Part shown: positions 1 to 44,722 of the stretch, in pieces
Numbering within the stretch: position 1 is the first letter of the stretch
Layout of the letters: the number at the start of each line of letters is the position of its first letter
NCBI GenBank assembly: GCA_025463745.1
Contig: JAODBB010000135.1
Span: 1-44,722, forward strand
Direction of reading: 5' to 3'
Source: Subtercola sp.
GTDB lineage: Bacteria > Actinomycetota > Actinomycetes > Actinomycetales > Microbacteriaceae
Length of the DNA: 44,722 nucleotides
The notes under the pieces: generated by a model
What the model was told of the DNA's origin: nothing
The model's input: only the letters and a program-made list of their open reading frames with translations
The model's database searches: none
Made by a program: the position numbers and the translations under genes

Positions 1-147
1 GTACCCCACATGGTCCCACCCCGATGGATCGACCCCGAACAAACACCACAACGCTGCATGCAACAACAAGACAGACTCCATGCGCCCAGCCCCTACCGCC
101 TCAACACACGCACCCGGCCAGCACCACACTTCAGCGACGCCAGCTGA
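1..147 (+). CDS. C-terminal end of an HNH endonuclease / DUF222 protein (partial)
   Basis: Frame 1 is open from the first base to TGA at 145-147 and gives 48 residues starting VPHMVPPRWIDPEQTPQR. The string HMVPPxWIDPxxTPxR is what I recall at the C-terminus of actinobacterial DUF222/13E12-repeat proteins with an HNH nuclease domain, in which the HNH motif lies just upstream of this tail. These proteins are abundant in Microbacteriaceae and related families and their biological role is unclear. The start lies outside the window, so the HNH motif itself cannot be checked. The family call rests on the short tail only. Confidence 0.7.
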   Translation, partial: VPHMVPPRWIDPEQTPQRCMQQQDRLHAPSPYRLNTRTRPAPHFSDAS

Positions 148-301
148 ACAAGCCCACCCCGCCATTTTGCGCAGAGCCATGACGCGTCTCGGTGCGGACT
201 CGCTTGGCTGGCTGACTCACATCGAACACGAGTCGGGTGAATCGGTCGAAGAAAATCGGGTCATTGAGTCGATTCTCGACGAGAAAATCGGGCGCGCCGC
301 T

Positions 302-336
302 CAGACGCCTCAGACGCCTCAGACCCGCTCAGACCC
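302..336. repeat. Short tandem repeat, CAGACGCCT-type
   Basis: Two exact copies of CAGACGCCT (302-310, 311-319) are followed by two degenerate CAGACCC-type copies. The array runs across the stop codon (329-331, minus strand) of the dioxygenase-like gene. The rest of 148-328 shows no gene or clear regulatory signal that I can support. Confidence 0.6.
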
Positions 337-1225
337 CGATCGTGAGCGCCGCCGTGTAGCCAGAAGAGACCGAGCCCGACATACTGGCGATCTGGTGGAT
401 GCCGCTGTCATTACCGAAGACGTTGTCGCTGGCCAGACTGGTCGACGCGAGGTTGCGCACGCTCTGCTCGTACCCGCTCGTGGCGTAGACCACATCGCAG
501 ATTTCCTTCGGCAGGGCGATCTGCGATGTCTTGACGATCGGCCCCGACGCCACCGCCGTCGCGACATCTTTGTACACCTCGAAGTGGATGTGCGGCCACC
601 GCCCCGAGTATGCGGCCGGGTAGATCGAGGTAAACGTCACTGTTCCGCTGGCGTCGACCTGCTGAACTCCGCGCAGGTAGTTCTCGTTCTGCACATCCGA
701 CCCGTAGAGGGAGTACTCCCCGTCGCGGTTGCAGTGCCAGAGGTAGACGGCCACGCCCGCGAGCGCACTGCCCGTCGAGACATCGCGCACGGTCAGCTGG
801 ATGTTCAGCGGCACACCCTCGGCAGTGGTGGTCGACGAACCGAAGCTCGAACGGATGTCGCTGCGAACGATTCCCGAATCTTCGAGCACGTTGACACCAT
901 TCGACCCGTCACCGGGGTACGGGCCCGCCGTCTCATCCGGTACCTCGGTCACAGTGTCGGTGCCGCCAGACTCGGTGCCGATAGACGGCGTGCCGGTCGC
1001 GCTCGGCGTCGACGTTGCCGCCGCTGCAGCTGACGAACGTGCCGCCGACGAGTCGGTGCTCGAGCACGCCGCAAGCAGTGAGACCATCGCCACTCCGCCG
1101 AACAGCCCGAGGGCCCGGCGGCGGTCGACGAGGGTTCTGATGTCGTAAACGAGACCGCGGTCATCCTCATCGATCTCGTTGCCTTCAGCATCGCGCCACC
1201 TGGCAGCTTCGTGCTTGTTCGACAT
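329..1225 (-). CDS. Exported intradiol ring-cleavage dioxygenase-like protein
   Basis: This is a 298-residue homologue of intradiol dioxygenases, non-haem Fe(III) enzymes that cleave catechols between the two hydroxyls. Residues 35-54 combine a twin-arginine-like stretch (DRRRALGLFGG) with a lipobox ending LAAC, so the protein is probably exported by Tat and lipid-anchored at Cys54. A Ser/Ala/Thr-rich linker (about 55-90) follows, then the beta-sandwich domain. Y103 (AGPYPG), Y206, H212 and H214 (WPHIHFEVY) fit the usual Tyr/Tyr/His/His iron site, and WHCNRDGEYSLY at 163-174 is a family hallmark. The start at 1225 is chosen because AAGGAG lies 8 bases upstream; an in-frame ATG further out at 1258 lacks such a site. 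The gene diverges from the one at 1347. Exported members of this family have poorly known substrates. Confidence 0.85.
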   Translation of the reverse strand: MSNKHEAARWRDAEGNEIDEDDRGLVYDIRTLVDRRRALGLFGGVAMVSLLAACSSTDSSAARSSAAAAATSTPSATGTPSIGTESGGTDTVTEVPDETAGPYPGDGSNGVNVLEDSGIVRSDIRSSFGSSTTTAEGVPLNIQLTVRDVSTGSALAGVAVYLWHCNRDGEYSLYGSDVQNENYLRGVQQVDASGTVTFTSIYPAAYSGRWPHIHFEVYKDVATAVASGPIVKTSQIALPKEICDVVYATSGYEQSVRNLASTSLASDNVFGNDSGIHQIASMSGSVSSGYTAALTIGV

Positions 1226-1346
1226 TTCTGCGCTCCTTCTCATCGTTCGCTTCGTCAAAGAAACCGCACAGCACTATGCGGTCTCCCTGCGTTTACTTGG
1301 CGAAACGTATGAAATACTGACCGCGGCCTGAAAGGAACTACGCCGG

Positions 1347-2789
1347 ATGACCGACGAATCACACCTCGAGAACGATGGGGCTCCCGAGCATGAAACTCCG
1401 CTTGACGAGGGGGCGCAACCTTCGGCCGGCCCAACACCTCTTCACAGCGAGACTCCACCTCTTCACAGCGAGACTCCACCCCTTCACAGCGAGACTCCAC
1501 CGCTTCACAGCGAAACTCCACCCCTCGACGGCGCCCCATCCTTGGCGGACGCATCCTCTGCCGAGAATGTTCGGCACCCCCGCCGACGACGCCTCATCGG
1601 TGCGCTCATCATCGTGGTGGTGCTGGCCGCGATCGGCGGCGGGTTCTGGGCCTGGAGCGCGGTCAGCGAGAGCCGTTACCAGGCCGCGAGCGCCACCCTC
1701 CAATCGCAGCTCGCCGACGAGACGGCCGCAGTACATGCGTACGATGCCCAATTGGCCTACAGCAACAGTCTTGCTCTGCGCATCCGCACTGTGGTCGACA
1801 GACCGGAATTCGCAGCCGACACCAGTGCCGAAGCAGGTGCGCTCGGCCACGACCTGACCATACTCGAACCGCTCGCCCAGGCTCCGGCCGCCACCGCACC
1901 GGCACCAGCACCGGAAACGGCACCTGCATCGGCATCGGCATCGGCATCGGCATCGGCATCGGCACAATCCGACAGCAGCACCCAAGCAGGCACCGTCGCC
2001 GACAGCGGGTACCGCCCCCCGTGGCAGCTCACCACCGATTCGGAGCAGCTCGAGAACCTCGACCGGCAGTCGCAGCAGACCACGAACCAATTGCGCACAG
2101 CGACCACTGACGCGAAGACCGCAACAGACACACTCATCGCCGGCGAAGCCGCCTACTTCTCTGCGACCGCGCAGAGCGCCGAGCAGCTCATCGCCGCCAA
2201 CGCCCTATCGAATCGCTCTGCGCAAGTCGCGCTCATCCAGCTGATCGACCAAGCCCGCAACCCGAGCATGAGCCTGAGTCGCAATGGCGCGTTTCTCGGC
2301 TCGATCATCGACGCCGAAGCGCAGGTACGTTCGTCGCAGGCGACCAACCAGAGCCAGCAGGATGACCCGGCCTGGGCCGTGCGCAGAGAGATCGAGGCCT
2401 ACGCCCGCTCGCTCAGCAACGGCGTCGCACTCGAGTTCGTCTGGGCGCCAGAAGTCTCGGGCCTCGGCGACGGCTGGCTCTCTGGCACGGCGCAAACCTT
2501 CGACTCCGACGGCGGCTACGCCATCATCAGCTTGAACTACTCGGTAGAAGACGCCTGGACGGACGGCCTCAACGAAACCGACGACCACGCACTCGTGGCC
2601 CACGAGGTGGGGCACACCCAGATCTACCGCTGCGCGAAACTGTTCGCAAACGCCTCGTTCGCTCAGAACCAAGAGAGGTGGGCGACCGCGTGGTCGATCA
2701 GCCAGGGTTTCGACGTGGGCGGCTCCGGCATCGAGGCGTACGGCCGCCCCACCGACGAGCAGATCGCCCTCGCCGCCCAGTGCCGCTGA
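1347..2789 (+). CDS. Membrane-anchored protein with HEVGH metal-site motif and PLHSETP repeats
   Basis: The protein has 480 residues of unknown family. The acidic/proline-rich N-terminus carries four perfect tandem PLHSETP repeats (residues 31-58). A basic RRRR stretch and one membrane segment follow at about 86-110, so the remainder is probably extracytoplasmic. The outer part is Ala/Gln/Ser-rich and probably helical, with a low-complexity (AS)n run near residues 193-206. The C-terminal third contains LVAHEVGHTQIYRC, in which H419, E420 and H423 form a zincin-like HExxH motif. This suggests a metallopeptidase-like fold, but I cannot identify the third metal ligand. The ATG at 1347 has AAAGGAA about 9 bases upstream. 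No enzymatic function is asserted. Confidence 0.75.
   Translation: MTDESHLENDGAPEHETPLDEGAQPSAGPTPLHSETPPLHSETPPLHSETPPLHSETPPLDGAPSLADASSAENVRHPRRRRLIGALIIVVVLAAIGGGFWAWSAVSESRYQAASATLQSQLADETAAVHAYDAQLAYSNSLALRIRTVVDRPEFAADTSAEAGALGHDLTILEPLAQAPAATAPAPAPETAPASASASASASASAQSDSSTQAGTVADSGYRPPWQLTTDSEQLENLDRQSQQTTNQLRTATTDAKTATDTLIAGEAAYFSATAQSAEQLIAANALSNRSAQVALIQLIDQARNPSMSLSRNGAFLGSIIDAEAQVRSSQATNQSQQDDPAWAVRREIEAYARSLSNGVALEFVWAPEVSGLGDGWLSGTAQTFDSDGGYAIISLNYSVEDAWTDGLNETDDHALVAHEVGHTQIYRCAKLFANASFAQNQERWATAWSISQGFDVGGSGIEAYGRPTDEQIALAAQCR
1437..1520 (+). repeat. 21-bp tandem repeat x4 encoding PLHSETP
   Basis: There are four in-frame copies of a 21-bp unit (CCTCTTCACAGCGAGACTCC plus A) with very few mismatches. 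Near-identity at DNA level points to recent slippage expansion, so copy number may vary between strains. A second slippage-prone tract, (GGCATC)n-like, lies at about 1927-1963 in the same gene. Confidence 0.9.
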
Positions 2790-2847
2790 GCCACTCTGCG
2801 CGCCGCCGCCGATTTGCCCGGTTCAGCCCATCGCGTTAGCTTCAGGT

Positions 2848-3060
2848 ATGGCAAGCCAACGTGCACGAGGCAGCGAATCGTTCTGGCGAAACCTTCTGGT
2901 GATCGAGGGCGTCATCGCCATTCTCATCCTCGCCATCTTCAGCAGAGACTACTCGCCTGTGCTGTGGATCGGCGTGGCGATCGTAGTGGTCACGACTCCG
3001 TTCGTCGTTCTCAGGTTCTTGCGCGCTCGTCGGGCGCGCAGCGGCGATTCTCACCGCTGA
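2848..3060 (+). CDS. Small two-helix membrane protein
   Basis: A 70-residue protein. Residues 14-31 (LLVIEGVIAILILAIFS) and 38-58 (PVLWIGVAIVVVTTPFVVLRF) are strong membrane helices separated by a short SRDYS loop. The N-terminus is polar and basic, and the C-terminus is Arg-rich (RARRARSGDSHR), which suggests both ends lie in the cytoplasm. It sits between the HEVGH gene and the molybdate operon on the same strand, with nothing to tie it functionally to either. The length is close to small actinobacterial integral membrane proteins of unknown function. I do not recognise a family. Confidence 0.65.
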   Translation: MASQRARGSESFWRNLLVIEGVIAILILAIFSRDYSPVLWIGVAIVVVTTPFVVLRFLRARRARSGDSHR

Positions 3061-3172
3061 CCGACGGCGAGCCGAACCGGGCAGGTCGGAGGCCGTCCGC
3101 CATTGCCTGGGCATGTCTCGCACGCACATTATGATCGGAATTGGCAGCTAGACCCGAAGCCACGGAAATAAG

Positions 3173-3586
3173 ATGGGCTTCATGTCGCAAATTCGGATTC
3201 GAGATGCAGCCCACTATTTGGGAGTGAGCGACGACACCGTGCGCCGATGGATTGATATCGGCGTCTTGGAAAGCAGCAAAGACGACTCCGGACGCTCCGT
3301 CGTCGACGGGTTGACCCTGGCGCAGCTGGCACGCAAGAACGCCATTCTGCCCGATGACCCGTCGGATGTCGGGCGTTCCGCCCGGAACAGGTTCGTCGGC
3401 CTCGTCACTGAAATAACGATGGACAAGGTCATGGCCCAAGTCGAGATGCAGTGCGGCCCGCATCGCGTGGTGTCGCTGATGTCGAGCGAAGCCGTGCGAG
3501 AACTCGGGCTCGAGCTTGGTTCTGTCGCAGTAGCTGTAGTGAAAGCCACAACAGTGATCGTCGAAACCCCTTCGGGAAAGGTCTGA
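3173..3586 (+). CDS. HTH-TOBE molybdate-binding regulator
   Basis: A 137-residue two-domain protein. Residues 5-60 (IRIRDAAHYLGVSDDTVRRWIDIGVL) form a MerR/excisionase-like winged HTH. Residues 70-137 form one TOBE (Mop) domain (ARNRFVGLVTEITMDKVMAQVEMQCG...VAVVKATTVIVE) that binds molybdate or tungstate oxyanions in this family. It is followed 5 bases later by modA, so it is probably the local sensor of the mod operon or an intracellular molybdate-binding protein. It differs from classical ModE, which is longer and carries two Mop domains. ATG at 3173 or at 3182 are both possible starts, and neither has a strong ribosome site. Confidence 0.85.
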   Translation: MGFMSQIRIRDAAHYLGVSDDTVRRWIDIGVLESSKDDSGRSVVDGLTLAQLARKNAILPDDPSDVGRSARNRFVGLVTEITMDKVMAQVEMQCGPHRVVSLMSSEAVRELGLELGSVAVAVVKATTVIVETPSGKV

Positions 3587-3591
3587 AACCA

Positions 3592-4419
3592 ATGAGCACG
3601 GACACCGCGAGAAGATGGGTGCAGAGCCTCGCCGCCCTCGTCATCGCCGCAGCTGTTGTGACTGGCGCCGCAGCGTGCTCGAGCTCATCCGGCACCACCG
3701 AGTCGGCCGGCAATGCGCCCACGGCGTCGGCCACGACGGCGCCCACTGGCACCATTGTGGTGTTCGCCGCCGCATCGCTGAAGTCGACCTTCACCGCACT
3801 CGGCACCCAGTTTCAGGCGGCGAACCCCGGCACCACCCTCACCTTCAACTTCGCCGGCTCGTCTGACCTCGTGACGCAGCTCACCGGCGGAGCGCCCGCC
3901 GACGTATTCGCTTCGGCCGACACCGCGACCATGGGCAAGCTGACCACCGCGAACCTGGTGAGCGGCACGCCCGTGAACTTCGCCACGAACGTTCTCGAGA
4001 TCGCTACCCCTCCCGGCAACCCCGCCAACGTGAAGTCGTTCCAAGACCTCGGCAATGCGAGCATCAAGACCGTGATCTGCGCGCCGGCCGTGCCGTGCGG
4101 CGCGGCGACCGCAACCGTCGAGACGGCCACCGGTGTCACGATTCCCGCCGTGAGCCAAGAGTCGTCGGTGACGGATGTTCTGGGTAAAGTCAGCTCGGGT
4201 GAAGCCGATGCCGGGCTGGTCTACGTGACCGACGTCAAGGGTGCCGGAACCACGGTCACCGGCGTTCCGTTCCCCGAATCGAGCCAGGCCGTGAACACGT
4301 ACCCGATCGCCACCGTCTCGGGCGCGAAGAACGTGCCGCTCGCCCAGGCGTTCATCGACTATGTGACTGGAACAGACGGGCAGGCCATTCTGGCCACCGC
4401 CGGCTTCGGCAAGCCGTAA
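3592..4419 (+). CDS. modA: Molybdate ABC transporter, substrate-binding lipoprotein ModA
   Basis: 275 residues. A signal peptide (about 8-28) ends in a lipobox AACSSS, so it is a lipoprotein on the outer face of the membrane. The mature part begins [18 protein letters not shown] and contains [26 protein letters not shown], the oxyanion-binding signature of ModA. It ends in the usual [16 protein letters not shown] at 3592 lies 5 bases after the regulator's stop, with GGGAAAGG upstream. The same frame extends further upstream, but that part overlaps the regulator and has no signal peptide, so it is not taken. With modB and modC it completes a high-affinity molybdate importer supplying Mo for molybdoenzymes. 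Confidence 0.95.
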
Positions 4420-4432
4420 CCCCTCACCGCGC

Positions 4433-5248
4433 ATGAAAGCGTCGCAACAGTACGCGGGCATTCCCAAATGGGTTCTGGCCATCGCCATCATCGGCGCACT
4501 CTTCGTGATGCTGCCGCTGGTGGCGATGGTCGTTCGTGTCAACTGGGCCGAGTTCATCCCGCTCATCACGTCGCAGTCGTCGATCGACGCGCTGCTGCTG
4601 AGCCTTCGAACGTCGTCGATCGCAACGCTGTTGTGCATCATTGTGGGTGTGCCGATGGCGCTGGTGCTCGCCCGCACCTCGTTTCCGGGGCAGCGCATCC
4701 TGCGCTCGCTCGTACTGCTCCCCCTGGTTCTGCCGCCCGTTGTCGGCGGAATCGCGCTGCTGTATACGTTCGGGCGTCAGGGGCTGCTCAAGGCGCCGAT
4801 GGATTTTCTGGGCATCCAAATCGCCTTCTCGACCACCGCAGTGATTCTGGCCCAGACGTTCGTCGCGCTGCCGTTTCTCGTGCTGAGTCTCGAAGGAGCG
4901 CTGCGCACGGTCGGCACCCGGTACGAGGCCATCGGTGCGACTCTCGGCGCGGGGCCGACGACGGTGCTGCGCCGGATCACTCTGCCGTTGGTCTTGCCGG
5001 CGCTCATCTCGGGGGCCGTGCTCTCGTTCGCCCGAGCGCTCGGCGAATTCGGGGCCACGCTCACCTTCGCCGGCAGCCTGCAGGGGGTCACCCGAACGCT
5101 GCCGCTCGAGATCTACCTGCAACGCGAAACAGATCCGGATGCCGCCGTCGCCCTCTCGCTCGTGTTAATCGCCGTCGCCATAATCGTGGTGGGGCTGGCC
5201 AACCAGATCGGTTCGAACTCGCGGCTCTACGGAGAGAGAATCTCGTGA
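4433..5248 (+). CDS. modB: Molybdate ABC transporter, permease ModB
   Basis: 271 residues with about five to six membrane segments, the normal size for ModB. The cytoplasmic EAA loop that docks on the ATPase is visible as [23 protein letters not shown] (about 164-186). The family's [15 protein letters not shown] follows at about 203-217. It lies 13 bases after modA, and its TGA overlaps the GTG start of modC by 4 bases, so modB and modC are probably translationally coupled. Clear modA-modB-modC order supports molybdate rather than sulfate as substrate. Confidence 0.95.
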
Positions 5249-6303
5249 CATTCATCTTCGACGCGGCGGTCACGAAGCGGCAGTTCGACGTCTCGTTCAC
5301 ACTGAGCGACGGCGAAACACTCGCGGTGCTCGGGCCGAACGGTGCAGGCAAGTCGACGTTGCTGAACCTGATCTCGGGCCTTCTCTCCCCCGACAGCGGA
5401 CACGCCGAGCTCGACGGCGAAACACTCTTCGCCGCCGGGCCGGGCCGCCAGCGGGCGTGGAAGCCACCGCATACCCGAGGCGTCTCTCTACTCGCCCAGG
5501 AAGCCCTCCTGTTTCCCCACCTGACGGTGCTCGACAACGTCGCGTTCGGGCCGACCAGCACGGGTGTCACCAAAAAGAGTGCCCGTGCTGCGGCTCGCAC
5601 CTGGCTGGCAGAGGTCGATGCCGGCGAGCTCGAAGGCCGCAAGCCCGCCCAACTCTCGGGCGGGCAAGCGCAACGCATCGCCGTTGCCCGTGCTCTCGCA
5701 GCCGACCCCAAGCTGCTACTGCTCGACGAACCGATGGCCGCGCTCGACATCGCCGTCGCACCCGCGCTTCGGCGCACGCTTCGGCGCGTTCTCGAGCACC
5801 GCACCGCCATCATTGTGACGCACGACATTCTCGACGCCTACACGCTCGCCGACCGGGTGATCGTCATCGACCACGGCCACATCGTTGAAGACGGCCCCAC
5901 GCGAAGCATTCTCGAGCAGCCGCGCGACCCGTTCACCGCGGATATCGCAGGTCTCAATGTGCTCTCCGGCATCCGCACCGCCACCGGCCTTCGCACCACC
6001 GACGGAACCGAGCTCGACACCGCGCGGCCCCTGGTGAGCATCACGAGCGCTACGGAGTGCACGGCCGCCGTGCGCCCGGCGAACGTGCGCGTGTCGACCC
6101 GCAGACCGGATGCCTCGGTCAATGCACTGTTCAAGGCGGTCACCGACCTCGAACCGCGCGGCGACCTGATCAGGGTTCGCGCCGACGGAATCGCGGCAGA
6201 CGCAACCCCCGCCGATGTCGCCGATCTCGACCTCGGTATCGGTACTTCGGCCTGGTTCACGTTCAGCGCCGACGACGCCGTGATCTACCCGACGAAGCGC
6301 TGA
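5245..6303 (+). CDS. modC: Molybdate ABC transporter, ATPase ModC
   Basis: 352 residues. It contains Walker [10 protein letters not shown] (about 30-38), the signature [15 protein letters not shown], Walker B LLLLDEP, the H-loop VTHD and a C-terminal TOBE region (about 270-350), which is the ModC architecture. The GTG at 5245 overlaps the modB stop (GTGA). The open frame extends far upstream through modB but that portion is non-coding shadow. ATP hydrolysis by a ModC dimer drives import through ModB. It is the last gene of the operon, which converges with the amidohydrolase gene at 6386. Confidence 0.95.
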
Positions 6304-6385
6304 CGCCGAGGAGCGCTGCGCAGCCCGCGATCGGCGAGCGGCCCGACGCCGGCGAGTGAGACCGGCCGGATCTGCGGCGAGCTGC

Positions 6386-7660
6386 CTATGAACGGGGCAG
6401 CACGCCTGCCACCACCCGCCCGCGAGACACGACGGCGACGATATTGCCGGTGTGCAGGTCGTCGATGTTCTGCCACGGCGTGCCCCGCATGACGAGAAAA
6501 TCGGCGGGGCGACCGGTCTCGAGGGTACCGACCGACGATGAACGACCGATCGCTGCGGCGGCGCGGCTCGTGGCCGCCTGCAACGCGCGTTCCGCAGTCC
6601 AGCCGAAGAGTGCGGCCATCAGGCGCACCTCTTCCATCTGGTCACCGAACTTCACGTGGTGTCCGTTCGCGTCGGTGCCCAGTACGAAATCGACACCGAG
6701 GTCTGCCGCATCCCGCATCAGCCGATTGCGATTCACCACGAGCTCCTGCGCCTTCGCGGACTGCTCCGCTGAGACTCCATTCTCGCCTGCCGCGATTCGC
6801 TCATTGATGAGCAATGTGGGTGCGACCGTGACCCTCGTGGATGCGATCGCGGCAGCCTGCTCAGCAGTCATCAGCGTGCCGTGCTCGATGGAGTCGATGC
6901 CCTCGTCGAGGGCGATCTGAATGCCGGCCTCTGTGTGTGCGTGGGCGGCGACAAGCATTCCGAACGCGTGGGCCTCATCGACGATCGCCGCGATCTCGGC
7001 GCGGGTGTAGTTGCGCCAGGCACTCTTGTCGCCGACCGAGAGCACACCACCGCTCACGGGAATCTTGATGCCGTCGGTGCCCGCACGGGCCCAGTGACGC
7101 ACGAGGGCGCGGCAGGCATCCGGCCCGTCAGCCACCGGCTTGCGCAGGGGGAAGGCGGGTGGAATGAAAAGGTCGCTGTGGCCCGCCGTCATGTTCACGA
7201 CGCCGTGAGCGATCAGACGCGGGCCCGTGACCACACCGGCGTCGACCGCTCGGCGGAGAGAGAACTGTATGTCGTCGGCGGCGAGGTCGCGAACGGTCGT
7301 GACGCCCCCACGCATCGCCTCGAGCGAATGGGCCAGGGCATGCAGCGTCTGCTCTTCTGGCCGCGTCGTCAACGGCCAGGTGAGAAAGTCGGCGGGCGTC
7401 GCTGCCGCGTTGCCGACGAGGTGCACATGTGTGTCGATGAGGCCGGGGATCACGCTGAACTCGGCGGGCGCGGTGGCCGAACCCAGGCCCGAACCCTGGC
7501 CCGAATCCACGGGCGAAGCGCCGGGTTCGGGGCTCGTGCCTGGTTCGCTCGTTATGGCGGTGATGGTGCCGTCGGCGCCGGCCGTGTTCCACTCGAGCCG
7601 CCGGATTCCGTCGAAGCGGGAGCCGTTCCAGAGCGCGACTCCTGAGAGGGATTGGTTCAT
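6386..7660 (-). CDS. Metal-dependent amidohydrolase (imidazolonepropionase-like)
   Basis: 424 residues of the amidohydrolase superfamily. The pattern is that of the imidazolonepropionase/prolidase-like branch: PGLIDTHVHLVG (H78, H80), the segment KIPVSGG, AAHAHTEAGIQIALDEGIDSIEHGTLM supplying further metal His residues, and LGTDANGHH with the catalytic Asp. Such enzymes hydrolyse cyclic amides, N-acyl dipeptides or similar substrates; the substrate here is not evident. A Gly/Pro/Ser-rich insert (about 38-65) is unusual. It diverges from the 7818 gene over a 157-bp region with two LacI-type operators, which ties it to the nucleoside-salvage regulon. Confidence 0.85.
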   Translation of the reverse strand: MNQSLSGVALWNGSRFDGIRRLEWNTAGADGTITAITSEPGTSPEPGASPVDSGQGSGLGSATAPAEFSVIPGLIDTHVHLVGNAAATPADFLTWPLTTRPEEQTLHALAHSLEAMRGGVTTVRDLAADDIQFSLRRAVDAGVVTGPRLIAHGVVNMTAGHSDLFIPPAFPLRKPVADGPDACRALVRHWARAGTDGIKIPVSGGVLSVGDKSAWRNYTRAEIAAIVDEAHAFGMLVAAHAHTEAGIQIALDEGIDSIEHGTLMTAEQAAAIASTRVTVAPTLLINERIAAGENGVSAEQSAKAQELVVNRNRLMRDAADLGVDFVLGTDANGHHVKFGDQMEEVRLMAALFGWTAERALQAATSRAAAAIGRSSSVGTLETGRPADFLVMRGTPWQNIDDLHTGNIVAVVSRGRVVAGVLPRS

Positions 7661-7676
7661 GCACCGAAGCTAACTC

Positions 7677-7690
7677 GCAAGACGCTTTGC
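7677..7690. promoter_or_regulatory. Candidate LacI-family operator (weaker copy)
   Basis: GCAAGACGCTTTGC is symmetric at 10 of 14 positions around a central CG, as in LacI-family operators. It lies 16 bases upstream of the start of the minus-strand amidohydrolase and resembles the sites at 7767 and 16540. Confidence 0.55.
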
Positions 7691-7766
7691 ACGATTACGC
7701 TCGTGTTTCCAATTCAATAACTTTGGGGCAAGATTTACCGTTTCAGGCTCTGGCGACGAACACCGT

Positions 7767-7780
7767 GCAAAACGTTTAGT
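7767..7780. promoter_or_regulatory. Candidate LacI-family operator in divergent promoter
   Basis: GCAAAACGTTTAGT is symmetric at 12 of 14 positions around a central CG and matches the site at 16540 closely. It is 37 bases upstream of the GATase1-like gene, a normal repressor position. Most of 7661-7817 is regulatory space for the divergent pair. Confidence 0.65.
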
Positions 7781-7817
7781 ACAGTTCTGACATCCATTGT
7801 GAGAAAGGGCCCACACC

Positions 7818-8741
7818 GTGTCACGTGTCGTGTTACTCGGAGAGTCGTGGTTCGTCTATTCCGTTCATCAGAAAGGCTTCGACGCCTTCTACTCCTCGGA
7901 GTTCACTCTCGGCGGTGCCGAATTCAGCGCCGCACTTCGACGGCTCGGCCACGAGGTGACGCACATTCCCGCCCACGAGATCACGACGCGGCTCCCGACA
8001 ACGGCCGAGGGCCTTCGCGACATCGCCGACGTCATCGTGATCTCCGACGTAGGTGCCAATACCTTCCAGGTTCCTCCGGATACCTTTGTGCACTCGACTC
8101 CGCTGCCAGACCGAACAGACGTGATTCGCGCGTTTGTCGAGCAGGGCGGCGGTCTGCTGATGGTCGGCGGGTACCTGACCTTCTCGGGCATCGATGCGAA
8201 GGCCCGCTGGGGCCGCACCCCACTTGCGCCCGCGCTCGCAGTGACCGTGCTCGATCGGGATGACCGGGTCGAACTGTCCGCGGGCGCGGCTCCGATCACG
8301 GTCGGCTCCCACGCGATCACCGCGGGGCTGGGCCGGCAGTGGCCGGCACTGCTCGGCCTGAACGAGGTGGTGCCGAAGCCCACCGCGAGCGTGCTCGCCG
8401 AATGCGCCGGGCATCCACTGCTCGTCATCGACACCTACGAAGCCGGCCGCAGCGCAGCCTTCACCTCGGATATCGCGCCGCACTGGGCCCCGCCCTCCTT
8501 CCTGCAGTGGCACGGGTTTGCGACTCTGTTCGATCGCACCGTGCGCTGGCTCTCCGGCGAGCCGATCGAAGAGGCGAGCGACAGCGCGGCCGAGCCCTGG
8601 CGTGAGGCCGAGCCTCAGCGTGAGCAGGAGCTCGCAGCGGCAGTCGCTGGAGGCGCCGCCGTCGCAGCCGCAGCCTCCGGCGGCGTCGCGGCCACCGCCG
8701 GGGTCGCGGCCACCGCCACCACCGCAGCCGGGGCAGCATGA
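7818..8741 (+). CDS. GATase1-like (DUF1355-type) protein with Ala-rich tail
   Basis: 307 residues. The first ~250 resemble the putative glutamine amidotransferase-like family (PF07090): VVLLGESWFVYSVHQKGFDAFYSSEF at the start, VIVISDVGANTF, and GGGLLMVGGYLTFSG where a true class-I amidotransferase would carry its nucleophilic Cys. No Cys is seen at that elbow, so glutamine hydrolysis is unlikely. The last ~50 residues are a low-complexity Ala/Gly/Thr tail. It overlaps the creatininase-family gene by 4 bases (ATGA), so the two are translationally coupled and probably work together. Expression is probably controlled by the LacI-type site at 7767. Confidence 0.8.
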   Translation: MSRVVLLGESWFVYSVHQKGFDAFYSSEFTLGGAEFSAALRRLGHEVTHIPAHEITTRLPTTAEGLRDIADVIVISDVGANTFQVPPDTFVHSTPLPDRTDVIRAFVEQGGGLLMVGGYLTFSGIDAKARWGRTPLAPALAVTVLDRDDRVELSAGAAPITVGSHAITAGLGRQWPALLGLNEVVPKPTASVLAECAGHPLLVIDTYEAGRSAAFTSDIAPHWAPPSFLQWHGFATLFDRTVRWLSGEPIEEASDSAAEPWREAEPQREQELAAAVAGGAAVAAAASGGVAATAGVAATATTAAGAA

Positions 8742-9472
8742 TCGACGCCGACCGCACCCCCTGGAATGACGTGGCCGCCCACCTCGCCACCGGTGACGGC
8801 CTCGCCATTCTGCCCTTCGGCGCCCTCGAGCAGCATGGGCCGCACTTGCCGCTCGGCACCGACACAATGACCGCGACCGAGGTCGCCCGTCGCCTCGCCG
8901 AACGGCTCGACGCGGTGCTGCTGCCGGCCATTGCGTACGGCGACACCTGGAACAACGCGGGCTACCCGGGCACCGTCTCGCTCTCGCCCACGACCGTCAC
9001 CGCGATCGCCGTCGACCTCGGCCGCTCGCTCGTCGCGAGTGGGGCTCGAGGGCTCGTGATCGTCAACGGCGACTGGGGCAATCGGATGCCGCTGTACGCC
9101 GCCACGCGCATCCTCACCGCCGAGGCGCAGATCGCCGCCATCACACTCGACTATCCCGGCATGGCCGAGGCGGCGAACGCCGTGCGGCACAGCGCCGAGG
9201 CGGCCCCTGGCCTGAACCACGCCGAGGAGGTCGAAACCTCGATCATGCTCGCGATCGATGCCGCCACCGTGCACCCAGACCGGTACGTCTCGGTCTATCC
9301 CGCATTCCCTTCTGACTTCGGCACCAGACCGATGCAATTGCACCCGTTCTCGCCGTCAGGGGTCTTCGGCGACCCGGCCAGCGCCACAGCCGAAAAGGGT
9401 GAGGCCATTCTCGCGGCGACGGTCGAGGCATCCCTCGCCGTCTTGGCCGACTTCATCGCATCACTGCCATAG
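8738..9472 (+). CDS. Creatininase-family amidohydrolase
   Basis: 244 residues, normal for the creatininase family (creatinine amidohydrolase, FAPy deformylase, MftE). Visible motifs are FGALEQHGPHLPLGTD (E31, H33, D42 as metal ligands), GYPGTVSLSPTT, NGDWGN at 110-115 and HAEEVETSIML. In most members the NGDWGN segment reads NGHxxN and its His binds metal; here residue 112 is Asp, so the metal site may differ. The ATG overlaps the preceding stop (ATGA). Context with purine-salvage genes favours hydrolysis of a cyclic or formamido product of purine breakdown, but this is inference. It converges with the gene at 9531. Confidence 0.85.
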   Translation: MIDADRTPWNDVAAHLATGDGLAILPFGALEQHGPHLPLGTDTMTATEVARRLAERLDAVLLPAIAYGDTWNNAGYPGTVSLSPTTVTAIAVDLGRSLVASGARGLVIVNGDWGNRMPLYAATRILTAEAQIAAITLDYPGMAEAANAVRHSAEAAPGLNHAEEVETSIMLAIDAATVHPDRYVSVYPAFPSDFGTRPMQLHPFSPSGVFGDPASATAEKGEAILAATVEASLAVLADFIASLP

Positions 9473-9530
9473 GCCCCCCCAGCCGGCGGCCGAGTTGATG
9501 CCGGCGAATCGCCCGCCGCTCGTGCGCTGC

Positions 9531-10934
9531 TCAGGCATCGTAGTTCTGGATGCTCGTGCCGTGGCTCCGGTCGGTGAGGCGCTCGAGGCGCGGTGCGAGC
9601 TCGGCGATCACGCCCGCGACGTCGATCGTGAGAAGCTTCTTGCCCCGCATCAACACCCGGCCGTTGACGATGGTGGTGTCGACATCGCTCGACCTGGCCC
9701 CATGCACCACGGTATTGGCGTAGTCGTGCACCGGCTGTGAGCGTGGGTCGCTCAGATCGACCAGTATGAGGTCGGCCTTGTAGCCCGGCGCGATGCGCCC
9801 GATCGAGTCGCCGAGCTGCACGGCCTTCGCGCTCTTCGTCGTGGCGTGACCGAGAGCCTGACGGCTGGTCATGTACGTCTGATCATTCTCGCGAGCCTTC
9901 TGGGTGAGGCTCAAGAACGTCATGGCCTCCCACACGTCGAGGGTGTTGTTCGATGCGGCACCGTCGGTCGCGAGGCCCACCGGAATGCCGAACGAGTCGA
10001 GCAGTCTCACGGGCGTCGTATCGAATCCGTTCTTGAGGTACCCGCGCGGCGCACTGCCGAAACCGATGCTTCCGCCGCCTCCGAGCAGCAGCGGAATGTC
10101 TTCGGGCACGATGCCGATGCCGTGCGCGAGCAGCAGCCGGTTCTCCAGCAGCCCAGCCCGGCGCAGCGTCTCGATGGGTGTGTGGCCGAACCGCTCGCGA
10201 CTGTGCTTCATCTGGTGGCGGTCTTCGCTCGCGTGGATGTGCACTAGAAGATCATGTTCGAGCGCCGCCGCCGAGGTCGCCGCGAGATCGGCATCGGTCA
10301 CCGTGTAGGGCGCGTGCGGGGCGAGAGCGGTCGTGATGCGACCATCGGATGCCCCGGCGAACTCGAGGGCGAACGCAAGCGACTGCTCGAGCCCGGCCTG
10401 CCCGTCGGTCGAGAAGTAGGTCGAACCGAGTACGGCCCGCAGACCGCTCTCATCGACGACCTTCGCGATCGCCGGCATGGAGAAGTAGTGGTCGGCGAAC
10501 GTCGTGACCCCGCTGCGGATCATCTCGGCCGCAGCGAGACGGGTCGCGACCTCCACGTCGTCGTCGGTGAGGTTCACCTCCATCGGCCAGATGAACTCGT
10601 TGAACCAGCGCGACTCGGGCACGTCTTCGGCGGCGCCGCGGAACATCACCATCGGTGAGTGCGTGTGGCAGTTGATGAAGCCGGGCATCGCGATCATTCC
10701 GGTGGCGTCGATGGTCTGCCGCGCGCGGCTGACTGCTGCCGAAGCATCCGCCCCCCGTGCACCTGCACCCCGCACAGCTGCGTCGTGCACACTCTCGACG
10801 GCGCTGAAGACGCCATCGGTGATCGTGATGGTCGTATCGCCGACGAACTGCACGTCGCCGTTCTCGTCGTGCAGAAGCACTGTCGCGCCGGTGATGACGA
10901 GGTCTGGCTGGCCAGGCGCGGTCTGGAGTGTCAC
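9531..10934 (-). CDS. MtaD/TrzN-type amidohydrolase (S-adenosylhomocysteine/5-methylthioadenosine deaminase-like)
   Basis: 467 residues in the ATZ/TRZ branch of amidohydrolases. PGFINCHTHSPMVMFRG (H90, H92) matches the MtaD pattern, followed by HIHASEDRHQ, LLAHGIGI and LATDGAASNNTLDVWEAM, which carry the further metal and catalytic residues. Members deaminate or dechlorinate amino-substituted purines, pyrimidines or triazines. GTG at 10934 lies 6 bases after the adenosine deaminase-like gene's stop, so this is the last gene of the six-gene minus-strand operon. An aminated purine or nucleoside substrate is likely from context; the precise one cannot be read from sequence. Confidence 0.85.
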   Translation of the reverse strand: MTLQTAPGQPDLVITGATVLLHDENGDVQFVGDTTITITDGVFSAVESVHDAAVRGAGARGADASAAVSRARQTIDATGMIAMPGFINCHTHSPMVMFRGAAEDVPESRWFNEFIWPMEVNLTDDDVEVATRLAAAEMIRSGVTTFADHYFSMPAIAKVVDESGLRAVLGSTYFSTDGQAGLEQSLAFALEFAGASDGRITTALAPHAPYTVTDADLAATSAAALEHDLLVHIHASEDRHQMKHSRERFGHTPIETLRRAGLLENRLLLAHGIGIVPEDIPLLLGGGGSIGFGSAPRGYLKNGFDTTPVRLLDSFGIPVGLATDGAASNNTLDVWEAMTFLSLTQKARENDQTYMTSRQALGHATTKSAKAVQLGDSIGRIAPGYKADLILVDLSDPRSQPVHDYANTVVHGARSSDVDTTIVNGRVLMRGKKLLTIDVAGVIAELAPRLERLTDRSHGTSIQNYDA

Positions 10935-10940
10935 GTCAGG

Positions 10941-12137
10941 TCACCGCACCTTCGAGAAGTCGTCGATCAAAGCCAGCAGTTCGGTGCGAAGCGCATCGCG
11001 CTCGGGCCGTGACAGGAAGGTCGCCTCGACGCCGGCCAGCTCAGCGGTCGTGAACTCGTCGACACCCCACCCGAACTCACCCTCGATACGACGGAATTCG
11101 CGACTGATCGACGTCTTCGACATGCCCCGGTTGTCAGGGTTGATCGTGAGGGTGAATCCGAGCTCACGAAGGAGGTCGATGGGGTGGTTTTCGATGCCGA
11201 GAACAACACCGCCCTTCGAATTCGAGGTCACGCACTGCTCCAAGGGAATACGCCGGTCGATCACCCACTGGGCTGTCTTGCCGACGACAAGTTCGGCCAG
11301 ACCGGCCTCGCGGGCTGCCGCAACGGCCTTCACCGCAGTACGCACAGAAAGCGGCCGACCGTTGAGCGTCACGTCTTCGATCACCCGCGTGCCGTGGCCG
11401 AGCCGCAGCGCATGCGCGAGGTGCACCGTCTCCCACACGCTGTGGGCGCCATCCGCTTCGCCCGTGTGAATCGTGTACGGAATGCCCTCGCGGTGCAGCA
11501 GCGTGGTGGCGTCGAGGTGATCACGAATGGGAAAGCCGTCTTCGGGGCCGGCGATGTCGAACCCGGCGACGCTGCCGCCCCACTTGCCGTAGGTCGAGGC
11601 GGTGAGCCTGGCGATCTCGAAGCTCAACGGCGAGGTGCGCATTCCGCAGAGCAGCTGGCGTGCGCGGATGTGGCCGCCGGCCGCCGAAACCTCTGCCTCG
11701 CCCTCGGCCAAGCCCGCGGCGACCGCTTCGACGGCGACAGCGAGAGGCAGACCGCCGAGAATGTGCTTCTCGGGCGCCCAGCGCGTCTCACCGTAGATGA
11801 CACCGTCGGCGGCGGCTTCGATCACCCACTCCCGGGCGACGCGGGCGATGCTCTCTTCGGTCTGCATGACCCGGGTGGTCAGACCGAATTTCTCGTCCCA
11901 GTGCGAAATCGTGGGAGTGCTGACCTCCCCCGTGAACCACGATGCGAGAGTCTCCGGGTCGTCATAGGGCAATTCGACGCCGTGCACGCCGGCGAGTTCG
12001 ATCAGCGTCTCTGGCCGCAACGACCCGTCGAGATGGTCGTGCAGGGTCACCTTCGGAAAGGCGGCGTACGGTTCCACGGGTTCAGACCAGCGGGGAAATC
12101 CATCGAAGGCAGCACCAGTCGGTGGAGCGAGGGTCAT
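10941..12137 (-). CDS. Adenosine deaminase-like protein
   Basis: 398 residues of the adenosine/AMP deaminase family. LHDHLDGSLRPETLIELA (H33, H35) is the metal-binding opening, HTGEADGAHSVWE carries the catalytic Glu, LGHGTRV and VTSNSKGG follow, and TINPDN replaces the usual NTDDP while keeping the metal-binding Asp. The enzyme would convert adenosine or a related 6-aminopurine nucleoside to the 6-oxo form. It is about 50 residues longer than E. coli Add. Its ATG overlaps the stop of the phosphorylase gene (ATGA), so deamination and phosphorolysis are co-expressed. The altered motif leaves room for a non-standard nucleoside substrate. Confidence 0.85.
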   Translation of the reverse strand: MTLAPPTGAAFDGFPRWSEPVEPYAAFPKVTLHDHLDGSLRPETLIELAGVHGVELPYDDPETLASWFTGEVSTPTISHWDEKFGLTTRVMQTEESIARVAREWVIEAAADGVIYGETRWAPEKHILGGLPLAVAVEAVAAGLAEGEAEVSAAGGHIRARQLLCGMRTSPLSFEIARLTASTYGKWGGSVAGFDIAGPEDGFPIRDHLDATTLLHREGIPYTIHTGEADGAHSVWETVHLAHALRLGHGTRVIEDVTLNGRPLSVRTAVKAVAAAREAGLAELVVGKTAQWVIDRRIPLEQCVTSNSKGGVVLGIENHPIDLLRELGFTLTINPDNRGMSKTSISREFRRIEGEFGWGVDEFTTAELAGVEATFLSRPERDALRTELLALIDDFSKVR

Positions 12138-12832
12138 TGAAAGGCCGCCAAACCGAACGACACCATATCGGCGAAGGTGGTCTCGCGCTCTGCAGCGCTC
12201 ATCTCTTCACCCGGCAGGTCACTGATGGTGCCGAGCATTAGGGCGTCGAACTTCTCCTTCAGGGCGACCGCGTACAGTCCGGCCGCCTCCATGTCGACGC
12301 CGAGCGTGCCGTAGGTCACGAGCGTCGGAACCACCGAGGTGTCGGGGTTGTAGAAGCTGTCGGTGGTGAACAGCGGGCCGACGTGAATGGTCTTTCCACT
12401 CGTCTCGCCGTATTCCACGGCCTTTCGCAGCAGGGTGAAGTTCGGCGCATGGCTGAGCGTCACACTCGGCACCCACCCCGAGGTCATCGCCGAGTTGGTG
12501 TGGGCTGCGGATGCCGCGATCACATCTCCGAGCTGCAAATGCGGCGCCATGGCACCGATCGTGCCCACCCGGATGATGCGCTTCACGCCGTAATGCCGGG
12601 CGAGTTCTGTGGCGTAGATGGCGAGGGAGGGCATCCCCATGCCCGAGGCGAGCACCGACACCGGCTTGCCGTTGAACGTGCCGGTGTAACCGAGAATGCC
12701 GCGCACCTCGGTGACGAGTTTCGGGCTGTCGAAGAACGTTTCGGCGATCAGTTTCGCCCGCCGCGGGTCGCCGGGCATGAGCACGTCGGGTGCGAAGTCG
12801 CCGCTCTCGGCGGAGATGTGAGGTGTTGCCAT
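12134..12832 (-). CDS. deoD: Purine nucleoside phosphorylase, DeoD type
   Basis: 232 residues, the usual length of hexameric DeoD. The start MATPHISAESGDFAPDVLMP aligns with MATPHINAEMGDFA of the E. coli enzyme; His5, G21-D22 and R25 (phosphate and ribose sites) are present, as are IRVGTIGA, VDMEAAGLY (ribose-binding Glu) and GTISD (catalytic Asp). It cleaves purine (deoxy)ribonucleosides with phosphate to free base and (deoxy)ribose-1-phosphate in the cytoplasm. It follows the importer genes and overlaps the adenosine deaminase-like gene. DeoD accepts adenosine as well as inosine and guanosine. Confidence 0.93.
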   Translation of the reverse strand: MATPHISAESGDFAPDVLMPGDPRRAKLIAETFFDSPKLVTEVRGILGYTGTFNGKPVSVLASGMGMPSLAIYATELARHYGVKRIIRVGTIGAMAPHLQLGDVIAASAAHTNSAMTSGWVPSVTLSHAPNFTLLRKAVEYGETSGKTIHVGPLFTTDSFYNPDTSVVPTLVTYGTLGVDMEAAGLYAVALKEKFDALMLGTISDLPGEEMSAAERETTFADMVSFGLAAFQ

Positions 12833-12919
12833 GGCTGGGGGCGTTCCTTTCGGGTTGGTGCGGTGGTCGTTGCGGTGCGTGGTGCGGTGGCAGAAGCGGT
12901 GCGGTGAAGCGGAAGAGCG

Positions 12920-14593
12920 TCAGCTGTTGTACGAAGGGGCGTAGCGCGCGAGCACCACTCGCTCGGCCCAGCTCACGAGGCTGTAGAAGATCAGCGACAC
13001 CGCGGTGAGAATCGCGGCTGCGGCCCACAGCCCGGTGTAATCGGCGTGCGCCCGCGAGTTCACGATGACGTGGCCGAGCCCATCGCCCGTGGCGAGCCAC
13101 TCTGCGAGTGTCGACGCGAGAACGGCCGTCGGCGCCGCGATTCGTGCCGACGCGAAGATCGAAGGCAGAGTATACGGCAGTTGGAGCCGCCAGAGGGTGC
13201 TCATGCGCGACGAGTCGTAACTGCGCATCAGAGTGAAGGCATCCGCAGGTACTCGCTTCAAGCCGGCCTGCGTATTGGCCAGGGTGGGAAAGAACGTGAC
13301 GATCGCGGCGATCGCTACCACTCCCCAGAGCCCCCGGCCCAGGGCCAGTATCAACACGGGCGTGAGCACGATGATCGGCACCGAGCGAAGCGCCACCGCG
13401 AGCGGGGTGAACACCCGCTCCGACACCGGAAAGAGCACGAACGCCACAGCGGTCGCCACCCCGATGACGAGCCCGGCGATGTAGCCGATTCCCGAGTGCA
13501 CCAGCGTCACGCCCAGAGCCTCGAAGATGACGCTTCGTTTGGCCGCCGCGGTGGGCGACGTCACGAGATAGGTGAAAACGTCGACGGGCGTCTTGCCCAC
13601 GAACGGTGTCAAATGAAACACAGCGAGGTAGGCGTACCAGGCGAGCAGAATGACGACGATCGAACCGACGGTATAGGCGAACGCACGACCGGAGCGGGCA
13701 GCGAACGAGCGACGCGGGCCCGACGACACAGCTGCCGCACTCGAAATGCCCGCAGACCATGGCGTGAGCCAGCGTCGCAGCAACCCGAATAATCCGTACG
13801 GTATGGCAGCCATCAGTGTGGCAAGCACAGCGACCGCCCACACCCGGCCGAGGTCCAACGACATCAGCCCATTGATCAGCAGTACACCGATCCCCGCTTT
13901 CGCGCCGATGAATTCGCCGAAGATCGCGCCGAGGGTCGCCGCTGCCGCCCCGATCTGGAGGCCCGTCAGAATCGCCGGGATGCCCGACGGCAGTCGCACG
14001 AACCACAACGAATCCAGCGATCGCCCTCCCCAGGCTTTCACCATCGTCATCGGGCTGCCGTCGGCGGAGCGCAATCCGAGCATCGTGCCGACCAAGGTCA
14101 CGAAGAACACAGACAAGGCGGCGAGCACGACCTTGGCGGTATCGGAGTCGAAGGTGACCTGCAGCAGCGGATTCACCGCGACCAGTGGCAAGCAGAACAA
14201 CGCGAGGGCGAGCCGGAGGAACAACGACTCGAACGCCCTGAGCTGCACGAACACGACGGCCACGAAGATCGCGGCGAGATTGCCGTAGAACCACCCTCTC
14301 ATCGCGACCCATGCGGTGGCAGAGACGGCGTTGAAGTAGAGCGAGGGATTGGCGGCGATGCTCTGGATGATCGCGCTCGGCGAGGCCATCACGCCGAGCC
14401 GGGTGAGCGCGAGATCGGCGGCCACCTCCCAGATGGCGATGAGCAGCAGGCTCACCAACAGTGTGGTGAGCCATCCATTCATCGTCGATCGGCGTGCTTC
14501 ACTTCGGGCTTGTGACCTCGCCGCGGCGATCGTCGAGGCCTGGGCGGCCGTGCGTGTCTGGCTGTTCGGAGCGTGTTGCGTCGCCGCGGTCAT
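12920..14593 (-). CDS. ABC transporter permease, two fused SsuC/TauC-type domains
   Basis: 557 residues, about twice the size of an SsuC/TauC permease. Two homologous halves are visible, each with about five to six membrane segments and an EAA loop: first half (IAILTGLQIGAAAATLGAIFGEFIGAKAGIG), second half (ILASARIAAPTAVL-type block ending LAEWLATGDGLGHVI). The protein may therefore form a complete membrane pore alone. ATG at 14593 is chosen because GGGAG sits 7 bases upstream; a GTG at 14599 overlapping the ATPase stop is the alternative. It works with the ATPase at 14596 and the NMT1-type binding protein. An 87-base gap separates it from deoD. Confidence 0.9.
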   Translation of the reverse strand: MTAATQHAPNSQTRTAAQASTIAAARSQARSEARRSTMNGWLTTLLVSLLLIAIWEVAADLALTRLGVMASPSAIIQSIAANPSLYFNAVSATAWVAMRGWFYGNLAAIFVAVVFVQLRAFESLFLRLALALFCLPLVAVNPLLQVTFDSDTAKVVLAALSVFFVTLVGTMLGLRSADGSPMTMVKAWGGRSLDSLWFVRLPSGIPAILTGLQIGAAAATLGAIFGEFIGAKAGIGVLLINGLMSLDLGRVWAVAVLATLMAAIPYGLFGLLRRWLTPWSAGISSAAAVSSGPRRSFAARSGRAFAYTVGSIVVILLAWYAYLAVFHLTPFVGKTPVDVFTYLVTSPTAAAKRSVIFEALGVTLVHSGIGYIAGLVIGVATAVAFVLFPVSERVFTPLAVALRSVPIIVLTPVLILALGRGLWGVVAIAAIVTFFPTLANTQAGLKRVPADAFTLMRSYDSSRMSTLWRLQLPYTLPSIFASARIAAPTAVLASTLAEWLATGDGLGHVIVNSRAHADYTGLWAAAAILTAVSLIFYSLVSWAERVVLARYAPSYNS

Positions 14594-14595
14594 GC

Positions 14596-15411
14596 TCACA
14601 CTCCCGCAGGCTCGGTGATGAGTTCGCCATCACTCACCAGATCATCGTCGCCACCGGAGTGCAGCAAGGCACTCAATTCGTCGCAGAGCGCATGGAATTC
14701 GCCACTCGAAAGCAGTTCGCGCCGCCGGGGTCTGGCAAAATCGACCATCACATCCCCCACGATTCGGCCCGGGCGAGGTGACATCACGATCACCCGATCG
14801 GCCAGAAATGCCGCTTCGGCGATCGAGTGGGTCACCAGCAACGCGGTCGCAGAGGTCGCACTCCACAGCTTCTGAAGCTCTTCGTTCATGCGCTGCCTGG
14901 TGATCTCGTCGAGCGCACCGAAGGGTTCGTCGAGCAGCAAGATCTCCGGCTCGGCGACGATGGCGCGGGCGATGGCGACCCGCTGTCGCATGCCGCCCGA
15001 GAGCTGGGCCGGTTTGGCGTCTGCGAACCCGTCGAGGCCGACCAGACGAATGAGCTCATCGACGCGTTTCTTCGGGATGGGTGCGCGCATCACCTGTCCC
15101 GGCAGCCTAATGTTGTCACGTACCGATCGCCAGGGCAGAAGCGACGGGTCTTGCAGGGCGAGACCGAGGCGGTGAGCCTTGCGGATGTTCTCGGGAGTCT
15201 CGTCGTGAATCGTCACGGAGCCCGACGAGTACGGTTCAAGGTCGGCGAGAATGCGCAGAATGGTCGATTTGCCGCACCCGGATGGGCCGAGCAGCGCCGT
15301 GAACGATCCCTGCGGTACCGCGATCGAAATATCGTCAAGAGCGAGTACGTCACGCTTGTTAGACGAATAGACCTTCGTGAGGTTCGTCAGCGTGAAACCT
15401 GTGCCGTTCAT
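14596..15411 (-). CDS. ABC transporter ATPase, SsuB/TauB/ThiZ type
   Basis: 271 residues. Walker [10 protein letters not shown] (42-50), Q-loop LQDPSLLPW, signature [15 protein letters not shown], Walker [13 protein letters not shown] and H-loop VTHS are all intact. LLPWR after the Q-loop is typical of nitrate/sulfonate/HMP-type importers. A C-terminal extension (about 225-271) is acidic at its end. ATG starts directly after the stop of the binding-protein gene with no gap. It powers import through the double permease. Confidence 0.92.
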
Positions 15412-16473
15412 TTACTGGATGCTCGACTTGCCTTGATAGATATCCTTCAACAGCGACGTGTCGAAGAGCGAGGCGTCGGCCGGAATGCCGAGAGAGCTCA
15501 GCGTCGCAAGGTTGTTCGTGATCGCATCGCTCGACATCGAGAGGAGCCCGTTGGTCTTCGTCTCGTCGGTGACTAAGAGATCCATCTGCAGTTTGGCCTG
15601 CTTCGTCTGCTCATCGATCGTCAAGCCGCCGTCTTTGCCGTAGTCGTTCACGGTCAGTTCGACGGCCTCGGTCGGGTCGGCGACGTAATTCTGCCAGCCT
15701 TCGATTTCACCCTTCAAGAAGCCCTCGATCGCGGCCTTCTTGGTCGGGTCGGCGAGCGTTTCTTTCTTCACCGCGTACACCTGGGCGAACACGTTGAGAC
15801 CATAGTCGGCTGTCAGCATGGTGACGCCCGGCTTGCCGGCCGCTGCTTCATAGGCAATGGGCTGCTCGCTGTAGAACACCCAGAGGCCGTCGACCTCGCC
15901 GCTGACCAACGGAGCCACATCGAATCCGACCGGCACCGAGGTGACTTTGCTTGCATCCACGTTGTTGGCCTTGAGCACGGCGTCTTGCGCCGCTTCGTCA
16001 CCGGTCGGCACGCCGATCTTCTTGCCCACCATGTCGGCTGGAGTGTTGATCGGGTTGGCCGAGGTGGAGAGTATCGCGAGCGGGTTCTTCTGAAAACCTG
16101 CCGCCACAATCACGAGGTCAGCACCATTCGCATTGGCCTGGGCGACAGTGTCGGCATTGCCCATGCCGATGTCGGCCTGACCCGATTCGACCGCTGCCAT
16201 CGAGTCGACATCGGGGCCGCCCGGCAGAATCGTCACATCGACGCCGTTCTTCGTGTAGTAGCCCTCTTTCTCGGCGACGTAGCTGCCGCCGAACTGCACG
16301 AGGGGAATCCACGAGGTCTGCAGGGTGAGTGGTGTGACAGCGCTGCCCGTGCCCGCCGCTGCGGTCGGAGTGCTCGATGAGCAAGCGGTGCTGACGGCGA
16401 GCACGGTCGCGAGACCGACGGCCACAGTGACGGCGCGCAGTGTGCGGCGGCCGCGAGACGAGGGAATGATCAT
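15412..16473 (-). CDS. NMT1/THI5-type ABC substrate-binding lipoprotein
   Basis: 353 residues. The signal peptide (about 9-30) ends in STAC at Cys31, a lipobox. The mature protein begins LTLQTSWIPLVQFGGSYVAEKEGYYTKNGVDVTILPGGPDV, which is the NMT1/THI5-like fold used for thiamine-precursor (HMP), riboflavin, sulfonate and nucleobase-like ligands. Because a phosphorylase and deaminases follow in the same operon, the ligand is probably a nucleoside or purine/pyrimidine derivative; this is inference. It is the first gene of the operon, with a LacI-type operator 67 bases upstream of its start. Confidence 0.9.
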   Translation of the reverse strand: MIIPSSRGRRTLRAVTVAVGLATVLAVSTACSSSTPTAAAGTGSAVTPLTLQTSWIPLVQFGGSYVAEKEGYYTKNGVDVTILPGGPDVDSMAAVESGQADIGMGNADTVAQANANGADLVIVAAGFQKNPLAILSTSANPINTPADMVGKKIGVPTGDEAAQDAVLKANNVDASKVTSVPVGFDVAPLVSGEVDGLWVFYSEQPIAYEAAAGKPGVTMLTADYGLNVFAQVYAVKKETLADPTKKAAIEGFLKGEIEGWQNYVADPTEAVELTVNDYGKDGGLTIDEQTKQAKLQMDLLVTDETKTNGLLSMSSDAITNNLATLSSLGIPADASLFDTSLLKDIYQGKSSIQ

Positions 16474-16539
16474 GAGTTCTCCATTGCGGGTATCGGGTGG
16501 TGCAGCCGGGAGCTGACGCGGTGCGGAGGAGTGGAGTGC

Positions 16540-16553
16540 GCAAAGCGTTTTGC
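16540..16553. promoter_or_regulatory. LacI-family operator (best copy)
   Basis: GCAAAGCGTTTTGC is symmetric at 12 of 14 positions with the central CG typical of LacI-family sites. It lies between the divergent importer operon and the LacI gene, and the related sites are at 7677 and 7767. Confidence 0.75.
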
Positions 16554-16652
16554 ATAATTCGTTTCCTCGAAGCTACGACTCTTCTGTTTCTGTTGGGTTT
16601 CGCCATGTGTCGTGCGTGTAAAAGGGGGAATCGAGCATCCAATCGCTCCCAT

Positions 16653-16666
16653 GCAACACGGTTTGT
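16653..16666. promoter_or_regulatory. Possible second LacI-type operator near the regulator's own promoter
   Basis: GCAACACGGTTTGT is a degenerate relative of the 16540 site, with a central CG. It lies 54 bases upstream of the LacI start and could serve autoregulation or looping. It is weaker than the other sites. Confidence 0.35.
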
Positions 16667-16720
16667 ATGCTCGGGTGAGGTTGGAGCGTCGCGGGCTCAC
16701 TTCTGGGCTACTCTTGCATC

Positions 16721-17737
16721 GTGAATGAGCCCAACGCGAAGCCGTGGACTATGCAGCAGATCGCGGATGCTGCGGGCGTGAGCGTGACGACGGTGTCACA
16801 CACCATGTCGGGCAAACGACCGGTCAACCCCGAAACGGCCACTCGCATCAAGAGATTGATCGAAGAGTTCGGTTATGTGCCCGATGCGGGGGCGCGGCAC
16901 CTTCAATCGGGTCGCAGCCGAATGATCGGGCTTGCCGTGCCCGACATCTCGAACTGGTATTTCGGCCGCATTGCGCGCGGCGTCGAAGAGATGGCTGACG
17001 AACTCGACTACGGCCTCATCGTCTGCAGTACCTTCAACTCCGACCCGCGCCGAGAAAAGCGCTATTTCAATATGATCCGCACTCGGATGATCGACGGCCT
17101 CGTCTACACGGCGGGCCGGCAGATCTCAGAGATGAACGAGCTCGAGAAAGTCGCCGCCTCGTCGCCGGTGGTTCTGGCCGACGAAGGAATCGACCGGCTG
17201 TCGTCACTTCCGTGGGTCACGTCAGAGAACCTCGAAGGCGCACGATTGGTCGCTGCACATGTGCGGCAGCTCGGTCACACCCGTGCCGTGATCATCGCCG
17301 GTTTTCCCGGGCTGAATTCGACGATCGAACGGGTGGCGGGCATCCGCGAATACTTCCCGAACGCCCTGGTGCTGAACGGAGACTTCGAGATGCAGTCGGG
17401 TTACGACCTCGTCGGCGACCTGCTGGCCAACGACTTTCCGTTCACCGCCGTCTTCGGCTGTAACGACCTGATGGCGATCGGGGCAATTCGGCGGCTCCGA
17501 GAACACGGTCTGCGGGTGCCGGAAGACGTCACGGTCGTGGGCTTCGACGACATCGAGATCGCCTCTGTCATCACACCTGGTTTGACGACGGTTCACCAAG
17601 ACGTGGTTACGATCGGGCGCACCTCAGCCCGGTTGTTGATCGATGGCATCGAGGCCGGCAGCTTCGACGCCATCGAATCGGTTGTTGTGCCGGTCGATCT
17701 CGTGGTGCGGGGCACGAGCGGGCCAGTCGCCAGCTGA
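16721..17737 (+). CDS. LacI-family transcriptional regulator
   Basis: 338 residues. The HTH and hinge are at about 11-65 (MQQIADAAGVSVTTVSHTMSGK...RIKRLIEEFGYVPDAGARHLQSGRS), followed by the periplasmic-binding-like sensor domain (IGLAVPDISNWYFGRIARGVEE to the end). The GTG at 16721 has no ribosome site, but TACTCT lies 6 bases upstream and could be a -10 of a leaderless transcript; ATG at 16751 would cut into the HTH. It is divergent from the importer operon. Matching operators at 16540, 7767 and 7677 suggest it controls both the importer/salvage operon and the 7.7-kb divergent pair, with a nucleoside or related metabolite as effector (inference). Confidence 0.92.
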   Translation: MNEPNAKPWTMQQIADAAGVSVTTVSHTMSGKRPVNPETATRIKRLIEEFGYVPDAGARHLQSGRSRMIGLAVPDISNWYFGRIARGVEEMADELDYGLIVCSTFNSDPRREKRYFNMIRTRMIDGLVYTAGRQISEMNELEKVAASSPVVLADEGIDRLSSLPWVTSENLEGARLVAAHVRQLGHTRAVIIAGFPGLNSTIERVAGIREYFPNALVLNGDFEMQSGYDLVGDLLANDFPFTAVFGCNDLMAIGAIRRLREHGLRVPEDVTVVGFDDIEIASVITPGLTTVHQDVVTIGRTSARLLIDGIEAGSFDAIESVVVPVDLVVRGTSGPVAS

Positions 17738-17775
17738 GATCTCACTCACGCAGCTATGCCGCGGTCATAACGTCC

Positions 17776-17844
17776 GCGAAGCTGCGCCGGTCACGCCTGC
17801 GAAGCAGCGTCGGTCACGCCCGCGAAGCAGCGTCGTTCACAAGA
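17776..17844. repeat. 23-bp tandem repeat, three copies
   Basis: The unit GCGAAGCAGCGTCGGTCACG plus CCY recurs at 17776, 17799 and 17822 with few changes; a degenerate relative may precede it. It fills the space between two convergent genes and its last copy enters the 3' end of the beta-propeller gene. Confidence 0.75.
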
Positions 17845-18775
17845 GAGCCGCGTCGCCCTCGATCGGGTAACTCACGTAGGCGAACCGGCGGCTGTCGGGC
17901 GCCCAGCTGTTCACATTCACGGTTCCCTGCCCGCCGAACAGCGAAACAAGCACCACCGAATCACTGCCGTCTGGGCGCGCGAGACGCAGCTGCACGTCGC
18001 GGTTGGGCGGGTGATTCTGGGTTCCTGGCTGATAGCTGAGGTAGAGCATCCACCGGCCGTCGGGTGACAGGTGCGGAAACCAGTTCACGCGATCGTCGAA
18101 CGTCAGCTGCTGGATGCCCGACCCGTCGACACCCATCCGAAACAGTTGAGCGTGGCCGGCCGCCACCGACTCGCGCTCCGAGTTGAAGTACAGCCACCGC
18201 CCGTCGGGGCTGTACTCCGCACCGTCGTGCTGTTTCGGCGAGTGGGTCAATTCACGCACCGCTCCCCCGGCCACTGCTGCTGTGAAGACGTTGTACGTCA
18301 CACCAGCATCGGTCTGCTGTGCGCCGATGAAGGCGAGGTGCTTTCCGTCGGGCGAGACACCGTGCAGGTACCGCTTGAGCAGGCCGTCAGCCTCGTCGGT
18401 CACCTGACGCGCGACCCCGCCTTCGAAAGGTATCTCGTAGAGGTGCCCGTTCTTCGACGACGAATAAATGAAGCGCCCGTCTGCCGAGAGCGCGTGGTCG
18501 TTGTTCGAATCGGCGAGGCTGCCGGTTTCGATGAGCTGCAGTATGGCGTCTCCGTCGACGGCCACGCGATAGAGCAGACCGTCTCGGTTGACGATCAGCC
18601 ATCGCCCATCTGTGCTCCAGTTCGGCGCCTCGATGACCGCGTCGCCGGCGTGCAACAGCAGCGAATCGCTCCCCCTTTCGAGATCGTAGATGCGCAGCTC
18701 GGAATGCTGCCCCGGCTCATGTGCGCGCCAGCCGTCAAAAGGCTGACGAACGAGATCTGGTTCGGCCGCGGCCAT
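17837..18775 (-). CDS. TolB-like WD40/PD40 beta-propeller protein
   Basis: 312 residues made almost wholly of PD40-type blades: STDGRWLIVNRDG, SADGRFIYSSSKNG, SPDGKHLAFIGAQ, SPDGRWLYFNSER, SPDGRWMLYLSY and APDSRRFAYVSYP are visible. No signal peptide or membrane segment is seen, so it is probably cytoplasmic, unlike periplasmic TolB. The start at 18775 has GGAGG 8 bases upstream. Such stand-alone propellers accompany sugar or glycoside metabolism in some actinobacteria, but the role here is not evident. Confidence 0.8.
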   Translation of the reverse strand: MAAAEPDLVRQPFDGWRAHEPGQHSELRIYDLERGSDSLLLHAGDAVIEAPNWSTDGRWLIVNRDGLLYRVAVDGDAILQLIETGSLADSNNDHALSADGRFIYSSSKNGHLYEIPFEGGVARQVTDEADGLLKRYLHGVSPDGKHLAFIGAQQTDAGVTYNVFTAAVAGGAVRELTHSPKQHDGAEYSPDGRWLYFNSERESVAAGHAQLFRMGVDGSGIQQLTFDDRVNWFPHLSPDGRWMLYLSYQPGTQNHPPNRDVQLRLARPDGSDSVVLVSLFGGQGTVNVNSWAPDSRRFAYVSYPIEGDAALL

Positions 18776-18797
18776 GGTGACGCCTCCAATCGAGGGT

Positions 18798-18815
18798 GAA
18801 TTCGCTCGCGAATTC
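18798..18815. promoter_or_regulatory. Inverted repeat in the propeller gene promoter
   Basis: GAATTCGC and GCGAATTC form a perfect 8-bp inverted repeat with a 2-bp spacer, 23 bases upstream of the minus-strand propeller gene. On that strand TTGACC directly precedes the repeat, so the dyad would sit in the -35/-10 spacer. It is operator-like; the binding protein is unknown. Confidence 0.5.
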
Positions 18816-18924
18816 GGTCAATGCTATCGGTGCTATCGGTCGCGACGGCCGCCGGTCTGCGACACGGCACCTGCGAGATGACCAGATGCGAAGGCGAGCA
18901 CTGATGCGTTGCTCGTGTATTTTT

Positions 18925-18940
18925 GACGGTCTAGTCGAAA
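18925..18940 (+). promoter_or_regulatory. Island motif site 1 (GAC-N6-GTCGAAA), upstream of MaoC gene
   Basis: GACGGTCTAGTCGAAA fits the dyad GAC-N6-GTC followed by GAAW that recurs upstream of the island's transcription units. It is 25 bases before the MaoC start. A TAGTTT hexamer at 18956-18961 could be the -10 for a leaderless start at ATG 18968. Confidence 0.5.
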
Positions 18941-18964
18941 TACCAACGGCTCGTGTAGTTTTGC

Positions 18965-19456
18965 ATGATGACCACTGAGAGTCCCGACACCCGCGCGGCA
19001 GGCGTCACAGAACCGATTTTCGCCGAAGACATCGTGGTCGGACACGAATTCGATCTCGGCAGTTACCCGATGACGACGAAAGGGATAACCTCCTTCGCCG
19101 CCCAGTGGGATCCGCTGCCGCTTCACCTTTCTGAAGCCGCAGCGGCCGAGACGACATTCGGGCGGCTGGTCGCGAGCGGCGTTCAGACACTGGCCGTGTT
19201 TCAGCGTCTCTGCGTGCTCTCGGTGTTCGTGAAGTGGAGCATTTTCGCCGGTCGTCGATTCGACGACGTGCGAATGCTCGGGCCGGTGTACCCGGGAACG
19301 ACACTGTATGCCGGCATGATCGTTCGTTCGGTGCAGCACAATCACCCGAGCCGCTCACTCGTCACCTGCAGCGGCTGGATCAGCGACGGAAACCAGAACG
19401 TTCTCGAACTCGTCTTCGAGTGTTACGTCAATCGGCGCTCGCTCACCATCGTCTGA
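18965..19456 (+). CDS. MaoC-like acyl dehydratase / enoyl-CoA hydratase 2 domain protein
   Basis: 163 residues with a single hot-dog domain. FAAQWDPLPLHLSEAAAAETTFGRLVASG (about 45-73) is the MaoC/R-hydratase signature with the catalytic Asp/His pair (DPLPLH). It would hydrate or dehydrate an acyl-CoA, matching the CoA ligase at 33939. Single-domain members of this length work as dimers or with a partner. Starts at 18965 and 18968 (tandem ATG) are equally possible. It is a single-gene unit preceded by the island motif and convergent with the SDR at 19500. Confidence 0.85.
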   Translation: MMTTESPDTRAAGVTEPIFAEDIVVGHEFDLGSYPMTTKGITSFAAQWDPLPLHLSEAAAAETTFGRLVASGVQTLAVFQRLCVLSVFVKWSIFAGRRFDDVRMLGPVYPGTTLYAGMIVRSVQHNHPSRSLVTCSGWISDGNQNVLELVFECYVNRRSLTIV

Positions 19457-19499
19457 CCCGACGCTCGCCGCCGGTACCCGTCACCGAATCCGCCCTGCC

Positions 19500-20243
19500 T
19501 CAGACTTCGTCGACGGCCGTGAAAGCGCCCAGCGTGCCGCCATCGACGACGAACTCCGATGCGGTGGAATAGCTCGATTCATCGCTGGCCAGAAACACCA
19601 CGAGATTCGCCACTTCCTCGGGCTCGGCCGCGCGCCCGAGCGGCCCGAGCATGTCTTCGAGGTCGAGGTTTGCCGTCATCTGCGTCTTGATAACTCCCGG
19701 ATGCACGGAGTTCACTCTCACGTTGAAGGGCGCCAGCTCGCCTCCGACAGATTTCGTCAGACCACGTACCCCGAATTTCGACGCGGTGTAACCGTGTTGG
19801 TTGGGCGTGCCCATCATTCCCGCAATTGACGAGATGTTGACAATAGATGACGGAGCCGACGCGACCAGCGCATCCCGGGCCGCCGTGATCCCAAGAAAGG
19901 GGCCCGTCAGATTGATTGCGACAATAAGATCCCATTGATCTCGCGAGTACTCCCCGATGGCACCCAGATTCACGATTCCGGCATTGTTCACGAGTACACT
20001 GAGGCCTCCGAATCGGGAGACAGCAAGCTCGACGGCTCTCGCCCAATCGCGTTCATTAGTCACATCGAGGTGGATGTACTCGGCCTCAGCGCCTAGCTCG
20101 TCTGCAAGAGCCTGGCCTGTTTCATCGAGTACGTCCCCGATCACGACCTTCGCACCATGACTCACCAAAGCGCGAGCATGAGCCGCGCCCATCCCCCGTG
20201 CGCCTCCGGTGATCAGTGCGACTTTTCCTTCAAGACGGTTCAT
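19500..20243 (-). CDS. Short-chain dehydrogenase/reductase (3-alpha/20-beta-HSD-like)
   Basis: 247 residues, a classical SDR: TGGARGMG (cofactor glycine motif), D-V after beta-4, NNAG, Ser in SSIAG, and YTASK with the catalytic Tyr and Lys. GGARGMG and the general sequence resemble actinobacterial hydroxysteroid or cyclic-alcohol dehydrogenases. It probably uses NAD(H), since an acidic residue (GDVLDE) follows beta-2. The start at 20243 is preferred; the frame extends to 20339 but that segment overlaps the flavoprotein gene's end and lacks SDR sequence. It is the last gene of the importer/OYE operon. Confidence 0.88.
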   Translation of the reverse strand: MNRLEGKVALITGGARGMGAAHARALVSHGAKVVIGDVLDETGQALADELGAEAEYIHLDVTNERDWARAVELAVSRFGGLSVLVNNAGIVNLGAIGEYSRDQWDLIVAINLTGPFLGITAARDALVASAPSSIVNISSIAGMMGTPNQHGYTASKFGVRGLTKSVGGELAPFNVRVNSVHPGVIKTQMTANLDLEDMLGPLGRAAEPEEVANLVVFLASDESSYSTASEFVVDGGTLGAFTAVDEV

Positions 20244-20322
20244 CGGGTGTGTTTCTTCTTTCTGTGAGGCATTCCGCCTCATCGTGAGTTGCACAAGCAT
20301 GAGAACGACCAGACCATCGGGG

Positions 20323-22401
20323 TCAGCACGCGGCCGCATTCACGACACGAAACTCGAGAGTGCGATTGGAGTGAACGTCGATCGCGCTGAGCGCACCCTC
20401 GTAGATCGCCTCGTCGACGTCGCGGGGAGCGTACGCGTCACCGATCAGCTCAACCGCCAGACCGGCTTCGACCAAGATGTCGTAGAGCGCATCATCCGGT
20501 CGCCGCGTCTGGCTCAGGATGATCGAATCGATGTCGGTCAGCGTGCGGGCCCACGCGCCATAGGTATGAGCGAGTTCGACGGTCGAACCCTCGATTCGCT
20601 CGACCGTCGCCTCGGCGGTGCATCGCACGCCGGCCGCGATGAGTCGCGGGTACATCGTCGGAAAGTCGACGCTGCCTTTCAGCCCGGTGTCATGCCCGAT
20701 CTGTCCGTGAGCGGTGATCAGCTCGACGTGCCGCCCCTGAACGGCGAGCAATTCGGCCAATCCCATCGCCAGGTGAGCACCGTGATCGTCGACGATCAGC
20801 GTTCTGGCGCCTGCAAGCGTCGGATCTGCAATCACTGTGGCGGGGTCGAGCACTCTGATCGATTCAAGGCCAGGAATGGAGCGGCGATCGGGGCGGTAGA
20901 TCGAGAAGCCGTCGACCGCGTAGTGCGAGCCTGTTGCGACCACTGTCATGTCTGCTCCGAATTCGCGAGCCGTATCCGGTGTCGCATCGACTCCTAATCG
21001 AACCTTTACGCCGAGTCGGTCGATCGAATCGGTGAGGCTGGAGATCAGACGCAACCATTGAGCGCGGCCCGGCAGCGCCCCAGCGGCCCGCAATTGGCCA
21101 CCGAGCTCATTCTCTCGTTCGACGAGCAGAACCTGGTGCCCGCGGCGGGCAGCAGACTCTGCCGCCTTGAGACCAGCAGGGCCACCGCCGATAACCAGTA
21201 CACGACCAGGCTCTGCGGCTGTGTTGAAAACGTCTTTCCACTCGGCTTCTCTCCCCGACTCGGGGTTGACGGTACAGGTGATCTGGCCACCGCGGCCCAT
21301 CCGCCGCCAGCATCCTTGATTCGCGCCGACGCACGGCCGGATCTCCACCTTGCGGCCCGATTTCGCCTTGTTGACCAGCTCGGGGTCGGCGAGCTGCGGG
21401 CGCACCATCCCCACGACGTCGACCTTTCCCGATGCCACAATCTCGGCGGCCTGGTCGATGGTGCGAACGCCACAGGTTGCCATGATCGGAATGTCACCGA
21501 CCACTTCGCGAACGAGGGGGCCGTATTCGGCCATGTGGCCCGAGAGTTCGCTCTCCGCGGTCGGCACGAGTTGCTGCAGGGCGTGATATCCCGATCCGCT
21601 CAGGCTCACGTAGTCGATGTTCGTCTCCGAGGCGATGAACCTGAGGCAGGCTTGCGCGTCTTCCGGCGTGATGCCGAGGGGCCCGACCTTTTCGTCGAAC
21701 CCGTACTTCAGGCCCACCATGTAGTCGTCGCCAACCCGTGCGCGTACGGCGCGGATCGTTTCGACCACGATACGGGAACGATTCTCGACGCTGCCGCCAT
21801 ACTCATCGGTTCGTTGATTGGTCAGCGGCGACAAGAACGAGAAGAGCAGGTAGCCGTGCGCCGCGTGAATCTCGACCCCGTCCATCCCGCCCTCTCTGGC
21901 GATCTCTGCCGATCGCGCGAAATAGTCGACCATCTCGGCAATCTCAGGCTTTCGCAGTTCGTGACCGAAATGACCCCACATCGGCGAAGACATTCCGCCC
22001 GATGGCGACACCACATTCGACATCATCGCGAAGGTCTGCGCGGGCATGCCCTGCAATCCCATGTGGTGAAGTTGCGGCACAAGGATGCTGCCGTGCTCGT
22101 GCACCGCATCGACCCAACCGCGGTAGTGGGCGGCCGTCTCCGGCTCCCACGCATTGATCCAGCCATTGTGCGATGACGGATGCACGCACATCGCACCAGT
22201 GAAAATGGCACCCGCTCCGCCCTTCGCCCGCGCACCCAGGTATGCGGCGTATCTCTCGGGTTCGTGCCAGGTGGCGTGAGCCGAGAACATGACGCGGTTG
22301 CGCGACTCGACGGGGCCGAACCGAATCGGGCGCCACAGCGTTGACAGATCTGTCTCGCTCGCAACGTCGCTTGCTCTGTTTGCGGATTCGATGACGCTCA
22401 C
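20323..22401 (-). CDS. FadH/OYE-type NADH:flavin oxidoreductase (2,4-dienoyl-CoA reductase-like)
   Basis: 692 residues with the architecture of 2,4-dienoyl-CoA reductase/trimethylamine dehydrogenase: an N-terminal OYE TIM barrel for FMN (RVMFSAHATW, GVEIHAAHGYLLFSFLSP, DEYGGSVENRSR), a cluster-binding segment near 357-376, and C-terminal FAD/NAD domains (VLVIGGGPAGLKAAESAARRG). In the cluster segment the family pattern C-x2-C-x3-C-x11-C reads C357-x2-A360-x3-C364-x11-C376, so one ligand is Ala. Related proteins are annotated as mycofactocin-system FadH/OYE enzymes. GTG at 22401 has GAGGAG 5 bases upstream. It probably reduces a conjugated enoyl compound or demethylates an amine. It lies between the importer permease and an SDR on one operon. 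Confidence 0.88.
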   Translation of the reverse strand: MSVIESANRASDVASETDLSTLWRPIRFGPVESRNRVMFSAHATWHEPERYAAYLGARAKGGAGAIFTGAMCVHPSSHNGWINAWEPETAAHYRGWVDAVHEHGSILVPQLHHMGLQGMPAQTFAMMSNVVSPSGGMSSPMWGHFGHELRKPEIAEMVDYFARSAEIAREGGMDGVEIHAAHGYLLFSFLSPLTNQRTDEYGGSVENRSRIVVETIRAVRARVGDDYMVGLKYGFDEKVGPLGITPEDAQACLRFIASETNIDYVSLSGSGYHALQQLVPTAESELSGHMAEYGPLVREVVGDIPIMATCGVRTIDQAAEIVASGKVDVVGMVRPQLADPELVNKAKSGRKVEIRPCVGANQGCWRRMGRGGQITCTVNPESGREAEWKDVFNTAAEPGRVLVIGGGPAGLKAAESAARRGHQVLLVERENELGGQLRAAGALPGRAQWLRLISSLTDSIDRLGVKVRLGVDATPDTAREFGADMTVVATGSHYAVDGFSIYRPDRRSIPGLESIRVLDPATVIADPTLAGARTLIVDDHGAHLAMGLAELLAVQGRHVELITAHGQIGHDTGLKGSVDFPTMYPRLIAAGVRCTAEATVERIEGSTVELAHTYGAWARTLTDIDSIILSQTRRPDDALYDILVEAGLAVELIGDAYAPRDVDEAIYEGALSAIDVHSNRTLEFRVVNAAAC

Positions 22402-22445
22402 GATTTCTCCTCAGACTTCAGTAGTGTTTCTGCGGCCCACTGCGG

Positions 22446-23531
22446 CTATTTGCTTGCCGAACGCTTGACAACGATGAGCGAGTTGGCCGAGACGGCAATG
22501 ATGATCAACAGACCCGTCGTTGTCGGCAGGTACGAGGAGTCGACGCCGATCAGGTTGAAGGCGTTGTTGATGAGCGCGATGAACAGCACGCCGACCACCG
22601 TGCGCCACAGCGCGCCTTCGCCGCCCTTGATGCTGGTTCCACCGATGACGACCGCTGCGATCGCATCAAGCGGCAGCGACGAACTTCCGCCGGGATTCGC
22701 CTGGCCGGCTCCAGAGAGAGAAGCCCCGATGACACCCGCGAGCGCAGCACACACCGCACCGACGATGAGAGTGGCCGTGATGACTCGGGCGACGGGGATG
22801 CCCGACAAACGAGCCGCCTCCGGGTTGCCTCCGGCTGCGTAGATGTAGCGCCCGAACCGGGTGCGTGCGAGCACAAAGCTCAAGACGACCGCGACGATGA
22901 CAAAGACGATCACCGGGTTCGGGATGCCGGCGATCAGTGATCCCTGGCCGATCCAATCGAACGCCTCCGCGCTTTCGGGCGGAATAGTGATCTGGAATCC
23001 GCCGGTGATCGCCAGGCCGATGCCCGAGAGGACCAGACTCGTCGCCAGTGTGGCCAAGAACGAATGGATCTTGATGACGTTGATGAGTATCGCGTTGGCG
23101 AGGCCGACAGCGATACCGACGATCAGCACTGCAAGCACGATTCCGACGATGGGATTGCCGAAACTCACGGTGAGCGACGCCGCAACGATTCCCGCCAGTG
23201 CGTAGGTGTACCCGATCGAGAGATCGAAGTTTCCGCCGATCATCACCAAGGTGATGCCGCAGGCCGCAATGCCGATGTATGCGTTGCTGTTCAGAACGTT
23301 CAAGAGGTTCTGCGCTGACAGAAAGTTAGGGGCGGTGCACGCCAGAACAATGAAAAGCGCTACGAAGATGACGAGGATTCCGTAGTCGCGAACCAATCGT
23401 CGCCGGTCGATCTTGTTGGTGTGCCTGATGAACAAGGGTGCTGATGCGCTCGCGGCCGGCACCGGTGGCGAGGCAGCTGCAGCACCAGACGGAGCGGGTG
23501 CATCAATGAGTGATTTCTGGTCAGGCGACAT
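22446..23531 (-). CDS. CUT2-family ABC permease (RbsC-like)
   Basis: 361 residues. After a Pro/Ala-rich cytoplasmic leader (about 1-40), about nine to ten membrane segments follow with family features NLLNVLNSNAYIGIAACGITLVMIGGNFDLSIG and GRYIYAAGGNPEAARLSGIPV, and the loop GGTSIKGGEG. This is the branch that imports ribose, xylose, inositol and other small polyols. ATG at 23531 is chosen because AGGAG lies 9 bases upstream; it overlaps the ATPase gene by 11 bases. A TTG at 23540 in the same frame is less likely. Confidence 0.92.
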   Translation of the reverse strand: MSPDQKSLIDAPAPSGAAAASPPVPAASASAPLFIRHTNKIDRRRLVRDYGILVIFVALFIVLACTAPNFLSAQNLLNVLNSNAYIGIAACGITLVMIGGNFDLSIGYTYALAGIVAASLTVSFGNPIVGIVLAVLIVGIAVGLANAILINVIKIHSFLATLATSLVLSGIGLAITGGFQITIPPESAEAFDWIGQGSLIAGIPNPVIVFVIVAVVLSFVLARTRFGRYIYAAGGNPEAARLSGIPVARVITATLIVGAVCAALAGVIGASLSGAGQANPGGSSSLPLDAIAAVVIGGTSIKGGEGALWRTVVGVLFIALINNAFNLIGVDSSYLPTTTGLLIIIAVSANSLIVVKRSASK

Positions 23532-25050
23532 TGCCCACAACTCCTTTGCTCTCTGAGTAGCCGAAGGCCGCTCTCATGATTGACTCACCGTTGATCTCTG
23601 CGCCTTCGAACTCGGCCGCGATGCCCCCGCCGTGCAGAACGTAGACCCTGTCGCTGAGCTCTACGATCTCTTCGAGTTCAGACGAGATGAGCAGCACGGC
23701 CATGCCCTTTTCGTCTGCGAGTTTGGCGATCAGATGGTAGATCGATGACTTGGCTCCCACGTCGACTCCACGAGTGGGTTCATCGAGAATCAGCACTTTC
23801 GGGTCGCCGAGCAGCCACTTGGCCAAGAGCACCTTCTGTTGGTTGCCACCCGAAAGCGTGTCGGGTTTGTTCGACAGGCGCAGCGGATTGACGCCGCTCT
23901 CGGCCGCAGACACGAGAGCCTTCGCCTTGATCGCCTTGCCTCGCACGACACCCGCGGTGGAGAACGCCGCGAGGTGAGGTAGCGCGATGTTTGCCTCCTG
24001 CGAGAGGTTCTGCAACAGACCCTGTGTGATCCGATCCTCGGGCACCAAGGCGACACCGGCCCTCATCGCGGCCCCGCTCGATCGCCGGCGAAGCGAAACC
24101 CCATTGATCTCCACTGTGCCGGCATCGTATGTGTCGACACCGAAGATGGCGCGGGCGAGTTCGGTTCGGCCGGAGCCGACCAAGCCCGAGAGCCCGACGA
24201 TTTCGCCCCGACGAACGTCGATCGACACGTCGTTGAGCGTCGCACCTTGGCTCAGATTGCGAACCTCCAGCGCTTTTGCATCGCGCTTCCCACCGCGGTT
24301 CCGGTCGGGAAAAACCGACTCGAGCCGTTGCCCGAGCATCGAGCTCAGTAGCAGATCAGGGTTCGTGTCTTTGGCCTTCACATTTCCGACAAGCTGACCG
24401 CCCCGCAAGATCGTGATGTCATCGGCAAGCGAGATCACATCGTCGAGAAAGTGCGAAACGTAAATGATGGTCATACCGTCGTCACGCAGCTCGGAGAACA
24501 CTTGATGCAGCTTGCGAAGCTCTTCGCGATGCTGAGACGACGTCGGCTCGTCCATGATGAGAATCTTGGCGCCGCGAGCGAGAGCGCGCAGAATCTGCAC
24601 TCTCTGCTGCTCGGAGATACTCAGCGAATCGACGCGAGCGCTTGAAGAAGGGCGAAAGCCAACCCGCTCGGTCAGCTCACGATAGAGCTCTTCACGTGAC
24701 CGTGCGTTCGACGAGCCTCTGTCGAAGCGCTTCTCAGCGCCGAGAAAGACGTTCTCAAGAACCGACATCGCTGGTACCAGAGCGATCTCCTGCCCCATCA
24801 CCGCGATGCCATCCAGAATGGCGTCGCGAGGCGAACCATATCGAGCCTGTCGACCGTGCACCTCTACGATTCCAGAGTCGGGGCGAACAATGCCGCCCAC
24901 GATCTTGCCGAGGGTGGACTTGCCGGCGCCGTTCTCGCCGACAAGTCCGTGAATGGCGCCTTTGGTGACCGAGATTGAAACCTTGTGCAGCGCCGTCGTG
25001 GCACCGTAGGTCTTCGTGACGTCAGTGAGCGAGAGGGCGACCTCAGTCAC
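23521..25050 (-). CDS. CUT2-family ABC ATPase with two nucleotide-binding domains (RbsA-like)
   Basis: 509 residues, two ABC domains in tandem. Domain 1 has GENGAGKST, SISEQQRVQILRAL and LIMDEPTSS; the D-loop, usually AALT, reads SSQH. Domain 2 has a degenerate Walker A (GLVGSGRTELA) and a full signature LSGGNQQKVLLAKWL with LILDEPTRGVDVG, the typical RbsA asymmetry. GTG at 25050 is preferred: it overlaps the binding-protein stop (GTGA) and has GGGGAG 8 bases upstream; GTG at 25059 is too close to that site. It energises the permease at 22446. Confidence 0.92.
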   Translation of the reverse strand: MTEVALSLTDVTKTYGATTALHKVSISVTKGAIHGLVGENGAGKSTLGKIVGGIVRPDSGIVEVHGRQARYGSPRDAILDGIAVMGQEIALVPAMSVLENVFLGAEKRFDRGSSNARSREELYRELTERVGFRPSSSARVDSLSISEQQRVQILRALARGAKILIMDEPTSSQHREELRKLHQVFSELRDDGMTIIYVSHFLDDVISLADDITILRGGQLVGNVKAKDTNPDLLLSSMLGQRLESVFPDRNRGGKRDAKALEVRNLSQGATLNDVSIDVRRGEIVGLSGLVGSGRTELARAIFGVDTYDAGTVEINGVSLRRRSSGAAMRAGVALVPEDRITQGLLQNLSQEANIALPHLAAFSTAGVVRGKAIKAKALVSAAESGVNPLRLSNKPDTLSGGNQQKVLLAKWLLGDPKVLILDEPTRGVDVGAKSSIYHLIAKLADEKGMAVLLISSELEEIVELSDRVYVLHGGGIAAEFEGAEINGESIMRAAFGYSESKGVVGNVA

Positions 25051-26129
25051 TTGTTCCACTCCCCCAAGAAGGTCGGATTCGCTTCAAGAATCGTTTTGTC
25101 GACGATGCGGCCGACCGGGCTGAGCGCGGTCTGCGTGGTGATCAGTTGCGGGGTGCTGGGGTCGCGAACGGCATCGATGAGCGTTTCAGCCGCCTTTGCT
25201 CCGAACGTTCCGGGCACCAGTGCAATGCTCGACGGCCATTTGCCGGCGAGGATCTCCTGTACACCCTCGATCGAGGCTCCCCAGCCCAGGCAGGCGATGT
25301 CTCCGCCGCCGGCCTTTGTCGTTGCAGTGAACTGCTTGCCGGCCGCATCCGCCGCACGTTCAGCCCCGAAACAATTCTGATCTCCAGTCGTGATGATGAG
25401 GTTCAGATCCGGGTTGGCCTGCAGCACATCGGCCGTGGCCTGCTGCACCTTGGCCTCATCGAAGGCGAGGGCCGATTCGTTGACGATCTGGATGTTCGGG
25501 TTGGCGGCCAGAACCTTCTTGATCTCATTGAGTTTGATGACGTCGAACTCGCTCGATTTGGAGCCGATGACGATCATCGCCTTACAGGGGTCGATTCCCT
25601 TGCACAGATCTGCGGCCTTCTGACCCTGCACCTGACCCCCTTCCGCCATGTTGTCTGCGATCTGAACGGTGATTCCGTCGACGCCGGCCTTGGTCACGTC
25701 GGTGGGATCGGCACCGATGGCGTAGTCGATCGCAGCGACCTTGATGCCTTTGGCAAGTGCGTCTTTCACAACGGGTGCCATCTGCTCGGAGTTGTTCGGC
25801 ATGATCTCGAGCGCCTGATACTTTCCCGACGCAATCGCATCACGCGCCTGAGCAAGCTGCGTAGCACCGTCGAACTTTCCGTCGAAGAAGGTGACGGTTC
25901 CGCCCATTTTCTCGGCAGCGGCCTGCGCTGCTTCAAAGCTGCTCTTCGAGTAGCCGTTCGCTGCGGCATAGCCGAGGAAGGCGATGTTCACCGCACTGCC
26001 TCCGCTGCTCGTGGCGCCGGCAGACGCCCCGGTGCTGGCGCAACCGGCGAAAGTCGTCGTCGCGAGAATGGCGATAGCGCCGAGCGTCAGGCCCTTGCGG
26101 AGCCTCGATGCTGTGGTGAGGTTCGACAT
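25047..26129 (-). CDS. CUT2-family substrate-binding lipoprotein (RbsB-like)
   Basis: 360 residues. The signal peptide ends in the lipobox FAGC (about residue 29). The mature protein has the periplasmic-binding type 1 fold: VNIAFLGYAAANGYSKSSFEAAQAAAEKMGG, IASGKYQALEIMPNNSEQMAPVVKDALAKGIKVAAIDYAIG, and ITTGDQNCFGAERAA. This fold binds monosaccharides, inositols and other small polar rings; the ligand is not evident and the enzymes around it suggest a cyclic alcohol or glycoside. It is the first gene of a five-gene operon and has two island motif sites upstream. A decayed paralogue lies at 27170-27460. Confidence 0.92.
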   Translation of the reverse strand: MSNLTTASRLRKGLTLGAIAILATTTFAGCASTGASAGATSSGGSAVNIAFLGYAAANGYSKSSFEAAQAAAEKMGGTVTFFDGKFDGATQLAQARDAIASGKYQALEIMPNNSEQMAPVVKDALAKGIKVAAIDYAIGADPTDVTKAGVDGITVQIADNMAEGGQVQGQKAADLCKGIDPCKAMIVIGSKSSEFDVIKLNEIKKVLAANPNIQIVNESALAFDEAKVQQATADVLQANPDLNLIITTGDQNCFGAERAADAAGKQFTATTKAGGGDIACLGWGASIEGVQEILAGKWPSSIALVPGTFGAKAAETLIDAVRDPSTPQLITTQTALSPVGRIVDKTILEANPTFLGEWNK

Positions 26130-26188
26130 TGAATCTCTCTTTCTGAGTGTGGGTGCGGGTTTTCAATCATCAGACGAATGCGTTGTGA

Positions 26189-26243
26189 ATTCGACACTAT
26201 CGTCTTGACTTAGTTGAGTGTGCAGCATTTCGACGCTGTTGTC
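26189..26243 (-). promoter_or_regulatory. Island motif sites 2 and 3, importer operon promoter
   Basis: On the minus strand GACGATAGTGTCGAAT (26204-26189) and GACAACAGCGTCGAAA (26243-26228) both fit GAC-N6-GTCGAAW, with starts 39 bp apart. Both face the binding-protein gene at 26129. The 34-bp block from 26189 matches 33062-33095 (upstream of the aldehyde dehydrogenase gene) at 26 of 34 positions. Confidence 0.65.
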
Positions 26244-26285
26244 TATAGTTAGGCGCAAACGTCGCGTTTCGTGATCGAGTCGTGA

Positions 26286-27134
26286 CTACGACCCGGAATA
26301 CTTCTGTGCCATGCCGAGGTCGACCGGCAGAGTGATTCCGGTGATGTAGCGAGACATCTCCGACGCGAGAAACAGCACGGCGTTCGAGATATCGACGGGT
26401 TCGACCCACGGAACGTCCCACATGTTGATCTTCGTCAGAACGTCGTAGGCATCTGCGAACGTCGGGTTTACCAAGTCGGGGCGGTAAACGGCGGGCGTCA
26501 CATCGTTATCGATCATCGTCGTGCGCACATTCGTCGGGTGAATCGTGTTCACTCGAATGTGCTCTGCGGCAAGCTCGTTTGCGAGAGTGCGTGCGAGACC
26601 GACGACGCCGTGTTTTGCCGCGACATAGTGCGCGATGTTCGGAATGGCTCGGAGCCCTGCCGTCGAACTGATCAGAATGATCGATCCCCCGGGCCCACGC
26701 TCGATGAGATGCGGGATCGCCGCTGTCGTCGTGTTCCACACCCCCGTGAGGTTCACATCGAGCATGGTCTGCCAATGATCGCGAGAGAGCTCCCACGATT
26801 TCCCGACCACGTTGAAAATTCCAGCGTTCGCCACGACGACATCGAGGCCACCGAGTTCTGCGACGCCGTCGTCGACAACGCTCCGGAGTGCCTCGACATC
26901 ACGCACATCCGCCTGCTTGGCCACGATGCGCCGGTCGAGCGCTTCGACCAGTCTCACCGTCTCCGCTAGATCTTCGGTCGTCGCCGCCGCATAACCGACT
27001 CCCTCGACAGGGCCATTGAGGTCGACGGCGATGATGTCGGCTCCCGCTTCGGCCAGCGTGATGGCGTGCGATCGGCCTTGTCCTCGTGCTGCCCCTGTGA
27101 TGAACGCAACTTTTCCGGTCATATCGGTTTTCAT
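26286..27134 (-). CDS. Mycofactocin-coupled SDR family oxidoreductase (1)
   Basis: 282 residues. The opening GKVAFITGAARGQGRSHAITLAEAGADIIAVDL, the insertion after beta-2 (about 40-65) and the C-terminal MWDVPWVEPVDISNAVLFLASEMSRYITGITLPVDLG are hallmarks of the SDR subfamily that keeps NAD tightly bound and passes electrons to mycofactocin rather than to free NAD (established for the family; carveol dehydrogenase belongs here). Catalytic Ser (ISSTAG) and Tyr/Lys (YVAAK) are present. It probably oxidises a secondary or cyclic alcohol. ATG at 27134 has AAAGGGG 7 bases upstream; the frame continues upstream only through pseudogene sequence. No mycofactocin biosynthesis genes lie in this window. 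Confidence 0.9.
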   Translation of the reverse strand: MKTDMTGKVAFITGAARGQGRSHAITLAEAGADIIAVDLNGPVEGVGYAAATTEDLAETVRLVEALDRRIVAKQADVRDVEALRSVVDDGVAELGGLDVVVANAGIFNVVGKSWELSRDHWQTMLDVNLTGVWNTTTAAIPHLIERGPGGSIILISSTAGLRAIPNIAHYVAAKHGVVGLARTLANELAAEHIRVNTIHPTNVRTTMIDNDVTPAVYRPDLVNPTFADAYDVLTKINMWDVPWVEPVDISNAVLFLASEMSRYITGITLPVDLGMAQKYSGS

Positions 27135-27169
27135 ACGTGCCCCTTTCCGGGCTCGGTCAGATGGATGAT

Positions 27170-27460
27170 CTACTTCTGCCAATCGCCGACGAAGTCCGGA
27201 TGTGTGGTGAGAGAAGTTGTCTTCGTTGATGCCGACGTGAATGGTAGGGTGCTCGCCCAGCACCTTCTGGATCTCTGTGCGCTTGATCACATCGAACGAA
27301 CTCGACCTCGACCTCGACCTCGAGCCGAGTGCTATCAAGACCTTGCAGGCGTCGATACCCTCGCGGAGGGAGGCAGCCACCGACGCTTGTGCATTAGCCG
27401 ACGAAGGCCTGCCCCGACGAAAACGGTGAGGGCGAGTGCCGAGGCGGCTGATTTCAGGCG
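27170..27460 (-). pseudogene. Decayed paralogue of the CUT2 substrate-binding protein
   Basis: Reading the minus strand, three fragments match the intact protein at 25047-26129 but in different frames. First comes a signal-peptide-like piece RLKSAASALALTVFVGAG near 27460. Then EGIDACKVLIALGS...SSFDVIKRTEIQKVLGEHPTIHVGINEDN follows, matching KGIDPCKAMIVIGSKSSEFDVIKLNEIKKVLAANPNIQIVNES. After a frame change and a loss of roughly 130 residues, THPDFVGDWQK and a stop at 27170 match the C-terminus NPTFLGEWNK. A CTCGAC repeat has inserted extra Arg-Ser codons. It is a remnant and is not expected to make a functional protein. Confidence 0.8.
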
Positions 27461-27464
27461 TATG

Positions 27465-27505
27465 ACGCATGAGCTGCTCGATTCGCGATCGAGCAGCTCA
27501 TGCGT
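27465..27505 (-). terminator. Strong hairpin after the SnoaL-fold gene
   Basis: A perfect 18-bp inverted repeat (27465-27482 with 27488-27505, 5-base loop) starts 11 bases after the stop at 27517. No T-run follows on the minus strand, as is common for actinobacterial terminators. It marks the boundary between the SDR/SnoaL operon and the decayed binding-protein copy. Confidence 0.7.
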
Positions 27506-27516
27506 TGCGGAAGGAG

Positions 27517-27996
27517 TCAGGCCGTCACCAGCGCGTCGACGTCACTTCCTGTTGCGGCCGACCAGTTCGAAAGCGGCGCCCAGTAGTGCAGATCGAACTC
27601 GCGAAGCGTGATCTTCCAGACACCGCCGCGACGCTCGACATGGTCGGTGTACAGGCCGCCGACCTGGGTCGGCCCGTCGACCGAATCGATCACGAAGCAA
27701 TCGAGCGCCGTTTCGGCCTTGCCCGTGTCACCGTCGATCGTCACCAGCGAGTTCGCCATCCAGTGATGCATCTTCGGGGTCTTGGCCCAGAGCGTCTCGG
27801 CCGCAGACATGATGCCTTCGATGCCGACGAACGGGTCGCCGAATGCCGGCCCGAGGTTGAGCGTCGCGTCGTCGAACCAGATCGACTTCAGCAGGGCGCG
27901 ATCGCGCCGGTCGAATGCCTGCGCATATTTCGAGACCAGGTCTTCGATTTCGATGCGGCTCTCGATCTTGTCGAGGCGAACGTCGGTGTCAGTCAT
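27517..27996 (-). CDS. SnoaL-like / NTF2-fold protein (1)
   Basis: 159 residues of the SnoaL-like (nuclear transport factor 2) fold: RIEIEDLVSKYAQAFDRRDRALLKSIWFDDATLNLG, KMHHWMANSLVTIDGDTGKAETALDCFV, and GVWKITLREFDLHYW, the usual helix-then-curved-sheet order. Members with this Tyr/Asp/His pattern act as hydratases, dehydratases or isomerases on cyclic ketones, but the substrate is not known. ATG at 27996 has AAGGAG 9 bases upstream. It follows the mycofactocin-type SDR (28071) with a 74-base gap that holds a direct repeat. Confidence 0.85.
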   Translation of the reverse strand: MTDTDVRLDKIESRIEIEDLVSKYAQAFDRRDRALLKSIWFDDATLNLGPAFGDPFVGIEGIMSAAETLWAKTPKMHHWMANSLVTIDGDTGKAETALDCFVIDSVDGPTQVGGLYTDHVERRGGVWKITLREFDLHYWAPLSNWSAATGSDVDALVTA

Positions 27997-28017
27997 GATG
28001 ATGTACTCCTTATTTAT

Positions 28018-28059
28018 CGATTTATCGGTTGGGTGGAACGATTTATCGGTTGGGCAGAA
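28018..28059. repeat. 21-bp direct tandem repeat, two copies
   Basis: CGATTTATCGGTTGGGTGGA plus A (28018-28038) is repeated at 28039-28059 with two changes. A partial third copy (TATTTATCGA) lies just before. It sits directly upstream of the ribosome site of the SnoaL-fold gene at 27996. Confidence 0.8.
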
Positions 28060-28070
28060 CACGGTTCGGG

Positions 28071-28967
28071 TCAGGAACGATTGGCGAGTTGCCACTCGAG
28101 CGCGCCGATTCGTTCCGCGGCGATGGCCGGGATTCCGGGAGGCTGCGCAAGCGTTCCGCCATCAACGGGCAGAGCGACACCCGTGATGTATCGCGCGGCG
28201 TCGGATGCGAGGAAAAGCACGGCTTCGGAGATGTCTTCGGGCTCTAGCCAGGCGATGGGGAGCAGCATGGTGGCCTGGGAGGGAAAGACCATCTTCTCTT
28301 TACTGCCACCCGGCCCTCCATTGAACATGTCGAGCACCGACTGGCTGTGCAGCATCGGCGTACCCGTGTTTCCGGGCATCACAGCATTGACGCGAATCGA
28401 ATGCGGCCCGAGTTCTGTTGCGAGCGAACGCATGAGGCCGAGCACTCCCGTCTTGGCGGCGCTGTAGGCCGAGAGTGATGGGTAGGCCGTCATGGCGGCC
28501 GTCGAGGCGGTGAAGATGATCGACCCCCGTTGACGCGAAACCATGTGTGGAATGACGGCCTTCGCAACCCGCCACGGAGCCGACAGGTTCGTTTCGACGA
28601 CGGTGTCCCAGATCTCATCGGTCTGCTGATCCCAGGGCAGATTGATTGCGACGCCATGGTTCACGGCCAGAATGTCGATCTGACCGAATTCGGCGATTGC
28701 CTGGTCGACCACTTCACCCATCTCGACGGAGCTCCGGGCATCCGCCTTCACCGCGAGACAGCGGCGGTCGAAGAGCTCAACCAGCCGGGCGGTTTCGTCG
28801 AGATCGGCTTGAGTGGATGTCTCGTACGGAGCGACCTCGGCAATCGGTTCGCAAATATCAGTCACGATGATGTCTGCACCTTCACTAGCGAGCAGGCGTG
28901 CGTGCGAACGCCCCTGGCCCCTGCCACCGCCCGTGATCAATGCGACCTTGCCGTCGAGACGACCCAT
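28071..28967 (-). CDS. Mycofactocin-coupled SDR family oxidoreductase (2)
   Basis: 298 residues. GKVALITGGGRGQGRSHARLLASEGADIIVTDI, the insertion after beta-2 (about 38-60) and PEDISEAVLFLASDAARYITGVALPVDGG place it in the same mycofactocin-linked, NAD-retaining SDR subfamily as the protein at 26286. NNAG is replaced by VNHGV. Ser in FTASTAA and the YSAAK motif are intact. GGAGG 5 bases upstream selects ATG 28967 over ATG 28979, which precedes that site. Two paralogues suggest two successive alcohol oxidations or two substrates. The promoter at 28992-29016 carries an island motif. Confidence 0.9.
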   Translation of the reverse strand: MGRLDGKVALITGGGRGQGRSHARLLASEGADIIVTDICEPIAEVAPYETSTQADLDETARLVELFDRRCLAVKADARSSVEMGEVVDQAIAEFGQIDILAVNHGVAINLPWDQQTDEIWDTVVETNLSAPWRVAKAVIPHMVSRQRGSIIFTASTAAMTAYPSLSAYSAAKTGVLGLMRSLATELGPHSIRVNAVMPGNTGTPMLHSQSVLDMFNGGPGGSKEKMVFPSQATMLLPIAWLEPEDISEAVLFLASDAARYITGVALPVDGGTLAQPPGIPAIAAERIGALEWQLANRS

Positions 28968-28991
28968 GTTTTCCTCCATTTTAGGTAATTT

Positions 28992-29016
28992 GACAATGGT
29001 GTTGAATATTCGACAC
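28992..29016. promoter_or_regulatory. Island motif site 4 overlapping a palindrome
   Basis: GACAATGGTGTTGAAT (28992-29007) is a variant of the island motif. It overlaps GTGTTGAATATTCGACAC (28999-29016), an 18-bp palindrome with one mismatched pair, whose right arm ATTCGACAC is identical to the motif tail at 26189 and 39304. It lies 25 bases upstream of the SDR start at 28967. Confidence 0.6.
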
Positions 29017-29061
29017 CGATCGATTCGGGCGCGCAGAAGTCAGCCGATCGCTGAACAGGCG

Positions 29062-29802
29062 TCAGCTGCGGTAGAGACCACCGTCAGCCATGATGGTTTG
29101 GCCGGTCACCCAGCCGCTGCTCTCACCGGCGAGAAAGAGCACGGTGCCGACCACATCTTCGGCTGTTCCTGCCCGCTTGATGGCCTGCGATTGAGCGAGC
29201 GCGTCTATGTGTTCCGCGTCGATGTTGGCCAACCCGCCCGGGGTCTTCGATGCTGTGGGGCCGACCGCATTCACAGTGATGCCGAATTCGGCAACGTCGT
29301 TAGCAAGCCCACGAGTGAAGCCGATCACCCCCATCTTGCTTGACATGTAGTGAGCAAGCCCCGGGATGACCAGGCCGATCGAATTCGACGTGATATTCAC
29401 GATTCGGCCATAGCCACCCGACTTCATCAGCGGCAATACGCCCTTGACCATCAAGAACTGCGAATCGAGGTTGATGGCGTGAACTCTGCGCCAGAGTGCG
29501 TAGTCGACCTCGTCGAACGGCACGTTGGGGTAGATGCCCGCGTTGTTCACCAGAATGTCACAGCGGCCGAACTGGCTCGACAGTAGCGCAGACAGGCTCT
29601 CGGTCGAGGCCGGATCTGACACGTCGGCCACTAGGCTCACTCCGCGCACGCCCTCTTTCTCGACCGCCGCCACGGTTTCGCCGGCCTCCGAAAGGTCGAC
29701 TGCCACGACGTTCAGGCCAGAGCGGGCGAGTGCCACGCTGATCGCTCGTCCGAAACCCTGCGCAGCACCGGTTACAACGGCAACTTTTCGATTGTCAGTC
29801 AT
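29062..29802 (-). CDS. Short-chain dehydrogenase/reductase (FabG-like)
   Basis: 246 residues, classical SDR: VVTGAAQGFGRAISVALARSG, DVSDPAS, NNAGIYP, Ser in ITSNSIG, and YMSSK. VAVDLSE after beta-2 points to NAD preference. It lacks the RGQGRSH signature, so it is a normal exchange-type SDR, unlike its neighbours at 26286 and 28071. ATG at 29802 has GAGAAAGAG upstream. It is the last gene of the aldehyde dehydrogenase-flavoprotein-SDR operon, 15 bases after the flavoprotein stop. Confidence 0.88.
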   Translation of the reverse strand: MTDNRKVAVVTGAAQGFGRAISVALARSGLNVVAVDLSEAGETVAAVEKEGVRGVSLVADVSDPASTESLSALLSSQFGRCDILVNNAGIYPNVPFDEVDYALWRRVHAINLDSQFLMVKGVLPLMKSGGYGRIVNITSNSIGLVIPGLAHYMSSKMGVIGFTRGLANDVAEFGITVNAVGPTASKTPGGLANIDAEHIDALAQSQAIKRAGTAEDVVGTVLFLAGESSGWVTGQTIMADGGLYRS

Positions 29803-29817
29803 TACTCTTTCTCACGT

Positions 29818-31500
29818 TCATGAAGCGATAGCGGGCGCAGCGTTCTCCACGCGGGAAGGCTGCCGTGCGGCATCCTGACCGGCGAGATAGCCCATGGTGA
29901 TGATGGGGCCGAGCGTGGCCCCGCCGGCCCAGTAACTCTGACCGGAAAAGGCACCGGCACAGTTGCCTGCGGCATACAGCCCGGGGATCGGATCACCGCA
30001 ACGATTCAGAACCCGGCCCACGGCATTCGTTCGTGGGCCGCCCTTGGTGTCGAGCGTCGCCGGGGCAAGCAGAGTGGCATAGTACGGGCCCGTCGCCGAG
30101 ATCGGCCACATCGTCTCGTTCTTATCGTTGCCGGGTCGGCCACCCATGTTGAAGTACAGCTCGATGGGCGCTTCGCCTCGATGAAAGTCCTCGTCGATGC
30201 CCGCCTCAGCGAATGCGTTGTAGCGTTCGATCGTCGACGCCAGATTCTCGACGAATGACGGGTCGAGATTCCATCCGCCGGTGCTCGCCGAAAAGCTCGC
30301 GAGTCGCTCACGAATCGCATCGGCGAGTTCCGGAATGGTCGCCGCCGAGACGATGTGCGATTGGTCGCCGCCGTCGGGAATCATCGGATTGCCGTACTTG
30401 TCGCCGGAGTGGTAGAGCTTCGATTCGGCATCCCAGATCATCGCGAGAATGAGGTTCGGGTACTCGGCCTTCTGCGATTCCCAGGCCCAGAAAGTCGGCA
30501 CGATGTCTTGGTAAGGAGATTTCTCGTTCACGACACGCTTGCCGTACTTGTTCACCCACACCATGCTGTCGCCGGGAATGCTGAAGGAGCAGACTTGATC
30601 GGGGCGATTGGCGATGGCGCGGTCGAGCACCATGGGCGCAAGCCACGCCCCATTCATGTTGGTGAGCTCGGCGCCGAGTGCTTCGGCGATCGGGAGAAAA
30701 TCACCGGTATTGGTGCTCGCGGCACAGCCGCTGAAAATCGGACCGGGAAGCGAAGAGGTTCGGAGCTCTTCATTGTGCGTGAATCCCCCCGTGGCAAAGA
30801 TCACTGCCCGACGGGCCCGGATGACGACTCGACCCGTTGCGGAGTTCGCGATGACTCCGATCACCTCGTCGTTGTCGTCGAGTATCACCCTCTCGACAGA
30901 GTGCTGGAGTCTGAGGTCGACACCTTCGCGGTCGGCGGTTCGCGCGAACACTCCGATCATGTCGGTTCCGTCGCCCACCTCAGTGGGCGCGCCGCCCTGC
31001 AGGTGCGGATAGATGATGCGCCCGAACGGCGCCTTATTCTCGGCCATCTGCGCGTAATAGTCCGGCTGAATGTCCCACGGAATGCCCTCGAGCGCACCCC
31101 ACTTCGTGAGCGTTTCGATCGCGTCGCCGGCGTGGTCGTAAAACGCCTCGATCATGCGGTACTCCCACTCGGTCAGGCCGAGGGTGGGCTTTTCGGGGTC
31201 GTAGTGCTGTGGCCTGGTCAGTCGGGCCATGTGCCGCAGGGCATCCGCTTTCGGATCGGCCCAGCCTTTCTCGCGCATGTAGTGGTTATTGGGCACCCAG
31301 TACGCGGCGGCGGCCTTCTTGGTGGTGCCACCGATGCTGTCACCCTTTTCGAGTTGGATGACCGTGGCCCCGTTCTTCGCGGCCGTAACTGCTGCCGCAT
31401 AGCCGCCGGCACCGGTGCCGACAACGATGACGTCAGTCTCGTCGTCGAACACAACGTCTGCTTCTCGCGCCAGTTCGGCGCCGAATACCTGAAATGTCAC
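29818..31500 (-). CDS. FAD-dependent oxidoreductase, fumarate reductase / 3-ketosteroid-delta-1-dehydrogenase type
   Basis: 560 residues. The FAD-binding Rossmann motif is at 23-60 (DVIVVGTGAGGYAAAVTAAKNGATVIQLEKGDSIGGTT). FATGGFTHNEELR and the C-terminal PGLYAAGNCAGAFSGQSYWAGGATLGPIITMGYLAGQDAA complete the FAD_binding_2 family. GGTTxxxxAAYWVPNN is typical of ketosteroid dehydrogenase and urocanate/flavocytochrome relatives. It would introduce or reduce a C=C bond in a cyclic ketone or acid. No signal peptide is seen. It sits 9 bases after the aldehyde dehydrogenase gene. Confidence 0.88.
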   Translation of the reverse strand: MTFQVFGAELAREADVVFDDETDVIVVGTGAGGYAAAVTAAKNGATVIQLEKGDSIGGTTKKAAAAYWVPNNHYMREKGWADPKADALRHMARLTRPQHYDPEKPTLGLTEWEYRMIEAFYDHAGDAIETLTKWGALEGIPWDIQPDYYAQMAENKAPFGRIIYPHLQGGAPTEVGDGTDMIGVFARTADREGVDLRLQHSVERVILDDNDEVIGVIANSATGRVVIRARRAVIFATGGFTHNEELRTSSLPGPIFSGCAASTNTGDFLPIAEALGAELTNMNGAWLAPMVLDRAIANRPDQVCSFSIPGDSMVWVNKYGKRVVNEKSPYQDIVPTFWAWESQKAEYPNLILAMIWDAESKLYHSGDKYGNPMIPDGGDQSHIVSAATIPELADAIRERLASFSASTGGWNLDPSFVENLASTIERYNAFAEAGIDEDFHRGEAPIELYFNMGGRPGNDKNETMWPISATGPYYATLLAPATLDTKGGPRTNAVGRVLNRCGDPIPGLYAAGNCAGAFSGQSYWAGGATLGPIITMGYLAGQDAARQPSRVENAAPAIAS

Positions 31501-31509
31501 GACGCCCTC

Positions 31510-32997
31510 CTAGAACGGGTACTGCGCGATTTCGTCGCGAACAGTAACCCATTTCCATTCGGTGAACTGGTCGGCGTTGGTCAACGTGGAGTGGTTGAAG
31601 CCGTTTCCCGACACACCGACACCGCCGATCGGGCCATAGACCTCATGCAGCACGGGCTGGTCGTTGATGTGCACGATTCCCGAATGCAGCTTGTCGGCGA
31701 TGCGCTGTGCCTGTGCCAGATCGGGGCCGACGACGGCGGCCGACAGCCCATAGCTCGTTTCATTGGCCAGGGCCACCGCCTCTTCGTCGGTGCTGAACGT
31801 CGTGATGCCGGCGATGGGCCCGAAGATCTCTTCATCGAAGACAGCCATGCCCGGCTCGACTCCCGAGATGACGGTCGGCTGGTAGAACAATCCCTCGCGG
31901 CCGCCTCCGACGCGAATGCGGGCACCCTTGGCGATAGTGTCGGCGACGATGCGGTCGACGTTCGCAGCCTGCTTCTCGTTGACGATCGGCCCGAGGTGAA
32001 CCTGACCGAGAAACGGGTCGCCCACGACGAGATTCTTCGCGTGACGAACCAGCGCTTCCGTGTACTCCTCAGCGATGCTCTCGTGCACGAGATGCCGCCC
32101 TGCCGTCAGACAGATTTGGCCTTGATGAAAGAACGAACCCCACGCGCCCGCGCTGGCGGCGGCCTCGATATCAACGCCTTCGAGCACGATGTAGGGGTTG
32201 TTGCCGCCGAGCTCGAGCGACACGCGTTTGAGCAAGCCACCGGCGACCGCCCCGATCTGACGACCGGCCCTGGTAGAGCCGGTGAAGCTCACCATGTCGA
32301 CAAGAGGCTCAGCAACCACGGCTTCGCCGGTGGCCACGGCGCCGGGCAGAACATGAAACAGGCCGGCAGGCAGTCCCGCCTCTTCGAGAAGCCGGGCGAA
32401 GATCACTCCCCCGCAGACCGGCGTCTGAGGGTCTGGCTTTAGCAACACCGCATTGCCCGCGACAAGCGCTGGCGCAATTGCCCGAGTGCCGAGAAGAAAC
32501 GGGGAGTTCCACGGTGTGATGATGCCGACCGTACCGATCGGAACGCGTTTGGCGAAGCTCCGACGGCCGACCTCAGCACTGGCGACTTGAATGCCGACGG
32601 GCTCACTGCCGAGGTTCGCCGCTTCGAGCGACTCGCGAGCGGTCATGAAGACCTCCCACTCCGCTTTCGGCCGGATCGACCCGGTTTCGCGAACGATCTG
32701 AGTGGCTATTTCGTCAGCGTGCTCGACGACGAGTCGCGAGAATTCCCGCATGATGTCGCCGCGCAAAGGGCCGGGCACCAACGCCCATGCGGCCTGCGCT
32801 TCACGCGCATCGATAGCCGCGGCCTCGACATCTTCTGTAGATGCCACGCCGATCGAACCGATGCTCTCACCGGTGGACTTGTCTGTGACGTCGATGGTGC
32901 CATTGCCGGGCTGCTTCCATCCGGTGCTGTAGATCTTGCCATCCCAGAGGGAGGCCGGCGCCAGCGTGACGAGATCGACGGTACTGAGATTCGACAT
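31510..32997 (-). CDS. NAD(P)-dependent aldehyde dehydrogenase (benzaldehyde/vanillin DH-like)
   Basis: 495 residues of the ALDH superfamily. N164 (TPWNSP), FTGSTRAG at 238-245, the general base E262 (LELGGNNP) and catalytic C296 (GQICLTAGR) are in place, as is the C-terminal EEIFGPIAGI. HQGQICLTAGR and the lack of an SQC-type loop resemble aromatic aldehyde dehydrogenases such as vanillin/benzaldehyde types. It oxidises an aldehyde to the acid that the CoA ligase at 33939 could activate. First gene of its operon, GGAGAGAG upstream, with an island motif at 33062. Confidence 0.92.
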   Translation of the reverse strand: MSNLSTVDLVTLAPASLWDGKIYSTGWKQPGNGTIDVTDKSTGESIGSIGVASTEDVEAAAIDAREAQAAWALVPGPLRGDIMREFSRLVVEHADEIATQIVRETGSIRPKAEWEVFMTARESLEAANLGSEPVGIQVASAEVGRRSFAKRVPIGTVGIITPWNSPFLLGTRAIAPALVAGNAVLLKPDPQTPVCGGVIFARLLEEAGLPAGLFHVLPGAVATGEAVVAEPLVDMVSFTGSTRAGRQIGAVAGGLLKRVSLELGGNNPYIVLEGVDIEAAASAGAWGSFFHQGQICLTAGRHLVHESIAEEYTEALVRHAKNLVVGDPFLGQVHLGPIVNEKQAANVDRIVADTIAKGARIRVGGGREGLFYQPTVISGVEPGMAVFDEEIFGPIAGITTFSTDEEAVALANETSYGLSAAVVGPDLAQAQRIADKLHSGIVHINDQPVLHEVYGPIGGVGVSGNGFNHSTLTNADQFTEWKWVTVRDEIAQYPF

Positions 32998-33061
32998 TGA
33001 GATTCTCTCTCCAACTTTTCTCTACGAGCCTGCCTGTGCAGGTCTAGCGAGTGTGACGCAA

Positions 33062-33095
33062 TATCGACTCTATTGTCAATACTTAGTCGAGTGTG
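33062..33095 (-). promoter_or_regulatory. Island motif site 5 and conserved 34-bp promoter block
   Basis: On the minus strand GACAATAGAGTCGATA (33077-33062) fits GAC-N6-GTCGA. The full block 33062-33095 matches 26189-26222 at 26 of 34 positions and keeps CACACTCRACTAAGT upstream of the dyad. It lies 65 bases upstream of the aldehyde dehydrogenase start. Confidence 0.65.
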
Positions 33096-33140
33096 TCGTT
33101 TTTTGAGAGCAATGTCTAGTGCTGAGACGGAAAGGGGTTT

Positions 33141-33848
33141 CTACGCGTTGTCGAGCATGTGCTCCAGGCGATTCAGATCGTCGCGGAGCAGCCCGAGCAC
33201 GTGAGGAACTCCCTGCCCGCCATCGACCATCTTGCGGTCATCCAACAGGCCGCCCAATGCGATGTCGGCCAGATATTCGGCGACTTCACGAGGCGACTTC
33301 GAACCCAGGCCATCTTTGCGCGGGTACCAGAACGCCACCCAGTTCGAGGTGCCGAGCAGACTGAACGCGGCCAGCTCGGGATCAACCGGGCGGCACGCTC
33401 CTTCGGAGATCGACTGCGATACCAAATCGGTGAGGGCGTGCAGCGTGTCGCGGCGTGCTTTCAGATATTGGGCGCTGAGAGCCTCCGGAAATGCACCCTC
33501 ACTGGTCAGCAGAAGCCGAAAGCGCTGGGGGTGGATCGCGACTCGTTCGGCCGAATTAATGACGGCCTCCCGCAGACGCTCATAGGCGGAGGCCTCGGTC
33601 GATGCGGCGAGCCGGCGAATATCGTCGGCCGTTTCGACCGTGAATCCCCGCACGAGCGCGGCAAGCATCTCCTCCTTGCCCGCAACGTAGTGATAGATCC
33701 CCGTTCGCGAGAGCCCGACCTCATCGGCCAGCTCTTGCAACGAGGTTCCGGCGTAACCTTGCTTTGCAAAGAGACTCTCAGCTGCTTCCATCAGCCGGCT
33801 CATCACCATTTCATGGCGGGCGGCGCTTTTCGATAGTGGCTTAGGCAT
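33141..33848 (-). CDS. TetR-family regulator
   Basis: 235 residues. The N-terminal HTH is clear: RLMEAAESLFAKQGYAGTSLQELADEVGLSRTGIYHYVAGKEEMLAALV (about 18-66). The C-terminal ligand domain resembles the TetR_C family of FadR/KstR-like regulators without a specific match. It diverges from the CoA ligase gene and lies next to the ALDH operon, so it is the obvious local candidate for island control, with a CoA thioester or ring substrate as effector (inference). Its start codon lies in an inverted repeat (33843-33863), probably an autoregulatory site. Confidence 0.9.
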   Translation of the reverse strand: MPKPLSKSAARHEMVMSRLMEAAESLFAKQGYAGTSLQELADEVGLSRTGIYHYVAGKEEMLAALVRGFTVETADDIRRLAASTEASAYERLREAVINSAERVAIHPQRFRLLLTSEGAFPEALSAQYLKARRDTLHALTDLVSQSISEGACRPVDPELAAFSLLGTSNWVAFWYPRKDGLGSKSPREVAEYLADIALGGLLDDRKMVDGGQGVPHVLGLLRDDLNRLEHMLDNA

Positions 33849-33863
33849 ACGAAGAGTATGCCT
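33843..33863. promoter_or_regulatory. Inverted repeat over the TetR start codon
   Basis: AGGCATAC and GTATGCCT form a perfect 8-bp inverted repeat with a 5-base spacer. The TetR ATG (33848-33846) is inside the left arm. It could be a TetR operator or an mRNA hairpin hiding the start codon. Confidence 0.5.
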
Positions 33864-33902
33864 TGCCTTCCACCAATCGCACTTTTGATCTCGACGATGA
33901 AG

Positions 33903-33938
33903 TTGACATTTGACGAATTCGTCTCTAGTTTGACGGAT
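33903..33938 (+). promoter_or_regulatory. Leaderless promoter with operator dyad (site 6) for the CoA ligase
   Basis: TTGACA (33903-33908) and TAGTTT (33926-33931) are 17 bases apart, a near-ideal primary-sigma promoter. The perfect 12-bp palindrome GACGAATTCGTC (33912-33923) lies in the spacer and fits GAC-N6-GTC. Seven bases after the -10 comes ATG 33939, with no ribosome site, so the transcript is probably leaderless. Confidence 0.7.
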
Positions 33939-35648
33939 ATGTCGGATTTACTCTCGCCTCCTCACTCGTCTGCCCTCGATGGCGACCCCGGACTGGTGCC
34001 CTACCCGCAGCAGAAGCGCGCCGAATACCGAGCCGCCGGGCTCTGGAGCGGGCGCACTTTGCCGGCCGATCTGGTCGCGGCCGCCCGGTTGAATGAGGGG
34101 GCTACGGCCGTGATCACGCCCGAACGCGAGCTGACGTACGGTGAACTCTTCGACGCTGCCGAGACACTCGCAATCGGCCTCTTATCGCAAACGAGCTTGC
34201 GCCCCGGCGACGCAGTCATGTTTCAGATGGGCAACGTCGCCGAAACGGTGATCGCGTACCTCGCCTGTCTTCTGGCGGGATATCGACCCGTCTGCACGCT
34301 GCCGCAGCACGGCAGGCGCGAGGTCGGATTACTTGCCGAGCACGTCTCGGCGCGCGGTCTGTTCGTGCAAGCCGATTTCGGGCGTGGCCACCTCGTCGGC
34401 CAGGCTCAGTCGCTGCTCGCCGACGGGTCCGTCGACGAGATCGTCGTCTTCAGAGGGGTGGCGTTCGAAGGCGCTCACAGCGGCGACGACGTTCGCGCGG
34501 CAGGAATCGATGCCGGTCCCGTCACTCTGCCCTATCGTGATCTCGACCCCGATCAGATCGCTGTATTCCAGCTCTCAGGCGGAACGACCGGGCTGCCGAA
34601 GGTCGCACCGCGTCTGCACGAGGAATACGCGTACAACGCTCGCGCCTGGGCGGAGCTGTTGAGCTGGGGGCCGGGTACGGTCGTGTTGTACCCGCTGCCG
34701 ATCATGCACAATGCCGGAATCGCACTCGGCCTGCAGTCGGCGTTGCTCAGCGGTGCAACGCTGGTGCTCGCGCCCAGCGCTGAAACGGGCATTCTGCTCG
34801 ATCTCATCGCTTCGACGCACCCGGTCGCAATTCCGCTCGTGCCCCCGGCGGTCGCCATCCGGCTTCTCGATGACCCACGCTCGACGGGCGTCGATCTCTC
34901 GGGCATCAGCCAGTTCTACGTTGGCGGTCAAAAGCTCCCGCTCGGGTTCGCCGAACGCCTGCGAGACACGTTCGGCATCGACACGAGCCAGAAGTTCGGC
35001 ATGGCCGAAGGGATGTTCGTGGCAACGCCGCCCGGGGCCTCCGAGTTCGTGCGGCATCACACCGTCGGCGCCCCGATCTCCTGGGCCGACGAAGTGCGGA
35101 TCGTGCATCCTGGAACCGACCGAGCTGTCGAGCCCGGCGAGATCGGCGAATTCTGCGCTCGTGGGCCCTACACAATCCGCGGCTACTACCGCGCGCCTGC
35201 GCACAACGCCGCGTCGTTCTCGCCCGATGGCTTCTATCGCACGGGTGACCTCGCGAAGGCTCACGTGATCGACGGCGCGACGTATTACTCGATCGAGGGC
35301 CGCATCAAAGACGTCATCAATCGGGGCGCAGAGAAAATCCACGCCGAAGAAGTCGAAGAAGTCGCTCTGCGTCACCCCAGCATCGCGAATGCGGCTGTCG
35401 TGGCGATGCCCGACCGCGTGCTCGGCGAGAAGGTATGCGCCTGTCTCATACTCGAGACCGGTGCGGAGCCGATCGACGTAACCGAGCTCGCCGCCTTTCT
35501 GTTAGCCGAAGGCCTTGCCAAGTACAAGCTGCCCGAACGGGTAGTAATACTCAAGACTTTTCCGCTGACGAACGTTGGAAAGGTATCGAAGAAAGATCTC
35601 CGCGAAGCGATCGTGCGACTGATCGAGCAGGAGAAGGCGCACGCCTGA
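33939..35648 (+). CDS. Acyl/aryl-CoA (or aryl-AMP) ligase, AMP-binding family
   Basis: 569 residues of the ANL superfamily. The start GLVPYPQQKRAEYRAAGLWSGRTL resembles 2,3-dihydroxybenzoate-AMP ligases, as does the overall length. Motifs: FQLSGGTTGLPKVAP (A3), PLPIMHNAG, YVGGQKLPLG, KFGMAEGMFV, YRTGDLAK (A7) and GRIKDVINRGAEKIHAEEVEE (A8, A10 hinge), ending GKVSKKDLRE with the catalytic Lys. It adenylates a carboxylic acid, probably the product of the ALDH, and transfers it to CoA; no carrier protein is nearby, which favours CoA. The frame opens at 33858, but the promoter geometry favours the ATG at 33939. Confidence 0.9.
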   Translation: MSDLLSPPHSSALDGDPGLVPYPQQKRAEYRAAGLWSGRTLPADLVAAARLNEGATAVITPERELTYGELFDAAETLAIGLLSQTSLRPGDAVMFQMGNVAETVIAYLACLLAGYRPVCTLPQHGRREVGLLAEHVSARGLFVQADFGRGHLVGQAQSLLADGSVDEIVVFRGVAFEGAHSGDDVRAAGIDAGPVTLPYRDLDPDQIAVFQLSGGTTGLPKVAPRLHEEYAYNARAWAELLSWGPGTVVLYPLPIMHNAGIALGLQSALLSGATLVLAPSAETGILLDLIASTHPVAIPLVPPAVAIRLLDDPRSTGVDLSGISQFYVGGQKLPLGFAERLRDTFGIDTSQKFGMAEGMFVATPPGASEFVRHHTVGAPISWADEVRIVHPGTDRAVEPGEIGEFCARGPYTIRGYYRAPAHNAASFSPDGFYRTGDLAKAHVIDGATYYSIEGRIKDVINRGAEKIHAEEVEEVALRHPSIANAAVVAMPDRVLGEKVCACLILETGAEPIDVTELAAFLLAEGLAKYKLPERVVILKTFPLTNVGKVSKKDLREAIVRLIEQEKAHA

Positions 35649-35653
35649 GTTCC

Positions 35654-35699
35654 GGCTGCCGCTCGAGAGACTCTCGTGAGTTACCCTCGAGCAGCAGCC
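35654..35699. terminator. Hairpin between convergent CoA ligase and hydrolase genes
   Basis: A 14-bp stem with one mismatch (35654-35667 pairing with 35686-35699, core GCTCGAG/CTCGAGC) and an 18-base loop starts 5 bases after the ligase stop. It may serve both strands. Confidence 0.65.
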
Positions 35700-35712
35700 T
35701 CGAGGCGGAGTG

Positions 35713-36966
35713 CTACATCGAAACGAATGCCCCGGTGGGAAATCTTTTGCCGAGCCAGTGATTCATCGCCTCACCCGTCAGCGTCGCTCCCGACGTGCCG
35801 CCGGCAACAAGAGGGGCACCGAAATGACGACCGGCAACTTCGACATGCGTGAAGTCTTCGCTTGCAGAAGCGCGTGTGAGCGCGGCGGAATCGGCAGGAA
35901 ACGATGCTTGATCGCCCGTCAGCTCAACGAGAAGAGTGGGCACCGTGACCGATTCGAGGTTTTTCACCAGATTCGCACGGCTCGACAGCCCCGACCAGGT
36001 AGAAAGCCAGGCCTCTGGCGTCGTCAACCTACCGAAACCCACAATGCCGTAATTGGTCAGGTCGGGCCGTGAGCCGAACAGTGAACCGTACGGCCTTGCG
36101 TTGGAGTCGATCGAAAGGTCGACGTTTCGCAGATCAGCGTCTGTGCGGTAGACCGCGAGCACTCCTGTCGCAAGTGACGCGCGCTGGTCTCTCGGATCTG
36201 CAGACGAGGAGAAACGACGACGTGCCGCCGAGGCGGCTTCGACCCGTTCGCGGGCCACAGCATCGATTCTGGCCACGCGAGCATGTTGCGCACGCCGGTA
36301 GCCCTCGATGAAGTCGTGTGAGTAGGTCGAGGGCTCGGGGGGCAGCCGGAAGCCGTTGCTTGGTTCGAATGGGTTCAGCGAGTCATCCACCGACAGCGGA
36401 TCGGACTCATCTGTGACCGATGGGTCGATCACCCGAAGCAGAAGGGCTCCCTGGCCCGGGTGTGGCGCCATCATCATCAGGCCGTCTGGCATCGGCAGCG
36501 ACGCGACTTGTAACGGTATTGGCTTACCGCCGGGCGTTGAAACCAACCGTTGATGTGGCAGACGCGAAGCCTGCTCGATATAAAAAGCGGCAAGCGTCGC
36601 TCCGCCGGAATGACCCACAGACACAACGCTCTCGAAGCCCTCCTCTCGGAGGAACAGCTGGCCGGCGGCCATGTCGAGAAGAGCCTGCTCGTGCAACAGT
36701 GTGAGATCGTTGCCCGCACTTCGTGAGCCCTGTGTCCACACTGCGTATCCCCGCGAAAGAAATTCAGGCACCAGCACGTGGTGGGAGAAATCCTGCCTCG
36801 GGTGCATCAGAAACACCACGGTGGTCGCTCCGGGTACCACCCGCAACAGCCCCTGCACCGTGGCGCCATCGTGCGTTTTCAGTTCATGAGCCGTGGTGAG
36901 AGTGTCTCCAGGCAGAGCGGCTGGTGCTATGTAGCGATCAGCGCCCAGCCGCACATCTGGGGTCAT
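35713..36966 (-). CDS. Alpha/beta-hydrolase family protein
   Basis: 417 residues, longer than the usual 270-300 residue hydrolases. VSVGHSGGATLAAFYIEQ carries the GxSxG nucleophile, preceded by TVVFLMHPRQDFSHHVLVPEFLSRGYAVWTQGSRSAG. PTLLVELTGDQASFP and GRHFGAP at the C-terminus probably bring Asp and His. It has a large cap insertion (about 180-300). It could hydrolyse an ester, lactone or ring-cleavage product. Its ATG overlaps the stop of the 81-residue gene (ATGA), so it is coupled to the VOC operon. Confidence 0.85.
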   Translation of the reverse strand: MTPDVRLGADRYIAPAALPGDTLTTAHELKTHDGATVQGLLRVVPGATTVVFLMHPRQDFSHHVLVPEFLSRGYAVWTQGSRSAGNDLTLLHEQALLDMAAGQLFLREEGFESVVSVGHSGGATLAAFYIEQASRLPHQRLVSTPGGKPIPLQVASLPMPDGLMMMAPHPGQGALLLRVIDPSVTDESDPLSVDDSLNPFEPSNGFRLPPEPSTYSHDFIEGYRRAQHARVARIDAVARERVEAASAARRRFSSSADPRDQRASLATGVLAVYRTDADLRNVDLSIDSNARPYGSLFGSRPDLTNYGIVGFGRLTTPEAWLSTWSGLSSRANLVKNLESVTVPTLLVELTGDQASFPADSAALTRASASEDFTHVEVAGRHFGAPLVAGGTSGATLTGEAMNHWLGKRFPTGAFVSM

Positions 36967-37208
36967 CGTCTCTGAACGCGCAAGGCGTTTTTGTCTTGCT
37001 GCGTGATGACGGAGTTCTCAAGTCCCGCCACGGCGCTGTACCAAACTGCGTGACGAGCTCCCGTTGCACGCCGGTCGATCACGATATCGTCATCGGCCGA
37101 CAGCCGAAAATACGGCCCGACCTTGTCGACAGTGATGACAGGGTCAGCGGCCGCGACTTCAACAAAACCCTCGTTCTCAGGAACCTCAAGCACGTAGAGC
37201 CGCGTCAT
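36963..37208 (-). CDS. Unknown 81-residue protein coupled between VOC and hydrolase genes
   Basis: 81 residues that I cannot assign. It begins MTRLYVLEVPENEGFVEVAA and contains a conserved-looking stretch KVGPYFRLSADDDIVIDRRATG. Alternating hydrophobic residues suggest a small beta-rich domain, with a basic C-terminus (NALRVQRR). There is no signal peptide, membrane helix or Cys. Both ends are translationally coupled: its ATG overlaps the VOC stop and its TGA overlaps the hydrolase ATG (both ATGA). This arrangement supports a real gene and a shared role with its two neighbours. Confidence 0.75.
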   Translation of the reverse strand: MTRLYVLEVPENEGFVEVAAADPVITVDKVGPYFRLSADDDIVIDRRATGARHAVWYSAVAGLENSVITQQDKNALRVQRR

Positions 37209-37888
37209 CAAGGCACCAAGACCGGCTCGGGAGCGAGCTCGTGTTGCTGCGCGCGTTCCCACGCCTCGGCTCGCTCGACGATGAGCTGCGCTTTGCGTTC
37301 GAGCAGCTTGTCCATCGAGGGGTCTTCGCCCTCGGCGATGTCGATCAGCGCGTCGATCGTGATTGCTGCGTCGAGATCTTCCTGAGGTGTGACCGGGCGA
37401 AGCGCCCGCGTGATCTCGATCATGTAGCCGTTGGGGTCGTGTGTGTAGATCGATTCGATCGTTTCGTGCATCACCTGCATTTCGACCGGCCACTCTGAAT
37501 CGTCGAGTCGCTTGCGGTATTCCAGCAGGTCTTCTTCGTCAACGACATGAATAGCGAGGTGCCTCGAGTTCGTGAAGAACTGCGGGGTGTCGTGGTCAAG
37601 CCTCGCCCACGAGTCACCAGGCGCGGTCTGATCGCCATAGGGCTTCAGGCCGAAGTAGTAGAAGAAAGCGATGCGATCGTCGTTGCCGATGTCGAAGAAG
37701 AAGTGGATGAAGTCGGGATGCTTGTCGGGGCCCCACCCTGCAGCGCAAATGGAGTGAACCACGGGAAACCGCAGCACGTCGCGATAAAATCGAACCGTTC
37801 CCGCGGGATCGAAAGTGGGGAATGCTGCGTGGTCGACACCCATCACCCGATGATCTGCTTTGGGAACGATCTCTAGCTCGTCAGTCAT
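37208..37888 (-). CDS. VOC-superfamily protein (extradiol-dioxygenase/glyoxalase fold)
   Basis: 226 residues. The vicinal-oxygen-chelate metal pattern is visible: H20 (MGVDHAAF), H110 (HLAIHVVDEEDLLEYRKRL) and E158 (DPNGYMIEIT), which is typical of metal-binding ring-cleavage dioxygenases and isomerases. ATG at 37888 has AAGGAG 6 bases upstream; the frame further upstream runs into the neighbouring gene. The hydrolase and maleate isomerase-like genes in the operon fit a ring-opening branch. It could be an extradiol dioxygenase or an isomerase of a ring ketone. Confidence 0.85.
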   Translation of the reverse strand: MTDELEIVPKADHRVMGVDHAAFPTFDPAGTVRFYRDVLRFPVVHSICAAGWGPDKHPDFIHFFFDIGNDDRIAFFYYFGLKPYGDQTAPGDSWARLDHDTPQFFTNSRHLAIHVVDEEDLLEYRKRLDDSEWPVEMQVMHETIESIYTHDPNGYMIEITRALRPVTPQEDLDAAITIDALIDIAEGEDPSMDKLLERKAQLIVERAEAWERAQQHELAPEPVLVP

Positions 37889-37925
37889 GGTCTTCTCCTT
37901 GTTCTCGTATTTCTTGGTTGACGAC

Positions 37926-38687
37926 TTATGAAGCGACGACGCTCGCATCAGCAAGCAACAGCGAGCCCGCGCCAGGAATGTCGACGGATGCGCCGATGGT
38001 GCGCAGAATGGAATATGCGCCGGCGGTGGCAGCCGAGATGACGGGAATACCGAACTCGTCTTCAGCGGTCTGCACCAGGTCGAGTGAGGGCATCTGTACG
38101 CACGCGGAAATCACCAGCACGTCGACCCCTGCCAGATCGAGAGAGCGAGCGGCCGCCATGACGCGTTCGCCGGGAATCCGGCCCACTTCTGCGTTGTCGG
38201 CCACCTCGAGCGCACGCCAGTCGGCGACTTCGAACCCTTCAGCCTCGATGTAGTCGACGACCTGTTGAGCGAGTGGCCGCATGTACGGGGTCACCAACGC
38301 GATGCGGCGAGCGCCAAGGGCCTGAAGCCCCGAGATGAGCGCCCCAGCGCTCGAAAGCACCTTTGCCTCAGATCCACCCAGGCTGAGCTGCTCGGCGACA
38401 CCCATCTCGGCATCGCGATGGGCTCCGAGGCCGGTCGACATGATCGCTACCAGACAGGCGTACAACATCACGTCGACCCCGGCGTCTCCGAGCTCCATCA
38501 CGCACCGCTCACGCTGCGCGTTCATCGCACGGATCTGTTCGGGTGAGACGGCCTTCATCCTCATCCTGCTGGAGTGAAAGGTGAACTCGGTTCCCGGCGC
38601 CCTGGCCAAGATCCGTGGCATTTCTGTCTCCACAGTCACGTTCGAGCTGGGAACGATCAATCCGACTCGAACCGGTGTTTTGCTCAC
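37926..38687 (-). CDS. Maleate isomerase / Asp-Glu racemase superfamily protein
   Basis: 253 residues. TPVRVGLIVPSSNVTVETEMPRIL is the family opening. Two Cys residues, C78 (MLYACLVAI) and C196 (VISACVQMPS), lie 118 apart; I recall Cys76 and Cys194 in characterised maleate isomerases, also 118 apart. This supports a maleate cis-trans isomerase or arylmalonate-decarboxylase-like activity. GTG at 38687 is chosen because GGAGG lies 4 bases upstream; TTG at 38711 is upstream of that site. It is the first gene of a four-gene operon, with an island motif at 38727. Confidence 0.85.
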   Translation of the reverse strand: MSKTPVRVGLIVPSSNVTVETEMPRILARAPGTEFTFHSSRMRMKAVSPEQIRAMNAQRERCVMELGDAGVDVMLYACLVAIMSTGLGAHRDAEMGVAEQLSLGGSEAKVLSSAGALISGLQALGARRIALVTPYMRPLAQQVVDYIEAEGFEVADWRALEVADNAEVGRIPGERVMAAARSLDLAGVDVLVISACVQMPSLDLVQTAEDEFGIPVISAATAGAYSILRTIGASVDIPGAGSLLLADASVVAS

Positions 38688-38726
38688 GAATCCTCCGAAG
38701 TTATTTGACAAGTATGACCATTGTTA

Positions 38727-38742
38727 GACGCTAGCGTCGAAA
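38727..38742. promoter_or_regulatory. Island motif site 7 (perfect dyad GACGCTAGCGTC)
   Basis: GACGCTAGCGTCGAAA matches the motif and its core is a perfect 12-bp palindrome. On the minus strand it lies in the spacer between TTGACT and TAACAA, upstream of the maleate isomerase-like gene. The geometry mirrors the CoA ligase promoter at 33903. Confidence 0.65.
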
Positions 38743-38820
38743 AGTCAAGCACGCCGTCTACGGATGATTGCGTGACGACCGGGTTGTTATTCACGCGTCG
38801 TCGCGTCAGCCGGCGAGACC

Positions 38821-39252
38821 TCAGAGCCAGGGGTATCGAGCCGTATCGGCACTCGCATAATCGGGGTCGAGGTACGTCGCGAGGCGATGGATCTTGAAGT
38901 CCCGCACTTCGAATACGTCGCACCAGTTGCCCGCGTGCGTCACTCCGGCCTTCCATGGCACACCATCGGCTGTGACACCTTCGCTGGTTCCTTCGATGAC
39001 AACCATGTCTCCGGCGACCACGATGTTGAAGAACATCGAATGGTGCTCGATGCTCTTCAGGATCGACCCGAGCTGCGGAAAGAATTCCCCTATCTGCGCC
39101 TTGCCGCGCATGACTCCGCGCTTCGGAAAGTAGTAGACAGCGTCTTCGTCGAACAACTCGAGCGTGTCACGCCCGGTGTCGAGTCGGAGAAGGAACTCCT
39201 TCGCCACAGATACACGCTGTTCATCGGTCATTGTGCCCGTCGTCATGGTCAC
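38821..39252 (-). CDS. SnoaL-like / NTF2-fold protein (2)
   Basis: 143 residues. RVSVAKEFLLRLDTGRDTLELFDEDAVYYFPKRGVMRGKAQIGEFFPQLG and MFFNIVVAGDMVVIEGTSEGVTADGVPW fit the SnoaL fold, and WCDVFEVRDFKIHRLATYLDP is its usual C-terminal strand pair with a terminal Asp. GTG at 39252 has AAGGAG 7 bases upstream. It is a single-gene unit carrying an island motif at 39304. Candidate activities are isomerase, dehydratase or epoxide hydrolase. The catalytic residues of limonene epoxide hydrolase are not all recognisable. Confidence 0.82.
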   Translation of the reverse strand: MTMTTGTMTDEQRVSVAKEFLLRLDTGRDTLELFDEDAVYYFPKRGVMRGKAQIGEFFPQLGSILKSIEHHSMFFNIVVAGDMVVIEGTSEGVTADGVPWKAGVTHAGNWCDVFEVRDFKIHRLATYLDPDYASADTARYPWL

Positions 39253-39303
39253 GAAGCTGCTCCTTTATTGTCGGATAGTCGAAATTGTTTATGCCCGCTC
39301 AAA

Positions 39304-39319
39304 ATTCGACACTACTGTC
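39304..39319 (-). promoter_or_regulatory. Island motif site 8
   Basis: On the minus strand GACAGTAGTGTCGAAT differs from the site at 26189 at only two positions. It lies 52 bases upstream of the SnoaL-fold gene start at 39252, with TTGCAA 16 bases before AGTAGT as a possible -35/-10 pair. Confidence 0.6.
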
Positions 39320-39466
39320 ATTCTTTCGACAGTTGCAACAAAATCATGGTGAACCAGAGGTGTGTGTCAGGTCATCACGCTGAGCGGCATTGTCGATGGC
39401 GACCAACTCCGTCCTGAGGGGTGCTCCTTATTGATGCTTGAAGTAGATGCTCGAAGCCGACCGAGT

Positions 39467-39862
39467 TCAGGCCCGTTGGATGTTCCGGCCGGGAATGGGC
39501 TCGGCGAGCGCCCGCCGCCATTCAGGAGAGCCAAAGGGGTCGGCGAAGTACTGCGCCTCGTGCACGACCTTCTCGCGATCGAATTGCATGATCGACACGG
39601 AATAAGTCGGCACGCCGTCGTAGGAGATTATGCACTCGCTCACCCAGACATTCTCACTACCGGAGATGCGCACAACCGTGAAATGTCGATCGGCAGGGTG
39701 CCCGCCACGTTGCGCCTGAATCGTCATACGGCCTCGAAACCGTTCACCCGATTGCGGGTAATCGAGTATGCCGTTGTCGGCATAGATCGCATGCTCGACC
39801 TCGGCATCTCCGCTTTCGGATGCTCGCCAGTGCTCCTCGAGTGCTTCTCTGACTGACTCCAT
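39467..39862 (-). CDS. SnoaL-like / NTF2-fold protein (3)
   Basis: 131 residues. EALEEHWRASESGDAEVEHAIYADNGILDYPQSGERFRGR and IISYDGVPTYSVSIMQFDREKVVHEAQYFADPFGSPEWR match the SnoaL-like family, whose members often end in a YFADPFxxPxWR motif. ATG at 39862 has GGAGAA 6 bases upstream; the open frame further out is not used. The protein lies between the MFS transporter and the island and carries no clear island motif. Function is unknown beyond the fold. Confidence 0.8.
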   Translation of the reverse strand: MESVREALEEHWRASESGDAEVEHAIYADNGILDYPQSGERFRGRMTIQAQRGGHPADRHFTVVRISGSENVWVSECIISYDGVPTYSVSIMQFDREKVVHEAQYFADPFGSPEWRRALAEPIPGRNIQRA

Positions 39863-39897
39863 CGTCTTCTCCGTTCTCTCTGCCACGAGACATCTCG

Positions 39898-39925
39898 TCG
39901 AGCCGCCGAACCTGTTGCGGCTCGA
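39898..39925 (-). terminator. Hairpin after the MFS gene
   Basis: TCGAGCCGC and GCGGCTCGA form a 9-bp perfect stem with a 10-base loop, 29 bases after the MFS stop on the minus strand. There is no T-run. Confidence 0.45.
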
Positions 39926-39953
39926 AACGACTCGCGCCGAGATGACGCCGATT

Positions 39954-41414
39954 CTACGACGCTCGAGGTTCAGCACGCCGAACCCGAACGATTCCCCACC
40001 CGACGAGCATCGCTGCCACGACGGTGAGCGCAAGGCCTGCGAATGTCACCGCCTGCTGGAATTGTGCGGTCTGCACCGAGCTCCAGTTCGATGTGACGAT
40101 ATCGCCGGTGAAGAGAGCCGCGAGAATGGTGCCCGTGACGGCGATGCCGACGGCCGAGCTGACCTCGGTCGCCGTGTCGACGAGGGCCGCACCGATGGTC
40201 GTGCGGTTCTTCGGCAGGCCACGAAGCACGTTGACGCCGGCGACGACGCCGACCACGCGCATCCCGGCTGATACGAGCACGAGTGCGATCGCGACCCACC
40301 CGTACCCGAAGCTGCCCAGCAGGCTGTAGACGGCGAGTCCCAACACGACCGCCATCGCGCTGATCCACGCGGCCCGGTCGATACCGACCCGCTGCACGAA
40401 CGGGTTGACGATGGGGCCGGATGCCACGAGCACGACAACCTGCGGAAGCAATCCGATCGCGGCGAGCGCGGGCGGCCAGCCCCAGTCGAGCTGTAACTGC
40501 AGGGTCACCATGTACCCGAGGCCGGCGGTCGCCAGTCCGGCTGCCGCCTTGAACGCCAGTCCGCTGGAGACGAGCGGGCGAGCAATCAGGGCGAGGTCGA
40601 GAAGTGGATGCCGCGCCGAGCGCTCGCGCACAACGAAGGCGATCGCGCCCAGAACCGCCGCCGCGGTGGCCGTCCACGCCAGCCACGAGCCGGCGCCGGC
40701 GTTGACGAAGAGAGTTGGTGCAACAAGGGCGAGCATGATCGTCGCCGTGCCCAGAACCGCACCCAGAACATCCACCGGGTCGCGGTGCAGATCGGCCGCC
40801 ACGTCTCGAGCGATGCCTACCCGCACGCCGACGAATGCGAGCACAGCGATCGGTACGTTGATCAGCAGCAGTACCTGCCAGGGAGCAATGGCGAGCACAA
40901 ATCCACCCACCGTAGGGCCGAATGCGAGCCCGACAAGACCCACGGTCGTGATGAGGGTGAGGGCCCGCACGCGCAGGCTCTCCTCATCGAATAGCCGGAA
41001 AGCCAGCGCCATCGATCCCGGAGTCGTCATCGCGGCCGCGACGCCCATCGCCACCCGCACTGCGATCAGTTGCTCGGGAGTCGAGACGAAGGCAGTCGCC
41101 AGGCTTGCGAGGCCGAGCAGCACCAGACCGATGAGCATGATCCGTCGTCGGCCGAACCTGTCGGCGATCGCGCCGAACGCCAACATCAACCCGCCGAAGA
41201 CGACGGCGTAGGCGCCCGTCACCCATTGCAGCCCGGTCGTCGAAGCGTGCAGTTCGCGCCCGATCGTCGGCAAGGCCACGTTCAGAATCGAGTTGTCGAG
41301 CATCTCGAACAGAAATATCGCAGACAGCCCGGCCAATGCCACCCACGCCTCCCGCAGCGAGCGCGGGGAGCGCGGGGAGCGCGAGACAATGACGGTGGTA
41401 GGTTGGGACGACAT
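39954..41414 (-). CDS. MFS drug:H+ antiporter, DHA2 (14-helix) family
   Basis: 486 residues with about 14 membrane segments. LDNSILNVALPTIGRELHASTTGLQWVTGAYAVVFGGLMLAFGAIADRFGRRRIMLIG gives the DHA2 first helices and motif A. It exports drugs or other hydrophobic compounds by proton exchange (family knowledge). An SPRSPRS stretch near the N-terminus comes from a short GC repeat in the DNA. It diverges from a TetR gene across 50 bases, with a shared palindrome at 41431. CATAAT ends 8 bases before ATG with no ribosome site, so the transcript may be leaderless. Confidence 0.92.
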   Translation of the reverse strand: MSSQPTTVIVSRSPRSPRSLREAWVALAGLSAIFLFEMLDNSILNVALPTIGRELHASTTGLQWVTGAYAVVFGGLMLAFGAIADRFGRRRIMLIGLVLLGLASLATAFVSTPEQLIAVRVAMGVAAAMTTPGSMALAFRLFDEESLRVRALTLITTVGLVGLAFGPTVGGFVLAIAPWQVLLLINVPIAVLAFVGVRVGIARDVAADLHRDPVDVLGAVLGTATIMLALVAPTLFVNAGAGSWLAWTATAAAVLGAIAFVVRERSARHPLLDLALIARPLVSSGLAFKAAAGLATAGLGYMVTLQLQLDWGWPPALAAIGLLPQVVVLVASGPIVNPFVQRVGIDRAAWISAMAVVLGLAVYSLLGSFGYGWVAIALVLVSAGMRVVGVVAGVNVLRGLPKNRTTIGAALVDTATEVSSAVGIAVTGTILAALFTGDIVTSNWSSVQTAQFQQAVTFAGLALTVVAAMLVGWGIVRVRRAEPRAS

Positions 41415-41422
41415 ACGACTAT

Positions 41423-41442
41423 ATTATGTCACTAAGTTTAGT
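41423..41442. promoter_or_regulatory. Divergent MFS/TetR promoter with palindrome
   Basis: ACTAAGTTTAGT (41431-41442) is symmetric at 10 of 12 positions and adjoins CATAAT on the minus strand (41428-41423), the likely -10 of the MFS gene. This is the expected position for TetR repression of both genes. Confidence 0.6.
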
Positions 41443-41464
41443 TGCACAAGGAAGTGAGGGATAG

Positions 41465-42082
41465 GTGCCCAGAACCAGCGAGCGAGGCGGCCCGCAGACG
41501 CGTGCGAAGATCGCGGATGTCGCGGCTCGGCTCTTTCTCGAGCGCGGGTATGACGCCGTCACGGTCGCCGAGGTTGCGCGAGAGGCCGGGGTTTCGAGCG
41601 TGACGGTCTTCAAACATTTCCCGCGCAAGGAGGATCTCTTTCTGGATCGGGCCGACGACGCCGTCGAGCTTCTGCGCACGGCGGTGCGCGACCGCGCATC
41701 AGGTGTCGACGTGCTGGTATCGCTGCGCGAAGCGACCCTCCGTCTCTTCGATGACCGTCACCCGCTCTCCGGCGTCAACGACCGATCCATCCCCTTCTTT
41801 CGAACCGTCGCGGCCTCGCCGGCACTGATCGCGCGGGCGCGAGAGATCGCAGCCGATCTGCAACGAATTCTCGCCGAAGAGCTCGACGAAGACCCTGACT
41901 TCGAGGGTGACAGCGTGCTGCTCGCCGCCTTCTTCATCTCCGGTTACGGCACCGTGCTGGTGCAGACCGCGCGTCGCCTCATCTCCGACGAGCCCCGCAG
42001 CGCTGTGGTCGACGACCACCGCGTGCGCCTCGAGCGGCTGTTCGACGCCCTCCGGAGCGGAGTGCTCCCGCCCCCACAATGA
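41465..42082 (+). CDS. TetR-family regulator of the adjacent MFS transporter
   Basis: 205 residues. The HTH is clear: TRAKIADVAARLFLERGYDAVTVAEVAREAGVSSVTVFKHFPRKEDLFLDR. The C-terminus is a typical all-helical ligand domain. GTG at 41465 has GAGGGA upstream. Divergent placement with a common palindrome makes it the probable repressor of the DHA2 pump. It is convergent with the MATE gene, 28 bases apart. Confidence 0.92.
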   Translation: MPRTSERGGPQTRAKIADVAARLFLERGYDAVTVAEVAREAGVSSVTVFKHFPRKEDLFLDRADDAVELLRTAVRDRASGVDVLVSLREATLRLFDDRHPLSGVNDRSIPFFRTVAASPALIARAREIAADLQRILAEELDEDPDFEGDSVLLAAFFISGYGTVLVQTARRLISDEPRSAVVDDHRVRLERLFDALRSGVLPPPQ

Positions 42083-42110
42083 ACTGGTGCATCCACGCAC
42101 GGCCCGGCGC

Positions 42111-43553
42111 TCAGGCCGCCGCCGGCTCGAGCATCCCATCGGCGCGCTCGGTACTGCCCTCGGCGAGGCCCCGGTCGATCGCGTGTCGAGAGGAGAGCCA
42201 CATCCCGCCACCGATGAGAAACACGATGCCCTCGGAGACGGTCAGCGACCAGATGATGCCGGCCAGCCCGAACCAGAGGTTTCCGAACAGCACGATCGGA
42301 ATGAAGAGCACACCCTGCGCCATCGACATGACAATTGCGGCCGCCGACCGCCCCACCGCCTGGAACAGTGACGTGATGAGGCCCGTGAATCCGTTCACGA
42401 TCATCGCCACGAGCTGCGCCGTGAGAATGGTGACTCCGATCGCGAGCACCGATGGATCGGCGACGAACGCGGAGAACACCTGATCACGAAACGCGAACAC
42501 CGTCGCCGCGGAGATCAGCACGATGCCGCCCACCGTGATGGCAGAGACCCGCAGCGCCGACCGGAGGCGGGCACGATCTCCCTTGCCGTACGAGTATGCG
42601 AGCAGAGGCAGCACCCCGAGCGTGACGCCCATCACCAAGAACTCGGGCACTTGAGCGATGCGCACCGCAACGCCCATTGCCGCGAGCGCACTGTCGCCGT
42701 AGGCCACCGCGAGGTTGTTGAGCACGAGCGAGGTCACGATCAGAAAGGAGGCCTGCAGCAACTCGCCGATTCCCACCCCGAAGACGGGCTTGAGCACGGC
42801 GGCCGACAGCGTGAACCATCGTGGCGCGAGACTCACGTGCTCGCTGTGCTGCTGCAGCCAGATGATGAAGTAGACGACGACGCCGAGATTCGACAGGCCC
42901 ATCGCCAACGCGGCGCCGGCGACACCCCAGTGCAGTACGAGGATGAACAGCACGTCGAACACGACGTTGACCACCGTCGAGGCGATCAGCCCGATCATCA
43001 CCTGACGTGCTGCACCTTCTGCCCGCACGATCTGTTCGAGGCAGAACGCTGCCGCGAGCACGGGTACGAAGGCGAGCATGACGGCGACGTACGCACTCGT
43101 CGCGGGCACCGCGGCGGCATCTGCACCCAGCACCGACACGAGCGGGTGCAGCAGAAGCAGCCCGCTGCCGCCGAGCACGACTCCGGCGATCACCGCGCCC
43201 CAGAGGGCGAACGACGAGACGTGTTTGATCTCGCCGGCCTTCGCAGGTTCATGCTCCGAAGCGCCGAGCAGCCGTGAGATGAGTGCGCCACCGCCGACGC
43301 CGAACACACCGCCGATCGCCATGACGAGTCCGAGCAGCGGGGTGCCGAACGTGACGGCGGCCAGCAGAGTTGCGTCATGCAGCGAGCCGATGAAGCCGGC
43401 GTTGATGAGGTTGTAGACGGCGCCGACGATCATTGCGGCGGCCATCGGCACGCAGAGGTGCACGAGTGCGCGAACGATCGGCGCGGCAGAGAGGTACCAG
43501 CGGTTGGTGCCGACGGCGTCGGCCTGGTCTGAAGAGAGGTTCGACGTGCTCAT
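42111..43553 (-). CDS. MATE-family multidrug efflux transporter
   Basis: 480 residues with about 12 membrane segments in two similar halves, normal for MATE. PMAAAMIVGAVYNLINAGFIGSLHD and GALISRLLGASEH are recognisable N-terminal landmarks, and VNVVFDVLFILVLHWGVAGAALAMGLSNLG sits at the centre. ATG at 43553 is selected because AAAGGAG lies 6 bases upstream; the upstream frame is antisense to the MarR gene and is not used. Follows the MarR gene on the same strand (121 bases apart), which probably represses it. Confidence 0.92.
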   Translation of the reverse strand: MSTSNLSSDQADAVGTNRWYLSAAPIVRALVHLCVPMAAAMIVGAVYNLINAGFIGSLHDATLLAAVTFGTPLLGLVMAIGGVFGVGGGALISRLLGASEHEPAKAGEIKHVSSFALWGAVIAGVVLGGSGLLLLHPLVSVLGADAAAVPATSAYVAVMLAFVPVLAAAFCLEQIVRAEGAARQVMIGLIASTVVNVVFDVLFILVLHWGVAGAALAMGLSNLGVVVYFIIWLQQHSEHVSLAPRWFTLSAAVLKPVFGVGIGELLQASFLIVTSLVLNNLAVAYGDSALAAMGVAVRIAQVPEFLVMGVTLGVLPLLAYSYGKGDRARLRSALRVSAITVGGIVLISAATVFAFRDQVFSAFVADPSVLAIGVTILTAQLVAMIVNGFTGLITSLFQAVGRSAAAIVMSMAQGVLFIPIVLFGNLWFGLAGIIWSLTVSEGIVFLIGGGMWLSSRHAIDRGLAEGSTERADGMLEPAAA

Positions 43554-43674
43554 GAGTGCTCCTTTACGGGCAGGTTCGAGCGCGCGCCGACAGACGCCGG
43601 CACGGCGAGAGAAAGTGGGTGATGTTCTGGATGCGCCCCGACCGGTCGACTCCGGGTCGAGCGCAGCCTGGCGG

Positions 43675-44121
43675 TTACGACCGGGTGGGTTGTGGCAACA
43701 CGGAGGTGACCTTCGTGAGCAGGGCGTGAAGGGTGGCCCGCTCAGCCTCATCCAGGGGGGCGAGGATGGTATCGTCGGCGGCGGCCATCGAAGCTTCGAA
43801 GCCAGCGATGAGTTCGACGCCGGCCGTCGTCGGGTAAACGCGCTTGCTGCGCTCGTTGCCGCTCTCCGTGCGGCGTTCGACAAGCCCGCGACGCTCGAGC
43901 CCCTGCAGGAGGCTCGAGACGCTCGCCGCACTCGTACGGGTCATTTGCGCGATATCGCGCTGGATCGAGCCGGGGTTCTGCTCCAGAAAGCCGAGTGCGA
44001 ATGCCTGCTCATGGCTGAGTTCGCGCGCGCGAATCCAGTCTTCGCCGACCTTGCGCTGTGCCCAGCCGATCCAGCGGATCAGCTCGAGGCTGCTGCTGAA
44101 GGTCATCTCCGGTTCGTTCAT
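43675..44121 (-). CDS. MarR-family regulator
   Basis: 148 residues. The winged HTH is visible as LSHEQAFALGFLEQNPGSIQRDIAQMTRTSAASVSSLLQGLERRGLVERRTESGNERSKRVYPTTAG, the MarR pattern with the Arg-rich wing. ATG at 44121 is chosen from the promoter geometry (TTGACA-17-TAGCGT, 7 bases to ATG, no ribosome site), which suggests leaderless translation. The frame extends to 44157, overlapping that promoter. It probably represses itself and the MATE gene that follows. Confidence 0.9.
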   Translation of the reverse strand: MNEPEMTFSSSLELIRWIGWAQRKVGEDWIRARELSHEQAFALGFLEQNPGSIQRDIAQMTRTSAASVSSLLQGLERRGLVERRTESGNERSKRVYPTTAGVELIAGFEASMAAADDTILAPLDEAERATLHALLTKVTSVLPQPTRS

Positions 44122-44128
44122 AATCAGA

Positions 44129-44157
44129 ACGCTAACAGTTCGATCTCTGACTGTCAA
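44129..44157 (-). promoter_or_regulatory. Leaderless MarR promoter with inverted repeat
   Basis: On the minus strand TTGACA (44157-44152) and TAGCGT (44134-44129) are 17 bases apart, and the ATG follows after 7 bases. ACAGT and ACTGT arms within the spacer could be the MarR site. Confidence 0.65.
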
Positions 44158-44243
44158 TGCTCGAACCTATCCTCGGCGAATCGCCCGCATTGTGCTGCAC
44201 GATCTCGTTGCCGTGCAGCCCGAATCCGGCTTGGATTGAGCGC

Positions 44244-44666
44244 ATGACAGACGACAGCGAGCAGATCCGTCGCATCATTGCGATGTGGGAACAGGCCGTT
44301 CAGAGCCGCGATCTGGCGGGTACGCTCGCCCATCACGCGAGCGACATCGTGATGTTCGACGTACCGGAGCCGATCCAGGCCATCGGCCTCGAGCAATACC
44401 GCGAAACGTGGGAGCTGTTCTTCGCCTACAGCGCCGGCGGTGAGGCATCCTTCCACCTTCATGAACTGGCAGTGATCGTCGGCGACACGGTGGCCGTCGC
44501 GCACGCGCTGCTTGACGCCGCAGATGACAAGTGCCGGCTGACCATGGCATTGCAGAAGTTCGGCGACGAATGGATGATCGTGCACGAACACCACTCGTCA
44601 CCGTGGCCGAACCCGCGCGAGACGGGCCAGAAGTCTGAGAACCCAGAGGCCGCGCCCCGACCGTGA
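44244..44666 (+). CDS. SnoaL-like / DUF4440 NTF2-fold protein (4)
   Basis: 140 residues. EQIRRIIAMWEQAVQSRDLAGTLAHHASDIVMFDVPEP and MALQKFGDEWMIVHEHHSSPW are typical of the SnoaL_3/DUF4440 group, including the W-x-I-x-H-x-H-x-S ending. The start at 44244 is preferred because the earlier ATG at 44157 would add a poorly conserved leader overlapping the MarR promoter. It diverges from the MarR gene. No function can be assigned. Confidence 0.82.
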   Translation: MTDDSEQIRRIIAMWEQAVQSRDLAGTLAHHASDIVMFDVPEPIQAIGLEQYRETWELFFAYSAGGEASFHLHELAVIVGDTVAVAHALLDAADDKCRLTMALQKFGDEWMIVHEHHSSPWPNPRETGQKSENPEAAPRP

Positions 44667-44673
44667 CTCGCTT

Positions 44674-44690
44674 CCGCACGCCGAGTGCGG
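44674..44690 (+). terminator. Possible hairpin after the last gene
   Basis: CCGCAC and GTGCGG form a 6-bp stem with a 5-base loop, 8 bases after the stop at 44666. It is short and has no T-run. Confidence 0.4.
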
Positions 44691-44722
44691 CTGTGCTCGA
44701 TCCGAGGATTTCAATCACCAGT

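Follow-up and report, generated by a model that had tools for sequence, protein, structure and literature searches.

Probable pseudogene of a second substrate-binding protein in a catabolic gene cluster of Subtercola sp.

Genes and features at the locus

The window analyzed here is the whole 44,722-nucleotide contig JAODBB010000135.1 of Subtercola sp. (assembly GCA_025463745.1). Its minus strand carries, within about 220 bases between 27170 and 27392, two degraded pieces of another binding-protein gene. These pieces and their surroundings are as follows.

25047 to 26129, minus strand: gene for an intact CUT2-type substrate-binding protein (PF13407, 108.4 bits, cut-off 35.1)
26286 to 27134, minus strand: mycofactocin-coupled SDR family oxidoreductase gene (TIGR03971, 398.8 bits, cut-off 300)
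27170 to 27214, minus strand: C-terminal piece, SLTTHPDFVGDWQK and stop, in a frame other than that of the central piece (shuffles and six-frame ranking)
27234 to 27392, minus strand: central piece of the probably decayed binding-protein gene, matching residues 167-215 of the protein at 25047 (tblastn)
27297 to 27323, no strand assigned: hexamer array CGACCT, 4.5 copies with period 6, inside the central piece (Tandem Repeats Finder)
27396 to 27464, minus strand: stretch formerly read as a signal-peptide piece, with no significant similarity found
27465 to 27505, minus strand: perfect 18-bp hairpin with a 5-base loop (folding z -6.0)
27517 to 28095, minus strand: SnoaL-like gene upstream of the remnant (PF13577), given as the longest ORF, so that its true start may lie further in

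A sister cluster is carried by contig SEEV01000009.1 of the Rhodococcus sp. MAG PMG_259 (hereafter L024), the sole locus returned by the contig scan with the binding protein, and it shares cluster genes with the window at 54-77% protein identity. The SnoaL-like gene is 54% identical to L024:7272-7769, the SDR gene 77% identical to L024:12704-13540, and the intact binding protein 71% identical to that encoded at L024:8861-9928. The SDR gene starts 35 bases past the stop of the remnant and is followed in the window by the intact binding protein, an ATPase, a permease and an OYE-type enzyme.

Two further details were noted. A 21-bp direct tandem repeat (90%) at 28018-28059 lies just upstream of an ATG that, judged by eye, is likely to be the start of the SnoaL-like gene. 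The gap between the SDR and binding-protein genes (26130-26285) appears by eye to be richer in A+T and could contain a promoter and operator specific to the importer, with no minus-strand promoter match there or anywhere else in the scanned region 26000-28100.

Two pieces are homologous to the binding protein

A sequence-only reading of this DNA had described a central segment of a binding protein, and this segment, GIDACK..LIALGS...FDVIK..EIQKVL, is indeed present at 27392-27234 of the minus strand. When the protein of 25047-26129 was compared by tblastn with 27120-27600 (a 481-base subject), a single significant match was obtained (E 6e-14), which covers residues 168-235 with 30 identities in 73 columns. 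A whole-genome search with the intact protein reaches the same piece at E 4.7e-9. Of the 49 aligned residues, the piece shares 28 with the L024 homologue and 26 with the intact protein of the window. The DNA alignment score of 56 was reached by none of 500 shuffles (mean 21.4, sd 2.7), and codon usage in this frame resembles that of coding sequence over most of the piece but drops at the hexamer array.

Over the 49 codons, the remnant differs from the window's intact gene at 12, 14 and 24 first, second and third positions, respectively, and from L024 at 15, 10 and 23, whereas the intact pair differs at 6, 7 and 15 positions of the same codons (71, 52 and 188 over the whole gene). By these small counts the remnant is less skewed towards third positions than the intact pair, as would be expected if part of its history had been neutral. 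An expanded CTCGAC slippage tract had also been noted within this segment, and corresponds to the array at 27297-27323. The array adds four residues that neither intact relative has, for which a gain of about two hexamer units is the simple reading.

The C-terminal segment with its stop was likewise recovered, at 27214-27170 of the minus strand and, in agreement with the mixed frames noted earlier, in another frame than the central piece. Its peptide score against either intact protein was reached by none of 1000 shuffles. With the C-terminus of the L024 protein as query (SLAAHPEYLGEWDK and stop), the piece ranks first among 89,356 six-frame window positions (score 54, versus 48 for the window's own protein and 24 for the next position), and with the window's own C-terminus it ranks second after the protein itself (40, next 16). 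At the DNA level alone the C-terminal piece is not significant (33 of 500 shuffles in the best of six tests), which may fit a short stretch with conservative replacements.

The two pieces are ordered and oriented as in the parent gene, yet differ in frame. The approximately 130 residues earlier described as missing account for the gap between the two pieces, but the loss is larger, with about 166 N-terminal residues before the central piece also gone. Approximately 63 of 360 residues are kept, spread over two frames. The open frame that spans the remnant (27134-27470) matched no NCBIfam model at E 1e-5.

The stretch upstream and the hairpin

Translated alignment with the protein at 25047 sustained two of three proposed fragments. 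The third, a signal-peptide-like piece, shows only chance-level similarity in peptide, DNA and six-frame tests: its peptide scores were matched or beaten by 161 and 483 of 1000 shuffles, its scores in six DNA tests by 74 to 395 of 500, and in four six-frame scans it ranked 167 or worse. As read from the sequence, no ATG, GTG or TTG separates the piece from the stop that precedes it in its frame, and the piece itself starts at the base of the perfect hairpin. Codon usage gives this frame a weak positive signal (+3.4 bits per 20 codons at 27457; the intact gene averages 9.9), too little to rescue the piece, and we rejected it as unsupported.

The hairpin sits 11 bases past the stop of the SnoaL-like gene and marks the upstream limit of the remnant. 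We rejected the possibility that it is the end of a mobile element, for a search of the genome with its 35-base core, allowing up to 3 mismatches, gave a single occurrence. Because this core is single-copy and L024 carries a different strong hairpin (z -4.0) at the same place, a terminator is the simpler reading, and the hairpin probably serves the SnoaL-like gene in this way.

Comparison with the Rhodococcus cluster

The gene order in L024 is aldehyde dehydrogenase, FAD enzyme, SDR3, SDR2, SnoaL, SDR4, binding protein, ATPase, permease, SDR and OYE, beyond which lie a TetR-type regulator and then an AMP-binding (ligase-like) gene. In the window, by comparison, SnoaL is separated from the binding protein by the remnant and the SDR gene, OYE follows the permease with no gene between them, and the regulator and ligase are found on the other side of the aldehyde dehydrogenase. 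SnoaL and its hairpin are followed in L024 by an SDR gene, and the remnant is absent there. A search of the L024 genome with the remnant fragment gave one significant match, the known binding protein (E 9.4e-10; next E 0.72). This protein is, apart from the remnant itself, the best match of the remnant among 37 sequences compared, but differs from it in being intact, in having no remnant beside it and in the location of the SDR orthologue after the permease. The earlier suggestion that the island is still being remodelled holds only as this difference in gene order between the two clusters, from which no timescale follows.

Several side observations concern the clusters as a whole. In the window, 20323-35648 is a rarely seen catabolic cluster, syntenic with L024 but reordered, that holds mycofactocin-type SDRs, an AMP-binding ligase-like gene, an aldehyde dehydrogenase and a CUT2 importer, together with a KstD-like FAD enzyme and an OYE/BaiCD-like enzyme, both of which score under NCBIfam cut-offs. 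The SDR4 of L024 is absent from the window cluster, and a 64% identical relative is encoded on another contig of the same genome (C207:9056-9901, locus L051). In the first 20,000 bases of that 31,968-base contig, SDR queries alone matched at E 1e-15, with no match to the binding protein. The gap between SDR and OYE in L024 (13540-14173) appears on inspection by eye to contain a SnoaL/NTF2-like gene on the opposite strand, for which the permease/OYE gap of the window has no room.

Searches for an intact second copy

Related strains had been proposed as a place to look for an intact second binding protein, and none was returned from 12 genomes of the genus, which at E 1e-35 yielded only the genome itself and one distant match. 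With up to five candidates scored per genome, 394 genomes of the class (E 1e-50) returned only the genome itself, and 396 genomes of the phylum (E 1e-35) returned the same genome and two distant matches, again with no intact second copy. Among the whole genomes of 60 relatives, 40 gave a match at E 1e-3, the best outside the genome itself being E 8.2e-43 at 30% identity. Other binding proteins of the genome are 29-31% identical to the intact one.

Plasmids were searched with several queries. The remnant fragment gave two matches at E 9, a level expected by chance, and the binding protein gave 72 records, all below 60% identity, among which the two neighborhoods viewed (H1 and H6) are other gene clusters. 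The SDR gene matched 30 records at 60-80% as DNA and at least 5000 as protein, with one at 60% or more among the matches listed, and the OYE-type enzyme matched 2417, all below 60%.

Origin of the second copy

A tree with eight outgroup proteins, drawn from the loci compared with the remnant, unites the remnant with both intact proteins, those of the window and of L024, at ultrafast bootstrap 100; the branch of the remnant is long (0.64, compared with 0.14 and 0.19). The full alignment joins it to L024 (support 70), whereas the 68 covered columns leave it outside the intact pair (support 57). Among 147 nucleotides, 8 are shared only by the remnant and the window gene, 10 only by the remnant and L024, and 30 only by the window gene and L024, while all three differ at 10. 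The similar numbers of sites shared with either intact gene (8 and 10) give no sign that the copy derived from the window's own gene after the split from L024.

It is possible, though we hold this only tentatively, that the second copy was not duplicated here and is instead a xenologue, imported from another lineage by recombination. The remnant is about equidistant from the window and L024 proteins both in residues and in nucleotide sites, and AU tests reject no placement (p = 0.30 with the window protein, 0.69 with L024, and 0.31 with the window and L024 proteins joined), so that the tree is compatible alike with local duplication, with an origin predating the split from L024 and with import. 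Moreover, the cluster looks rare, as judged from the search of the class. However, a donor is absent from the collections searched.

Rather unlikely, in our judgment, is a tandem duplication of the whole importer (binding protein, ATPase and permease) around the SDR gene, with the first copy since lost but for fragments of its binding protein. Such a history would also account for the position of the SDR gene, which stands before the binding protein here and after the permease in L024, given the orders SnoaL-remnant-SDR-BP-ABC-permease-OYE and SnoaL-SDR4-BP-ABC-permease-SDR-OYE. Nevertheless, the 35 bases between the remnant stop and the SDR start hold no remnant of an ATPase or permease, self-comparison of the window revealed no second permease remnant at E 1e-6, and the remnant has no more nucleotide sites in common with the window's intact gene than with that of L024. 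Other ATPases in the genome are at most 40% identical (12 matches including the query itself, E <= 1e-40), which leaves duplication of the whole importer unsupported; this is not proof, because in an assembly that is 86% complete a copy could be missed. The sequence-only reading had deduced an earlier duplication of the importer gene. A second binding protein of the same subfamily agrees with that proposal, but duplication as such exceeds the data, since the binding protein alone has left a trace. A single extra binding-protein gene in front of the SDR gene, whether a paralogue or an import, would be the more economical reading.

The open frame into the SDR gene

The frame of the central piece stays open for 112 codons from 27470 into the SDR gene, creating an ORF of 394 residues (26286-27470). 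If this frame were used, it would encode an N-terminal extension of the SDR enzyme, as the lack of an in-frame stop would permit, but we regard this as very improbable. When this stretch is shuffled, 230 of 2000 versions are equally open, and so are 1122 of 2000 for the parts outside the homologous piece; such openness is thus not rare by chance and provides no evidence of use. Moreover, the ATG at 27470 lies inside the hairpin without a visible ribosome-binding site upstream, whereas GGAAAGGGG precedes a separate ATG for the SDR gene at 27134, the start from which the alignment with the L024 orthologue also runs (27134 to 12695). Slightly more improbable still is that the dead gene has been partly reused, with its open frame supplying a translated leader of 112 residues to the mycofactocin-type SDR, so that a chimeric fusion enzyme would result. 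Automatic gene calling could lengthen the SDR gene by 112 probably spurious residues.

Discussion

We conclude, with a probability of roughly 0.87, that the region is a decayed pseudogene, derived from a second gene for a substrate-binding protein that belonged to the narrow subfamily of the intact gene at 25047-26129. That the resemblance arose by chance is a negligible prospect: chance describes the signal-peptide-like piece, but has nothing in its favor for the central and C-terminal peptides and is refuted for both by the shuffles (0 of 500 for the central DNA, 0 of 1000 for the C-terminal peptide).

The pseudogene has significant similarity to an intact member of the PF13407 type and carries disabling lesions, namely N-terminal and internal losses and pieces in different frames. 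It aligns with the central part and C-terminus of its parent, as a relative of the CUT2-type (ribose-type) ABC importer binding proteins (PF13407, Peripla_BP_4), but differs from that family in retaining so few residues, in two frames, and in an open frame that no NCBIfam model matches at E 1e-5. With no significant N-terminal piece and some 63 of 360 residues left, it falls short of a functional substrate-binding protein, which has a signal peptide and a complete two-lobed domain. Ordinary bacterial pseudogenes of duplicated transporter genes display truncation, internal deletion, frame change and slippage at short repeats. The remnant shows the same lesions and nothing distinctive; it is real, and an ordinary pseudogene in kind. 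A caveat to this conclusion is that the collections searched yielded no intact donor copy.

The arrangement of the pieces suggests a course of events. The second binding-protein gene probably stood directly before the mycofactocin-type SDR gene, with an operon-like spacing that the 35 bases between stop and start would preserve. At least two deletions would have removed the N-terminal part and the approximately 130 residues preceding the C-terminus, and the hexamer tract would have gained about two units. The remnant presumably makes no binding protein, and may now act only as the leader that separates the hairpin after SnoaL from the start of the SDR gene.

By itself, the remnant matters little, and mainly shows that the catabolic gene cluster, whose gene order differs between hosts, has been rearranged. 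It documents that two binding proteins from a single subfamily were once encoded in this rarely seen cluster.
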